DNA of 49,069 bases from Pedobacter sp. (lineage in GTDB: Bacteria; Bacteroidota; Bacteroidia; Sphingobacteriales; Sphingobacteriaceae): the NCBI GenBank assembly GCA_014378705.1, contig JACMND010000119.1:1-49069 (forward strand), in the 5' to 3' direction. Shown piece by piece: positions 1-49,069 of this stretch (within the stretch, counting starts at the first letter, position 1; the number at the start of each line of letters is the position of its first letter). Below the pieces are notes generated by a model that did not search any database, was not told the origin of the DNA, and worked only from the letters and a program-made list of their open reading frames with translations. Position numbers and translations under genes: made by a program.

Positions 1-833
1 GTGAATACCAAGTGCTCAACATAATATCTTTTATTTTTTCTAAAATTAATCATTACAAAAAAAGCAAAGACAGGCATCAATAAGAAGAATAATTTTGATT
101 TATACTTTTCTGCAAGATTTACCAGATCAGTATTGGTTCCAAATTTTAATGATTGTTTTTTTATAAATCTAGCCATCAAATTGTCTTTATAATTTTCAGC
201 TAATCTGTTTTGTCTGTTTACATAAGAACTAAACGTACTGTCTTCTCTTTGAGTGTTGATTTCTTTAAGATCTATTATTCTGAAATTAGTTTCAGGATTT
301 TTAGTAATACGGTTTAAGCTATTAAGATATTGTTGTTGTTCAATAAAACTCATTGCCTTAAAGTAAATCTTTTCTTTAGATCTATCCATTGGCTTACCAG
401 CAGCATTTTGCATAAAATCTGGATTGGCTTCAATTATTTTTTTTTCTTTCTTGGTCAGATTGGAATAATTGCTATTGAAAGTTATTTTGGGTCCTGTGTT
501 TTCCGGTTTTTCCTCCAGTTTATTGGTAACCGATAACACTAGAAAATAAACAATAGAAACAAAAATGTACATACTTACCGGATGTAAATATCTTGCCCTT
601 CTGCCCGCGATGTAGTCTAGTGTTAACTGCCCGGGTTTAGCTAAAAGGGGAGTAAGGGTGCTAAAGAATTTTGAATCGAAATGAAAATAGTGCGAAAAAC
701 TATGCCCTATAAAATGCCAGAAAGGTTCTTTTAGTTCAAGGTTTTCCTGTCCACATGTGCTACAGAATTTATTTTCAACTAAGGCACCGCAGTTTAAACA
801 ATTTTTTTTATTGCGGTAATATTTATGACTCAT
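1..833 (-). CDS. DUF3667 family membrane protein (3' end beyond window)
   Basis: The reading frame opens with an ATG at 833 and stays open for 277 codons to the left edge, so the C-terminus is missing. The N-terminus has a zinc-ribbon-like cysteine set (C12, C15, C24, C27), followed by the family signature GQLTLDYIAGRRARYLHP (about residues 69-86) and a hydrophobic segment at about 84-102. A second hydrophobic stretch lies near the edge, before YYVEHLVF. These match DUF3667, a family of Bacteroidota inner-membrane proteins of unknown function. The gene begins 8 bases after the stop of the nucleoside transporter gene, so the two are probably co-transcribed. Family assignment is from recognition of the motifs; function is unknown. 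Confidence 0.85.
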   Translation of the reverse strand, partial: MSHKYYRNKKNCLNCGALVENKFCSTCGQENLELKEPFWHFIGHSFSHYFHFDSKFFSTLTPLLAKPGQLTLDYIAGRRARYLHPVSMYIFVSIVYFLVLSVTNKLEEKPENTGPKITFNSNYSNLTKKEKKIIEANPDFMQNAAGKPMDRSKEKIYFKAMSFIEQQQYLNSLNRITKNPETNFRIIDLKEINTQREDSTFSSYVNRQNRLAENYKDNLMARFIKKQSLKFGTNTDLVNLAEKYKSKLFFLLMPVFAFFVMINFRKNKRYYVEHLVF

Positions 834-841
834 AGTTTCAA

Positions 842-2116
842 TTACATTAAGATCCCGGCAATAGTTGCAGATAAATAGGAGGCAAGTGTGCCGCAAACTA
901 GTGCTTTAACACCTAATTTGGCCAAATCTGCCCGTCGTTCTGGCGCTAACTCGCCAATTCCGCCTACCTGAATAGCAATTGAACTGAAATTTGCAAAACC
1001 GCATAATGCGAAGCTTGTTACAAGTAAAGTTTTAGGATCAAGTGTATCTTTAATTTTAGCAAGGTCAAGGTAAGCCACAAATTCATTAACAACCATTTTT
1101 GTTCCCATTAAAGAACCAGCCACCTGAATATCCTTACCGGGAACACCCATTGCAAAAGCAAATAGAGAAAATATTGAACCCAGTATCTGGTTCAGGCTTA
1201 ATGTTTTCAATTCAATTCCGATAAAGGAAAGTGAAAGGCCAATGGTATATAAACCCATTCCAATTTTACCGAGAACATAGTCTACCAAGGCTATAATCGC
1301 AATAAATCCTATCAGCATTGCAATCACATTTAAACCTACTTTTAAACCGTCGCTTGCGCCATGTGAAATGGCATCTACCAGATTGGCATTGGTCTTTTTT
1401 ATTTCTATAGAAACTTTTTCTTTGGTTTCTGATACCTCCGTCTCCGGCCATACAATTTTTGAAATGACCAAAGCCCCCGGTGCAGCCATTATACTCGCTG
1501 CTATTAAATACTCGGCGGGAACACCTAAAGCAATATAAACCGCCATAACTCCCCCGGCAATGCAAGCCATACTTCCAGACATTGAAGCCAATAATTCTGA
1601 CATTGTCATGCCTTTTAAATAAGGTTTGATCATTATTTGAGCTTCTACCTGACCTACAAAAGCACTGGCTACATTAGAAACAGCTTCTGACCCAGAAACT
1701 TTCATTAATCTATAAACTAAAAACGCAAAGAGCTTTACAATTCGCTGCATAATCCCCAGATAATAAGCTACACTTACTAAAACAGCTACAAAAATGATAG
1801 TAGGAATTATACTAAAAAAGAAGATAAAATTATTTCCATCGCCAAAGGCATTAGACATGTATTCGGCATTAACCAACGGCCCGAAGACAAATGCGGCACC
1901 AGCTTGAGAAAAATTAAGGATTTTAGTCACTGCCGCACCCAAATATGCGAAAATAGTTTTCCCCAAAGGTATTTTTAAAATAAAAATAGCTATCAGCAAT
2001 TGTATCGCTAAACCGGATAAAACGATCCGATAGTTAATTGCTTTTCTGTTGTTTGAGATTAAAAAGGCGATAGCAAAAATTAGAACGATCCCGATAAGGC
2101 CTGTAAATCTCTCCAT
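842..2116 (-). CDS. NupC/CNT-family nucleoside transporter
   Basis: A 424-residue polytopic membrane protein of the concentrative nucleoside transporter family, which imports nucleosides with Na+ or H+. The usual three blocks are visible: an N-terminal Nucleos_tra2_N-like helix pair, a central gate-type domain (around SGSMACIAGGVMAVYIALG) and a C-terminal core with the VNEFVAYLDL and ALCGFANFSSIAIQVGGIG regions that form the substrate site in this family. Length is normal for bacterial CNT proteins. It lies last but one in a minus-strand run after the bifunctional nuclease gene (91-base gap). Nucleoside specificity cannot be read from sequence alone. Confidence 0.93.
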   Translation of the reverse strand: MERFTGLIGIVLIFAIAFLISNNRKAINYRIVLSGLAIQLLIAIFILKIPLGKTIFAYLGAAVTKILNFSQAGAAFVFGPLVNAEYMSNAFGDGNNFIFFFSIIPTIIFVAVLVSVAYYLGIMQRIVKLFAFLVYRLMKVSGSEAVSNVASAFVGQVEAQIMIKPYLKGMTMSELLASMSGSMACIAGGVMAVYIALGVPAEYLIAASIMAAPGALVISKIVWPETEVSETKEKVSIEIKKTNANLVDAISHGASDGLKVGLNVIAMLIGFIAIIALVDYVLGKIGMGLYTIGLSLSFIGIELKTLSLNQILGSIFSLFAFAMGVPGKDIQVAGSLMGTKMVVNEFVAYLDLAKIKDTLDPKTLLVTSFALCGFANFSSIAIQVGGIGELAPERRADLAKLGVKALVCGTLASYLSATIAGILM

Positions 2117-2207
2117 AAAGTAATTAAGTTGCGATAAAGCCGAAAATTTAAAAATAAGATTGGAAATTCGGCGGTATGGGATGTTTCCAAACTAAATTTA
2201 AGGTCTG

Positions 2208-2804
2208 CTATGAAGATTTACGCCTTGTTATTTCATCTCTTATTCTGGCGGCTTTTTCATAAGCTTCTTCTACCAGAGCATCCTGAAGTTTATTTTTTAA
2301 TTCTTCGTCTGTTAAAGAAGTGTAATTTGTGGATGAGGTAGCAACTTTTTCTTCGGTAGGTGCTTCTATGTTTTCAAGAAAAACAAAATCGTTTCCTTCA
2401 ATAACAATTCCGGCAGTGGCCAGGATAAATTCATAAGTGGAAATAGGGCACTCAAACCGTACAGCTAAAGCGATCGCATCAGAAGTACGGGCATCAATTT
2501 CAACTGTCTTTTTTCCATCGTTACACATCAGTTTGGCATAGAAAATCCCATCAACCAAATTATATATAATAACTTCCTGGATTGTAACGTTGTAGGCCTG
2601 CGCAAATGATTTAAATAAATCATGTGTTAAAGGCCTGCTTGGAGTCATTTTCTCTATTTCAATGGCAATTGCCTGAGCCTCAAAACCACCAATAATTATG
2701 GGTAATCTTCGCCGCCCGCTTACCTCTCCCAAAACAAGGGCATAGGCACCAGATTGTGTTTGACTGTATGATAAGCCAACAATGTCTAATTTTATTTTCT
2801 TCAT
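2208..2804 (-). CDS. Bifunctional nuclease (BFN/DUF151) with C-terminal UVR motif
   Basis: 198 residues. The first about 130 match the bifunctional nuclease domain (DUF151), with the conserved core GRRRLPIIIGGFEAQAIAIE and the block EIDARTSDAIALAVRF. Members of this family have RNase and DNase activity in plants and structural homologues in Thermotoga. The last about 35 residues (TDEELKNKLQDALVEEAYEKA and onward) form a UvrB/UvrC-type UVR helical hairpin, which in UvrB and UvrC mediates protein contacts. The two-domain form is common in Bacteroidota. It follows etfA on the same strand with a 59-base gap. A nucleic-acid role is inferred from the domains; the physiological substrate is not known. 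Confidence 0.9.
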   Translation of the reverse strand: MKKIKLDIVGLSYSQTQSGAYALVLGEVSGRRRLPIIIGGFEAQAIAIEIEKMTPSRPLTHDLFKSFAQAYNVTIQEVIIYNLVDGIFYAKLMCNDGKKTVEIDARTSDAIALAVRFECPISTYEFILATAGIVIEGNDFVFLENIEAPTEEKVATSSTNYTSLTDEELKNKLQDALVEEAYEKAARIRDEITRRKSS

Positions 2805-2863
2805 ATATACTTAACTTGTTTTATGATCTGCCGAAACAACCGATCATTAAAACTTGCTAATAA

Positions 2864-3841
2864 TTAAGCTTGTAATTTATAAGCTTTAATAGCTGCGGTT
2901 AATTTTGGAACAATTTCAAAGGCATCTCCAACCATACCATAATCAGCTACTTTAAAAAAAGGTGCTTCAGGATCTTTATTAATTACGACAATAACTTTTG
3001 AAGAACTTACACCAGCCAAATGTTGTATTGCTCCTGAAATACCAATCGCAATATATAAATGCGGACTAACTGCAATTCCTGTCTGGCCAACATGCTCTTC
3101 GTGGGGGCGCCATCCGGCATCAGAAACTGGTTTTGAACAAGCTGTTGCTGCACCCAAAACATCCGCAAGTTCTTCTATGATCCCCCAGTTTTCAGGGCCT
3201 TTCATACCTCTGCCGGCAGAAACAACTATTTCTGCTTCTGGTAAAGAAACTTTATCTGTTGCCCTCACTATCTCCTGAACCATTGTTTTAAAATCAGATT
3301 CACCAGCCTTTGAATCAAAATTTTCAACCGATGCCGAAGCTCCGTTTTCAATAACCTGGTACGAATTAGGATTTACGGCTATGATCTTAATTGCTGAGGT
3401 AAGTTCTATAAAGGCAAAGGCTTTTCCTGAAAAAGCGGTTTTTTTAACAATAAATTTTCCATTGCTTGTATCAGGAAGTTCTACCGCACTATCTGCTAAA
3501 CCTGCTTGTAGTTTTACAGCAATACGTGGGGCGAGGCCTTTCCCTGTAAAGGAGTTAGTCAATACAATTACACTGCAGTTTTCACTTTTGGCAGCATCTG
3601 CGATGATAGAAGCATAAGCCTGATTAACAAATGTTTTGAGTTTTTCATTTGATACATTCAACACTTTAGAAGCACCAAACTTTCCAAGGTTACTCAGGTC
3701 ATCAGTATTTACTTCGCCAATAGAAATGGCTGTAAGATTTGTATTTAATTGATCTGCAACAGCTTTAGCGTAAGAAACCACTTCAAATATCGATTTCTTA
3801 AATTTACCATCGGCATTTTCTACATAAACTAAAACGGACAT
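2864..3841 (-). CDS. etfA: Electron transfer flavoprotein alpha subunit
   Basis: 325 residues, normal for EtfA/FixB. The N-terminal adenine-nucleotide-hydrolase-like domain is followed by the FAD-binding C-terminal domain, recognisable by SAGRGMKGPENWGIIEELA, then SKPVSDAGWRPHEEHVGQTG and the GISGAIQHLAG and INKDPEAPFFKVADYG blocks. The protein carries FAD and, with EtfB, passes electrons from acyl-CoA and other dehydrogenases to an ETF:quinone oxidoreductase. It lies 24 bases after etfB in the same direction, as expected for a heterodimer. No dehydrogenase or ETF-quinone oxidoreductase gene is in this window. Confidence 0.96.
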   Translation of the reverse strand: MSVLVYVENADGKFKKSIFEVVSYAKAVADQLNTNLTAISIGEVNTDDLSNLGKFGASKVLNVSNEKLKTFVNQAYASIIADAAKSENCSVIVLTNSFTGKGLAPRIAVKLQAGLADSAVELPDTSNGKFIVKKTAFSGKAFAFIELTSAIKIIAVNPNSYQVIENGASASVENFDSKAGESDFKTMVQEIVRATDKVSLPEAEIVVSAGRGMKGPENWGIIEELADVLGAATACSKPVSDAGWRPHEEHVGQTGIAVSPHLYIAIGISGAIQHLAGVSSSKVIVVINKDPEAPFFKVADYGMVGDAFEIVPKLTAAIKAYKLQA

Positions 3842-3865
3842 ATATGTTATTTTAAAAGAATATAA

Positions 3866-4603
3866 TCAGATAACTTTTGCCTGGCTGTGCAATAAACTAA
3901 TTAGTTTTTCGGCATCACCAGAATCAATCATGTTGACAGCACCACGCGGCGCAGGAACTTCGTAATTTTTAAATTCAGAAATTTTCTCAATATCTTTTGG
4001 TTCCACAATTTTTAAAGGTTTTGTCCTGGCCGACATAATACCTCTCATGTTCGGAATCTTTGTTTCAGCAACACCTTCAGCACAACTGGCAACAATAGGC
4101 AACTGAACTACAAGCATTTCTTTTCCACCTTCAATTTCCCTCTGAATAGTGGCCTTTTGGCCAGTAACTTCTATTTTTTTAATGATAGAAACAGACGGAA
4201 TATTTAAAAACTCACCGATCATGGCCGCAACCTGAGAACCGTTATAATCAATGGATTCTCTGCCGGTTAAAATTAAGTCGAAACCAAATTCTTTTACATA
4301 TTCGGCAATTTGAAAAGAAACAAAATAGGCATCGCGGGGGATGGAATTTATCCTGACCGCATCGTCGGCCCCAATAGCAAGGGCTTTTCTAATTGTAGGT
4401 TCAGAAGCCGCCTCTCCAACATGAATTACTGTTACAGTGCCTTTGCCACCTTCACAAAGTTCGATTGCCCGGGCTAAGGCAATTTCGTCATAAGGATTTA
4501 AAATGAACTGAACTCCTGCCGTGTTAAATTGCGTATTTTGATCACTAAAAGTTATTTTTGTTGTAGTATCCGGAACATTACTTACACATACTAGTACTTT
4601 CAT
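3866..4603 (-). CDS. etfB: Electron transfer flavoprotein beta subunit
   Basis: 245 residues of the EtfB/FixA family. It starts MKVLVCVSNVPDTTTKI, has NPYDEIALARAIEL after the first strands, the DLILTGRESIDYNG motif that contacts AMP, and the VEGVAETKIPNMRGIMSARTKPL-like signature in its C-terminal third (here CAEGVAETKIPNMRGIMSAR). EtfB binds AMP and docks to partner dehydrogenases. It is the first gene of the minus-strand run and is divergent from the TPR gene across 44 bases, in which a TAGATTTG box sits 16 bases upstream of this start. Confidence 0.96.
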   Translation of the reverse strand: MKVLVCVSNVPDTTTKITFSDQNTQFNTAGVQFILNPYDEIALARAIELCEGGKGTVTVIHVGEAASEPTIRKALAIGADDAVRINSIPRDAYFVSFQIAEYVKEFGFDLILTGRESIDYNGSQVAAMIGEFLNIPSVSIIKKIEVTGQKATIQREIEGGKEMLVVQLPIVASCAEGVAETKIPNMRGIMSARTKPLKIVEPKDIEKISEFKNYEVPAPRGAVNMIDSGDAEKLISLLHSQAKVI

Positions 4604-4619
4604 AAAGAATCTGTTTTTG

Positions 4620-4627
4620 CAAATCTA
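4620..4627 (-). promoter_or_regulatory. Candidate Bacteroidota -7 box upstream of etfB
   Basis: On the minus strand this is TAGATTTG, an exact match to the TAnnTTTG box used by the Bacteroidota primary sigma factor, 16 bases before the etfB ATG. I found no clear TTTG box 19-21 bases further upstream, so the assignment rests on the -7 element and its position in a short divergent gap. Confidence 0.4.
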
Positions 4628-4647
4628 AATAAAAAAGCTAAAATTAA

Positions 4648-4983
4648 ATGCATCCAAACCGATTACAAAAGCTTCTTGATTTCTTTGAAACCGAACCGAA
4701 TGATCCATTTTTAAAATACGCCCTTGCTACCGAATACCTAAACTCAAACGAGCCCGATAAAGCGTTGTTCTATTATGAAGACCTGTTTGTTAACCATACC
4801 GATTATGTGGGAACTTATTATCATCTTGGTAAACTATACGAAGCTTTAAATCGTAAAGTCGATGCGGTTAAAACGTATCAAAAAGGGATGCAGGTAGCCA
4901 AAAGTTTAAAGGATATGCATGCTTTTTCTGAATTGCAAACTGTTTATAATTTAGCTACAGGGCAGGATTATGAAGATGATTAA
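4648..4983 (+). CDS. Small tetratricopeptide-repeat protein
   Basis: 111 residues, almost wholly TPR helices: NDPFLKYALATEYLNSNEPD, then KALFYYEDLF...VGTYYHLGKLYEALNRKVDA and a third helix pair with an acidic tail. There is no signal peptide or membrane segment, so it should be a cytoplasmic adaptor. It is divergent from etfB and followed after 9 bases by the chromate-type transporter in the same frame, suggesting an operon. Partner proteins cannot be inferred. Confidence 0.85.
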   Translation: MHPNRLQKLLDFFETEPNDPFLKYALATEYLNSNEPDKALFYYEDLFVNHTDYVGTYYHLGKLYEALNRKVDAVKTYQKGMQVAKSLKDMHAFSELQTVYNLATGQDYEDD

Positions 4984-4992
4984 TTTGATTTA

Positions 4993-6195
4993 GTGTTAAG
5001 TAAGCTTCACTTTATTTTTTTACGTGATGTGGTTTGGTTTACCATTACCGCATTTGGAGGCGCACAGGCTCATATTGCCATGATGATGAATACTTTTGTA
5101 AAAAAAAAGGGATATATAACAGAATCAGAATTATTAGAATTATACGCGTTAACCCAGGTACTTCCAGGGCCAGCATCAACTCAAACATTGGTTGGAGTTG
5201 CTTATAAGGTTGGGGGCCTTCCACTTTCTATCATTACTTTTCTGATCTGGATACTGCCATCTGCCGGCATCATGAGTTTTGCAGCCATAAGCTATGCTTT
5301 TTTAGGACAGAAAGAAAAGTTTGATACGGTTTTAAAGTTTATACAGCCAGTTGCTGTTGGAATAGTCGTATCATCAGCTTATACATTGGGAAAAACAATT
5401 TTAAAAACTCAAACAGCCATCTGGCTCGCTATTGCATCGCTTGTAGCCACTCTTATTTTAAAAAATGCGTATGTGTTTCCGCTGCTTATTTTGTTAGGAG
5501 GAATTATAACATCGGCAATCGAAACACCTTTTGAGGAAAGCCAGTTACGATTTAAGTTATTTTCAAAAGTAAACCCCCGCAAAATTGCGTATTTCATCGG
5601 GATTCTATTATTGTTTGCAACTTTAGGCGCCATCATAAACCGAACTTCTCCATTTAGTTTACCCATACGTTTATTTGAAAACTTTTATCGTAACGGTATC
5701 TTAATTTTTGGAGGTGGGCAGGTATTGGTGCCCTACATGTTTACTGAGTTTGTTGAGATGAAACATTATGTAAGTTCGGAGCAATTTCTATCTGGTTTTG
5801 CTTTTCAACAAGCCATCCCAGGACCAACTTTTTCTTTCACTTCATTTTTAGGAGCTTTAACACTTAAAAATTCGGGTTACGGTATATTGGGTCAAATGTT
5901 AGGTAGTTTGGTGGCAGTGCTGGGGATCAATCTTCCTGGCTTAATTTTGATACTTTTTATCGTTCCGTTTTGGGATGATTTAAAAAAAATAACCCGGATT
6001 AAAAATTCCCTTTCCGGAATAAATGCTGTTTCTGTAGGATTCTTAACCGCAGCTATTTTTTTCCTGCTTCATCCTGTAGGCATTAACCTTCTTTCTGTAT
6101 CAATTATCCTCGTAACGTTTTTAGTTGTTACTTATACCCGGATTCAAACTCCTTTTTTAATTATGGCAGGTGTTTTACTTGGGATTTTTCTATAG
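4993..6195 (+). CDS. ChrA-type chromate/anion transporter, two CHR domains
   Basis: 400 residues, the long-chain form of the CHR family, with two homologous halves. The first half carries FGGAQAHIAMM (about residues 21-31) and QVLPGPASTQ; the second carries FGGGQVLVPYM and QQAIPGPTFSF, the repeat of the same motifs. CHR proteins export chromate in some bacteria, but many chromosomal members have unknown substrates. The best start is GTG at 4993: the in-frame codon at 4981 is the stop of the upstream TPR gene, and no ATG precedes the first conserved motif except those inside it. Confidence 0.88.
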   Translation: MLSKLHFIFLRDVVWFTITAFGGAQAHIAMMMNTFVKKKGYITESELLELYALTQVLPGPASTQTLVGVAYKVGGLPLSIITFLIWILPSAGIMSFAAISYAFLGQKEKFDTVLKFIQPVAVGIVVSSAYTLGKTILKTQTAIWLAIASLVATLILKNAYVFPLLILLGGIITSAIETPFEESQLRFKLFSKVNPRKIAYFIGILLLFATLGAIINRTSPFSLPIRLFENFYRNGILIFGGGQVLVPYMFTEFVEMKHYVSSEQFLSGFAFQQAIPGPTFSFTSFLGALTLKNSGYGILGQMLGSLVAVLGINLPGLILILFIVPFWDDLKKITRIKNSLSGINAVSVGFLTAAIFFLLHPVGINLLSVSIILVTFLVVTYTRIQTPFLIMAGVLLGIFL

Positions 6196-6201
6196 ATAAT
6201 A

Positions 6202-7770
6202 TTAAAATGGTGGTTCATCATCCATATCGTCCATACGGGATGGCCGAATAATGAAGTTGCTTGGTTTTTCAAATTCCTGAGAAGGACTAATTCCAGCAAA
6301 CGGGTCAGAACTACTAAATGAAGTCGGGTTAGAAAAATCTTCATCCACATCCGTAAACTTCACAAATTTTCCGACAAATTTTAATGGTACAGTTCCGGTT
6401 TCACCGTTTCTGTGTTTGGAAATTATTACTTCTGCAAGTCCGATAGTTGAGCGGCCCTGTTCATCTTCTGTTAACCCATAATATTCTGGCCTGTAAAGGA
6501 AAAGTACCATATCAGCATCCTGTTCAATGGAGCCCGATTCACGTAAATCTGAAAGCATAGGTTTTTTTTGGGCTCCCGGACGGGATTCTACAGCTCTGCT
6601 TAATTGCGATAAGGCAATAACAGGAACATTCAATTCTTTGGCTACAGACTTTAAAGCCCTGGAGATACTGCCGATCTCCTGCTCCCGGTTGCCGCCCTTT
6701 CCTTCACCTTTACCATGCATTAACTGCAAATAATCTACAATTATTAATTGAATATCGTATTGAGCTTTTAAACGGCGACATTTTGCCCTGAATTCAAAAA
6801 TGTTTAGTGCGGGAGTGTCATCAATAAAAAGGGGCGCCTCCGTAAGTTTTCCGATTTTTGAATGCAATTGCTGCCATTCCCATTCAGCCAAGTGGCCTTT
6901 ACGGATCTTTTCCTGCTCAATTTCGGCCTCGCCGGAAATTAAACGGTTTACTAATTGTACAGATGACATCTCCAAAGAAAAAACCACAACAGGCTTATTA
7001 AATTGAACGGCCGCGTTACGGGCACAACTTAATACAAACGCAGTTTTCCCCATTGATGGCCTTGCGGCAATGATAACCAGATCTGAGGGTTGCCATCCCG
7101 AAGTGATCCTGTCAAGGGCGGTAAACCCGGAAGCAATACCGGTTAAACCATCCACGCGATCTTTTATTTTTTCCAAATTATCCAGAGATTCCCGGATAAT
7201 ATCATCCATTCTCCTGGAATCACGTCGTAAATTGTTTTGCGCTATATCAAATAAATTTTTCTCTGCCGTATCCAGAAGATCAAAAATGTCGGTTGTATCT
7301 TCATAGGCATTGCTTATGATTTCAGTAGAAATTCGAATTAATTCCCGCTGTATAAATTTTTGGGAAATGATCCGGGCATGGTATTCAATGTTTGCCGCGG
7401 ATGCAACACGGTTAGTTAATTCAGTTATATAGTAAGCTCCGCCTATCATTTCCAAATGACCCTGCTGACGGAGCTGGGCAGTCACGGTTAAAATATCAAC
7501 CGGTGATGATTTTTGAAATAAAATATGAATGGCCTCAAATATTTTTTGGTGGCTGTCTTTGTAAAAAACAGAGGGGTTTAAAATGTCAATTACAGCAGAA
7601 AGTGCGTCTTTCTCCAACATCAGCGCACCAAGAACAGCTTCTTCAAGATCAATTGCCTGTGGAGGTAACTTTCCCAGCCCACTGGTTAGATTACTTAAAC
7701 GCGTTCTTCTATCAGTAGTGGGGTTGTTTTTGTTACCCCGCCCAAAATCCTGATTGCTTTCTAAATTCAT
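6202..7770 (-). CDS. dnaB: Replicative DNA helicase DnaB
   Basis: 522 residues. The N-terminal DnaB domain (from LPPQAIDLEEAVLGALML, about residue 35) is followed by a linker and a RecA-like ATPase with Walker A ARPSMGKT (236-243), Walker B LIIVDYLQLM, and the RESGSIEQDADMVLFLYRPE arginine-finger region. The hexamer unwinds the fork and recruits primase. The acidic low-complexity C-terminal tail is typical of the phylum. There is no intein or insertion. The gene converges with the transporter across 6 bases and is divergent from rlmB. Confidence 0.97.
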   Translation of the reverse strand: MNLESNQDFGRGNKNNPTTDRRTRLSNLTSGLGKLPPQAIDLEEAVLGALMLEKDALSAVIDILNPSVFYKDSHQKIFEAIHILFQKSSPVDILTVTAQLRQQGHLEMIGGAYYITELTNRVASAANIEYHARIISQKFIQRELIRISTEIISNAYEDTTDIFDLLDTAEKNLFDIAQNNLRRDSRRMDDIIRESLDNLEKIKDRVDGLTGIASGFTALDRITSGWQPSDLVIIAARPSMGKTAFVLSCARNAAVQFNKPVVVFSLEMSSVQLVNRLISGEAEIEQEKIRKGHLAEWEWQQLHSKIGKLTEAPLFIDDTPALNIFEFRAKCRRLKAQYDIQLIIVDYLQLMHGKGEGKGGNREQEIGSISRALKSVAKELNVPVIALSQLSRAVESRPGAQKKPMLSDLRESGSIEQDADMVLFLYRPEYYGLTEDEQGRSTIGLAEVIISKHRNGETGTVPLKFVGKFVKFTDVDEDFSNPTSFSSSDPFAGISPSQEFEKPSNFIIRPSRMDDMDDEPPF

Positions 7771-8059
7771 AGCTTCAAATGTAAAGTAAAAAGGTATTCT
7801 GACTTGTCAAAGTTCTGCACACCTAATCTTTTTAGCAACTAACACTATCTTGTATTTATACCTAATTCAATATTTGTTATTAACATCAAATGTTTAAAAG
7901 ATGTGGAATATGATCAAATGTATCAGATTAAATGTATTTAAGTGGGATGTTAATAACTTTAAACGATGTTTACAGTCAGAGGAATAAAGCTTTAATCAGG
8001 GTCTGTTTTCATCCAAAATGATAAATATACCTATCTTAGCCTTCCCATTATTTTAGAGC

Positions 8060-8839
8060 ATGAACACTAACTCTTTTAGCCGTCGTAACACCGAAAAACG
8101 AGAATCAAATCAAATGGTATTCGGTATTAGAGCTGTAATCGAGGCCATCAAAAGCGGAAAGGAAATTGAAAGTCTTTTTCTGCAAAGAGGCCTGAACGGC
8201 GAAAACTATTTGGAGCTAAAGACTTTAATCGCAAATCAATCAATTGCTTATCAGCAGGTACCACTAGAAAAGCTGAGCAGGATAACTCAAAAAAATCATC
8301 AGGGCGTAGTTGCATTCATCTCACCTATTATTTACCAAAAAATAGAGGATATTATTCCATTGGTATTTGAAAAAGGGGAGGTTCCGCTAATTTTAATCCT
8401 GGATAGAATTACCGATGTAAGGAATATGGGCGCTATAGCCCGAACTGCTGAATGTGCGGGAGTCCATGCCATCATTGTCCCTTTAAAAGGATCTGCTCAA
8501 ATTAATCCGGATGCAATTAAAACATCAGCAGGTGCCCTTTATAAAATTCCTGTTTGCCGGCATGAAAGTATCTCAAAGACAGCTTTGTTTTTAAGGGAAT
8601 CAGGGCTTCAGTTAATTGCCTGCACCGAAAAAACCAATGATGATTTGTATCAACCTGATTATTCTGGCCCCACAGCCCTAATAATGGGTTCTGAGGAAGA
8701 TGGAATTTCAGATGAATTAATCAGAATTTCAGATTACCTGGCAAAAATACCAATGTACGGGGAAATTGAGTCGTTAAATGTTTCTGTGTCAGCGGGTATT
8801 CTGTTATACGAAGCCGTCAGGCAGCGGCTGGTTAAATAA
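8060..8839 (+). CDS. rlmB: 23S rRNA (guanosine-2'-O-)-methyltransferase RlmB, TrmH/SpoU family
   Basis: 259 residues. An N-terminal substrate-binding domain (from MVFGIRAVIEAIKSGKEIE) is followed by a SPOUT methyltransferase domain with the three SpoU motifs: DRITDVRNMGAIARTAE (motif 1), LIMGSEEDGIS (motif 2) and IPMYGEIESLNVSVSAGILL (motif 3). This pattern fits RlmB, which methylates the ribose of G2251 in 23S rRNA using SAM. Its 3' end overlaps the following gene by 8 bases on the opposite strand. A TrmH-type tRNA methyltransferase is possible but less likely given the N-terminal domain. Confidence 0.92.
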   Translation: MNTNSFSRRNTEKRESNQMVFGIRAVIEAIKSGKEIESLFLQRGLNGENYLELKTLIANQSIAYQQVPLEKLSRITQKNHQGVVAFISPIIYQKIEDIIPLVFEKGEVPLILILDRITDVRNMGAIARTAECAGVHAIIVPLKGSAQINPDAIKTSAGALYKIPVCRHESISKTALFLRESGLQLIACTEKTNDDLYQPDYSGPTALIMGSEEDGISDELIRISDYLAKIPMYGEIESLNVSVSAGILLYEAVRQRLVK

Positions 8840-9914
8840 AACTTGGTCCAAAACGCTGTTTCACATCGGCTACAACTTGTTTTATATTTTGTTCTTCGTT
8901 TCTCGGGCAAATCAGTAATGTATTGTTATTTTCGACAACAATAAAGTCATGTAGACCCTGTAAAATTACAACTTTCCCTTTTGGTACATTAACCATACAG
9001 TTAGATGAATCGTACATAATTACTCTTTCTGAAGGCAAAACTGCGTTTCCTACATAATCTTTTTCAGCAAGGTCATACACAGAAGCCCATGTTCCCAGAT
9101 CAGACCAGCCAAATTCGGCGGGCAAAACAAACACATTATCAGCCTTTTCCAAAATTCCGTAATCAATAGAAATATTGGTACACTGGTAGTAAGCCCTTTG
9201 TATAAATTCCTGCTCATCGTGTGTGTTATAAGCCATTTCGCCTTCTTTAAAAACATCATTAATCTCCGGGAGATATTGTTCAAAAGCTTTTATGATATTT
9301 TTAACAGACCAAACAAAAATTCCTGCGTTCCATAAAAATTCACCACTCTGAAGGAAGGTTTTAGCAAGGTCAGCATTGGGTTTTTCTGTAAAAGTTTTTA
9401 CTTTATGAAAGTCGTTGTTAATCGTTACCGCATTAAACTGGATATAGCCGTATCCGGTATCAGGGCGTGATGGCTTGATTCCTAAAGTAATTAAACAATT
9501 ATGTTCTGCTGCTGCTTTTAATGATAAATCTATAGAATTTACAAAACCTTCCGTATCTAAAATAAGATGGTCTGAAGGGGCAACTATCACACAGGCCTGT
9601 GGGTTTATTTTATTTATTTTATAACATCCATAAGCAATACAAGGAGCAGTATTGCGCATGATTGGTTCAGCCAGAATCTGAGATTGATCTATTTCTGGTA
9701 ACTGTTGTTTAACCAGGGAAGTATAAATATCGTTCGTGACAATATAAATATTTTCTCTAGGAACTATTTTAGTAAACCTGTCATAAGTTTGGCGGAGTAA
9801 TGTTTTTCCTGTACCTAATATATCAATAAACTGTTTAGGGTGGGATGACCGACTAACTGGCCAAAAGCGGCTACCGATGCCACCTGCCATAATAAGTACG
9901 TAGTTGTTGTTCAT
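8832..9914 (-). CDS. manC: Mannose-1-phosphate guanylyltransferase
   Basis: 360 residues, a single nucleotidyltransferase domain without the C-terminal phosphomannose isomerase found in long type II enzymes. Visible motifs are the activator loop MAGGIGSRFWPVSRSSHPKQ (residues 10-29), APSDHLI, the sugar-binding FTEKP and GEFLWNAGIFVW, and DYGILEKADNVFVLPAEFGWSDLGTW. It makes GDP-mannose from mannose-1-phosphate and GTP, feeding GDP-mannose or fucose into surface polysaccharides. kdsD follows upstream after 170 bases on the same strand, and kdsA is nearby, so this is a small cell-envelope sugar cluster. The gene symbol is by function. Confidence 0.94.
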   Translation of the reverse strand: MNNNYVLIMAGGIGSRFWPVSRSSHPKQFIDILGTGKTLLRQTYDRFTKIVPRENIYIVTNDIYTSLVKQQLPEIDQSQILAEPIMRNTAPCIAYGCYKINKINPQACVIVAPSDHLILDTEGFVNSIDLSLKAAAEHNCLITLGIKPSRPDTGYGYIQFNAVTINNDFHKVKTFTEKPNADLAKTFLQSGEFLWNAGIFVWSVKNIIKAFEQYLPEINDVFKEGEMAYNTHDEQEFIQRAYYQCTNISIDYGILEKADNVFVLPAEFGWSDLGTWASVYDLAEKDYVGNAVLPSERVIMYDSSNCMVNVPKGKVVILQGLHDFIVVENNNTLLICPRNEEQNIKQVVADVKQRFGPSFI

Positions 9915-10084
9915 TGTATTAAAATTACAGGCTCTTTAATATCCGTTACAGGATATATTTGATAACTAGCAATAAGATATGAATTAATTAAACCATTGGC
10001 ATTAACTGCATTTGCTAAAGGCGAGACTAAAGTGTGAATAGAAACTAACTTAAAATGCAAATCATAGGCGCTGCTTTCCGTAAT

Positions 10085-11050
10085 TTAAATTATGCCCTCT
10101 TTTAGAAGATCATGAAGATGGACAATTCCCTGATATTGGTTACCTGAACTTACCAGTAACTGGGTGATGTTATTTGAACGAAGGATCTCAAGTGCTTTTA
10201 CAGCTAATTCATCTTTATCAATTTTTTTGGGTGAGATTGCCATAATGTCTTTTGCTAGTATGCCTTCAATAGAATCACGGCTTTCTAACATCCGTCGTAT
10301 GTCACCATCTGTAATGATCCCGGCTATTTGATTGTTTTCTATAACAGCAACCGCTCCCAATCTGCTTTTAGTAATCTCAATTAATACTTCTTTTATGGCA
10401 CTTGCGGGGGAAACCATTGGTTTTTGATTCTGACTGGAAAGATCGCCAACCTTTAAATATAACCGTTTGCCTAAAGATCCTCCCGGATGGAACCTTGCAA
10501 AATCCGCACTTTTAAATTCCCGGCATTCTAATAAACATATGGCCAGAGCATCACCCATCACCAATTGAGCTGTTGTACTGGTTGTTGGGGCCAAATTATG
10601 CGGGCAGGCTTCCATTTCAATAGTGGTGTCTAAAATCAAGTCAGCCTGTTTGGCAAGAAAAGAAGTTAGATCGCCAACCATACCAACTAAAGTGTTGCCC
10701 ATCATTTTAAGCAACGGAACCAAAACTTTTATTTCAGGTGTGTTTCCACTTTTAGAAATGCAGATCACCAGATCCGTGTCCTGAACCATTCCAAGGTCTC
10801 CGTGAATAGCATCGGCGGCATGCATAAAAATAGAAGGAGTTCCGGTAGAATTTAAAGTTGCCACAATCTTTTGAGCAATGATGGCGCTTTTACCAATTCC
10901 TGTAACAATAACCCTCCCTTTTAAATCTATAATTCGATGTACTATAGTTGCGAAATCTTCGTTTAATTGGGTCGAAAGTTTAGATAAACCTTCTGCTTCT
11001 ATTCTAAAGGTTTTTAGTGCTATTCCAAGAATATCTCCGCTGGTTTTCAA
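10085..11050 (-). CDS. kdsD: Arabinose-5-phosphate isomerase (KdsD/KpsF family)
   Basis: 321 residues. A SIS sugar-isomerase domain (GRVIVTGIGKSAIIAQKIVA, MHAADAIHGDLGM, CISKSGNTPE) is followed by two CBS domains from about residue 205. The enzyme interconverts ribulose-5-phosphate and arabinose-5-phosphate, the precursor of KDO. The start is TTG at 11050: upstream codons in this frame contain no ATG before a stop, and the family's conserved FRIEAEGLSKL helix begins about 15 residues in. The next KDO-pathway enzyme, kdsA, is 2.3 kb away on the other side of recQ. Confidence 0.93.
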   Translation of the reverse strand: MKTSGDILGIALKTFRIEAEGLSKLSTQLNEDFATIVHRIIDLKGRVIVTGIGKSAIIAQKIVATLNSTGTPSIFMHAADAIHGDLGMVQDTDLVICISKSGNTPEIKVLVPLLKMMGNTLVGMVGDLTSFLAKQADLILDTTIEMEACPHNLAPTTSTTAQLVMGDALAICLLECREFKSADFARFHPGGSLGKRLYLKVGDLSSQNQKPMVSPASAIKEVLIEITKSRLGAVAVIENNQIAGIITDGDIRRMLESRDSIEGILAKDIMAISPKKIDKDELAVKALEILRSNNITQLLVSSGNQYQGIVHLHDLLKEGII

Positions 11051-11064
11051 ACAGAATAAATTAT

Positions 11065-11096
11065 TTTGGTTATATTAATGGGCAAAAGTATGTTTA
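11065..11096 (+). promoter_or_regulatory. recQ: Candidate recQ promoter
   Basis: TTTG at 11065-11068 and TATGTTTA at 11089-11096 are separated by 20 bases, which fits the Bacteroidota TTTG-N19to21-TAnnTTTG layout with one mismatch in the last base. It would give a 5' leader of about 55 bases before the recQ ATG. Confidence 0.3.
11083..11090 (-). promoter_or_regulatory. Candidate -7 box upstream of kdsD
   Basis: TACTTTTG on the minus strand, an exact TAnnTTTG match, 32 bases before the TTG start of kdsD. It lies in the kdsD-recQ divergent region. No matching -33 element was recognised. Confidence 0.35.
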
Positions 11097-11156
11097 TTAT
11101 TGATAATTTTACCCTCATTCTCACAATTACCCTTACCCCCTATTTTCCAGCATACA

Positions 11157-13343
11157 ATGGAGATTAACAAATCATTATTTGACAATTTACAGAATTTCTT
11201 TGGTTTTGATAATTTTAAAGGCGACCAGGAAGCAATCATAACAAGTATTCTTCAAAAGCAAGACACTTTCGTAATAATGCCTACAGGTGGCGGAAAATCA
11301 ATTTGTTACCAGCTTCCTGCTTTAATTAGCGATGGAACGGCCATTGTTATCTCTCCATTAATCGCTCTGATGAAAAACCAGGTCGATCAACTGAGGGCAT
11401 TCGGTGGAACAGAAAGTATCGCTCACTTTTTAAATTCATCGCTAAACAAATCTGAAATAATAAAAGTTAAACAGGATGTTACCAATGGAGAAACCAAACT
11501 GCTTTATGTAGCACCGGAATCATTAACTAAACCAGAAAATGTTGAGTTTTTACAAGGTATCACGATTTCATTTGTAGCGGTAGACGAGGCTCATTGTATT
11601 TCTGAGTGGGGACATGATTTCCGGCCGGAATATCGGCGTATCAGGCAGGTTATTAATAATATTGGTGATAACATTCCTATAATCGCGTTAACAGCCACAG
11701 CCACTCCTAAAGTTCAGCAGGATATTCAAAAAAACTTGCAGATGAACAATGCCGTTTTATTCAAATCGTCATTTAATAGGCCAAATTTATTTTATGAAGT
11801 AAGAGCAAAGCGGGATGTACTGAAAGAGATTGTTAGGTATGTAAAATCTCAGGAAGGGAAATCAGGGATTATTTACTGCTTAAGCCGAAAAAAAGTAGAA
11901 GAAGTTGCCGAGGTTTTAAGACTTAACGGAATCAAAGCGTTGCCCTACCACGCCGGTTTGGATCCAAAAACCAGGGCCGAAACCCAGGATAATTTTTTGA
12001 TGGAAGATGTGGATGTTATTGTGGCAACCATTGCTTTCGGAATGGGCATTGACAAACCAGATGTTAGATTTGTGATCCACCATGATATTCCTAAAAGTAT
12101 GGAAGGGTATTACCAGGAAACCGGGAGGTCCGGTCGTGACGGTGGTGAAGGTGTATGCGTTGCTTTTTATTCCCAAAAGGATATTGACAAATTAACCAAA
12201 TTCATGAAAGATAAACCTGTTTCAGAGCGAGAAATAGGGACTCAAATTTTAAAGGAAGTTATTGATTATTCTGAATCCGGAGTTTGTCGCCGTAAACAGA
12301 TCTTACATTACTTTGGTGAAAATTTTAATGAAGCCGGATGTAATAATATGTGCGATAACTGCAGAAATGCAAAAAAATATTTTGCAGCCGAGCAATCCTT
12401 ACAGCAGGTGTTATCATTAATTAAAGAATTTGGCGAAAAGTTTGACGACCTGTATATCATAAATATCATGATGGGTGTTGAAAATGCCCAGATACTATCT
12501 TACAACCACGATAAATTACCAGCTTTTGGTTCTGGAACAGAGCATGGTGAGATTTATTGGAAATCGTTAATGAGGCAGGCAGTATTAAACAATTATCTTT
12601 TTAAAGATGTGGATAATTACGGGTTATTAAAATTAACCAAATCGGGAAAGGCATTTATTAATTCTCCCCACGCCTTAAAGTTTATCCTGAATAATCCCAT
12701 TGAAATGGCCCAGGTCGATACGGAAATGTCTGGGCCACAGGCTGGAGCACTGGACACGCATCTTTTAATGATGCTGAAAGATCTACGCAAAAAAATCGCT
12801 AAACAACAAAACCTGCCGCCGTTTGTGATATTTCAAGATCCATCGTTAGATGAAATGTGTACTCATTACCCAATTTCTTTAGAAGAATTGAAACAAGTGC
12901 AAGGCGTTGGAAGTGGCAAAGCTTTAAAATTTGGGAAACCTTTTGTAGAACTAATTAAGTTTTATGTAGAGGAAAACGAGATAGATCGTCCGGTAGATCT
13001 GGTTATTAAATCAGCGGCCAATAAATCAGCTCTCAAAGTTTCAATCATTCAAAATATTGATAAGCAGATCGCTTTAGAAGATATTGCTTCATCCAAAGGC
13101 ATGTCTTATGAAGAAATTATTAAGGAAGTGGAAACTATCGTCAACTCAGGCACAAAGCTAAACCTGAATTATTATATTGATGATATGATTGATGAAGAAA
13201 GACAGGACGAAGTGTATGATTATTTCAGAGCTTCAGAAGTTGATTCCATAGATTCGGCTTTATCAGACCTTGGAAACGAAGATTATTCAAGGGAAGAAAT
13301 TCAGTTAATGAGGATTAAATTTCTTTCAGAACTTGGAAACTAA
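11157..13343 (+). CDS. recQ: ATP-dependent DNA helicase RecQ
   Basis: 728 residues from the ATG at 11157; a TTG at 11100 would add 19 residues unlike the family and is rejected. Helicase core: MPTGGGKSICYQLP (Walker A, 41-54), DEAHCISEWGHDFRPEY (from 143), ALTATAT and GYYQETGRSGRDG (motif VI). The RecQ-C-terminal domain has the zinc cysteines (VCRRKQ, then CNNMCDNC) and a winged helix. An HRDC domain (from about 530) precedes a C-terminal extension of about 100 residues that is acidic at its end. RecQ unwinds DNA 3'-5' in recombination and fork restart. It sits alone between the KDO genes. Confidence 0.96.
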   Translation: MEINKSLFDNLQNFFGFDNFKGDQEAIITSILQKQDTFVIMPTGGGKSICYQLPALISDGTAIVISPLIALMKNQVDQLRAFGGTESIAHFLNSSLNKSEIIKVKQDVTNGETKLLYVAPESLTKPENVEFLQGITISFVAVDEAHCISEWGHDFRPEYRRIRQVINNIGDNIPIIALTATATPKVQQDIQKNLQMNNAVLFKSSFNRPNLFYEVRAKRDVLKEIVRYVKSQEGKSGIIYCLSRKKVEEVAEVLRLNGIKALPYHAGLDPKTRAETQDNFLMEDVDVIVATIAFGMGIDKPDVRFVIHHDIPKSMEGYYQETGRSGRDGGEGVCVAFYSQKDIDKLTKFMKDKPVSEREIGTQILKEVIDYSESGVCRRKQILHYFGENFNEAGCNNMCDNCRNAKKYFAAEQSLQQVLSLIKEFGEKFDDLYIINIMMGVENAQILSYNHDKLPAFGSGTEHGEIYWKSLMRQAVLNNYLFKDVDNYGLLKLTKSGKAFINSPHALKFILNNPIEMAQVDTEMSGPQAGALDTHLLMMLKDLRKKIAKQQNLPPFVIFQDPSLDEMCTHYPISLEELKQVQGVGSGKALKFGKPFVELIKFYVEENEIDRPVDLVIKSAANKSALKVSIIQNIDKQIALEDIASSKGMSYEEIIKEVETIVNSGTKLNLNYYIDDMIDEERQDEVYDYFRASEVDSIDSALSDLGNEDYSREEIQLMRIKFLSELGN

Positions 13344-13390
13344 ATTGTGCAGGTCAGTTCCTATTTGTTTCTCCCACATTATTTAGCAAA

Positions 13391-14209
13391 ATGAATATCC
13401 TTAACAATATTTCCAAAATAAAACACTTAAGCAGCAACAATTTTGTTTTGATGACTGGCCCTTGTGTAATTGAAGGTGAGGATATAGCACTTCGTATAGC
13501 CGAAAAGATTTTAAGCATAACCGATAGGTATCAAATCCCGTTCGTCTTTAAAGGTTCATACCGTAAGGCAAACCGGTCCAGATTAGATTCTTTTACAGGT
13601 ATTGGCGATGAAAAAGCATTAAAAATTTTAGCTAAGATTGGTAGAGAATTTGATATTCCCGTTATTACCGATATCCACGAAAGTGTAGAAGCGGCTTTTG
13701 CAGCCGAATTTGTAGATGTGCTTCAGATACCGGCTTTCTTGTGCCGGCAAACAGACCTGTTAATTGCTGCGGCTAAAACCGGAAAGACTATAAATGTGAA
13801 GAAGGGTCAGTTTCTTTCAGCTTCATCAATGAAATTCGCGGTTGATAAAATCCTGGAATCAGGCAATCCGAATGTTATTTTAACAGATCGTGGCAACACA
13901 TTCGGTTACCAGGATATTATCGTTGATTACCGGGGAATCCCTGAAATGCGTGCCTTTAATGTCCCTGTTGTAATGGATTGCACGCACTCTTTACAGCAAC
14001 CTAACCAATTAAGCGGAGTTACCGGAGGAAAACCTGCGTTAATTGAAACGATAGCAAAAGCAGCGATTGCGGTTGGTGCTGACGGATTATTTATAGAAAC
14101 GCATCCTGATCCGGCAAGCGCCAAATCTGACGGAGCGAATATGCTGCCTTTAAATAAACTTGAAGAGTTATTGTTGAAATTGATTCGTGTAAGAGAAGCT
14201 ATTTTATAA
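13391..14209 (+). CDS. kdsA: 3-deoxy-8-phosphooctulonate (KDO-8-P) synthase
   Basis: 272 residues of the DAHP-synthase-I/KdsA fold. It condenses arabinose-5-phosphate with phosphoenolpyruvate to KDO-8-phosphate for lipid A core. Motifs: MTGPCVIEGEDIALRIAE, FKGSYRKANRSRLDSFTG, VKKGQFLSASSMKFAVDKI, LTDRGNTFGYQDIIVDYRG and DCTHSLQQP. The GPC cysteine (C25), the histidine in DCTHS and the E and D in FIETHPDPASAKSDGANM match the metal-binding set of the metal-dependent class typified by Aquifex, whereas the E. coli class has Asn at the cysteine position. It converges with the DUF6526 gene with one base between them. Confidence 0.95.
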   Translation: MNILNNISKIKHLSSNNFVLMTGPCVIEGEDIALRIAEKILSITDRYQIPFVFKGSYRKANRSRLDSFTGIGDEKALKILAKIGREFDIPVITDIHESVEAAFAAEFVDVLQIPAFLCRQTDLLIAAAKTGKTINVKKGQFLSASSMKFAVDKILESGNPNVILTDRGNTFGYQDIIVDYRGIPEMRAFNVPVVMDCTHSLQQPNQLSGVTGGKPALIETIAKAAIAVGADGLFIETHPDPASAKSDGANMLPLNKLEELLLKLIRVREAIL

Positions 14210-14210
14210 G

Positions 14211-14639
14211 TTAAACCCGGTGATGGTCTGCTTTCCAATTTTTAATAGCTGATTTTATTTCCTTTGCGTTTAAGTTTTCCACGCTCGCACGCTCTGAAAG
14301 ACTTTGAAATTCATTATCCGGAGCAAATCTAAGTGCAATAATTTGGGTCATGTTAAGATTTAACGGTAACGTTTTACCGGTAAGTAAATAGTACCTGAAA
14401 CTCTCTTCTGCCCTTATTGCTCTATCTTGCGCTTTTAAGGCAAAAGATCTGCTGAACACTGCTATAAAAAATCCAATTACAAACAATAAAACAATTAAAC
14501 TCGCCGAGTACAGATTTTCGTTCTTGATGGAAGATGCCAGATTAAATATAGAGCCAACCAGGCCAGACAATAAAAGGACAGTTAACAATATGTGGTAGCC
14601 CTTTACAATTCGAAAATGATTTTGAAAATTTTGATCCAT
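14211..14639 (-). CDS. DUF6526-like two-helix membrane protein
   Basis: 142 residues. Two hydrophobic segments (about 15-35 and 45-62) are followed by a cytoplasmic-type region with IALRFAPDNEFQSLSERA and the ending KEIKSAIKNWKADHHRV. This layout and ending resemble the DUF6526 family of Bacteroidota. Function unknown. It starts one base after the stop of the OmpA/PD40 gene, so the two are almost certainly co-transcribed; a role at the envelope is only an inference from that and the helices. Confidence 0.72.
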   Translation of the reverse strand: MDQNFQNHFRIVKGYHILLTVLLLSGLVGSIFNLASSIKNENLYSASLIVLLFVIGFFIAVFSRSFALKAQDRAIRAEESFRYYLLTGKTLPLNLNMTQIIALRFAPDNEFQSLSERASVENLNAKEIKSAIKNWKADHHRV

Positions 14640-14640
14640 T

Positions 14641-16536
14641 TTAATTCTTAATGATTTTAAATTCCGTTCTCCGGTTATTTTTTCTCGCTTCTTCAGTTTT
14701 ATTGTCGTTTAGAGCTTTTGTCTCTCCGTATCCTTTATAGCTTAGACGTGAAGGTAAAATTTTATTGCTGATTAAATAAATGTAAACTGTTTTTGCCCGG
14801 TTTTCAGAAAGTATCAGGTTTGATTTATCGTTACCAACATCATCAGTATGACCGCCGATTTCAATAGAAATGTTTGAATTTAAATTTAAAAAATTTATCA
14901 GTTGTTGTAATTCTACTTTAGATTCTGAAAGCAAGTTAAATTTATTAGTTTCAAAAAAGATATTATTAAGAATAACCATTCCGCCAACTTTAATTTTTTG
15001 CAACGGAACTTGAATATGAAAAGGTTTATTGTTGCTGGCATTATCCAGTGAAAAATTCTCTGAAAAAAAAAGATAGTTGTCTTTTGAAACGTTAAGGCCA
15101 AATTTTCCCCCAATTGCCATAGTGGCTAAAAATTCTCCCGTTTCTCTATCCGAAACATCGTCAAATACTACCTGGTTAGTGTTTAAGTTTATAATCTGAA
15201 TTTTGGCATCCAGTATTTCTTTTGTATCCGCATCTACCACATTTCCTTTTACGAACGTAACTTTCCCGGGACGGAGAGGTGCCGGAAGTTCAAATGAATA
15301 AATATCCAAACCTCCAAAACCTCCTTTCTGGTCGGAAGCAAAAAAAGCGGTTTTGCCATCGCTGCTAATGGTTAATCCACTTTCTTCGCCAAATGTATTG
15401 ATGGGGAAACCCAAATTTTTTGGCTTGCTCCAAATTTTACCGGATGAATCTTTGCGGCTTACATAAATATCTTTATTGCCCAATCCAGGCCAACCATTAG
15501 AAGAAAAATACAATGTCTGGCCATCAGCGTGTATAAAAGGCGATTGCTCATCGTATACTGTGTTTATCTCTGGCCCCAGGTTTTTAGGAAATGTCCAGGC
15601 ACCATCCGTTTTTAGATCAGATTTCCATATATCATATCCGCCTATCCCACCCGGCCTGGTACTAACAAAAAAAAGGGTCTTCCCGTCAGCAGTGAGTGAG
15701 GGCTGCGATTCCCAACCAGGGGTATTAACTGGACCACCGATATTAAAAGGTGCGCTCCAGTTTTTGCCTTCACGTTTGGACAGGTATATGTCACAACGGC
15801 CGAGTCCATCCGGGCGGTTGCACCCTGTAAAAAACATATACATCCCATCTGGAGAAATGCATTGAGCACCTTCGTTGTAAAGCGTGGTGTTAATATTTTT
15901 GCTCAAAGATTGGGAAACTAACCAGTTGCTATCGATTTTTATACTTGAAAAAAAATCTTCATTTCTGTTTGCTTGCCGTGTAAAAATCAACAGCTTTTCA
16001 TCAGCAGTGATTACAGGCAAATATTCTTGCTCCTTTGTATTGATACCTGATCCAAGGTTTTTTGGTTGATAGGTTACTGGGTTTTTAATGGATTGCAAAC
16101 TAAAAATGCAATCATCAATATATTTTTGAACCATTTTTTTACTGGTCTCAAGCAGAGGATAGGTTGCGTATTTTTTAAAATGCACCAAAGCGTTTTCATA
16201 ATCGCCAGTATTAAGTTCGCTTTCTGCAAGCCCAAAGTAGGTAAGCGGTAGAAATTCAATGTCGAGTTCTAAAACTTTTTTATAGCTGAGCTTGGCATTT
16301 TTAAAATCATTTAATTTTCTGTAAATATCTCCAAGTTGTTGATGGGAAGCAATGAAACTTGTGTCTAAAGAAATGGCCTGCTTGAGCTGCTCGATGGCTT
16401 TATCATAAAACTTATAACTAGCAGACTGGCTTGCTTGGTCATAAAACTTTTGTGCTTGCTTATTAGTGGAAGTGGATTTTTGACCGTAGGTAAAGTTGCA
16501 AATGCCGGTTAAAAGGATAATATAAATATATCTCAT
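14641..16536 (-). CDS. OmpA-family cell-envelope protein with TPR and PD40 repeats
   Basis: 631 residues. A signal peptide (1-18, ending FTYG-Q) is followed by TPR helices (about 25-140), a WD40-like PD40 beta-propeller (about 160-420, with repeated blocks such as PSLTADGKTLFFVSTRPGG and YDIWKSD), a small beta-sandwich carboxypeptidase-regulatory-like domain (about 428-510) and a C-terminal OmpA peptidoglycan-binding domain with IEIGGHTDDVGNDKSNLILS and ENRAKTVYIYLI. This architecture is common in Bacteroidota, where relatives include gliding and type IX secretion proteins such as PorE, but no other such genes are nearby. It probably links the outer membrane to the wall. Confidence 0.9.
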   Translation of the reverse strand: MRYIYIILLTGICNFTYGQKSTSTNKQAQKFYDQASQSASYKFYDKAIEQLKQAISLDTSFIASHQQLGDIYRKLNDFKNAKLSYKKVLELDIEFLPLTYFGLAESELNTGDYENALVHFKKYATYPLLETSKKMVQKYIDDCIFSLQSIKNPVTYQPKNLGSGINTKEQEYLPVITADEKLLIFTRQANRNEDFFSSIKIDSNWLVSQSLSKNINTTLYNEGAQCISPDGMYMFFTGCNRPDGLGRCDIYLSKREGKNWSAPFNIGGPVNTPGWESQPSLTADGKTLFFVSTRPGGIGGYDIWKSDLKTDGAWTFPKNLGPEINTVYDEQSPFIHADGQTLYFSSNGWPGLGNKDIYVSRKDSSGKIWSKPKNLGFPINTFGEESGLTISSDGKTAFFASDQKGGFGGLDIYSFELPAPLRPGKVTFVKGNVVDADTKEILDAKIQIINLNTNQVVFDDVSDRETGEFLATMAIGGKFGLNVSKDNYLFFSENFSLDNASNNKPFHIQVPLQKIKVGGMVILNNIFFETNKFNLLSESKVELQQLINFLNLNSNISIEIGGHTDDVGNDKSNLILSENRAKTVYIYLISNKILPSRLSYKGYGETKALNDNKTEEARKNNRRTEFKIIKN

Positions 16537-16606
16537 GCCTGAAGCAGGTGCTGTCTTAAAAAATTAAATATAAAGAATGTTTCTGTACGGATACAGGGAC
16601 ATTCTG

Positions 16607-17383
16607 TTACATGAATAACTCTTTTAAAAACAGTTTCATGTGCTCCCACGATCTTTTTTCGGCAAGCTCATTGTAAGCTGCACCTTTTGAGTTATCGTTA
16701 CCAGCTTGAACTTGCGTAAAAGCATGTACCGCGTTCGCATAATAGATCATCTGCCAATCTGCTTTTGAGTTTTTCATTTCCTTTTGAAAATTTTTAATCT
16801 CTTCTTCTGATTCAAAAGGATCATCCGCACCGTGTAATATTAAAACTTTTGGTCTTATTGGAACAACTGCACGGCTTGAATCTCTTCCCAATCCTCCATG
16901 AAAAGATATAACGCCTTTAACAGGTAAATTTCCTCGTGCAGCTTCAACAGCGCCCGATCCGCCGAAGCAATAACCCATCACCACAATTTTTTCGGGATCT
17001 GCGCCCTGTTTAATTAATTCAGTTATTGCAGACCTGATTCGTGACTGATAAATTTCGTAATTTCCCTTATAGTATCCGGCCTTTTCTGCAGCTTCTTTCT
17101 GATCTTTAGGCATCATCCCGGAACCATAAATATCTGCGGCCAGCGCATGATACCCAAGTGCCCCTAATTTATCCGCCGATGTTTTTTCATGTGCCGATAA
17201 ACCCATCCACTGGTGGATTATGACGATTCCGGGCGCTTTATTTTGTTGAGTTTTTGCCTTTACAAAGTAGCCTTCCAGTTTAACTGACCCATCCAGGTAA
17301 GTAACTTTTATACCTTGCGCAAAAGTTGCATTATCAATAAATAATGTAATTACTATTGCTAACATCAATTTTATAGTTTTCAT
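16607..17383 (-). CDS. Secreted dienelactone-hydrolase family protein
   Basis: 258 residues from the ATG at 17383, chosen because it begins a good signal peptide (MKTIKLMLAIVITLFI, cleavage near ATFAQ); an upstream start would add nine residues before it. The alpha/beta-hydrolase fold shows the nucleophile region VVMGYCFGGSGAVEAA, where the DLH-type GYCFGG has cysteine as nucleophile, the acid loop LILHGADDPFES and the histidine in NAVHAFTQ. Cys-Asp-His is the triad of dienelactone hydrolases. The natural substrate is unknown. It follows queE on the same strand with a gap of about 33 bases. Confidence 0.88.
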   Translation of the reverse strand: MKTIKLMLAIVITLFIDNATFAQGIKVTYLDGSVKLEGYFVKAKTQQNKAPGIVIIHQWMGLSAHEKTSADKLGALGYHALAADIYGSGMMPKDQKEAAEKAGYYKGNYEIYQSRIRSAITELIKQGADPEKIVVMGYCFGGSGAVEAARGNLPVKGVISFHGGLGRDSSRAVVPIRPKVLILHGADDPFESEEEIKNFQKEMKNSKADWQMIYYANAVHAFTQVQAGNDNSKGAAYNELAEKRSWEHMKLFLKELFM

Positions 17384-17416
17384 AATTTTTCTAAATATTA
17401 GTGTAAACAACTAAAA

Positions 17417-18040
17417 TTAAGGAATGTTGAGAAATTTATGAGTTTGCAGAGAAATTTCCCATTTCGGATTTTGTTTAACGTATTCAATAATTAAAGGGAT
17501 AACCAAAGCTGATTTGGACCATTCTGGCTGCAAGTATAGTTTACAATCCGGTGATACCTGTTTAGAATGTTCTTCTGCCCATGCGAAATCACTTTTATTA
17601 AACACAATTACCTTTAACTCATCTGCCAACCGGCTAACTTCTAATTTGGGACCTTTAAATTTCTTCGGTGACAAGCAAATCCAGTCCCAAAATCCTGAAA
17701 GAGGGTAGGCACCAGAAGTTTCTATAAAAGTTTTAATTCCCCGGGCCTGTAATCCTTTTGTTAAATAGTCCAGATTGTAAATTAGGGGTTCTCCGCCAGT
17801 AATAACCACTGCTTTTCCAGGATACATGCTTGCCTTCTCAAGGATGTCGTCAGCTGAAGTTAGTGGATGGAGTTCCGCATCCCAGCTTTCCTTTACATCG
17901 CACCAGGGGCAACCAACGTCACAGCCGCCCAAACGGATAAAATAAGCCGCTTTGCCTGAATGAAAACCTTCGCCCTGAATGGTGTAGAATTCTTCCATTA
18001 ATGGTAAAAATGTTCCGTCGGGTGGTATTTGATGTGCCAT
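17417..18040 (-). CDS. queE: 7-carboxy-7-deazaguanine synthase QueE
   Basis: 207 residues. A radical-SAM enzyme with the cluster motif CDVGCPWC, spaced C-x3-C-x2-C as usual in QueE, preceded by FYTIQGEGFHSGKAAYFIRLGG, and with VVITGGEPLIYNL and FIETSGAYPL after it. QueE converts 6-carboxytetrahydropterin to 7-carboxy-7-deazaguanine on the way to queuosine. No queC or queD is in the window. It is divergent from the Rieske gene. Confidence 0.95.
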   Translation of the reverse strand: MAHQIPPDGTFLPLMEEFYTIQGEGFHSGKAAYFIRLGGCDVGCPWCDVKESWDAELHPLTSADDILEKASMYPGKAVVITGGEPLIYNLDYLTKGLQARGIKTFIETSGAYPLSGFWDWICLSPKKFKGPKLEVSRLADELKVIVFNKSDFAWAEEHSKQVSPDCKLYLQPEWSKSALVIPLIIEYVKQNPKWEISLQTHKFLNIP

Positions 18041-18056
18041 TTTGTATTTTAGGCTG

Positions 18057-18064
18057 CAAATATA
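18057..18064 (-). promoter_or_regulatory. Candidate -7 box upstream of queE
   Basis: TATATTTG on the minus strand, exact TAnnTTTG, 16 bases before the queE ATG. The same spacing to the start is seen for etfB. No clear -33 element. Confidence 0.4.
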
Positions 18065-18151
18065 CTGAGATTATTAAGCGGAGATAAGCTTTATCTATTT
18101 TGATACAGATTATTGATCTGGTATTAGCGTACAATTTTTTAAAATCGGGAA

Positions 18152-18511
18152 ATGAATTGGATAAAAATAATGTCTAACGATGTTTTAGAGGCTGAAAATT
18201 TTATCCGCTTAATCCGAGTAGACGGGAAAAAAATATGTTTGGTAAAGGTTGGAGATGAATTTTTTGCTACACAAAACCGTTGTCCGCATGCAGGCGCTGA
18301 TCTTAGCCTGGGAATTTGTAAAGATAAAAAACTCATTTGCTCATTCCACCGTTATGAATATGATTTGAAAACGGGTAGGGGAGCCGCAGGGCAAGGTGAT
18401 TATTTAAATATATATCCCATTAAAAAGGAGGAAGATGGTCTCTATGTTGGGTTTAAAGATAAATGGGCATTTATAAGGAAATTTTTTCAATATGGTATCA
18501 CAGGAAATTGA
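18152..18511 (+). CDS. Small Rieske [2Fe-2S] protein
   Basis: 119 residues, a single Rieske domain. Cluster ligands are C44 and H46 in NRCPHAGADLS and C63 and H66 in LICSFHRYEYDLKTG. This is the ferredoxin-like form (as in NirD or dioxygenase ferredoxins), without signal peptide or membrane helix, so it acts in the cytoplasm as an electron carrier. Its last 20 bases overlap the next gene, pointing to translational coupling. A second in-frame ATG at 18170 could be the true start; the cluster region is unaffected. No oxygenase gene is adjacent. Confidence 0.88.
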   Translation: MNWIKIMSNDVLEAENFIRLIRVDGKKICLVKVGDEFFATQNRCPHAGADLSLGICKDKKLICSFHRYEYDLKTGRGAAGQGDYLNIYPIKKEEDGLYVGFKDKWAFIRKFFQYGITGN

Positions 18512-18926
18512 TCATTTAACCGAACGTTTTTATGAAAGTATATGCTTTAATGCGGAGCATTACCCAAATTTTGACCGGTTACAGGAATTGTTTTATGGAT
18601 CAAGTACATTAATAAATAATAACACAGATCTGCCCATAGAGTTTACGGTTCAAACTTTTGCACATGCAATTACAGCCCGGATCGAAGCCGGGGATGCCGA
18701 TTATTTTATGCAGCAGGAAATTGGTGATCAAACGGAAATATTCGGTAACATGGCTCAAAGAAGAAGTGTCTTTGAATATAGTTCGGTAAAAGATAACCTG
18801 AACTGGAAACGTGGAATTAGCTATTTTCAGTATATCTGCATCAACCAAAAATGGCTGATTATTTCAACCATTTGGGCGTATGAAAAAGAAGGCTTAAAAA
18901 TTCCGGACTCTTATCTCACCTTGTAA
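18492..18926 (+). CDS. NTF2/SnoaL-like protein of unknown function
   Basis: 144 residues. The helix-strand order fits the NTF2-like fold: an N-terminal helix HLTERFYESICFN, a short beta segment, IEFTVQTFAHAITARIEAG, and three C-terminal strands (RRSVFEYSSV, RGISYFQYICINQ, KWLIISTIWAYE). Such proteins are ligand-binding or enzymatic cavities. It overlaps the Rieske gene by 20 bases, so the two products are likely made together. I do not recognise a specific family, and the fold call is an inference. Confidence 0.65.
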   Translation: MVSQEIDHLTERFYESICFNAEHYPNFDRLQELFYGSSTLINNNTDLPIEFTVQTFAHAITARIEAGDADYFMQQEIGDQTEIFGNMAQRRSVFEYSSVKDNLNWKRGISYFQYICINQKWLIISTIWAYEKEGLKIPDSYLTL

Positions 18927-18965
18927 CTTACCCGGCCATATGTTAAAGAAAAAACTCCTTACTTT

Positions 18966-19256
18966 TTAAAACTTCCTTTCAGAGAAGTTAAAATCATTTA
19001 GATTTTTGGTGATGATACACGTACAACCATTTTCAATAGCCGCATAATATTCTTGCCCGTCTTCAAAGTTTTGCACATAAGAATTAGGTGAAGCCAGGTT
19101 TATTGATTCTGTTGAATTCCTGGATATATTTAAATTAGGCACCAAAATTTCAATCTTTCTTTTTGGCAATAATCGCCTGGCTCTTTTTTTCATCAAAGTA
19201 AAATGCCATGGAAAGGCAGAGATAAGAAGTGAATAACTAAAACGGAGGATTCCGAT
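18966..19256 (-). pseudogene. Remnant of a PIN-domain (VapC-like) toxin
   Basis: An open frame runs from about 19256 to a stop at 18966-18968 with no ATG at its 5' end; the frame simply follows a stop codon. Its translation contains the C-terminal half of a PIN ribonuclease: a helix region ending KKRARRLLPKRKIEILVPN, then SYVQNFEDGQEYYAAIENGC and CIITKNLNDF, which match the DFEDxxQYxxAxxxG and IITRNxxDF blocks of VapC-like proteins of Bacteroidota. The N-terminal strand with the first catalytic aspartate and the usual last residues are missing, and no antitoxin gene is adjacent. This is most likely a decayed toxin gene. Confidence 0.6.
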
Positions 19257-19327
19257 TCAAACCTAAAATTTGCGAACTGAAAGGGAACAGTGGATATTCT
19301 TCATTTGAAACTAAGTAGTTGAATGTA

Positions 19328-20209
19328 TTATTTATAAATTTCTTTTTTTGCTGATGCCAGGGTGTTTTTCAACAAGCCTACAATAGTCATTAAGCCTACA
19401 CCGCCCGGAACAGGCGTAATCCAGGATGTTTTTGGAGCAACGTTTTCAAAGTCTACGTCACCAAATAATTTATAGCCAGATTTTGTTTCTGTTGATTCTT
19501 CGCGGTTTATGCCCACATCAAAAACGATGGCACCAGGTTTAACCATGTCTGCTGTAATAAATTTTTTTTTCCCGATAGCCGCAATAATAATGTCAGCCTG
19601 GAGCACCTGTTTTTTTAAATCTATGGTTTTACTGTGCGTAAGCGTTACGGTGCAGTTTCCCGGATTGGCATTACGTGCCATTAAAACACTGATTGGCATG
19701 CCCACAATATTGCTTCGGCCAACCACTACGCAATGTTTTCCGGCAGTTTCAATTTGATATTCCTGCAACATCAACAAAATACCGTAAGGTGTAGCCGGAA
19801 TAAAACACGGCAAATTTCGCATCATACGGCCCAGGTTTATTGGATGAAAGCCGTCAACATCTTTGCGATGATCAATGGTTTCGGTTACTTTTTCAGGATT
19901 AATGTGTTTTGGAAGCGGCAACTGTACAATCAAACCATCTACTTCCTCATCCCGATTAATTTCTTCAATTTTTAAAAGCAAATCAGCTTCAGTAACGCTG
20001 TCGTTGTACCGAAAAAGAGAAGATTTGAACCCTACGTTTTCACAGTTTTTTATTTTGCTGGCCACATAGGTTTCGCTGCCGCCATCATTGCCAACCAAAA
20101 TAGCAACCAGATGCGGCTTGCGCCCGGTTGCAGCAAGCACTTCTCCCGCTTCAACCGCAATCTGTTTTTTCAGTTTTTCTGAGATATACTTGCCGTCGAG
20201 TAATTGCAT
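19328..20209 (-). CDS. folD: Bifunctional methylenetetrahydrofolate dehydrogenase/cyclohydrolase
   Basis: 293 residues. Catalytic-site motifs [17 protein letters not shown] (Y48 and K52 by position), [12 protein letters not shown], the NADP-binding [18 protein letters not shown] and [18 protein letters not shown] are all present. FolD interconverts 5,10-methylene- and 10-formyl-tetrahydrofolate in one-carbon metabolism. Length is normal. It follows lepA on the same strand with a gap of about 107 bases. Confidence 0.97.
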
Positions 20210-20316
20210 AAAAAAATATAAGTATTTAGAATAAAGTATTAAAAAATGGGTACCAATATCAGTATTTGGATGGCAGCTATTACTTTATAGCTAATCCAAA
20301 ATGCCTGAAAAGTGTA

Positions 20317-22104
20317 TCAATCCAATTTTAAAACCGCCATAAACGCAGACTGCGGAATTTCGACATTTCCAACCTGGCGCATGCGTTTCTTTCCTTTTTT
20401 CTGTTTTTCAAGCAGCTTGCGTTTTCGCGAGATATCACCACCGTAACATTTTGCGGTAACATCTTTCCGCAACGCTTTAACGGTTTCACGGGCGATAATT
20501 TTTGCCCCGATAGAAGCTTGTATGATGATTTCAAACTGCTGCCGGGGAATCAGTTCCCTTAACTTTTCACAAATCTTTTTACCAAAATCATAAGAATTAC
20601 TCCGGTGTATCAGCGAGGAAAGTGCATCCACGTGCTCGCCGTTTAAAAGAATATCCAGCCTGACCAGGTCAGATCTGCGGTAACCAATCTGGTGATAATC
20701 AAACGAGGCATAACCTTTTGAAATGGTTTTTAAACGATCGTAGAAATCAAACACAATTTCTCCCATTGGTATTTCAAAAATCAACTCTACACGGTCAGAT
20801 GTTAGGTAAGATTGATTCACAACCGAACCACGCTTCTGTATACAAAGTGACATTACTGGCCCAACAAATTCAGATTTGGTGATAATATTTGCTTTGATGT
20901 ATGGTTCTTCAACGTATTCCAGTTTGCTTGGATCTGGAAGATCAGAAGGGTTATGAACATCAATTGCGTCACCCTTGGTTGTAAACGCTTTATAAGATAC
21001 GTTTGGCACGGTAGTAATTACCGTCATGTCAAATTCCCGTTCCAATCTTTCCTGAATGATCTCCATGTGAAGCATTCCTAAAAATCCGCAACGGAAACCA
21101 AAACCTAGAGCCGCAGAAGATTCAGGCTCAAAAACAATGGAAGCATCGTTCAGTTGAAGTTTATGCATTGCCTCACGCAGTTCTTCAAATTCATCTGTAT
21201 CAACCGGGTAAATTCCTGCAAAAACCATTGGCTTCACCTCTTCAAAACCTTTTATCGGTTCGCGGCTTGGCCGGTCTTTATGAGTGATCGTATCGCCTAC
21301 TTTTACTTCGCGTGCTTCTTTAATCCCGGAAATTATATAACCAACATCACCGGTTTTAATCACGTCTTTTGGTAATTTTTTTAATTTTAAGGTACCAACT
21401 TCTTCCGCGATATATTCTTTATCAGTAGCTACAAACTTAACTTTATCTTTCTTCCGGATCTCGCCATTTAAAACTTTAAAATAGGCTACAATTCCACGGA
21501 AAGAATCAAATACAGAATCAAAAATCAGTGCCTGAAGTTCCCCGTCAGGGTTTCCTTTTGGAGCGGGAACCCGTTCCACAATCGCCCTTAAAATATCATG
21601 AACGCCCATTCCGGTTTTGCCAGATGCCGGTATAATATCTTCACGCTTACAGCCTATCAGTTCAATAATCTGATCCTTTACTTCTTCGGGCATGGCACCG
21701 GGAAGGTCCATCTTGTTTAAAATCGGAATAATTTCCAGGTCGTGTTCTAAAGCTAAATAAAGATTAGAAATAGTTTGTGCCTGTATTCCCTGAGACGCAT
21801 CTACGATTAACAAAGCCCCTTCGCAAGCCGCTATTGAACGGGAAACTTCGTATGAAAAGTCAACGTGTCCGGGCGTGTCTATCAAATTTAAAATATAAGG
21901 CTGGCCATCCTCGATATAGTCCATTTGTATTGCATGGCTTTTGATGGTAATGCCACGTTCGCGTTCCAAATCCATGTCATCAAGCAACTGAGCCTGGGCT
22001 TCACGTGAGGTAATGGTATTGGTGTATTCTAATAACCGGTCTGCCAGCGTGCTTTTTCCGTGATCAATATGTGCGATTATGCAAAAATTACGTATATGCT
22101 TCAT
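20317..22104 (-). CDS. lepA: Translation elongation factor 4 (LepA)
   Basis: 595 residues, the full family length. GTPase domain with [19 protein letters not shown] (P-loop), [25 protein letters not shown] and [10 protein letters not shown], followed by domains II, III and V and the LepA-specific C-terminal domain ([20 protein letters not shown]). EF4 is a ribosome-associated GTPase that helps initiation and elongation under stress. An exact -7 box lies only 7 bases before its ATG, so the message may be nearly leaderless. Confidence 0.98.
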
Positions 22105-22111
22105 TCAGCCG

Positions 22112-22119
22112 CAAAGATA
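22112..22119 (-). promoter_or_regulatory. Candidate -7 box upstream of lepA
   Basis: TATCTTTG on the minus strand, an exact TAnnTTTG match within TATCTTTGCGG, with only 7 bases between it and the ATG. If transcription begins at the usual distance from this box, the mRNA starts at or next to the start codon. Confidence 0.5.
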
Positions 22120-22290
22120 GTTTTTTGACTGTAAAAAATCCCTGTAACGGGTCATACAACTAAATATATCAAATAACCCTATCCGGCGTTTATATTATTC
22201 GAGGGTTTAGGAGATAAATTTCTGTAATTGTTAACACACTAACTTGCTTTTCATTATTTTAGGCAACATCACCAATTTATACGATCATAC

Positions 22291-23439
22291 ATGATTATCG
22301 GAATTCTGAAAGAGCCATTTTTTGAAACCCGGGTATCCTTATTGCCTGAGCATGTGGTACTTTTAAAAAAGCAAAATATCCAGGTGAAGGTGCAAAGCGG
22401 CAGTGGTACAAATGCTTTTGGTTCTGATGAAAATTATTTGTCTGCCGGAGCCGAAATCTTAAAACGGGAAGACGTTTTAACAACCTCGGATGTTATACTA
22501 AGTATGCATCCAATATCCGACGAAGAAATGAAAATGCTTAAAGCACGTACTTTATTAATCGGAACGTATAATCCGCTTTCGCAGATAAAATCCGTTAAAA
22601 ATTGGACGCAATTTGGGCATACCGTTTTTAGTCTGGATATGCTGCCAAGAACTACCCGTGCCCAAAGTATGGATGTACTAAGTTCGCAGGCCAATATAGC
22701 AGGTTACCGTGCCGTTATAATGGCTGCAGCGCAATTGCCTAAATACTTTCCGATGTTTATGACCGCCGCCGGAAGTATAGCACCCGCTAAAATTCTAATT
22801 TTGGGAGCGGGTGTAGCCGGTCTGCAGGCCATTGCTACAGCAAGAAGGTTGGGGGCTGTGGTGGAAGTGTTTGACACCCGCCCGTCTGTAAAAGAAGAAG
22901 TGATGAGTTTGGGAGGCAAATTTGTTGAAGTTGAAGGCGCCGCTGATGCTTCGCTTGCTGGTGGATACGGAGTGGTACAAACGGAAGATTATCTTAAAAA
23001 GCAGCAGCAGCGTATTGCGGAGGTAGCTGTAAAGGCAGACGTGATTATTTGTACAGCGCAGATACCGGGTAAGAGAGCCCCCGTTTTAATTACTGAAGAA
23101 ATTCTTAATAAGATGAAAGCAGGTTCTTTAATTATTGATCTTGCTGCCTCAACAGGCGGTAACACAGCAAAAACAGTTGATAAGGAGACGATAGTTTATA
23201 ATCAGGTAAGTATTATCGGTGATTCAAACCTGTCTGCCGGGATGCCCGCCGACGCCAGCAAGTTATACGGAAAAAACATGCTCAACTTTTTAGCTTTATT
23301 TATTTCAAAAGAAGGGGAATTAAATTTAAATTTTGATGATGATCTGGTGAAAGGGGCTTGCGTTGTGCATGAGGCGGAAGTTGTGAATGAGAGGGTGAAG
23401 GAAATGTTAATTAGTGATAATTTGACGGACAGTATATAA
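22291..23439 (+). CDS. pntAA: NAD(P) transhydrogenase alpha subunit, NAD-binding part (PntAA)
   Basis: 382 residues, domain I of proton-translocating transhydrogenase, related to alanine dehydrogenase. It begins MIIGILKEPFFETRVSLLPE and has a Rossmann fold with ILGAGVAGLQAIATARRLGA, then the KADVIICTAQIPGKRAPVLI mobile-loop region and LIIDLAASTGGN. It lacks the membrane helices, which are on a separate downstream gene, so this is the three-subunit form. It binds NAD(H). It is separated from pntAB by 395 bases, unusually far for this operon. Confidence 0.94.
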   Translation: MIIGILKEPFFETRVSLLPEHVVLLKKQNIQVKVQSGSGTNAFGSDENYLSAGAEILKREDVLTTSDVILSMHPISDEEMKMLKARTLLIGTYNPLSQIKSVKNWTQFGHTVFSLDMLPRTTRAQSMDVLSSQANIAGYRAVIMAAAQLPKYFPMFMTAAGSIAPAKILILGAGVAGLQAIATARRLGAVVEVFDTRPSVKEEVMSLGGKFVEVEGAADASLAGGYGVVQTEDYLKKQQQRIAEVAVKADVIICTAQIPGKRAPVLITEEILNKMKAGSLIIDLAASTGGNTAKTVDKETIVYNQVSIIGDSNLSAGMPADASKLYGKNMLNFLALFISKEGELNLNFDDDLVKGACVVHEAEVVNERVKEMLISDNLTDSI

Positions 23440-23834
23440 CTCAAATACGAAAAGCAATTCATGATTACGATGACTTACTTTTAGATAATAAAACGATATA
23501 AACCGGTGATTTTATAATATTTGGGATATAACAGATAGAGATGGAAACCACTCGACTGTTGTAGATAAATTGGCAACCAAAAAAAATTTTAGTACTTATC
23601 ACAAGTTTTTCGGACATCCACAAGATGTTGAGTAACATCCGACTTTATTTATTTGCCGACATCAAAACAAGCCATATCAAATCCACTATCGTTTTGCATT
23701 GGCGTATTTTATTAAAATTAAAAAGCGTAGAAATTGGGACGTGTCAAGATTGCATAAAATATAGCGATCACAAACCTTTAACAGTTACTTTTGAACTTTA
23801 CCGAAAAATAATTCATTAACCTATTTATGACACA
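23440..23834 (+). other. 395-base interval inside the pnt operon, possible gene remnant
   Basis: No intact gene is seen between pntAA and pntAB. In the plus frame of 23507 the sequence reads openly for about 42 codons (including TDRDGNHSTVVDKLATKKNF), meets one stop near 23630, then continues for about 40 codons with a plausible protein-like composition (NKPYQIHYRFALAYFIK). This suggests a decayed reading frame, but I do not recognise the family, and chance cannot be excluded. An ATG frame at 23625-23819 overlaps it in another frame and looks random. Confidence 0.3.
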
Positions 23835-24143
23835 ATGCAACAACTCCTTTCCTTTTTCAGCAACCATCAGCAGATGATCTACATCGTGATCCTCAGTATT
23901 TTTTTGGGGATTGAAGTGATTGGCCGGGTGCCAAGCGTTTTGCATACGCCACTGATGAGCGGTGCAAACGCCATTCATGGTGTAGTTGTTATTGGTGCGA
24001 TCATCGTGATGGGAAAAGCCGAACAAAACAATTACCTGGCTCTTATGATAGGCTTTGTAGCGGTTATTTTAGGAACTCTGAACGTGGTTGGTGGTTTTGT
24101 GGTTACCGACCGGATGCTGGAAATGTTTAAAAGGAAGAAATAA
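23835..24143 (+). CDS. pntAB: NAD(P) transhydrogenase alpha subunit, membrane part (PntAB)
   Basis: 102 residues with three hydrophobic helices. The block VLHTPLMSGANAIHGVVVIGAI is the conserved domain II signature of the alpha subunit. It forms the proton channel together with PntB. pntB begins one base after the stop, so translation is likely coupled. Length agrees with the split three-gene form. Confidence 0.93.
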   Translation: MQQLLSFFSNHQQMIYIVILSIFLGIEVIGRVPSVLHTPLMSGANAIHGVVVIGAIIVMGKAEQNNYLALMIGFVAVILGTLNVVGGFVVTDRMLEMFKRKK

Positions 24144-24144
24144 T

Positions 24145-25548
24145 ATGGAAATAAACATACTTGTTATTTGCTACCTCATTGCTTCAATAACTTTTATTGT
24201 GGGGCTTAAAATGTTAAGCCACCCGGAAAGTGCCAGGAAAGGAAACCTGATCGCTGCCGCCGGAATGTTTATCGCTATTTTGGGAACCATTTTTTTATAC
24301 CAGGAAAACGGGACGAAGCTTTCCAATTATGGTTGGATATTCGGGGGTTTAATTCTCGGTACTGTTGCCGGAACTTTGGCCGCAAAAAAAGTTAAAATGA
24401 CTGCCATGCCTGAAATGGTAAGCCTTTTTAATGGGATGGGAGGTGCCTGCGCTGCTCTTATTTCGGTTGTTGAATTTAACCACATTAACTTTCGAGATGA
24501 GGCAGCAGATAGTTTAACCTTACTCATCATCTTTGCCGGATTAATTATCGGAACTGTTTCTTTCGCCGGAAGTATGATTGCCTGGGCCAAATTAAACGGT
24601 AGGATTAAAGACTACTCGTTTAACGGCCAGCATATTGTAAACTTGTTCATCTTCGCTGTAATCATAATCCTTTCAGCTTACTATATAATCAACCAACAGC
24701 ATACAACAGGGTATCTTTTCTACCTGGTGCTTGTATTGTCTATACTGTACGGGATCTTTTTTGTTCTGCCAATTGGTGGGGCGGATATGCCCGTGGTTAT
24801 TTCTTTATTGAATTCATTTACTGGTGTGGCTGCGGCATTCGGAGGTTTTTTATACAATAACCCGGTTATGTTAACGGGTGGTATCCTGGTAGGATCAGCC
24901 GGGACTATCTTAACCATATTAATGTGCAAGGCCATGAACCGGCCGTTAACTAATGTGCTGATCGGTTCTTTTGGAGCAAACCATAAAAGCAGGAATAATG
25001 ATAATAAGGACCAGGGAAATTATAAAGAGATAAGCATTACAGATACTGCTGTAGTGATGAGGTATGCCGAGAAGGTAATTATTGTACCCGGATATGGTTT
25101 GGCAGTAGCGCAGGCACAACATGTTTGCCACGAACTGGAAAAAATTCTGACTGAAAGAGGTGTGGAAGTTACTTACGCCATTCATCCGGTTGCCGGCCGT
25201 ATGCCCGGGCATATGAACGTTTTGCTTGCCGAAGCTGATGTGGATTACGGTATTCTGCAGGAAATGGAGCAAGCCAACGACCAGTTTTCGCAAACTGATG
25301 TGGTTCTGATTTTGGGTGCAAATGATGTGGTTAATCCGGCAGCTAAAACTGATCCATCATCGCCAATATATGGTATGCCCGTTTTGGATGTGGAAAAGGC
25401 AAAATTGGTTGTGGTAAATAAAAGAAGTATGAAACCCGGTTATGCCGGAATTGAAAACGAACTGTTTTTTCAACCGAAAACATCCATGCTTTTTGGTGAT
25501 GCCAAAGAAATTTTACAGAAACTGGTTGCGGAAGTAAAAAATGTATAA
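24145..25548 (+). CDS. pntB: NAD(P) transhydrogenase beta subunit
   Basis: 467 residues from the ATG at 24145, one base after the pntAB stop; longer frames that overlap pntAB start in non-homologous sequence. The N-terminal two thirds is polytopic membrane domain II with EMVSLFNGMGGACAALIS and GADMPVVISLLNSFTGVAAA. The C-terminal domain III binds NADP(H), with IIVPGYGLAVAQAQHVCHEL, HPVAGRMPGHMNVLLAEA, LILGANDVVNPAAK and VVNKRSMKPGYAG. The complex reduces NADP with NADH using the proton gradient. Confidence 0.96.
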   Translation: MEINILVICYLIASITFIVGLKMLSHPESARKGNLIAAAGMFIAILGTIFLYQENGTKLSNYGWIFGGLILGTVAGTLAAKKVKMTAMPEMVSLFNGMGGACAALISVVEFNHINFRDEAADSLTLLIIFAGLIIGTVSFAGSMIAWAKLNGRIKDYSFNGQHIVNLFIFAVIIILSAYYIINQQHTTGYLFYLVLVLSILYGIFFVLPIGGADMPVVISLLNSFTGVAAAFGGFLYNNPVMLTGGILVGSAGTILTILMCKAMNRPLTNVLIGSFGANHKSRNNDNKDQGNYKEISITDTAVVMRYAEKVIIVPGYGLAVAQAQHVCHELEKILTERGVEVTYAIHPVAGRMPGHMNVLLAEADVDYGILQEMEQANDQFSQTDVVLILGANDVVNPAAKTDPSSPIYGMPVLDVEKAKLVVVNKRSMKPGYAGIENELFFQPKTSMLFGDAKEILQKLVAEVKNV

Positions 25549-25677
25549 ACCAAATAGAACTCAAGGTGGGTTAACGATGGAAGCGACATTATTTTTGGCT
25601 TTTTCAAACAAAAAGATTTAGCGTGCAGCGGGTTTAAACGCCCAGGTTCAGTTACTTAGATTTTGTTTACAAATCTG

Positions 25678-25708
25678 AGCTAAAATCTTTAAAATAAAGA
25701 TTTTAGCT
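25678..25708. terminator. Inverted repeat between convergent pntB and the NtrC-type gene
   Basis: AGCTAAAATCTTT at 25678-25690 and AAAGATTTTAGCT at 25696-25708 form a perfect 13-base inverted repeat with a five-base loop. It lies between two convergent genes and its right arm includes part of the stop codon of the regulator gene. It is AT-rich and lacks a strong uridine run, so a bidirectional terminator is plausible but not certain. Confidence 0.45.
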
Positions 25709-27101
25709 ACTCAGCCCTTTTCAAGCTATATTTTTCAATTTTGCTATACAAATGACTTCTTTGAATATCAATATCATCAGCAGTTTTTGAAACATTCCAA
25801 TTGTTTTTTTCCAGCTTATATTTGATGTATTCCCGTTCTGCGGCATCTTTATATTCCTGGAAATTTGCAAATTGATCAAAATTTGTATGCGAATTCTTGG
25901 TAGAATTATTCCCGTTCATCTGGGCTGGGGCAGACATAGACACGTCCGGATTGGCGTAAGTTTTTACATCCTGCTCCGTAATGCTTTTGTCGCTTAAAAT
26001 AATCAGGCGTTCAACCATATTTCGAAGTTCGCGGATATTGCCAGTCCAGGGCATAGCTTTTAATGTTTCCATAGCACCGGTACTAAATTTTTTAACCGGT
26101 ATCCCGTAATCATTGCAAATCTCAGAGCTAAAACTTTCTGTAATTAACGGTATATCATCTTTTCTTTCTGTTAAATGTGGTACGTGAATCAGAATCACAC
26201 TTAAACGGTGGTATAAATCCATTCGAAAATTTCCAGCTTCAATTTCTTTCTGGAGATCTTTGTTGGTAGCCGCAATCACTCTTACGTCAACTTCAATTTC
26301 CTTCTCACCACCTACACGAGTTACTTTGTTTTCTTGAAGGGCACGTAAAACTTTAGCTTGTGCCGAAAGGCTCATATCGCCAATTTCATCTAAAAACAAA
26401 GTTCCGCCGCTTGCCTGTTCAAATTTACCAATACGTTGTTTAACCGCCGAGGTAAAAGAACCTTTTTCATGACCAAATAGCTCGCTTTCAATAAGTTCTG
26501 AAGGAATTGCCGCACAGTTTACTTCTACTAAATGAGCGTGTGAGCGATTAGACTTTTCATGCAACCAACGGGCTACCAATTCTTTACCGCTGCCATTGGC
26601 ACCGGTAATTAAAACCCTTGCGTCAGTAGGGGCAACCCGTTCTATAGTGTCTTTAATCCGGGCGATAGCCATGGATTCACCCAGCATTTCCTTAGTCTTG
26701 CTAACTCTCCGTTTTAAAACTTTTGTTTCTGTAACCAGGTTTCCACGTTCCAGGGCGTTGCGAACGGTTATGAGTAAACGGTTTAGATCCGGTGGTTTGG
26801 AGATGAAATCAAAAGCTCCTTTTTTACTGGCTTCAACAGCAGTTTCTACTGTCCCGTGGCCAGAGATCATGATAAAGGGTAGATCCGGTTGAAAATTTAA
26901 TCCTTCACTAAGCACTTCCATGCCATCCATTTTATTCATTTTGATGTCGCAAAGAACAAGGTCATAGCTGTTCTTTTTGATCAGGTCAAGGCCTTCTACA
27001 CCATTGTCTATATCATCAACCCGGTAGTCTTCGTACTCAAGTATTTCACGAAGCGTGTTCCGGATCGCCCGCTCATCATCAATAATTAAAATCTTAGCCA
27101 T
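25707..27101 (-). CDS. Sigma-54-type response regulator (NtrC family)
   Basis: 464 residues in the order REC, AAA+ and Fis-type HTH. The receiver has D8-D9, the phospho-acceptor D52 (LVLCDIKMNKMDG) and K101. The ATPase has Walker A GANGSGKE (166-173), Walker B GGTLFLDEIGDM and an arginine-finger region. The HTH is NNWNVSKTADDIDIQRSHLY. The sigma-54 contact loop reads GSFTSA (213-218) instead of GAFTGA. No sensor kinase gene is adjacent, so it is an orphan regulator; its targets are unknown. Confidence 0.93.
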   Translation of the reverse strand: MAKILIIDDERAIRNTLREILEYEDYRVDDIDNGVEGLDLIKKNSYDLVLCDIKMNKMDGMEVLSEGLNFQPDLPFIMISGHGTVETAVEASKKGAFDFISKPPDLNRLLITVRNALERGNLVTETKVLKRRVSKTKEMLGESMAIARIKDTIERVAPTDARVLITGANGSGKELVARWLHEKSNRSHAHLVEVNCAAIPSELIESELFGHEKGSFTSAVKQRIGKFEQASGGTLFLDEIGDMSLSAQAKVLRALQENKVTRVGGEKEIEVDVRVIAATNKDLQKEIEAGNFRMDLYHRLSVILIHVPHLTERKDDIPLITESFSSEICNDYGIPVKKFSTGAMETLKAMPWTGNIRELRNMVERLIILSDKSITEQDVKTYANPDVSMSAPAQMNGNNSTKNSHTNFDQFANFQEYKDAAEREYIKYKLEKNNWNVSKTADDIDIQRSHLYSKIEKYSLKRAE

Positions 27102-27203
27102 AGATAAGTCCTTTAAACATCTGTTGAGGAAAGGAAAATTTTTTTGCGAATATAATGATTGTTTTGATTTATGAATAAGCCAAAGGTCAATCTATTATAT
27201 AAA

Positions 27204-27570
27204 AACAAGCCTGTAAGCCGGGTTCTGTATCCCGATTAAATCGGAATTTCTATCATTTATCCAGTCTCTGCATTACTGCAGAGATCTAACGACCTACCCA
27301 CTAACTTCGGACGAGCAGCCCTACATGCGTTAGCCTATTTGGTCTTTCAACTCCTGGGGTTTACCGCTCTAAATGTCGCCATTCAAAGCCGTGGGCTCTT
27401 ACCTCACGTTTTCACCTTTTCCTTATTCGCATAACGCATAAGGTAGTTTTTTTTCTGTGGCACTTTCCGTCTCCGTAAACCGGATCCTTTCCGTTAGAAA
27501 GCAGGATGCTCTATGTTGCCCGGACTTTCCTCTCTCCATTTAGAATGAACAGCGATAGAACGGCTTGCTT
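27204..27570 (-). ncRNA. rnpB: RNase P RNA (class A)
   Basis: Read on the minus strand, the 5' part contains GAGGAAAGTCCGGGCAACAT (27536 leftward), the conserved P4 strand, and the 3' end contains ACAGAACCCGGCTTACAGGC, the matching universal 3' segment. CAAGCC near 27567 pairs with GGCTTG near 27206 to close helix P1. Other landmarks are GGGTAGGTCGTTAG and GGTGAAAACGTGAGGTAAGAGCCC. The size of about 370 bases fits class A RNA. RNase P RNA trims the 5' leader of tRNA precursors. Ends are estimated from P1. Confidence 0.95.
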
Positions 27571-27574
27571 TCCT

Positions 27575-27582
27575 CAAAGGTA
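27575..27582 (-). promoter_or_regulatory. Candidate -7 box upstream of rnpB
   Basis: TACCTTTG on the minus strand, an exact TAnnTTTG match ending about 5-8 bases before the predicted RNA 5' end, just where a transcription start would be expected. No TTTG element was seen at -33. Confidence 0.5.
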
Positions 27583-27584
27583 GA

Positions 27585-27606
27585 GAATTCGTTGGGAATT
27601 CGTTGG
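27585..27606 (-). repeat. Tandem 11-base repeat upstream of rnpB
   Basis: GAATTCGTTGG occurs twice in a row at 27585-27595 and 27596-27606. It directly adjoins the 15-base stretch at 27603-27617 that is also found inside lysA. Confidence 0.7.
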
Positions 27607-27650
27607 TAATCGGAGGTAGAAGTTGTTGATTAAAGGTTGTGGGCTCAGGT
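27603..27650 (-). repeat. Partial copy of the lysA-type dispersed repeat
   Basis: On the minus strand this reads CAACCTTTAATCAACAAC followed by TTCTACCTCCGATTACCAA. ACCTCCGATTACCAA is identical to 33259-33273 within lysA, and the flanking CAACCTxTAATC also agrees. Two copies in 49 kb suggest a dispersed family, though the match is short. Confidence 0.5.
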
Positions 27651-27697
27651 ATACAGGTTGAGTATTTTAATTTTTACCCTTTGAGTTTAGCGTTTCT

Positions 27698-28123
27698 TTA
27701 TCGGCAGTCTTTTAAACCAGCACTTACGTTTTCCAGTTGAAAAGCTCCTAATTTATTTCCAAAAGAATTGCCGGTATACACCAGGATTTGTGTCACATCG
27801 ATAGCCGTTAAAGAAGTATTGCCCGGCATTTTTTCTTCATATCCCTGTCCGTTAATAATTATTTTTTCATTGAGCCCGTACTTGATGATGCAGGATAACC
27901 TGGCTTTGTTATTTCTAATATATGTTGTATCGGTCAGGGCTGGATACAATTTTTTTAAACCTTCTCCATTTGCACCATGGCAGTTCTGACAGTTTTTTTC
28001 GTACAATCCTTTCCCGTTAACGTAATATCTTGCAAAGGTTATCTGATCTTCGCTTTGACAGGAATAAAACAGGACACTGAACACAAAGCCAAGCCCAATA
28101 AAATAGATAATCTTATTTCGCAT
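27698..28123 (-). CDS. Lipoprotein c-type cytochrome, SCO-linked
   Basis: 141 residues. A lipobox LFYSC places the lipid on C22. A single haem site CQNCH (C45, C48, H49) is followed by GANGEGLKKLYPAL and the methionine ligand region EEKMPGN. It is a membrane-anchored monohaem cytochrome c facing the periplasm. It overlaps the SCO gene by 11 bases, consistent with joint function in assembling or feeding a cytochrome oxidase, but no oxidase gene is in the window. Confidence 0.88.
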   Translation of the reverse strand: MRNKIIYFIGLGFVFSVLFYSCQSEDQITFARYYVNGKGLYEKNCQNCHGANGEGLKKLYPALTDTTYIRNNKARLSCIIKYGLNEKIIINGQGYEEKMPGNTSLTAIDVTQILVYTGNSFGNKLGAFQLENVSAGLKDCR

Positions 28124-28760
28124 CTACCTTTTCGTCAAGCAAAATCTGCATGTCTTTAATCATCACTTCAACCTGATCTGCTTTGGTTCCGTCATAAGCC
28201 CCGCGAAGCCGTTTGTTTTTATCAACTAAAATAAACCAGCCCTGATGAACAAATCCCTGTGCATCAGATTTATCTTCGTAAGCAGCTACAAGGTAATTTT
28301 TGGCAGAAACATTGTAAATCGAATCGCTGCTGCCATGTACAAATTCCCACTGGTGGCCTTCAATACCTAATTTTCCGGCGTATATTTTTAACCGTGATGG
28401 AAGATCATATTTGGAATCAATTGAATGAGAAAGAATTTTTACCTCCGGGTTATCCTTAAATTGTTCGTAAACCTTTAACATGTTCCGGTGCATTTGGGGG
28501 CAAATGGTATTACAGCTTGTAAAAAAGAAATCAGCCACATAAATCTTACCGTTAAAATCTTTATCCGTTACCGGGATACTATCCTGATTTAAGTATCTGA
28601 AAGGAGCAATGGTTTGATAAACAGTGTCCTGAACAATTTTTCCGTTAACCGTTCGATCAGCAAGTTCCCGTTCACCAAGAATCGGTAAAGTTTTGTTGTT
28701 GCCCGAGTTACAGGCCTGAAGTATAAAAATCCCCGCAAGGACAAAAAGGTAAAATTTCAT
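28113..28760 (-). CDS. SCO1/SenC-family copper chaperone lipoprotein
   Basis: 215 residues. Signal peptide with lipobox FILQAC (C17). Thioredoxin-like fold with the copper motif SCNTICP (C83 and C87) and the distal histidine in QGFVHQGWFILVDKN. SCO proteins help build the CuA site of cytochrome c oxidase in the periplasm. It is the first gene of a two-gene unit with the cytochrome c lipoprotein. Confidence 0.93.
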   Translation of the reverse strand: MKFYLFVLAGIFILQACNSGNNKTLPILGERELADRTVNGKIVQDTVYQTIAPFRYLNQDSIPVTDKDFNGKIYVADFFFTSCNTICPQMHRNMLKVYEQFKDNPEVKILSHSIDSKYDLPSRLKIYAGKLGIEGHQWEFVHGSSDSIYNVSAKNYLVAAYEDKSDAQGFVHQGWFILVDKNKRLRGAYDGTKADQVEVMIKDMQILLDEKVDAK

Positions 28761-28946
28761 GCGGTCAAATTTATCAATATAAATGGTTTGATTAAACTGA
28801 AGGGGTTTGAATTAAGATCAGCTTTTTGACATTTTTATAGCATGTGCAAACGATTTAAAAATGAGTGCATTTTTCTGAAATATTAGCGTTTCCGGATTTA
28901 ATTTTCAATACCTCTCAATTTAATTATTAGTTCTGGTCAATAGGTT

Positions 28947-30683
28947 TTACACTCCTAAATCATCCATAATGGTTTTTACCTTTTCATCAAGTTGTTTATC
29001 AGTTTCATCATACTTATGCACATCAGCTAAATCAGCTTTTACGCTGCAATAGAACTTAATTTTGGGTTCAGTTCCAGATGGACGGGCGGATACAATACTT
29101 CCATCTGCTGTAATAAATTGCAACACATCTGATTTAGGATAATCTAACTTTTTAATATCGCCGCTTGCCGGATCTGTTTCTATCCCTTTTTCATAATCTT
29201 TAATGGTTAAAACAGCAGAACCTCCAAGTGTAAGCGGTGGCGCGTTTCTAAATCTTTCCATCATGGCTTTAATTTCTTCAGCCCCGGTTTTTCCTTTTCT
29301 GGTTATCGATACCAGTTTTTCATTGTATAAACCATATTGGTGATACATTTGGAGCATTGCTTCGTATAAGCTGCTTCCCTGATCTTTGTAAAAAGCAGTC
29401 ATCTCTGCTATAAAGGCACAGGAAATAACGGCATCTTTATCTCGTACTAAATCACCAACCAAATAACCATAGCTTTCTTCACCCCCTGCAATAAATGTCT
29501 TTTTACCTTCCAGTTCGGTCATTATTGCGGCAATCCACTTAAAACCGGTAAGGGTGTTATAACAAGTTACTTTCTTTGCTTTCGCGATTTCATTAATTAG
29601 GTTGGTGGTTACAATTGTCGAAACGATGTATTCATTTCCGGTTAACCTCCCTTTTTGTTCCCATGCGGTAAGCATGTAATTTATCAGTAAACTTCCGGTC
29701 TGGTTGCCGTTGAGCAATATAAATTCTCCTTTATCATTCTTAATCGCTATTCCCACGCGGTCCGCATCCGGATCTGTAGCCAATACCAGGTCAGCATCTA
29801 TCTCTTTGGCTTTTTTTAACGCAAGGTTAAGTGCTTCCTTTTCTTCCGGATTGGGATAAATAACAGTTGGAAAATTTCCATCCGGCTTTATCTGTTCTTC
29901 AACAAGGGTAACCTTGGTAAACCCAAATTTTTGCAAAGCTGCCGGAACCAGTGTAATGCCGGTTCCATGAATAGGCGAATACACTATTTTAAGATCATTT
30001 TGTCTTTGAATGGCTTCCGGTGAAACAGATAAAAGGGCGATCTGATCCAGGTATAACTGATCCATCTCTTCGCCAATTGTTTCTATATTTTCTGGTATGG
30101 AATTAAAATTTACCTGATCTATATCGCTGATCTCCGAAACCCGGTCCATAACCATTGTATCGTCGGGTGAGGTAAATTGGCCTCCATCGGCACCATAAGC
30201 TTTGTAGCCGTTGTACTCTTTTGGGTTATGCGAAGCGGTGATCATTACCCCGCTTTTACAACCCAATTGCCTAATGGCAAATGACAATAGCGGCGTCGGC
30301 CTCAATTCCTTAAAGAAATAAACATGCATACCATTTGCGGCAAATACATTCGCAGTAATGCGGGCAAAATAATCTGAATTATTTCGGCTGTCATGCGCTA
30401 CCGCAACTTTTACTTTTTCACCGGGATATTTATTTTTTAGATAATTGCACAATCCCTGTGTGGCGCTTCCCATTGTATATTTATTAACCCGGTTAGAACC
30501 TGGCCCCATCGTTCCACGCAAGCCGCCTGTACCAAATTCAAGGTCGCGATAAAATGAATCCGTAAGTTCTATGTTTGCTTTTTCGTCAAGAAGTTTTTTT
30601 ATCTGGCTTTTTGTATCCTCATCATAATTTCCTTCAAGCCAGGAGTTTATTTTTTTTGATACAGAGGCTTCTAATTCTTGCAT
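28947..30683 (-). CDS. Phosphoglucomutase/phosphomannomutase family protein
   Basis: 578 residues from the ATG at 30683 (MQELEASVSKK), which fits the family N-terminus better than one nine codons upstream. The alpha-D-phosphohexomutase domains show ITASHNPKEYNGYKAY with active serine S151, metal-binding DPDADRVG, sugar-binding GGEESYGYLVGD and the phosphate-binding SARPSGTEPKIKFY. It interconverts hexose-1- and hexose-6-phosphates. The length and motifs match the longer type (PgcA or phosphopentomutase-2 like), so substrate preference is uncertain. Confidence 0.93.
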   Translation of the reverse strand: MQELEASVSKKINSWLEGNYDEDTKSQIKKLLDEKANIELTDSFYRDLEFGTGGLRGTMGPGSNRVNKYTMGSATQGLCNYLKNKYPGEKVKVAVAHDSRNNSDYFARITANVFAANGMHVYFFKELRPTPLLSFAIRQLGCKSGVMITASHNPKEYNGYKAYGADGGQFTSPDDTMVMDRVSEISDIDQVNFNSIPENIETIGEEMDQLYLDQIALLSVSPEAIQRQNDLKIVYSPIHGTGITLVPAALQKFGFTKVTLVEEQIKPDGNFPTVIYPNPEEKEALNLALKKAKEIDADLVLATDPDADRVGIAIKNDKGEFILLNGNQTGSLLINYMLTAWEQKGRLTGNEYIVSTIVTTNLINEIAKAKKVTCYNTLTGFKWIAAIMTELEGKKTFIAGGEESYGYLVGDLVRDKDAVISCAFIAEMTAFYKDQGSSLYEAMLQMYHQYGLYNEKLVSITRKGKTGAEEIKAMMERFRNAPPLTLGGSAVLTIKDYEKGIETDPASGDIKKLDYPKSDVLQFITADGSIVSARPSGTEPKIKFYCSVKADLADVHKYDETDKQLDEKVKTIMDDLGV

Positions 30684-30901
30684 AAGTTTAAGGTTGAAAA
30701 GAGTGAGCAATCATTTTTTTAAAACTTCAATTTGGATGATCAGCAGGTATATCCAGGATGTTAAATATTTTGTTTCGGTAAAGTATGTAGTTTTTTTTAA
30801 ATTTAGCGGTCTGTCAAATAGCAAAACAGAATGTATTCTGTTTCTTTTAACTATGTAAAAGTATAAAAATCATTAGCTGCAATATAAAATTAACAAGTAA
30901 A

Positions 30902-32212
30902 ATGCTCGTATTAAAATTTGGTGGAACTTCTGTTGGCAGTCCTGACCGCATAAAGAAATTATTGAACATTATTGATTTGTCCAAAAGTCAGATCGTGGTG
31001 CTTTCGGCAGTATCCGGAACGACAAATAGCCTGGTAGAAATCTCAAAAGCTTTTTTGGAAAACGATAAACAAAAGGCATCAGAAATTATTGAAGATCTTT
31101 ACAATTTTTATAATCAATTTATCAAAGAGTTATTTGGCACTTCCGTGGGATTAGAAAGCGCAAATAACTTAATTGAATACCATTTTGGGCTAATCTCTTC
31201 TTTTGCCAATGAACTGTTTACACCGATTGAAGAAAAAGTGATCCTTGCGCAGGGAGAACTGATCTCGACAACGTTATATCATTTATATTTAACCGAAATC
31301 GGGGTATCATCCAAGCTATTATCAGCTTTGGATTTTATGAAGATTGATGAAGATAACGAGCCTGTAGTTGAGTTTATTACAGAACATTTACAACCTCTCT
31401 TAGATCAGCATCCCAATCAAATCCTGTTTATAACCCAGGGCTTTATATGCCGTAATTCTTTTGGCGAAATTGATAATTTACGTCGTGGCGGAAGTGACTA
31501 TACTGCTTCATTAATTGGGGCAGCTATTAAAGCAGAAGAAGTTCAAATCTGGACGGATATTGACGGGATGCATAACAACGATCCGAGAATTGTAAATGGA
31601 ACAAAGCCAATTGCCAAATTATCCTTTGATGAAGCCGCCGAACTTGCTTATTTCGGGGCCAAAATATTGCATCCGCAAAGTGTTTTTCCAGCACAGAAAT
31701 ATAAAATTCCGGTTCGTTTATTGAATACCATGGATCCGAAAGCTGAGGGAACCCTGATCAGCCATGAAAGTGAATCAGGCAAGATAAAATCCATTGCAGC
31801 CAAAGACGGGATAACCGCAATAAAAATCCAGTCGAGCCGGATGTTGCTGGCCTACGGCTTTATGCGCCGGATATTTGAAATTTTTGAAAGATATAAAACG
31901 CCTATTGACATGATCACCACATCTGAGGTGGCGGTATCTTTAACGATTGATGATACGCGGCATTTAGAAGATATTCTATCGGAGCTCAATAGTTTCGGAA
32001 CGGTAGAAGTAGACAACGGGCAAACCATTATTTGTGTGGTTGGTGATTTTGGCGCCGACCGTCATGGTTACGCATCGATGGTTTTTGAATCTCTTAAACA
32101 CGTGCCCATCCGCATGATCTCTTACGGAGGAAGCAGGTATAATATCTCTTTGTTACTTAACACGACTTATAAAATTGAAGCATTACGGTCTTTACACAGT
32201 CGTTTATTTTAA
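30902..32212 (+). CDS. lysC: Aspartate kinase, monofunctional
   Basis: 436 residues. Kinase motif KFGGTSVG (4-11), the RGGSDYTASLIGAAI block, and EVQIWTDIDGMHNNDPRIV, with two ACT-type regulatory segments at the C-terminus (around IDMITTSEVAVSLTIDD). It phosphorylates aspartate, the first step to lysine, threonine and methionine. No homoserine dehydrogenase domain is fused. lysA starts 6 bases downstream, so this copy probably serves diaminopimelate supply. Confidence 0.95.
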   Translation: MLVLKFGGTSVGSPDRIKKLLNIIDLSKSQIVVLSAVSGTTNSLVEISKAFLENDKQKASEIIEDLYNFYNQFIKELFGTSVGLESANNLIEYHFGLISSFANELFTPIEEKVILAQGELISTTLYHLYLTEIGVSSKLLSALDFMKIDEDNEPVVEFITEHLQPLLDQHPNQILFITQGFICRNSFGEIDNLRRGGSDYTASLIGAAIKAEEVQIWTDIDGMHNNDPRIVNGTKPIAKLSFDEAAELAYFGAKILHPQSVFPAQKYKIPVRLLNTMDPKAEGTLISHESESGKIKSIAAKDGITAIKIQSSRMLLAYGFMRRIFEIFERYKTPIDMITTSEVAVSLTIDDTRHLEDILSELNSFGTVEVDNGQTIICVVGDFGADRHGYASMVFESLKHVPIRMISYGGSRYNISLLLNTTYKIEALRSLHSRLF

Positions 32213-32218
32213 ATCAAA

Positions 32219-33448
32219 ATGTTTAATCCGGATACTTTATCGCTTTTTAAAAATACGGAAACACCGTTTTATTTTTACGATCTACAGTTATTGAACCAAA
32301 CCCTTATCGCATGTAAAAAGGCAGCGGATAAATTTGGTTTTCATGTTCATTATGCGCTCAAAGCAAATTTTAACCAGAAAATTTTAGATGCTGTATTTCA
32401 GCAGGGTTTTGGAGCGGATTGTGTTAGCGGAAACGAAGTTAAGGCAGCTATAAAAACGGGTTTTAATCCTGAAAAAGTAGTTTTTGCAGGTGTTGGTAAA
32501 TCAGATCGGGAGATAAACGAAGCCCTTGATCTGGACATATTTTGTTTTAACGCCGAGTCAGTTCAGGAACTGGAAGTGATCAATATCCTTGCTGGAAAAA
32601 AGAACAAGATCGCCCGGATTGCGCTCAGAATTAACCCGAATGTAGATGCGCTTACTCATAAATATATAACTACAGGCCTTGAAGAAAACAAATTCGGAAT
32701 AAATCAATGGGAATTAGCAGCTTGTGTAAATGCATTTAAAGAATGTAAATATTTGGAGTTTATGGGCATTCATTTTCACATCGGCTCCCAAATTACCAAC
32801 CTGGATGTTTTTAAAAGCCTTTGCATTAAAGCTAATGAGATACATCAATGGTTTAATGAAAGAGGTTTTCAATTAAAAATACTAAATGTAGGCGGAGGTT
32901 TAGGTGTCGATTATCACCACCCCGATGAAAACCCGATTGTTGATTTTGATTCATATTTTCAAATCTTTGACAAATTTTTAGAACGTAAACCCGGCCAAGA
33001 AATTCATTTTGAATTGGGGCGTGCCCTGGTTGCCCATTGTGGTAGCCTGATTAGTCGTGTTTTATATGTAAAGAATGGATTAAAAAAAAATTTCCTTATT
33101 CTGGATGCAGGAATGACAGAGCTAATGCGCCCGGCCTTATACCAGGCTTATCATATGATTGAACGGTTGAACGGATATCAGATGTCAGAAATCGGAAGTC
33201 AAATATCAGATCTTAAATCTCAGGCCTCCAATCTTCTATCTCCAACCTCTAATCTCCAACCTCCGATTACCAAATACGACGTTGTTGGTCCTATTTGCGA
33301 AAGTACAGATTGCTTTGGCAAAGAAGTGGAACTGCCGCAAACTAAACGTGGTGATCTGATTGCGGTAAGAACAGCCGGTGCTTACGGAGAAGTAATGGCT
33401 TCGGGATACAACCTCCGCGACAGGGTTAAATTCCTTTATTTACAATAG
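32219..33448 (+). CDS. lysA: Diaminopimelate decarboxylase with an in-frame repeat insertion
   Basis: 409 residues. PLP site HVHYALKANFN (K48), HFHIGSQI, LNVGGGLGVDY, the ELGRALVAHCG block and GPICESTDCFGKE are intact, so the enzyme should work. It decarboxylates meso-diaminopimelate to lysine. Between QAYHMIERLNG and KYDVVGPICES lies an extra stretch of about 33 residues rich in S, L, Q, N and P that the family lacks. It is encoded by short direct repeats. Without it, length would be close to that of relatives. It follows lysC in an operon. Confidence 0.95.
   Translation: MFNPDTLSLFKNTETPFYFYDLQLLNQTLIACKKAADKFGFHVHYALKANFNQKILDAVFQQGFGADCVSGNEVKAAIKTGFNPEKVVFAGVGKSDREINEALDLDIFCFNAESVQELEVINILAGKKNKIARIALRINPNVDALTHKYITTGLEENKFGINQWELAACVNAFKECKYLEFMGIHFHIGSQITNLDVFKSLCIKANEIHQWFNERGFQLKILNVGGGLGVDYHHPDENPIVDFDSYFQIFDKFLERKPGQEIHFELGRALVAHCGSLISRVLYVKNGLKKNFLILDAGMTELMRPALYQAYHMIERLNGYQMSEIGSQISDLKSQASNLLSPTSNLQPPITKYDVVGPICESTDCFGKEVELPQTKRGDLIAVRTAGAYGEVMASGYNLRDRVKFLYLQ
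33175..33273 (+). repeat. Repeat-rich insertion within lysA
   Basis: About 99 bases kept in frame. TCTCCAACCTC occurs at 33239-33249 and again at 33254-33264, a 15-base period, and degenerate TCAGA/AAATC units make up the first half. The last 15 bases, ACCTCCGATTACCAA, recur on the minus strand at 27603-27617 upstream of rnpB. Confidence 0.7.
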
Positions 33449-33563
33449 TAATTTAAACAAGTGATTACTTCTTTCAAGAGATAGCAGTTATACTCTTTTA
33501 AAACTTAGTAACCCAGTTATGAGGCAACCCTTAAACGGTATTTCCATTAGTTATTAATTGTAT

Positions 33564-34340
33564 TCACTGGTCTTTAATTTCAATCCATACCGGTGCATGA
33601 TCACTTGATTTTTCCCAGCCACGCACATTCTTGTCAACTCCGGCGGCAAGCAAACGTTTGTTAAGTTGAGGGTTAAGCAAAAAATGATCAATGCGTAAAC
33701 CCGCGTTTCTTGCATATGCATTACGGAAATAGTCGAAAAAAGTATAAATGGTTTCATTTGGATGCAACTTTCTAATGGCATCTGTCCAGCCTTGTGCGGT
33801 AAGTTCTTTAAATGCCGCCCTAACTTCAGGCCTAAAAAGTGCGTCTTCTACCCAGCGTTCAGGTTTGTAAACATCAATTTCGCTTGGCATTACGTTATAA
33901 TCGCCAACCATTACCACAGGCATATCTAAAAGTAAAAGTTCAAGAGCATGAAAATGCAGACGTTTAAACCAACCCATTTTGTAGTCAAATTTTGGTCCCG
34001 GGGCGGGGTTTCCATTTGGCAGATAGAGGCATGCAACACGTATTCCATTTACGTTAGCTTCAATATAACGGCTTTGAAGGTCATCATTATCTCCTGGAAG
34101 TACCCTGTGAATTTCTTCAGGCTTTCCGGATCTTGACAGGATCGCTACACCATTCCAGCTTTTTTGCCCATGCCAAATTCCACTATAACCTGCTTCCAGT
34201 ATGGCTTGAAAAGGGAATTTATCCTGCGGCGCTTTTAGTTCCTGCAGACAAACAACATCAGGTTTAGTTTCTTGAAGCCATTGGAGCAAAACAGGAAGGC
34301 GGCCATTTACCCCGTTAACATTATAAGTGGCTATTTTCAT
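33564..34340 (-). CDS. xthA: Exodeoxyribonuclease III
   Basis: 258 residues of the AP-endonuclease family. It starts MKIATYNVNGVNGRLPVLL and has VVCLQELKAP, the catalytic GDYNVMPSEIDVY, RIDHFLLNPQL and the final SSDHAPVWIEI with the catalytic Asp-His. It cleaves abasic sites and degrades DNA 3'-5' in base-excision repair. It is monocistronic and divergent from bphP. Confidence 0.95.
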   Translation of the reverse strand: MKIATYNVNGVNGRLPVLLQWLQETKPDVVCLQELKAPQDKFPFQAILEAGYSGIWHGQKSWNGVAILSRSGKPEEIHRVLPGDNDDLQSRYIEANVNGIRVACLYLPNGNPAPGPKFDYKMGWFKRLHFHALELLLLDMPVVMVGDYNVMPSEIDVYKPERWVEDALFRPEVRAAFKELTAQGWTDAIRKLHPNETIYTFFDYFRNAYARNAGLRIDHFLLNPQLNKRLLAAGVDKNVRGWEKSSDHAPVWIEIKDQ

Positions 34341-34484
34341 CAGTTAATTATCTAGTTAACGTAAAAGAATCTTTAAATTAATAAAATTCTGCCTTTGAGC
34401 CATCAATCCATGAGTTTTGTCATAGGATTTAAATAAATGCACTACTAATGAAGCAGGAACATGAACATTTTCAATAGTTTAAGT

Positions 34485-34492
34485 TATGTTTG
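34485..34492 (+). promoter_or_regulatory. Candidate -7 box upstream of bphP
   Basis: TATGTTTG, an exact TAnnTTTG match, 33 bases before the phytochrome ATG. No -33 element was found. Confidence 0.35.
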
Positions 34493-34525
34493 GTGATATA
34501 ATATTTTGATTTTTGCCCATTTCAT

Positions 34526-36745
34526 ATGTCTGATTTTCAAGTTGACCTTACAAACTGCGATCGTGAACTTATTCAAATACCTGGGCAAATACAGTCGCAT
34601 GGATTTTTAATAGCCATTGACGATGAGTACATTATTCGTTTTCATAGTGATAACTTAAATAGTTTTATAAAGGAGATATCCAATAATTTAATTGGTCAGC
34701 CGATTGAATATATAGAATCATTTATTGAAAAACAACAACCTGATTTCCTTAAAAAGCTGGTTGATTTTGGCAAATCCAACAAAAGTTTCGAACAGACCAA
34801 TCCTTTTCAAATCAGTATTAAAGGGGTTTCTTATTACCTCATTATTTCTACCGCTCCTGGCTTTTATGTACTTGAATTTGAACCCGTTATTTTAGATTTT
34901 GTGATGGACGTTCAGAAGATGATCGGCCGTTCAATTACGGAGGTACTGGCTGATGTAGATTTAAATTCTTTACTTAATATCGCTGCCGCGGAAATTAAAA
35001 GCACCATACTATATGATCGTGTGATGATTTATAGATTTGCCAGTGATGGCCACGGTGAAGTTGTGGCAGAAGCTAAAAACGAGGATTTAGACTCCTGGAA
35101 AGGATTACATTACCCAGCTTCTGATATCCCAAAACAAGCCCGCGAGTTATATAAATTAAATTTAACCAGGCTGATTGCTGATGTACACACTATGCCATCA
35201 CGTATTTCAACCGCGGCTACAAACCAACAACCCTTAGATCTTACCAATTCACAACTTAGGGCCGTTTCTCCTATTCATATTCAATATCTTAAAAACATGG
35301 GTGTTGCATCCAGTTTTAGTATTTCCTTATTAAATAAAAAAGAATTATGGGGATTGATTGCATGCCATAACTATTCTCCCCGCTCTATAGATTTTAAATC
35401 AAGGGAATCATCCAAGCTTATCGGGCAGATACTGTCTTCGGCATTGGTATTTAGACAGGACAAAGAAAATCATGAAATATATGAGATCTATAAAAATTAC
35501 CTGGATCAACTAACCAAGCAACTTCAGGAAAGTGATAGTATTGAAGAAGCATTAATTAATAAACAGGTTAACCTGTTAAATGCAGTAAATGCAAGCGGAG
35601 CAGTTTTGCTGTATCAAAAAAAAATGTTTAAGCTAGGCACAACGCCTGATGATGCACAGTTAACTAAACTCTTCAGATGGATTAAAGAATCAGAAAAAGA
35701 TGCACTTTATTTTACGTCTTCACTTTCTGAGGAACACCCGGAGGCCGGCTCATACCGTAAAGTAGGTAGTGGGATGTTATTGTCTGTGCTATCAAAAGAA
35801 CTGGAAGAATACATTATCTGGTTTAAGCCAGAGTTTATCCAAACAATTAAATGGGCAGGTAATCCCGAGAAACCTGTGGAGATCAATGCAAATGGTTTTG
35901 CACATATCTCTCCACGACATTCTTTCGATGCCTGGTCTCAAACAGTGTCTGGAAAATCAGATAGCTGGGGTGCTGAAGAAATAAAATCTGCCATGCGGCT
36001 AAAAGCAGAAATTATGTTTGCCGTTAACCTCAAGGCGGCAGCTATACGCTTGTTAAATGAAAAACTTATAAAAGCTTATGAAGAACTCGATACCTTCAGC
36101 TTTACCATTTCGCATGATTTGAAGAATCCAATTTCGGCAATAAAGGGTTATTCACAATTGCTGGAAAGAGATAAAACGATCAGCGAGTTTGGTAAAACTT
36201 TGGTTAAGAGCATCACAGAGCGAATCAATAAAATGAATTTAATGATCAATGAAGTGTTGGAGTATTCCAGAATTGGGAGATCTGATGAACAATTTAAAAA
36301 TATTGATTTAAAAGTATTGATAAATGAAGTAATTAAAGATTTAGACCAGGTTTATCTTACAGATAACCTAAAAATTACAGTTGCTGAAACTCCGGATTTA
36401 CACGGAGATATGGTGATGATGAACCAGGTTTTTTCTAACCTGATTGGGAATGCCGTTAAGTATTCAAGAGGTTCAAATCCTGCTTTAATACATGTTTCCG
36501 GTGAAGTAAACGGATCTGAAATACGCTATACCATTCAAGATAATGGCCTTGGTATTGAACAAAAGAACTTGACAAAAATCTTTGAACTTTTTAACCGCAT
36601 GGAAAATGCAAAATATATAGAGGGTTCTGGTGTGGGATTGGCTATTGTAAAACGGATTGTTGACAAGCACAAAGGAAGGATTTGGGCAGAAAGCGAAATA
36701 GGCAGGGGAACTACATTTTACGTTTGTTTTAATAAAGCTGTATAA
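34526..36745 (+). CDS. bphP: Bacteriophytochrome histidine kinase
   Basis: 739 residues. PAS domain (1-115) with the biliverdin cysteine C11 in DLTNCDRELIQIPGQIQSHG, GAF domain (about 140-310) with PASDIP (197-202), H251 and H281 in the pocket, PHY domain (about 325-510) with the tongue motif PRHSF (463-467) and a W-G-x-E region, HisKA with H530 in FTISHDLKNPISAIKGY, and a HATPase domain (N-box NLIGNAVKYS, G1 DNGLGIE, G2 GSGVGLAI). It senses red and far-red light. There is no fused receiver. Its 3' end overlaps the heme-oxygenase gene by 28 bases. Confidence 0.95.
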   Translation: MSDFQVDLTNCDRELIQIPGQIQSHGFLIAIDDEYIIRFHSDNLNSFIKEISNNLIGQPIEYIESFIEKQQPDFLKKLVDFGKSNKSFEQTNPFQISIKGVSYYLIISTAPGFYVLEFEPVILDFVMDVQKMIGRSITEVLADVDLNSLLNIAAAEIKSTILYDRVMIYRFASDGHGEVVAEAKNEDLDSWKGLHYPASDIPKQARELYKLNLTRLIADVHTMPSRISTAATNQQPLDLTNSQLRAVSPIHIQYLKNMGVASSFSISLLNKKELWGLIACHNYSPRSIDFKSRESSKLIGQILSSALVFRQDKENHEIYEIYKNYLDQLTKQLQESDSIEEALINKQVNLLNAVNASGAVLLYQKKMFKLGTTPDDAQLTKLFRWIKESEKDALYFTSSLSEEHPEAGSYRKVGSGMLLSVLSKELEEYIIWFKPEFIQTIKWAGNPEKPVEINANGFAHISPRHSFDAWSQTVSGKSDSWGAEEIKSAMRLKAEIMFAVNLKAAAIRLLNEKLIKAYEELDTFSFTISHDLKNPISAIKGYSQLLERDKTISEFGKTLVKSITERINKMNLMINEVLEYSRIGRSDEQFKNIDLKVLINEVIKDLDQVYLTDNLKITVAETPDLHGDMVMMNQVFSNLIGNAVKYSRGSNPALIHVSGEVNGSEIRYTIQDNGLGIEQKNLTKIFELFNRMENAKYIEGSGVGLAIVKRIVDKHKGRIWAESEIGRGTTFYVCFNKAV

Positions 36746-37305
36746 TTTTGGAAATCAATCCATTCGCTGAACCTCAAAAATGTATGATTTGCTGAGTCAA
36801 TAATCACATTTTCGTGAGCCATATTTGATGGTAAATCCATTGATTGCTTAAAAAAATGCCACATATTATTTGTTTCATCTCCGTATCCGTTAAAGAAAGA
36901 CAAGCTATTGTCGTTATCAAAAGCCAATTGTTTTTTGATCATTTTACTAATAATTTTTCCTCCTAAAGTAGAACCTTCTATCACATACAAAGCACCCAAA
37001 GCCTGGAAATGATTATTAATTTCTGGCAAAGCTTTAAACTCTGCTAAAATTGGTAAAGCAGCGTTTAAGTAATTTAAATCCTCTGCTAAATAAGAACTTT
37101 TACGTCGAAGATGATAATCCGGCAATGTCGTTAAATCCAGATGATTATTAATTAAGGGTTCCAATCCGCCAAAAAAGCTGTAAAACAAGTTAATAAGCTT
37201 TACATAATCCTCTTGTGTGTTTACTGATCGGATACCGCTAATAATTTTCTTTTCTAAAATTTGATGATTAAGGATGGTTGTAGTTTTAAGTTTTTGAGAT
37301 AACAT
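36718..37305 (-). CDS. bphO: Biliverdin-producing heme oxygenase
   Basis: 195 residues from the ATG at 37305; the longer frame begins at a TTG 11 codons upstream and is less likely. The proximal haem histidine is probably H14 in ILNHQILEKK, and ALYVIEGSTLGGKIIS is the distal helix with its flexible glycines. It opens haem to biliverdin, the chromophore of the neighbouring phytochrome. Unlike the usual co-directional operon, the gene runs towards bphP and overlaps its 3' end by 28 bases. Confidence 0.9.
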   Translation of the reverse strand: MLSQKLKTTTILNHQILEKKIISGIRSVNTQEDYVKLINLFYSFFGGLEPLINNHLDLTTLPDYHLRRKSSYLAEDLNYLNAALPILAEFKALPEINNHFQALGALYVIEGSTLGGKIISKMIKKQLAFDNDNSLSFFNGYGDETNNMWHFFKQSMDLPSNMAHENVIIDSANHTFLRFSEWIDFQNYTALLKQT

Positions 37306-37525
37306 AGATTGATTAATGGTAGCCTGATTTTTGAACAACCTACAACATTTTGTTAAGATTATCTAAAAAAATTAACTCAATTGTAAATGTAACCTTAACT
37401 ATCATTCCGGCATTTCTTAGAGAATAGAACGCTGCTGAAAATTAAAAAATGGAATTTATATTGTAAAAATACTTTCCCGGGTTTATTAAACGTCTTGAAA
37501 GATTTTTAAACAGGGGTAGCGGGAT

Positions 37526-38512
37526 TTAGTTATTAATGTTGCGCTTAAAAATTCGGGTGTTTCCACTGTGGTTATCCTTGGTACTGTTGCCGGATTGCTC
37601 ACTATCCTTAATATCAATACTTCCCAAATTATCTAAAATATCGGCAACTTCTTCAGCCTTGCCGGCAGAAGAAACATCTACCGAAACCACGCTACTTTTT
37701 TCAGTTGAATTTGAATACCGTTTAACTTCATCATCGTTATCAAACAACGATTTAAAAAAATGAGTAATCCCGTTCTCTTCTGTATTACTTCGATGGTGAT
37801 TAATATCTGTTTTTCGGGTGGAAACGGTTATATCGTCTTTATCAAATCCTTTAATAGTTAAGTGTTCTATAGCAGTATGGACTTGACCAGACTGTTCAAA
37901 AACTGCTACCACTGTGTATGGTTTTGGTGGGTTCTGGGCCAACGCAGAAGTATTTAGTTGTTTGTTTCTATCTTCAAAAGATTGCCTTTCAGTAAAGTGT
38001 GCCCTTGTATTGTCTCGTGCTGAAAAATCCGCATTTGAGTTTTGCACTTTATCTCTGAAATTATCTTTTTCTTCAGACCTGTTTTGAGAAACAGTTTCAG
38101 GTTTAATATTTGCTGAAAAGTTGTTATTTGTAGCGGATAAGAATGTACTGGTAGTCAGATCAATTGAATTACGGCTGATCTTACCGGTTTCATAAGTGGG
38201 TAAAACCGCGATTTCGTTAGGCATTAAACCTTTATAAATTACATTCTTGTAGGCTACATTAACATCAGCGTATTCTAACGGCAACAAAACCTTTCTTTCT
38301 TTAAGATTAAGCTCATTTCTATTGAGATTAAGAACAATATAAACTGCTTTACGTGCGGTGGTATCAAAAATAATTTCATCAACTTCACCTAGAATGTTGC
38401 CATTCTCATTTTTTACCACCCAGCTACGAATATCAGACTCACCATCAGCAATTTCATAATTGCTTTTAGCAAGTTCTTTTAAGTGACTATAGTCATTGTT
38501 GTTAGTAGACAT
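37526..38512 (-). CDS. PRC-barrel protein with a C-terminal general-stress domain
   Basis: 328 residues with two domains. Residues about 18-100 form a PRC-barrel (IRSWVVKNENGNILGEVDEI, then VYIVLNLNRNELNLKERKVL and the FxxVxxAYxNVIYKGLMP region). A long polar linker rich in N, S, R and F follows (about 110-195). The C-terminal part (from YTVVAVFEQSGQVHTAIEHL) resembles the YflT/GSP17M-type general-stress domain. No signal peptide, so it is cytoplasmic. It lies between the phytochrome pair and the small membrane gene. A stress role is inferred from the domains. Confidence 0.8.
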   Translation of the reverse strand: MSTNNNDYSHLKELAKSNYEIADGESDIRSWVVKNENGNILGEVDEIIFDTTARKAVYIVLNLNRNELNLKERKVLLPLEYADVNVAYKNVIYKGLMPNEIAVLPTYETGKISRNSIDLTTSTFLSATNNNFSANIKPETVSQNRSEEKDNFRDKVQNSNADFSARDNTRAHFTERQSFEDRNKQLNTSALAQNPPKPYTVVAVFEQSGQVHTAIEHLTIKGFDKDDITVSTRKTDINHHRSNTEENGITHFFKSLFDNDDEVKRYSNSTEKSSVVSVDVSSAGKAEEVADILDNLGSIDIKDSEQSGNSTKDNHSGNTRIFKRNINN

Positions 38513-38537
38513 ATGATTATTTTTAAATTATAACATT

Positions 38538-38717
38538 TTAAGAATGTACGGCAAAACCCAAAATATTTGCTGTTTTATTGTTAACAGCATTTAGATCGTT
38601 TTCATTATTATAATTATTTGTGTAGAGATAATAAACAACCGCCACAACAATTAAAATTAGTAAAAGCCATAACCACCATAGGTTTTTCCGTTTTTTTTGT
38701 AAATGAATTTCAGCCAT
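38538..38717 (-). CDS. Small membrane protein, 59 residues
   Basis: An ATG at 38717 opens 59 codons to a TAA at 38538-38540. The product begins MAEIHLQKKRKNLWWLWLLL, has one strongly hydrophobic helix (about 13-32) with basic residues before it, and then an Asn-rich tail. This charge pattern places the N-terminus in the cytoplasm. It lies 25 bases upstream of the PRC-barrel gene on the same strand and is probably in its operon. I do not recognise a family. The coding call rests on the clean helix and position. Confidence 0.6.
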   Translation of the reverse strand: MAEIHLQKKRKNLWWLWLLLILIVVAVVYYLYTNNYNNENDLNAVNNKTANILGFAVHS

Positions 38718-38911
38718 TTTAGTTTTATTTTTGTTAACATATATTTTCTGTATATGGTTTTAAAATAGTCGCGGCACAATTAATTCAAATTAAATCAAAA
38801 ATCTGAATTTGCCTTCTTAACGTTAATAAGTTTTAAATAGAATCAGGCTTAGTATTTGAGTAAATTGTATTTATTCCCTTTTACAGTCGTTGTTTACAGT
38901 AAACGAGAGAT

Positions 38912-40648
38912 ATGAGAAAAGACATTAAAATAAGCGGATTGGATGCCATCGGGTTGATAAGCGACCACCCTGATGGAACTTTGTTTAAAGGTAAACGGAC
39001 TATAGAACAGGATACCATTATTAAGGTATGGCCCCACACAGTTGATACTCATAACAAAGAAGACCCTTATACATTTAACTACAATAAAGAACTTAAAAAA
39101 CTTAAGAGTATAAATCTTTCACCTAACATTCATGTAGCAAAAATAATTAGTGTAGGGTTAACCGAGCAGGATAACTATCCTTTTGTAGAGTCAGAATTCA
39201 TTAATGGGCCGGATATTGAGAATCTTTTAACTTTTCCTAAAAACCCGATATTCCAAATAAAAGAAGTAATAGAACTGGCATTGCAAATGACTGATGCTTT
39301 GGCCCATTGCCACACGGCCATGGTTAGACACGGAGGCGTAAGCATCAATAACATACGTTTAAACCTTGAAACTGGTTATTACATACTGGTTAACTTCGGT
39401 AGATTATTGCTTACTGATGAACAAAGAAAAATTGAAATATTGAATGCAAGATCCGTAGAGTTTTTGGCACCGGAACAAAGAAAAGGCGAATTATTTTTTG
39501 AAACAGACATATATAGCTTAGGTCTGGTTTTGTTTCAGGTACTTACGGGTAGTGTTTCCGAAAACATTTCTTCAACATTAGCAAAATCAACAGAAAAGGA
39601 AGCTTCATCGTTAACCATTTCACAACAAATTAAGAAAAACAGAAAAGATAATTTGCCATTTAGCTGGTCAGATTCAGAAAAAGAACTTGAAATGGAAATT
39701 CCGGAATTTCTGATAAAATTAATATCAGATTGTTTAGAGCCCGATCCGGATAACAGGCCAAACAATGGGATTAAAATAAAAGTAGCTTTACAAAAAAATC
39801 AACAATCAAATACGAGCACTGAAATTGCAATTCCAAAACCAATTGCAAACAAAGAAGTTGCTTCATCAAATCTTCCATCAAAAACAGATGATGAAAAAGA
39901 ATCTGAAATTAAGAAGCTTAAAGCCCTCATCATCCAAAAAGACGGACAGCTTGATGTTTTAAAATATCAAACCGCAGATTATAACCCTGATAGTAATAAA
40001 CTAAGTATTTCCAGACCAGTTTTTTTTACACTTCTTGCAATTTTAGCCTTATTCGGGATCATTGCTACCTATGCCTACTTTTTTCGAAAGCCTGATACAC
40101 AAAGAGTGGCCTCAAGTTACAGCAACAATAATTTGTCATCTTCTGATACAACCACAGATATAACAGATGATATGTATGCCGGCAACATGACTCAAATTGA
40201 TACTGCCGAGCTTTTAAGATCCTTGCCGCCCATCCCGCAAGAAGAAGTTCAAAAGGCTGAAAAACAGGTGAGAGATGTTACAAATAGTAAGAAATCTGTA
40301 ATTAAAGATCAAGTTCAAGAAACTTCAGTAAAGAAAGAGCTAAGGTTTAAAATTCGTCCTAAAAGACAAACAACACCCGAAAAAAAAGATGAGACAGGTA
40401 ATAATCTGGAGGTCTACATTCCTCCAGTAAACAGAACGCCCAGATATCGATTGATAGGTTCTAAAGCTTATTTTTATGATGAGCCTGATGTAAGAAGCCG
40501 CAGACCCGTTTACATTGGTAATTCCAGTGACTCTGAATTTATCTCAACCCGGGATACCAACGGTTTTATCTATGTTGTATTTTTTAATACCGACAAACAA
40601 ATAACCCGTGGATGGCTTAGAAAGCAAGATCTCCGAAAAATAAATTAA
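38912..40648 (+). CDS. Transmembrane pseudokinase with SH3-like tail
   Basis: 578 residues. A kinase-like fold (about 1-295) keeps the beta-3 lysine (K38 in TIIKVW), the APE motif (187-189) and ETDIYSLGLVLFQVLTG. Its catalytic loop reads HGGVSINN (140-147) where HRDxKxxN is expected, and DFG reads NFG (161-163), so the catalytic and metal aspartates are lost. A basic/acidic linker leads to one membrane helix (about 368-390), a polar spacer, and an SH3-like domain (about 510-578, ending GWLRKQDLRKIN). The kinase part should be cytoplasmic and the tail periplasmic. Probably a scaffold or sensor rather than an enzyme. Confidence 0.75.
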   Translation: MRKDIKISGLDAIGLISDHPDGTLFKGKRTIEQDTIIKVWPHTVDTHNKEDPYTFNYNKELKKLKSINLSPNIHVAKIISVGLTEQDNYPFVESEFINGPDIENLLTFPKNPIFQIKEVIELALQMTDALAHCHTAMVRHGGVSINNIRLNLETGYYILVNFGRLLLTDEQRKIEILNARSVEFLAPEQRKGELFFETDIYSLGLVLFQVLTGSVSENISSTLAKSTEKEASSLTISQQIKKNRKDNLPFSWSDSEKELEMEIPEFLIKLISDCLEPDPDNRPNNGIKIKVALQKNQQSNTSTEIAIPKPIANKEVASSNLPSKTDDEKESEIKKLKALIIQKDGQLDVLKYQTADYNPDSNKLSISRPVFFTLLAILALFGIIATYAYFFRKPDTQRVASSYSNNNLSSSDTTTDITDDMYAGNMTQIDTAELLRSLPPIPQEEVQKAEKQVRDVTNSKKSVIKDQVQETSVKKELRFKIRPKRQTTPEKKDETGNNLEVYIPPVNRTPRYRLIGSKAYFYDEPDVRSRRPVYIGNSSDSEFISTRDTNGFIYVVFFNTDKQITRGWLRKQDLRKIN

Positions 40649-41388
40649 TACCCGTTAGTAGACAATCCTCCCACATTTATAACAAAACCAATTGTAAATA
40701 CAGAACTTCCTGCAGTTAAAAACTTTCTGTTTTTCAAACCAAAATTACTTCCGCTGGTGTACTGCAACTGAACGGTTTTATTTAAAGCCATTCTGGTAAA
40801 AAATACAGGCTCGATAAAAATATTATCTTCCACAGGCTGTAAAATGTCATTCCTGATAAATTCTTTCATGGTTACACTACTAATACGAATAGCTGTTCCG
40901 TAATTAAGCGGAAAATTTTTTCTGAATAGGGTTAGATTTTTTTGATCTTTTGAACTGTAATTAACCTGTAAAAAGTATTTCCTAAAGGATATTTCCTGGC
41001 GGTCAGCGGTTATTAATCCGAGTTCTGTATTTTCTTTTACAGAACGATCGCTGCTTCCTCTACCAAGCCCTGCGTAAATTTCAAGAATCCGATTGTTCTC
41101 AGGTCCGAATGTGGTAAAATAGCCTGCACCTGTTTCCAACAAGGATTGCTTAAAGTCTTTTTTCTGGCGGTTGTTGCTCATGGCGGATGCGTTTAACAGT
41201 ACACCAAAATGATCTGATACAGCATAGGCTGAATTAAAACTTGCGTTTCCTTTTAAAGATATATGACCGCTGGCACTTAACTCGCCTTGCGAACTTAACA
41301 TAGGTGTATTCGGGACATTTGGAATGTACAGCGACGAACAGGAAGACAATAAGATGCCAACTGCAAAAAGATATATGGCTTGTTTCAT
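40645..41388 (-). CDS. Predicted outer-membrane lipoprotein
   Basis: 247 residues. A signal peptide with lipobox LLSSC (about residues 14-18) is followed by many short alternating strands (for example HISLKGNASFNSAYAVSDHF, LEIYAGLGRGSSDR and FFTRMALNKTVQLQYTSGSN), as in small Bacteroidota beta-barrel proteins. I recognise no family. Its 3' end overlaps that of the pseudokinase gene by 4 bases, in opposite direction, so joint regulation is not implied. Confidence 0.6.
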   Translation of the reverse strand: MKQAIYLFAVGILLSSCSSLYIPNVPNTPMLSSQGELSASGHISLKGNASFNSAYAVSDHFGVLLNASAMSNNRQKKDFKQSLLETGAGYFTTFGPENNRILEIYAGLGRGSSDRSVKENTELGLITADRQEISFRKYFLQVNYSSKDQKNLTLFRKNFPLNYGTAIRISSVTMKEFIRNDILQPVEDNIFIEPVFFTRMALNKTVQLQYTSGSNFGLKNRKFLTAGSSVFTIGFVINVGGLSTNGY

Positions 41389-41449
41389 TATAAAAGTAGT
41401 TCTTTGTAAATAAACGATCTGACACTATAAACCAAGGGCAAAGATAATT

Positions 41450-44410
41450 TTAAACGGCATTATCAGCATGGTTTACGGTTTTAAAGTCGCGGTTCTTCAA
41501 ACCTATCTTTTTCATGTGGGTAACCTCAACCGCAAAAACTCCAAAATCTTCCATCACCTTTCCCTGCATTTTGTAAAATCCACTTCCCAGGAATGGAAAT
41601 TTTAACAAATTTTGTGGCCAGTGGACCGTATCAAGCCAATCACCAGCCTGATCTAAAAAGGTACCGAAAGCCATGCGATCATTTTTCAAAGTCCAGGAGT
41701 CTTTAATGGTTACTAACTGACCGATAACATTTACGGGCTTTCCTAATTGGCCGGCCAGATCTTTTGCAAAAGTTAAGCCCCGCAGATCATCATCTATCAA
41801 ATCAAACGAATTACCCAGCGGATAACCCAAAATTTCTATCTCATCAAAAGCATCATCAAATGGATAATTCTCAAAGTCTGGCAACAAAAATTCCATTTCA
41901 GGTTCATGGAATAAAACCGAAGTAGTAACGTAGTCATGTGCCCGCTTTTGAAAGAAATTAGCTTTCCAAAGAAGTTCTTTTTTATTCATTCCGGTAAAAC
42001 GTAAAGCGCCAATCCGAATCAGAATATTTAGTTGCTCCAGGCCTGCCTGAGTTCGTTCAATAAAATCATTTAAACTGATATAAAGTCCATTTTCACGTTC
42101 AGAAACAATTTTTTGAATCAGCGTATTGGTCAGTTTCTCAATATGTACAAAGCCTGTAAAAACATCTTCCCCTGATATGCACGTGTAAATTTCGCTTCTG
42201 TTAACGCATGGAGCATGAACTTTTGCACCGGCCCGTTTTAATTCGTGAAAATAGAATTGGGTGCGATAAAACCCACCGAAGTTGTTTATAACCGCTACCA
42301 TGAACTCCATCGGATAATATGTTTTTAGATACAAACTCTGATAGCTTTCTACTGCAAAACTTGCAGAATGAGCTTTACTAAAAGAATAACCTGAAAAACT
42401 TGCTATCTGCCGCCATACTTCTTTGCTGATATCCTCGGGATAACCACGGTCTTTGCAATTAAAAAAAAATTTTAATTCTATTCTTTCCATTTCAGCCTGT
42501 CCCCGGTATTTACCAGACATCGCTCTACGCAAAATATCCGCTTCGGCCATATCCAAGCCTGCAAAGTGGTGAGCAACCTTAATCACATCTTCCTGGTAAA
42601 CCATAACGCCAAAGGTTTCCTGCAGTAGTTCTTCCATTTTGGGATGCAGGTATTTCACTTTATCCGGGTTATGGAAGTTGTGGATGTACTGTTTCATCAT
42701 ACCTGATTGTGAAACACCGGGCCTGATAATCGAACTGGCAGCAACCAGTGTTAAAAAATCATCACATTTAAGCTTAAGTAATAATTGCCTCATTGCCGGG
42801 CTTTCAATATAAAAGCAACCGATGGTATCAGCAGTACGGATTTTTGAGGCAACTTTTTCGTCCTTAATAAAATCAGCCACACGGTCAATCTCAATATTAA
42901 TACCTTTGTTTTGCTTAACGAGGCGAATGGTTTCTTTAATGTGTCCAAGTCCGCGCTGGCTAAGGATATCGAGCTTGAACAAACCGATCTTTTCTGCGAG
43001 GAACATATCCATTTGAGAAGTTGAAAAACCTTTCGGGGGCATTTCTAAAGCAGTATAAGCAAAAATTGGTTTCTCAGAAATGAGCATTCCACCTGCATGT
43101 ATGGAGTGGTGGTTGGGAAAACTTTCAAGCAACGTTCCATATTTTTGAATGGCCTTTTGCATCCGGTCATCCGGCATTTGAGATTTATTATTTCTAACCA
43201 GTTGATCAATCTCCGCTTTTGGCAAACCAAGCACTTTTCCTAATTCCCTTATAATAGCCCTTCTTTGAAACGTACTGTACATCCCCAGCAGCGCAACGTG
43301 TTCATTTCCATAACGTTTAAAAATGTAATCGATCACTTCATCGCGATCTGTATGGCTAAAGTCTATATCAAAATCCGGGGGTGAAGTACGGTGCTTATTT
43401 AAAAAACGTTCAAAATACAAGTCAAGGCCAATAGGATCTACTTCCGTGATCTGCAATGCATAAGCAATAATTGAGTTGGCGCCGCTTCCTCTTCCCACAT
43501 AAAAAAAATTTCTGCTTCTCGCATAGCGGATCACATCCCAAACCATCAGATAGTAGGCATTAAAGTTCATCTCATTAATTACTTTGAGTTCTTTTTTTAC
43601 GCGATCAGATATCTCTTTACTTCCTTTAGTGTACCTGCGTTGTAAACCTTCAAGTGCCAATTTGCTGAGTAAAGACCGGTCGCCATCATGCGTTCCGGTG
43701 TAAGTCTTTTTATTTTTGTCTGTATGGAGTACTGTGTTGATAGTACATTCTTCGGTAAGCCGGATAGTACGGGCAATGATTGCCGGATGTGCCCTGAAGA
43801 GGCTCATGAGTTCGGCCTCTGGAATAAACATTTCATCGGCGGCAGCCATATCTGTTGACGATAATTTAGTTAACAGCGTATTTAAATCTATGGCCCTGAG
43901 TAAACGATGTAAATTGTAATGAACCTTATCCTGAAAAGTAACCGGTTGCCTGATCACATATTTTTCTGGATATTTTGAAACCGGCACAAATAAAAGTTTG
44001 TTTAGCTCGGATGATTTGATTCCGATCAGCTCATTTTGCAATAATTCTTCCGGGGCTATTCTTCCGAAATGGTATATCACATATACATTTTCATTTGCTT
44101 CCGGTCTAACCGGAAAATTTTCTTTGGTGGTTTTATAATGGGATAAAAAACGGTTAATATGAAGCAGGCCGTCATCATTTTTTGCGATAAGAAGATAACA
44201 GAACAAGTTTCCGTTATGAATTTCGGTTCCTAAAACCGGTTTTATGCTTTGCTCTCTGCAAAAATCAACAAAATCCCAGGCATCTGGTGTGCCGTTTATA
44301 TTGGATAAACCTAAACTGCGGATACCAAGTTCGGCGGCTTTTAATACCAAAGCTTTGGTACTATAAGTTCCGTAACGGTAACTAAAATATGTTTTACAGT
44401 TTATGAACAT
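41450..44410 (-). CDS. DnaE-type DNA polymerase III alpha subunit, short accessory form
   Basis: 986 residues, shorter than the replicative enzyme and similar in size to translesion DnaE2-like proteins. The N-terminal PHP domain is degenerate (INCKTYFSYRYGTYS lacks the usual metal histidines). The polymerase core has FFYVGRGSGANSIIAYAL, catalytic aspartates in PPDFDIDF (D348, D350) and a third in FKLDILSQRGLG. The helix-hairpin-helix region and a C-terminal OB fold (VNVIGQLVTIKDSW) follow. It overlaps dinB by 17 bases, so it probably acts with Pol IV in damage tolerance. No replicative role is suggested by this context. Confidence 0.88.
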   Translation of the reverse strand: MFINCKTYFSYRYGTYSTKALVLKAAELGIRSLGLSNINGTPDAWDFVDFCREQSIKPVLGTEIHNGNLFCYLLIAKNDDGLLHINRFLSHYKTTKENFPVRPEANENVYVIYHFGRIAPEELLQNELIGIKSSELNKLLFVPVSKYPEKYVIRQPVTFQDKVHYNLHRLLRAIDLNTLLTKLSSTDMAAADEMFIPEAELMSLFRAHPAIIARTIRLTEECTINTVLHTDKNKKTYTGTHDGDRSLLSKLALEGLQRRYTKGSKEISDRVKKELKVINEMNFNAYYLMVWDVIRYARSRNFFYVGRGSGANSIIAYALQITEVDPIGLDLYFERFLNKHRTSPPDFDIDFSHTDRDEVIDYIFKRYGNEHVALLGMYSTFQRRAIIRELGKVLGLPKAEIDQLVRNNKSQMPDDRMQKAIQKYGTLLESFPNHHSIHAGGMLISEKPIFAYTALEMPPKGFSTSQMDMFLAEKIGLFKLDILSQRGLGHIKETIRLVKQNKGINIEIDRVADFIKDEKVASKIRTADTIGCFYIESPAMRQLLLKLKCDDFLTLVAASSIIRPGVSQSGMMKQYIHNFHNPDKVKYLHPKMEELLQETFGVMVYQEDVIKVAHHFAGLDMAEADILRRAMSGKYRGQAEMERIELKFFFNCKDRGYPEDISKEVWRQIASFSGYSFSKAHSASFAVESYQSLYLKTYYPMEFMVAVINNFGGFYRTQFYFHELKRAGAKVHAPCVNRSEIYTCISGEDVFTGFVHIEKLTNTLIQKIVSERENGLYISLNDFIERTQAGLEQLNILIRIGALRFTGMNKKELLWKANFFQKRAHDYVTTSVLFHEPEMEFLLPDFENYPFDDAFDEIEILGYPLGNSFDLIDDDLRGLTFAKDLAGQLGKPVNVIGQLVTIKDSWTLKNDRMAFGTFLDQAGDWLDTVHWPQNLLKFPFLGSGFYKMQGKVMEDFGVFAVEVTHMKKIGLKNRDFKTVNHADNAV

Positions 44411-45581
44411 GATTTTTTTTTAGATCTCCAGAAACGGCCCTGCAAACCGCATGTTCGCCATACCGATTGCGAATATGATCCAGTGCCTGGTATAGTTTTA
44501 CGCTTTCTTCTGTATCTGTAAATAAATTTATCTGCTGCACACCGTTAACCAGATGACTTAAGCGAACGCCAAGCAATCTTACCAAAAGTCTTTTATCGTA
44601 CAGTTTTTTGAATAGTTCTTTTGCGGTTTGAAGCAAAATTTCATCAGAAGAGCAGTAACTGATTACTACCTGTTTGCTGACCGTATCAAAATTGGCATAA
44701 CGTAGTTTTATGGTTATGCAGCCACATAATTTTTTCTGTTTGCGAAGTTGAAACGCCACATTTTCTGTCATCCGTACCAATTCAGCATGAAGAAAATCCA
44801 TGTTAATGGTATCATTTTCAAAAGTTTCTTCCTTTCCGATACTTTTTTGTTCGGAATAGGGGATAACCGGGGATTGATCGATGCCGTTGGCCTTACGGGA
44901 TAGATCAATCCCGGTTTTACCAAATCGGCTTTGGAGCATAACAGGGGGTATTTCACTTAAGGTTTTTATTGTTTCTACACCCATCTGGCGGAGAAGATTT
45001 GATGTTTTATCGCCAATACCGGGCATTTTATTTATGGATAAAGGCGCCAGAAAAGGTTTTTCATTTCCAAAATCAATTTCCATTTGTCCGTTAGGCTTTG
45101 CTTCATTGGTACCTATTTTAGAAATTAGTTTATTTGACGCCAGGGCATAAGAAATTGGAAGTCCGGTTTCCCGGAGAACTTTCGTTTTCAGTTCGCCTGT
45201 AAATTTTTTGCAGCCGAAAAATTTATCCATCCCGGTAAGGTCCATGTAAAACTCGTCAATGCTGGCTTTCTCTAATACTGGCACTTCCTGGCGAATTATA
45301 TCAGTAACCAGGCGGGAATAATGACTGTAGCTATCATAATCACCTCTAATTACCTGGGCTTGCGGACAAAGCCGTAAAGCAAGTTTCATTGGCATGGCAC
45401 TATGTACGCCGTAAGCCCTGGTTTCATAACTACATGCGGCTACAACACCCCGGTCACTCATGCCACCTACAATTAGCGGAATGCCTGCAAGCTTGCTATT
45501 TTTTAATCTTTCTACACTTACAAAAAAGCTGTCCAGATCAAAGTGAGCAATATATCTGCGATTATTTAAGCTTAACATCAT
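44394..45581 (-). CDS. dinB: DNA polymerase IV (DinB)
   Basis: 395 residues of the Y family. Catalytic acidic residues are intact: D15 and D17 in IAHFDLDSFFVSVERL, and D109 and E110 in EKASIDEFYMDLTG. The helix-hairpin-helix thumb INKMPGIGDKTSNLLRQMG and the little-finger domain with VRLLGVRLSHL follow. The conserved residues distinguish it from ImuB, which lacks them. It copies past damaged bases. Its downstream neighbour is the DnaE-type polymerase (17-base overlap). Confidence 0.94.
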   Translation of the reverse strand: MMLSLNNRRYIAHFDLDSFFVSVERLKNSKLAGIPLIVGGMSDRGVVAACSYETRAYGVHSAMPMKLALRLCPQAQVIRGDYDSYSHYSRLVTDIIRQEVPVLEKASIDEFYMDLTGMDKFFGCKKFTGELKTKVLRETGLPISYALASNKLISKIGTNEAKPNGQMEIDFGNEKPFLAPLSINKMPGIGDKTSNLLRQMGVETIKTLSEIPPVMLQSRFGKTGIDLSRKANGIDQSPVIPYSEQKSIGKEETFENDTINMDFLHAELVRMTENVAFQLRKQKKLCGCITIKLRYANFDTVSKQVVISYCSSDEILLQTAKELFKKLYDKRLLVRLLGVRLSHLVNGVQQINLFTDTEESVKLYQALDHIRNRYGEHAVCRAVSGDLKKNHVHKL

Positions 45582-45777
45582 AATAAATAATAGGCTAAAT
45601 TACTAAATATTTTAGCAATCAACAGATTCGATTTATATTGGTTTAGCTATTTAAATTTATTAAGACATCAAAATATTTTGCAGATTCTAATCTTAGAAAC
45701 ATAAGTTTCTAAAAATCAGTGAGATTTCAAACAAAATTCCGAACTTTGTATTGCGCAAAATTGCAACAAGAAAAAAT

Positions 45778-46227
45778 ATGAGTAGACCAACAGAAACATT
45801 TAACAAAAAAGAAAAAGAAAAAAAAAGATTAAAAAAGCAGCTTGACAAAAAAGAAAAAGCCGAAGAAAGGAAAGCTACTTCATCCAAAGGCAAAAGCCTT
45901 GACGAAATGATGGCATATATAGATGAAAATGGCAACATTTCCTCTACACCTCCTGATCCCAACAAAAAGAAAAGATTTAACCAAGAAGACATACAGATTG
46001 GGGTAGCCAAACAAGTTGCTACAGAACCTGAAGGTCCAAGAAGAGGTACAATTACTTTCTTTAATGAATCAAAAGGTTATGGTTTTATCAAAGATCTTGA
46101 TACTCAGGAAAGTGTTTTTGTACATATTAACGGACTAGTTGACCCGGTTAAAGAAAACGATAAAGTTACGTTTGAAACTGAACAAGGGCAAAAGGGGCCA
46201 AACGCAATTTCTGTTAAAAAGGTCTGA
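45778..46227 (+). CDS. Cold-shock-domain protein with lysine-rich N-terminus
   Basis: 149 residues from the ATG at 45778; the longer frame starts at TTG nine codons upstream. The first about 45 residues are mostly K, E and R (a charged helix), then KSLDEMMAYIDENGNISSTP, then a C-terminal cold-shock domain with RRGTITFFNESKGYGFIKD (RNP1 KGYGFI) and SVFVHI (RNP2). The domain binds single-stranded RNA. Such basic-tailed CSD proteins are widespread in Bacteroidota. No neighbour suggests a specific partner. Confidence 0.88.
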   Translation: MSRPTETFNKKEKEKKRLKKQLDKKEKAEERKATSSKGKSLDEMMAYIDENGNISSTPPDPNKKKRFNQEDIQIGVAKQVATEPEGPRRGTITFFNESKGYGFIKDLDTQESVFVHINGLVDPVKENDKVTFETEQGQKGPNAISVKKV

Positions 46228-46280
46228 AATATTAGTTTATAAATTCTCCCAGATACCGGCTTAAAGCAAGAACCGACATC

Positions 46281-46315
46281 AAAAAAAAGCATTCTCTCCT
46301 AAGGGAAAGAATGCT
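46281..46315 (-). terminator. Rho-independent terminator after the 82-residue membrane protein gene
   Basis: On the minus strand AGCATTCTTTCCC pairs with GGAGAGAATGCT around a short loop (46289-46315), followed by eight T (46288-46281). It lies about 28 bases after the gene that ends at 46344. Confidence 0.85.
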
Positions 46316-46343
46316 TATCGTATAAGTTAGGCTTAATTCAGGC

Positions 46344-46592
46344 TTAACTTTGACTATCGTGACCTTGAAGTTTAACCAACTTGTTGTAAATGCCTAATAA
46401 GAGAAATGGTGCTGGCCACTGACCAACAAATAAGGCATCCTTACTTCTACCCATTATTTTTAAAGCAAGGGCTATCCCAATTGCACTAGCTGCGGCCCAT
46501 AAAAAAACATCTGAAGGTATTTTTGCGGTTTGATCCTCAATTGCTCTTGCAACAGGTCCTTCTCTTTTCTCGGGGTTTACTGTTTCTAACAT
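46344..46592 (-). CDS. Small conserved membrane protein
   Basis: 82 residues with two hydrophobic segments: DVFLWAAASAIGIALALKIM and VGQWPAPFLLLGIYNKL. The sequence around IPSDVFLWAA and LFVGQWPAPFLLLGIYNKLV is familiar from many Bacteroidota, but has no known function. It is preceded by a near-perfect Shine-Dalgarno (AAGGAGG, 46599-46605, minus), unusual in this phylum, and followed by a strong terminator, so it is probably an independently and highly expressed unit. Confidence 0.82.
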   Translation of the reverse strand: MLETVNPEKREGPVARAIEDQTAKIPSDVFLWAAASAIGIALALKIMGRSKDALFVGQWPAPFLLLGIYNKLVKLQGHDSQS

Positions 46593-46598
46593 AATTTT

Positions 46599-46605
46599 CC
46601 TCCTT
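46599..46605 (-). promoter_or_regulatory. Strong Shine-Dalgarno before the 82-residue gene
   Basis: AAGGAGG on the minus strand, 6 bases upstream of the ATG. Most starts in this window show no such site, and it decides the start of this gene. Confidence 0.8.
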
Positions 46606-46688
46606 ACAATTTTATTTTAATTAACCTTTCAACAAGTAATATTGGGCGATTGTTTAAGATAATTGAGTTAATAAAAAAATAAACAGTA

Positions 46689-48146
46689 TTAATTATTGAC
46701 AGGGCTTAATCGATATATGGTTCCAGGCGATTCTACAGCAATGTATATAAATCCGTCTGGAGCTTGTCTTACGTCTCTTATACGACCAATATTTTTAAAT
46801 AATATTTCTTCGTGAGTTACTTTATTATCTTTTATAACGCTTCGATTTAAATATTGGAACCGTAAAGAACCAGAAATCAGGTTTCCTTCCCATTCTTTAT
46901 ATTTGTTGCCAATAACAAAAGTCATCCCGCTAGGCCCAATTGACGGCGTCCATTGAAATAATGGCTGTTCCATTCCTTCCTTTTCTGTTTTAGTATTGGG
47001 CCCCATGGGTTTACCGTTGTAGTTAATCCCATAAGTAATTTCTGGCCAGCCGTAGTTTTTACCGGCAGTAATTATGTTTATTTCGTCGCCACCTCTTGGG
47101 CCGTGTTCGTTCTCCCAGATTTTTCCGGTCAGGGGATGAATGGTCATTCCCTGAGGATTTCTGTGGCCGTATGAGTAAATTGATGGCGATGCTCCGGAAG
47201 TTTTTACAAATGGATTGTCGGTTGGGATGCTTCCGTCAGGTTTAATGCGGTGGATCTTACCCAGATCATTGCCTTTAAATTGTTGTGGGTTTTGTTTTTC
47301 ATTTCCTCTGTCTCCAACCGAAAAATAAAGAAATCCTGCTTTATCAAACTGCATTCTGGAGCCGTAATGATGTCGTGTTGCTGAATATGGCCCGGCCACG
47401 AATATATCTTTCTGGCCACTTAATTTCCCATTTTCAAATTTCGCCCTCATAATGGCTGTTGTTGCCAAATCTTCAGTACCCTCTTTTTTCCCTTTTGAAT
47501 AGGAGAGATATATTAATTTATTTTTAGGATACTCCGGATCTAAAACAACATCAAGTAATCCTCCCTGACCGTCTACCACTGCTTGAGGTGCTCCTTCAAT
47601 TTTAGATTTAACCCCATTTTTACTAACATGATAAAAGTCACCGTTTCTGTCTGTAACAAGCATTTCATTGCCCGGCAAAAATGCCATACTCCACGGAATA
47701 TCAAGCCCTTTAACAACCGTATCCAGACGAATCGTGATGCTTTCTGTTTTAAAAACATTGCTGGTCGGTTTGTCAGATGCTGCGTAACGGTCAACATTTT
47801 TAATTCCCGTTAAAATGTAATCAGAAATTTGATATATCTCCTGATCTGTAAATGCAGAATCAAACGCAGGCATTCCACCATTTTGGTAACCATTTTTAAT
47901 GGATTTAAATAAATCAGTACGCATATTGCCGTGCTTCCATTCGCGATCTACAAAAGCATTCATTTTTTGGCCATGGCAGCCACTGCAATAAGTTTGGAAA
48001 TGAGCAGCGGCCTTACCGAAACTGGTATCCTGCAAAGATTTTATCTTACTGTATGTAACCGCATGCTTTGTTTTTGTTTTGTTAAAGCTGAATAACAGAA
48101 TCGAAACAGATCCGATAAAAATTAGAGTTATGAGATATTTTAACAT
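46689..48146 (-). CDS. PQQ-type sugar dehydrogenase with N-terminal cytochrome c
   Basis: 485 residues. A signal peptide or anchor (1-22) is followed by a haem c domain with CSGCH (C54, C57, H58) and the ligand M92 in NGGMPAF. A beta-propeller of the soluble glucose/sorbosone dehydrogenase family follows (from about 120: LDIPWSMAFLPGNEMLVTDR, then QGGLLDVVLDPEYPKNKLIY, SVGDRGNEKQNPQ and GHRNPQGMTIHPLTG). The fusion should oxidise a sugar or related compound in the periplasm and pass electrons through its own haem. PQQ genes are not in the window, and the substrate is unknown. Confidence 0.9.
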   Translation of the reverse strand: MLKYLITLIFIGSVSILLFSFNKTKTKHAVTYSKIKSLQDTSFGKAAAHFQTYCSGCHGQKMNAFVDREWKHGNMRTDLFKSIKNGYQNGGMPAFDSAFTDQEIYQISDYILTGIKNVDRYAASDKPTSNVFKTESITIRLDTVVKGLDIPWSMAFLPGNEMLVTDRNGDFYHVSKNGVKSKIEGAPQAVVDGQGGLLDVVLDPEYPKNKLIYLSYSKGKKEGTEDLATTAIMRAKFENGKLSGQKDIFVAGPYSATRHHYGSRMQFDKAGFLYFSVGDRGNEKQNPQQFKGNDLGKIHRIKPDGSIPTDNPFVKTSGASPSIYSYGHRNPQGMTIHPLTGKIWENEHGPRGGDEINIITAGKNYGWPEITYGINYNGKPMGPNTKTEKEGMEQPLFQWTPSIGPSGMTFVIGNKYKEWEGNLISGSLRFQYLNRSVIKDNKVTHEEILFKNIGRIRDVRQAPDGFIYIAVESPGTIYRLSPVNN

Positions 48147-48897
48147 ATTTAAGTTTGATTTCGAAGTATAAAGGTAAAGTTTAACAAAATGTTTAAATAG
48201 CTGTGTAAAAATTTAATAGGGGATATCATTATTGTTTATGCCAACAAAGCGTTTTAAAGCATAGCTTATAAAATTTGCTTCAATTTAAGGTATTACAGCA
48301 ATATGATCGTTTAAGCATCTTTATCCTCATCATTAGTTATCATTTGCATAACCTTACCAATGCTTCTATATTTTTCTGTTCATGCTGCAAGTGATGCAGG
48401 TTGCTTCGTTCTGAAGATTTTTTTTAAACGATTGAAAATACTATAGATAACTGGTGTCCTTGTTGCAATTCCTCAGTAAACAGTTTCAAAGTGCTAAAAA
48501 ACACAGCACTATTTAAATATGATGTACCGCGTAATCAGTTTCTGTGCGTATCTCCATCATTACACAAGAAATATGGTGATCCACTAATTGAAACCAGAAA
48601 TGATCGCTGTTAAGCTGATCTCCCAAAATTAGGCGTAGCGTTTTAATCATTTTAAGTGTGCATTTCAGAAAAGGTTATTTGTTTGTTGTTGCGGTATTAA
48701 TTAGTGCAAAATTTTATTACAGCCCAGTTATTTCCTCATTTTTTCACGAGCTAAAAGGCCTGTTACAAATCATATAAATTTTAGAAGAATTTAAGTTCAA
48801 ATTTGATACACAAAATTTTAAACAATGTACACCGGCATACAGTTACTCTAATTGAACAAAATGACTAAGTATCGGCCACACAAATTGAATTCCTAAA
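48147..48897. other. 751-base interval without an intact gene
   Basis: The middle (about 48360-48650) holds a photolyase-like remnant on the minus strand, described separately. In 48147-48359 and 48651-48897 I see no gene, strong hairpin or known motif. Confidence 0.6.
48360..48650 (-). pseudogene. Remnant of a CryPro/FeS-BCP photolyase-like gene
   Basis: An ATG at 48650 opens 45 codons (to a stop at 48513) that read MIKTLRLILGDQLNSDHFWF and then MMEIRTETDYAVHHI, closely like the start of the cryptochrome/deoxyribodipyrimidine photolyase-related family. After a stop and frame change, FFSTLKLFTEELQQGHQLSI near 48495-48430 continues the same family, then the similarity fades near 48360. The rest of the protein, normally about 500 residues, is absent. 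It is a decayed fragment of about 100 codons. Confidence 0.65.
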
Positions 48898-49069
48898 ATG
48901 ATGAGTTTAAATTCTTTTAATTACAAAATACCTCTACATGTTCGTTTTGCGGATATTGACTTATTCGGGCATGTAAATAACGCTGTATATTTAACCTATT
49001 TTGAGATTGCCAGATCAAGTTACTGGTCTGAGGTAATTCAGTGGAACTGGAATGAGATGGGCATCATAA
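48898..49069 (+). CDS. Hotdog-fold acyl-CoA thioesterase (cut by right edge)
   Basis: 57 codons are visible, open to the edge. After MMSLNSFNYKIPL it has VRFADIDLFGHVNNAVYLTY, with the catalytic aspartate and the H-V-N-N-A-x-Y motif of 4-hydroxybenzoyl-CoA thioesterase/YbgC-type proteins. It would hydrolyse acyl-CoA thioesters in the cytoplasm. Start is ATG 48898 or the adjacent ATG 48901. Confidence 0.85.
   Translation, partial: MMSLNSFNYKIPLHVRFADIDLFGHVNNAVYLTYFEIARSSYWSEVIQWNWNEMGII

Follow-up and report, generated by a model that had tools for sequence, protein, structure and literature searches.

An in-frame heptamer array within lysA of a Pedobacter sp. genome and its probable place among the changeable heptameric repeats of Sphingobacteriaceae

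The DNA analysed here (the window) is a stretch of 49,069 nucleotides from a Pedobacter sp. genome, designated G000 in the 20-genome set of its genus. It carries lysA, whose product contains the Pfam domains Orn_Arg_deC_N and Orn_DAP_Arg_deC; its identity as a diaminopimelate decarboxylase is also backed by sequence comparison with solved relatives, and the gene is the sole match at E ≤ 0.001 in the genome. An extra stretch, through which the reading frame remains open, separates the conserved DAGM..YQAYH block of the protein from YDVVGPICES, and the features of this part of the window are as follows:

32219–33448, plus strand: lysA, diaminopimelate decarboxylase, 409 aa (open reading frame and Pfam)
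33174–33273, plus strand: in-frame degenerate heptamer array of about 14 units, consensus approximately RAYNTCM, recognised by period-7 self-identity and encoding about YQMSEIGSQISDLKSQASNLLSPTSNLQPPIT
33174–33214, plus strand: 5′ portion of the array, the more G-rich one, with a GC skew of +0.27 over the first half of the loop (33155–33214)
33215–33273, plus strand: 3′ portion of the array, the C-rich one, with a GC skew of −0.77 over the second half of the loop (33215–33274)

The self-identity of the insert is 0.62, 0.68, 0.60 and 0.63 at lags of 7, 14, 21 and 28 bases, respectively, against 0.10–0.32 at lags not divisible by 7 (up to 39), and none of 20,000 shuffles matched any of the four values, a regularity far in excess of chance. 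When the whole window was scanned at periods 4–12, the top score was obtained for period 7 at this same insert, and a separate period-7 scan sets the end of the array at 33277. The original prediction had described about 33 extra codons made of short tandem units, with two copies of TCTCCAACCTC at a 15-base spacing; the extra stretch is real and tandem, but its length is about 23–26 codons in the DAGM–GPICES comparison, the two copies start at 33239 and 33253 and are thus spaced by 14 bases (2 × 7), and the period of 7 over the whole insert had gone unnoticed. The insert has the tandem 7-bp unit of heptameric SSRs (STRR-like) and lacks their near-identical units, its own being only about 62% alike at lag 7; some other lysA arrays, such as those of loci L157 and L161, are perfect. 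Elsewhere in the window, a 14-base repeat, ATTTAAAAATATTG, is present in about two copies at 36292–36321 within a sensor-kinase-like ORF (34526–36745).

Alignment of lysA from relatives, which had been proposed as a check, reveals no insert in 18 of the 20 genus genomes, where the distance from DAGM to GPICES is 35–38 aa, and a distance of 61 aa in the window genome and in G010, the latter carrying other heptamers at the same site (AAAGTTG/AAAGTTC, then CTTGCAA-like units). Since both loops measure exactly 61 aa, common descent with turnover would explain them equally well as two growth events. In a wider sample of 100 LysA loops (those of the 20 genus genomes plus the best 80 of 257 named loci, the two sets overlapping), 31 bear an array at P < 0.001, 27 of them at period 7 and eight at period 8, including four at both, and the 69 loops without an array vary between 14 and 23 aa in length. 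A 7- or 8-base array is present in 30 of the 89 distinct LysA proteins, and its owners are Mucilaginibacter and close kin, a Pedobacter group, and two genomes of the window's genus. When these 89 proteins are placed on a quick tree with the loop excluded, the array bearers require 10 changes, at least four of them forced by starred branches; the tree contains some long branches and a mostly empty row for G003 and does not distinguish gain from loss. In array loops of at least 23 aa, the first half is the more G-skewed in 20 of 20 rows (including near relatives and one genome twice), the same being the case for 9 of 11 shorter array loops and 26 of the 69 loops without arrays. The Mucilaginibacter loops L123, L124, L125 and L126 have period 8 instead of 7, with GTCCGGAA-like units, and the loops L130, L132, L133 and L145 have both periods.

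An AlphaFold2 model of the window LysA, obtained from 30 aligned sequences with a moderate mean pLDDT of 74.1, locates the insert in the C-terminal domain between predicted strands 311–316 and 350–356, with residues 321–346 modelled at pLDDT <50 and without secondary structure; values <50 are also given to 299–310 and 358–367, near conserved motifs. The modelled fold matches diaminopimelate decarboxylases, the best being 2qgh (Z 35.3, rmsd 3.1 over 361 residues), and in the sequence alignment the insert is bracketed by 2qgh chain positions 332 and 338.

LysA is not the only core enzyme concerned, and RibF, MqnD, TruA and MnmE, all regarded, like LysA, as essential enzymes, also carry arrays. 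RibF arrays are present in G000, G005, G010 and G011, that is, in four of 19 genomes (no RibF was found in G003), with loops of 50–64 aa compared with 26–31 aa in the others; in 12 of the 15 array-free RibF loops, too, the first half is the more G-skewed, so that skew is no sign of an array in RibF. TruA contains arrays in 3 of 19 genomes, at period 7 in G000 and G005 and at period 8 in G010, after exclusion of G003, whose sole TruA match (41%) resembles a second copy common in these genomes. In MqnD, 17 loops were readable (not those of G001, G000 and G004), and nine of them bear arrays at the lowest P that the test can return, 0.0005. When the genomes are grouped by array type after the fact, the MqnD loops of the C-rich type measure 37 (G019), 44 (G003), 51 (G014), 65 (G017 and G006) and 72 aa (G015), all equal to 2 modulo 7, and a step of seven residues corresponds to three heptamers, the smallest whole-unit change that keeps the frame. 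The loops of G016 and G018 are 29 and 36 aa long, the array of G016 not being significant (P 0.10); the array loops of G010 (27 aa) and G011 (102 aa) depart from the 2-modulo-7 residue, and the loops of G008 and G009, without arrays yet 37 aa long, match it by coincidence. The 102-aa stretch of G011 (L226) combines several kinds of heptamer with an internal duplication and an open frame. An array with both arms is found in MnmE of G001. That the encoded peptides resemble one another (SNLQ, SDLR) follows from a unit length of 7, which 3 does not divide, and from the lack of stop codons in the C-rich units.

These coding arrays belong to a much more widespread class. Ungapped scans at periods 4–12 detected 31 period-7 arrays in 400 kb of G001 and seven in 411 kb of G000 (a non-random sample made up of the window and contigs with previous matches), with no more than four arrays at any other period and none after block shuffling. 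Three consecutive RAYCTCM units, with at most one mismatch, occur in 18 of the 20 genus genomes, compared with 2 of 20 (eight matches) for a reversed control pattern. As in heptameric SSRs, therefore, the arrays are dispersed, and they vary in copy number between relatives, as seen in the seven-residue steps of MqnD and in unequal lengths at orthologous sites. The loci, 2.35 Mb in all, contained 96 arrays, 64 outside ORFs or at ORF ends and 32 inside; the array-bearing frames of at least 150 aa number 29, of which 23 are lysA because most loci had been chosen for this gene. Some array-bearing ORFs are probably spurious or start-extended (two in L263), and these, as well as a weak array in another ORF of L133, were not counted as enzyme inserts.

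In many arrays a G-rich arm precedes a C-rich one, an arrangement that is identical when read from either strand, and the G arm came first in 19 of the 20 arm pairs in an initial set of loci. Across 301 genomes of Sphingobacteriaceae, the family to which the pattern counts refer, the TGAGRT kind is found in the G-to-C order in 100 genomes and in the C-to-G order in seven (431 and 24 matches, respectively, summed over the forward column with overlaps counted). Three of the seven, G149, G253 and G256, have no G-to-C match at all, and some C-to-G places lie within tandem copies of larger palindromes (L308, L313). Other patterns are entirely one-sided, with GTTGANN in the G-to-C order in 4 of 301 genomes and the reversed-control patterns AGTTGNN and GAGTNTR in 15 and 3, against none in the C-to-G order for any of them. 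At loci L304, L308 and L313, the tandemly repeated unit of a satellite is an entire heptamer palindrome with its unique core.

Regarding folding, six intergenic two-armed elements (at four sites, picked by eye) form strong folds, with z from −3.5 to −7.5. At an orthologous intergenic site (L277:7915–7990 in G000 and L246:12199–12275 in G001), where the flanks are 90/87% identical, the hairpins (z −4.9 and −6.8) are built of different heptamers, both arms having been replaced together. The RNA of the window lysA insert does not fold beyond its shuffles (z +0.77), forming neither palindrome nor hairpin, and neither does that of the G010 insert (z +0.12). Five of 13 other lysA loops from Mucilaginibacter and kin exceed z −2 (L122, L127, L129, L136 and L125), as does the mqnD loop of G011 (z −2.4), and none of the four ribF loops, the other four mqnD loops, mnmE or truA does so. 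Palindromic folding is thus not what maintains the coding copies in general, nor is it a property of the window insert.

A second site in the window had been connected with the insert on the basis of a shared 15-base core, the features involved being these:

33259–33273, plus strand: last 15 bases of the array, exactly identical to 27603–27617 of the minus strand
27603–27617, minus strand: second copy of the 15-mer, 32–46 nt upstream of rnpB, which may be what is left of a worn heptamer array and is below the array threshold
27198–27571, minus strand: rnpB, bacterial class A RNase P RNA (270.4 bits)

The identity itself was borne out, and CCTCCGATTACCAA occurs exactly twice in the 3.3-Mb assembly, but the shared 15-mer is not far beyond chance. 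The window contains 20 dispersed exact repeats of at least 15 bases (nine direct and 11 inverted), the mean in 30 windows simulated with an identical dinucleotide composition being 7.4, and none of these contained a 15-mer of the insert. The match is, therefore, locally unusual yet one of many potentially noticeable repeats, and as such weak evidence; with 20 comparable repeats in the window, the 15-mer was rejected as the key clue to a mobile element. The proposed link between the insert and rnpB survives in part: the region upstream of rnpB in the window has no array at the threshold used, but the sister genome G005 (L106:709–1201) has a two-armed heptamer array, with a G arm and a C arm, 16–109 nt upstream of this gene, and the site can therefore bear heptamers, even though the 15-mer is no proof of a shared element. 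Two further loci of the Daejeonella group, L151 and L109, have no array upstream of rnpB. An 11-base direct repeat, GAATTCGTTGG, adjoins the start of rnpB at 27585–27610.

The lysA insert is probably a worn member of a large and fast-changing population of heptameric SSR arrays in Daejeonella and related Sphingobacteriaceae, growing and turning over locally and tolerated by the enzyme as a loop. Such arrays may lengthen or shorten by slippage or unequal exchange of 7-bp units at replication, a new unit variant may then spread along the array, and template switching between facing arms, where these are present, would keep the arms complementary; the available portions of PMC8794818 and PMC8604942 describe template switching as a process that maintains hairpins and homogenises repeat arms. 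Inside genes, only changes that keep the frame would be expected to survive, leading to moves of three units (21 bp, seven residues), and the whole seven-residue steps of MqnD are the outcome that frame selection predicts. A stop-free 7-bp unit would read as one seven-residue peptide cycle in all three frames, 7 not being a multiple of 3, and an array may for this reason be easily tolerated in a loop, which would need no function, neutral tolerance being its likeliest state. The occurrence of RAYCTCM in both lysA and ribF of G000 could instead reflect copying between loci, the period of 8 in some Mucilaginibacter loops counts against a reading in heptamers, and simple slippage does not account for the G arm preceding the C arm.

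Cyanobacterial STRR sequences are also heptamer arrays, found as well in an intron hairpin and in rnpB, although they belong to another phylum and have other units. Heptameric repeats are described as over-abundant in bacteria in the available portions of PMC4692102 and PMC4679880. According to the former, which also mentions Calothrix heptamers, GGGAATC in Xanthomonas and GGGGA[C/T]T in Nostoc are dispersed heptameric SSRs under-represented in ORFs, and the Xanthomonas pairs are convergent in 70 and 75 cases, so that the G-before-C order is partly known already and not wholly new. The arrays studied here resemble these repeats (PMC4692102, in part) in the 7-bp unit, the dispersed arrays of variable length, the convergent G-to-C pairs and the mostly intergenic location, and differ from them in that the units vary within and between arrays and that arrays lie inside loops of core enzymes. 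The TAACTGA direct repeats of Beggiatoaceae, Cyanobacteria and five Bacteroidetes, whose mobility is discussed in the portion of PMC4679880 considered, are likewise 7-bp direct repeats present in Bacteroidetes and in part within ORFs; they consist, however, of one fixed heptamer located mainly upstream of start codons, and their ORF copies in the main genome of that study are mostly at protein ends, unlike the internal loops described here, which are flanked by conserved sequence on both sides. A high genic repeat density has been indicated for Bacteroidota (PMC12699852, in the part available). Open-access literature on repeats, palindromic elements, telomere-like insertions and template switching, searched by these subjects and not by gene name, yielded no report of such arrays in lysA, ribF, mqnD or truA. 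In the present case, arrays recur in the same core-enzyme loops across a family, together with a frame-keeping 21-bp step and a strong rule of arm order. The family thereby offers a natural experiment on the origin of 7-bp repeats, on the matching of arms despite sequence change and on the entry of new segments into core genes; the worn array that encodes the LysA loop shows that simple repeats can build protein parts, and annotators should be aware that a repeat-like insert of 20–100 residues in such proteins can be real.

The arm order may also point to a novel DNA process by which G-rich heptamers are laid down from either side towards the middle, so that the G arm leads on each strand, by which the two arms exchange their heptamer jointly and by which, as a side effect, new loops are repeatedly written into the same few core-enzyme sites, or to any other process that imposes an order on the arms. 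This proposal is a doubtful one, in our judgement; if it were true, bacteria would have their own equivalent of the interstitial telomere repeats that lie head to head, and proteins a continual supply of new sequence.

Rickettsia palindromic elements insert in frame into coding genes and are tolerated as loops, and the original prediction had proposed for lysA a dispersed mobile or palindromic element of this type. What stands of this proposal is that the repeat class is dispersed in the genome and genus, that the insert is in frame, as are the arrays of several other enzymes, and that the enzyme is otherwise intact; what does not is the discrete element, the insert being a 7-base array that forms no hairpin. 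An element of the RPE, REP or MITE type that inserted in frame and then decayed would agree with the occurrence of arrays at many loci, with the strong folds of some two-armed intergenic arrays of the genus and with the G-skewed first half of the long LysA array loops, as would be left by a decayed G-to-C palindrome. Nevertheless, neither the insert of the window nor that of G010 folds, these two genomes have different heptamers at the same site and no common core, and the order of skew is non-specific in RibF, where most array-less loops share it. No constant sequence of the Rickettsia kind recurs at several loci, similarity elsewhere in the genome being short or of the array type, and the best other match to the insert, 73% over 79 bases, is itself a heptamer array. 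Inspection by eye of the nearest emptier sites, whose flanks have diverged, disclosed no target-site duplication. A decayed mobile element is, accordingly, an unlikely source of tandem heptamers such as those of the window.

We know of no telomerase-like enzyme for these heptamer arrays. A telomere-like addition, in which G-rich heptamers are added to the 3′ ends on both sides of a double-strand break and the ends are then joined into head-to-head arrays, would account for the G arm coming first in facing pairs and for the one-sidedness of GTTGANN, AGTTGNN and GAGTNTR, and it finds parallels in the convergent GGGAATC pairs of Xanthomonas (PMC4692102, in part) and in mammalian interstitial telomeric repeats, which are born at breaks and in some cases lie head to head (PMC7215372, in part). 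The eukaryotic sequences are G-rich and some are arranged as here, but they have a six-base unit, and the portion of PMC7215372 considered places none in human exons. The units of a single array are, moreover, too varied for a single template, single-armed arrays are numerous, a unique core often lies between paired arms, and the three C-to-G genomes without any G-to-C match do not conform to the rule, all of which makes this origin highly improbable.

It is equally improbable that the intergenic copies act as terminators or mRNA-stabilising hairpins, the coding copies being their spill-over. Strong hairpins persist at the orthologous G000/G001 site despite the changed sequence, but the runs around 25 distinct G-to-C TGAGRT palindromes are unlike the classic layout of an intrinsic terminator: a T run (at least four) within 14 nt on the 3′ side in one and an A run on the 5′ side in one, with the reverse arrangement in four (A run, 3′) and five (T run, 5′). 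The window's coding copy, for its part, does not fold.

An ordinary fast-evolving low-complexity loop, formed with no special DNA process, would be in line with the variable length of the array-less loops, and is already disfavoured to the point of being scarcely credible, given a nucleotide period of 7 and not 3 in 27 of 100 LysA loops and the presence of the same period in sampled sequence outside genes. An artefact of assembly or binning might be suspected from the 209 contigs of what is probably a metagenome assembly, but is just as hard to credit, since the assembly is 99.68% complete, the frame is open through the insert, and lysA arrays are present in the named isolates Pedobacter soli, P. 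borealis and Mucilaginibacter sp. OK098.
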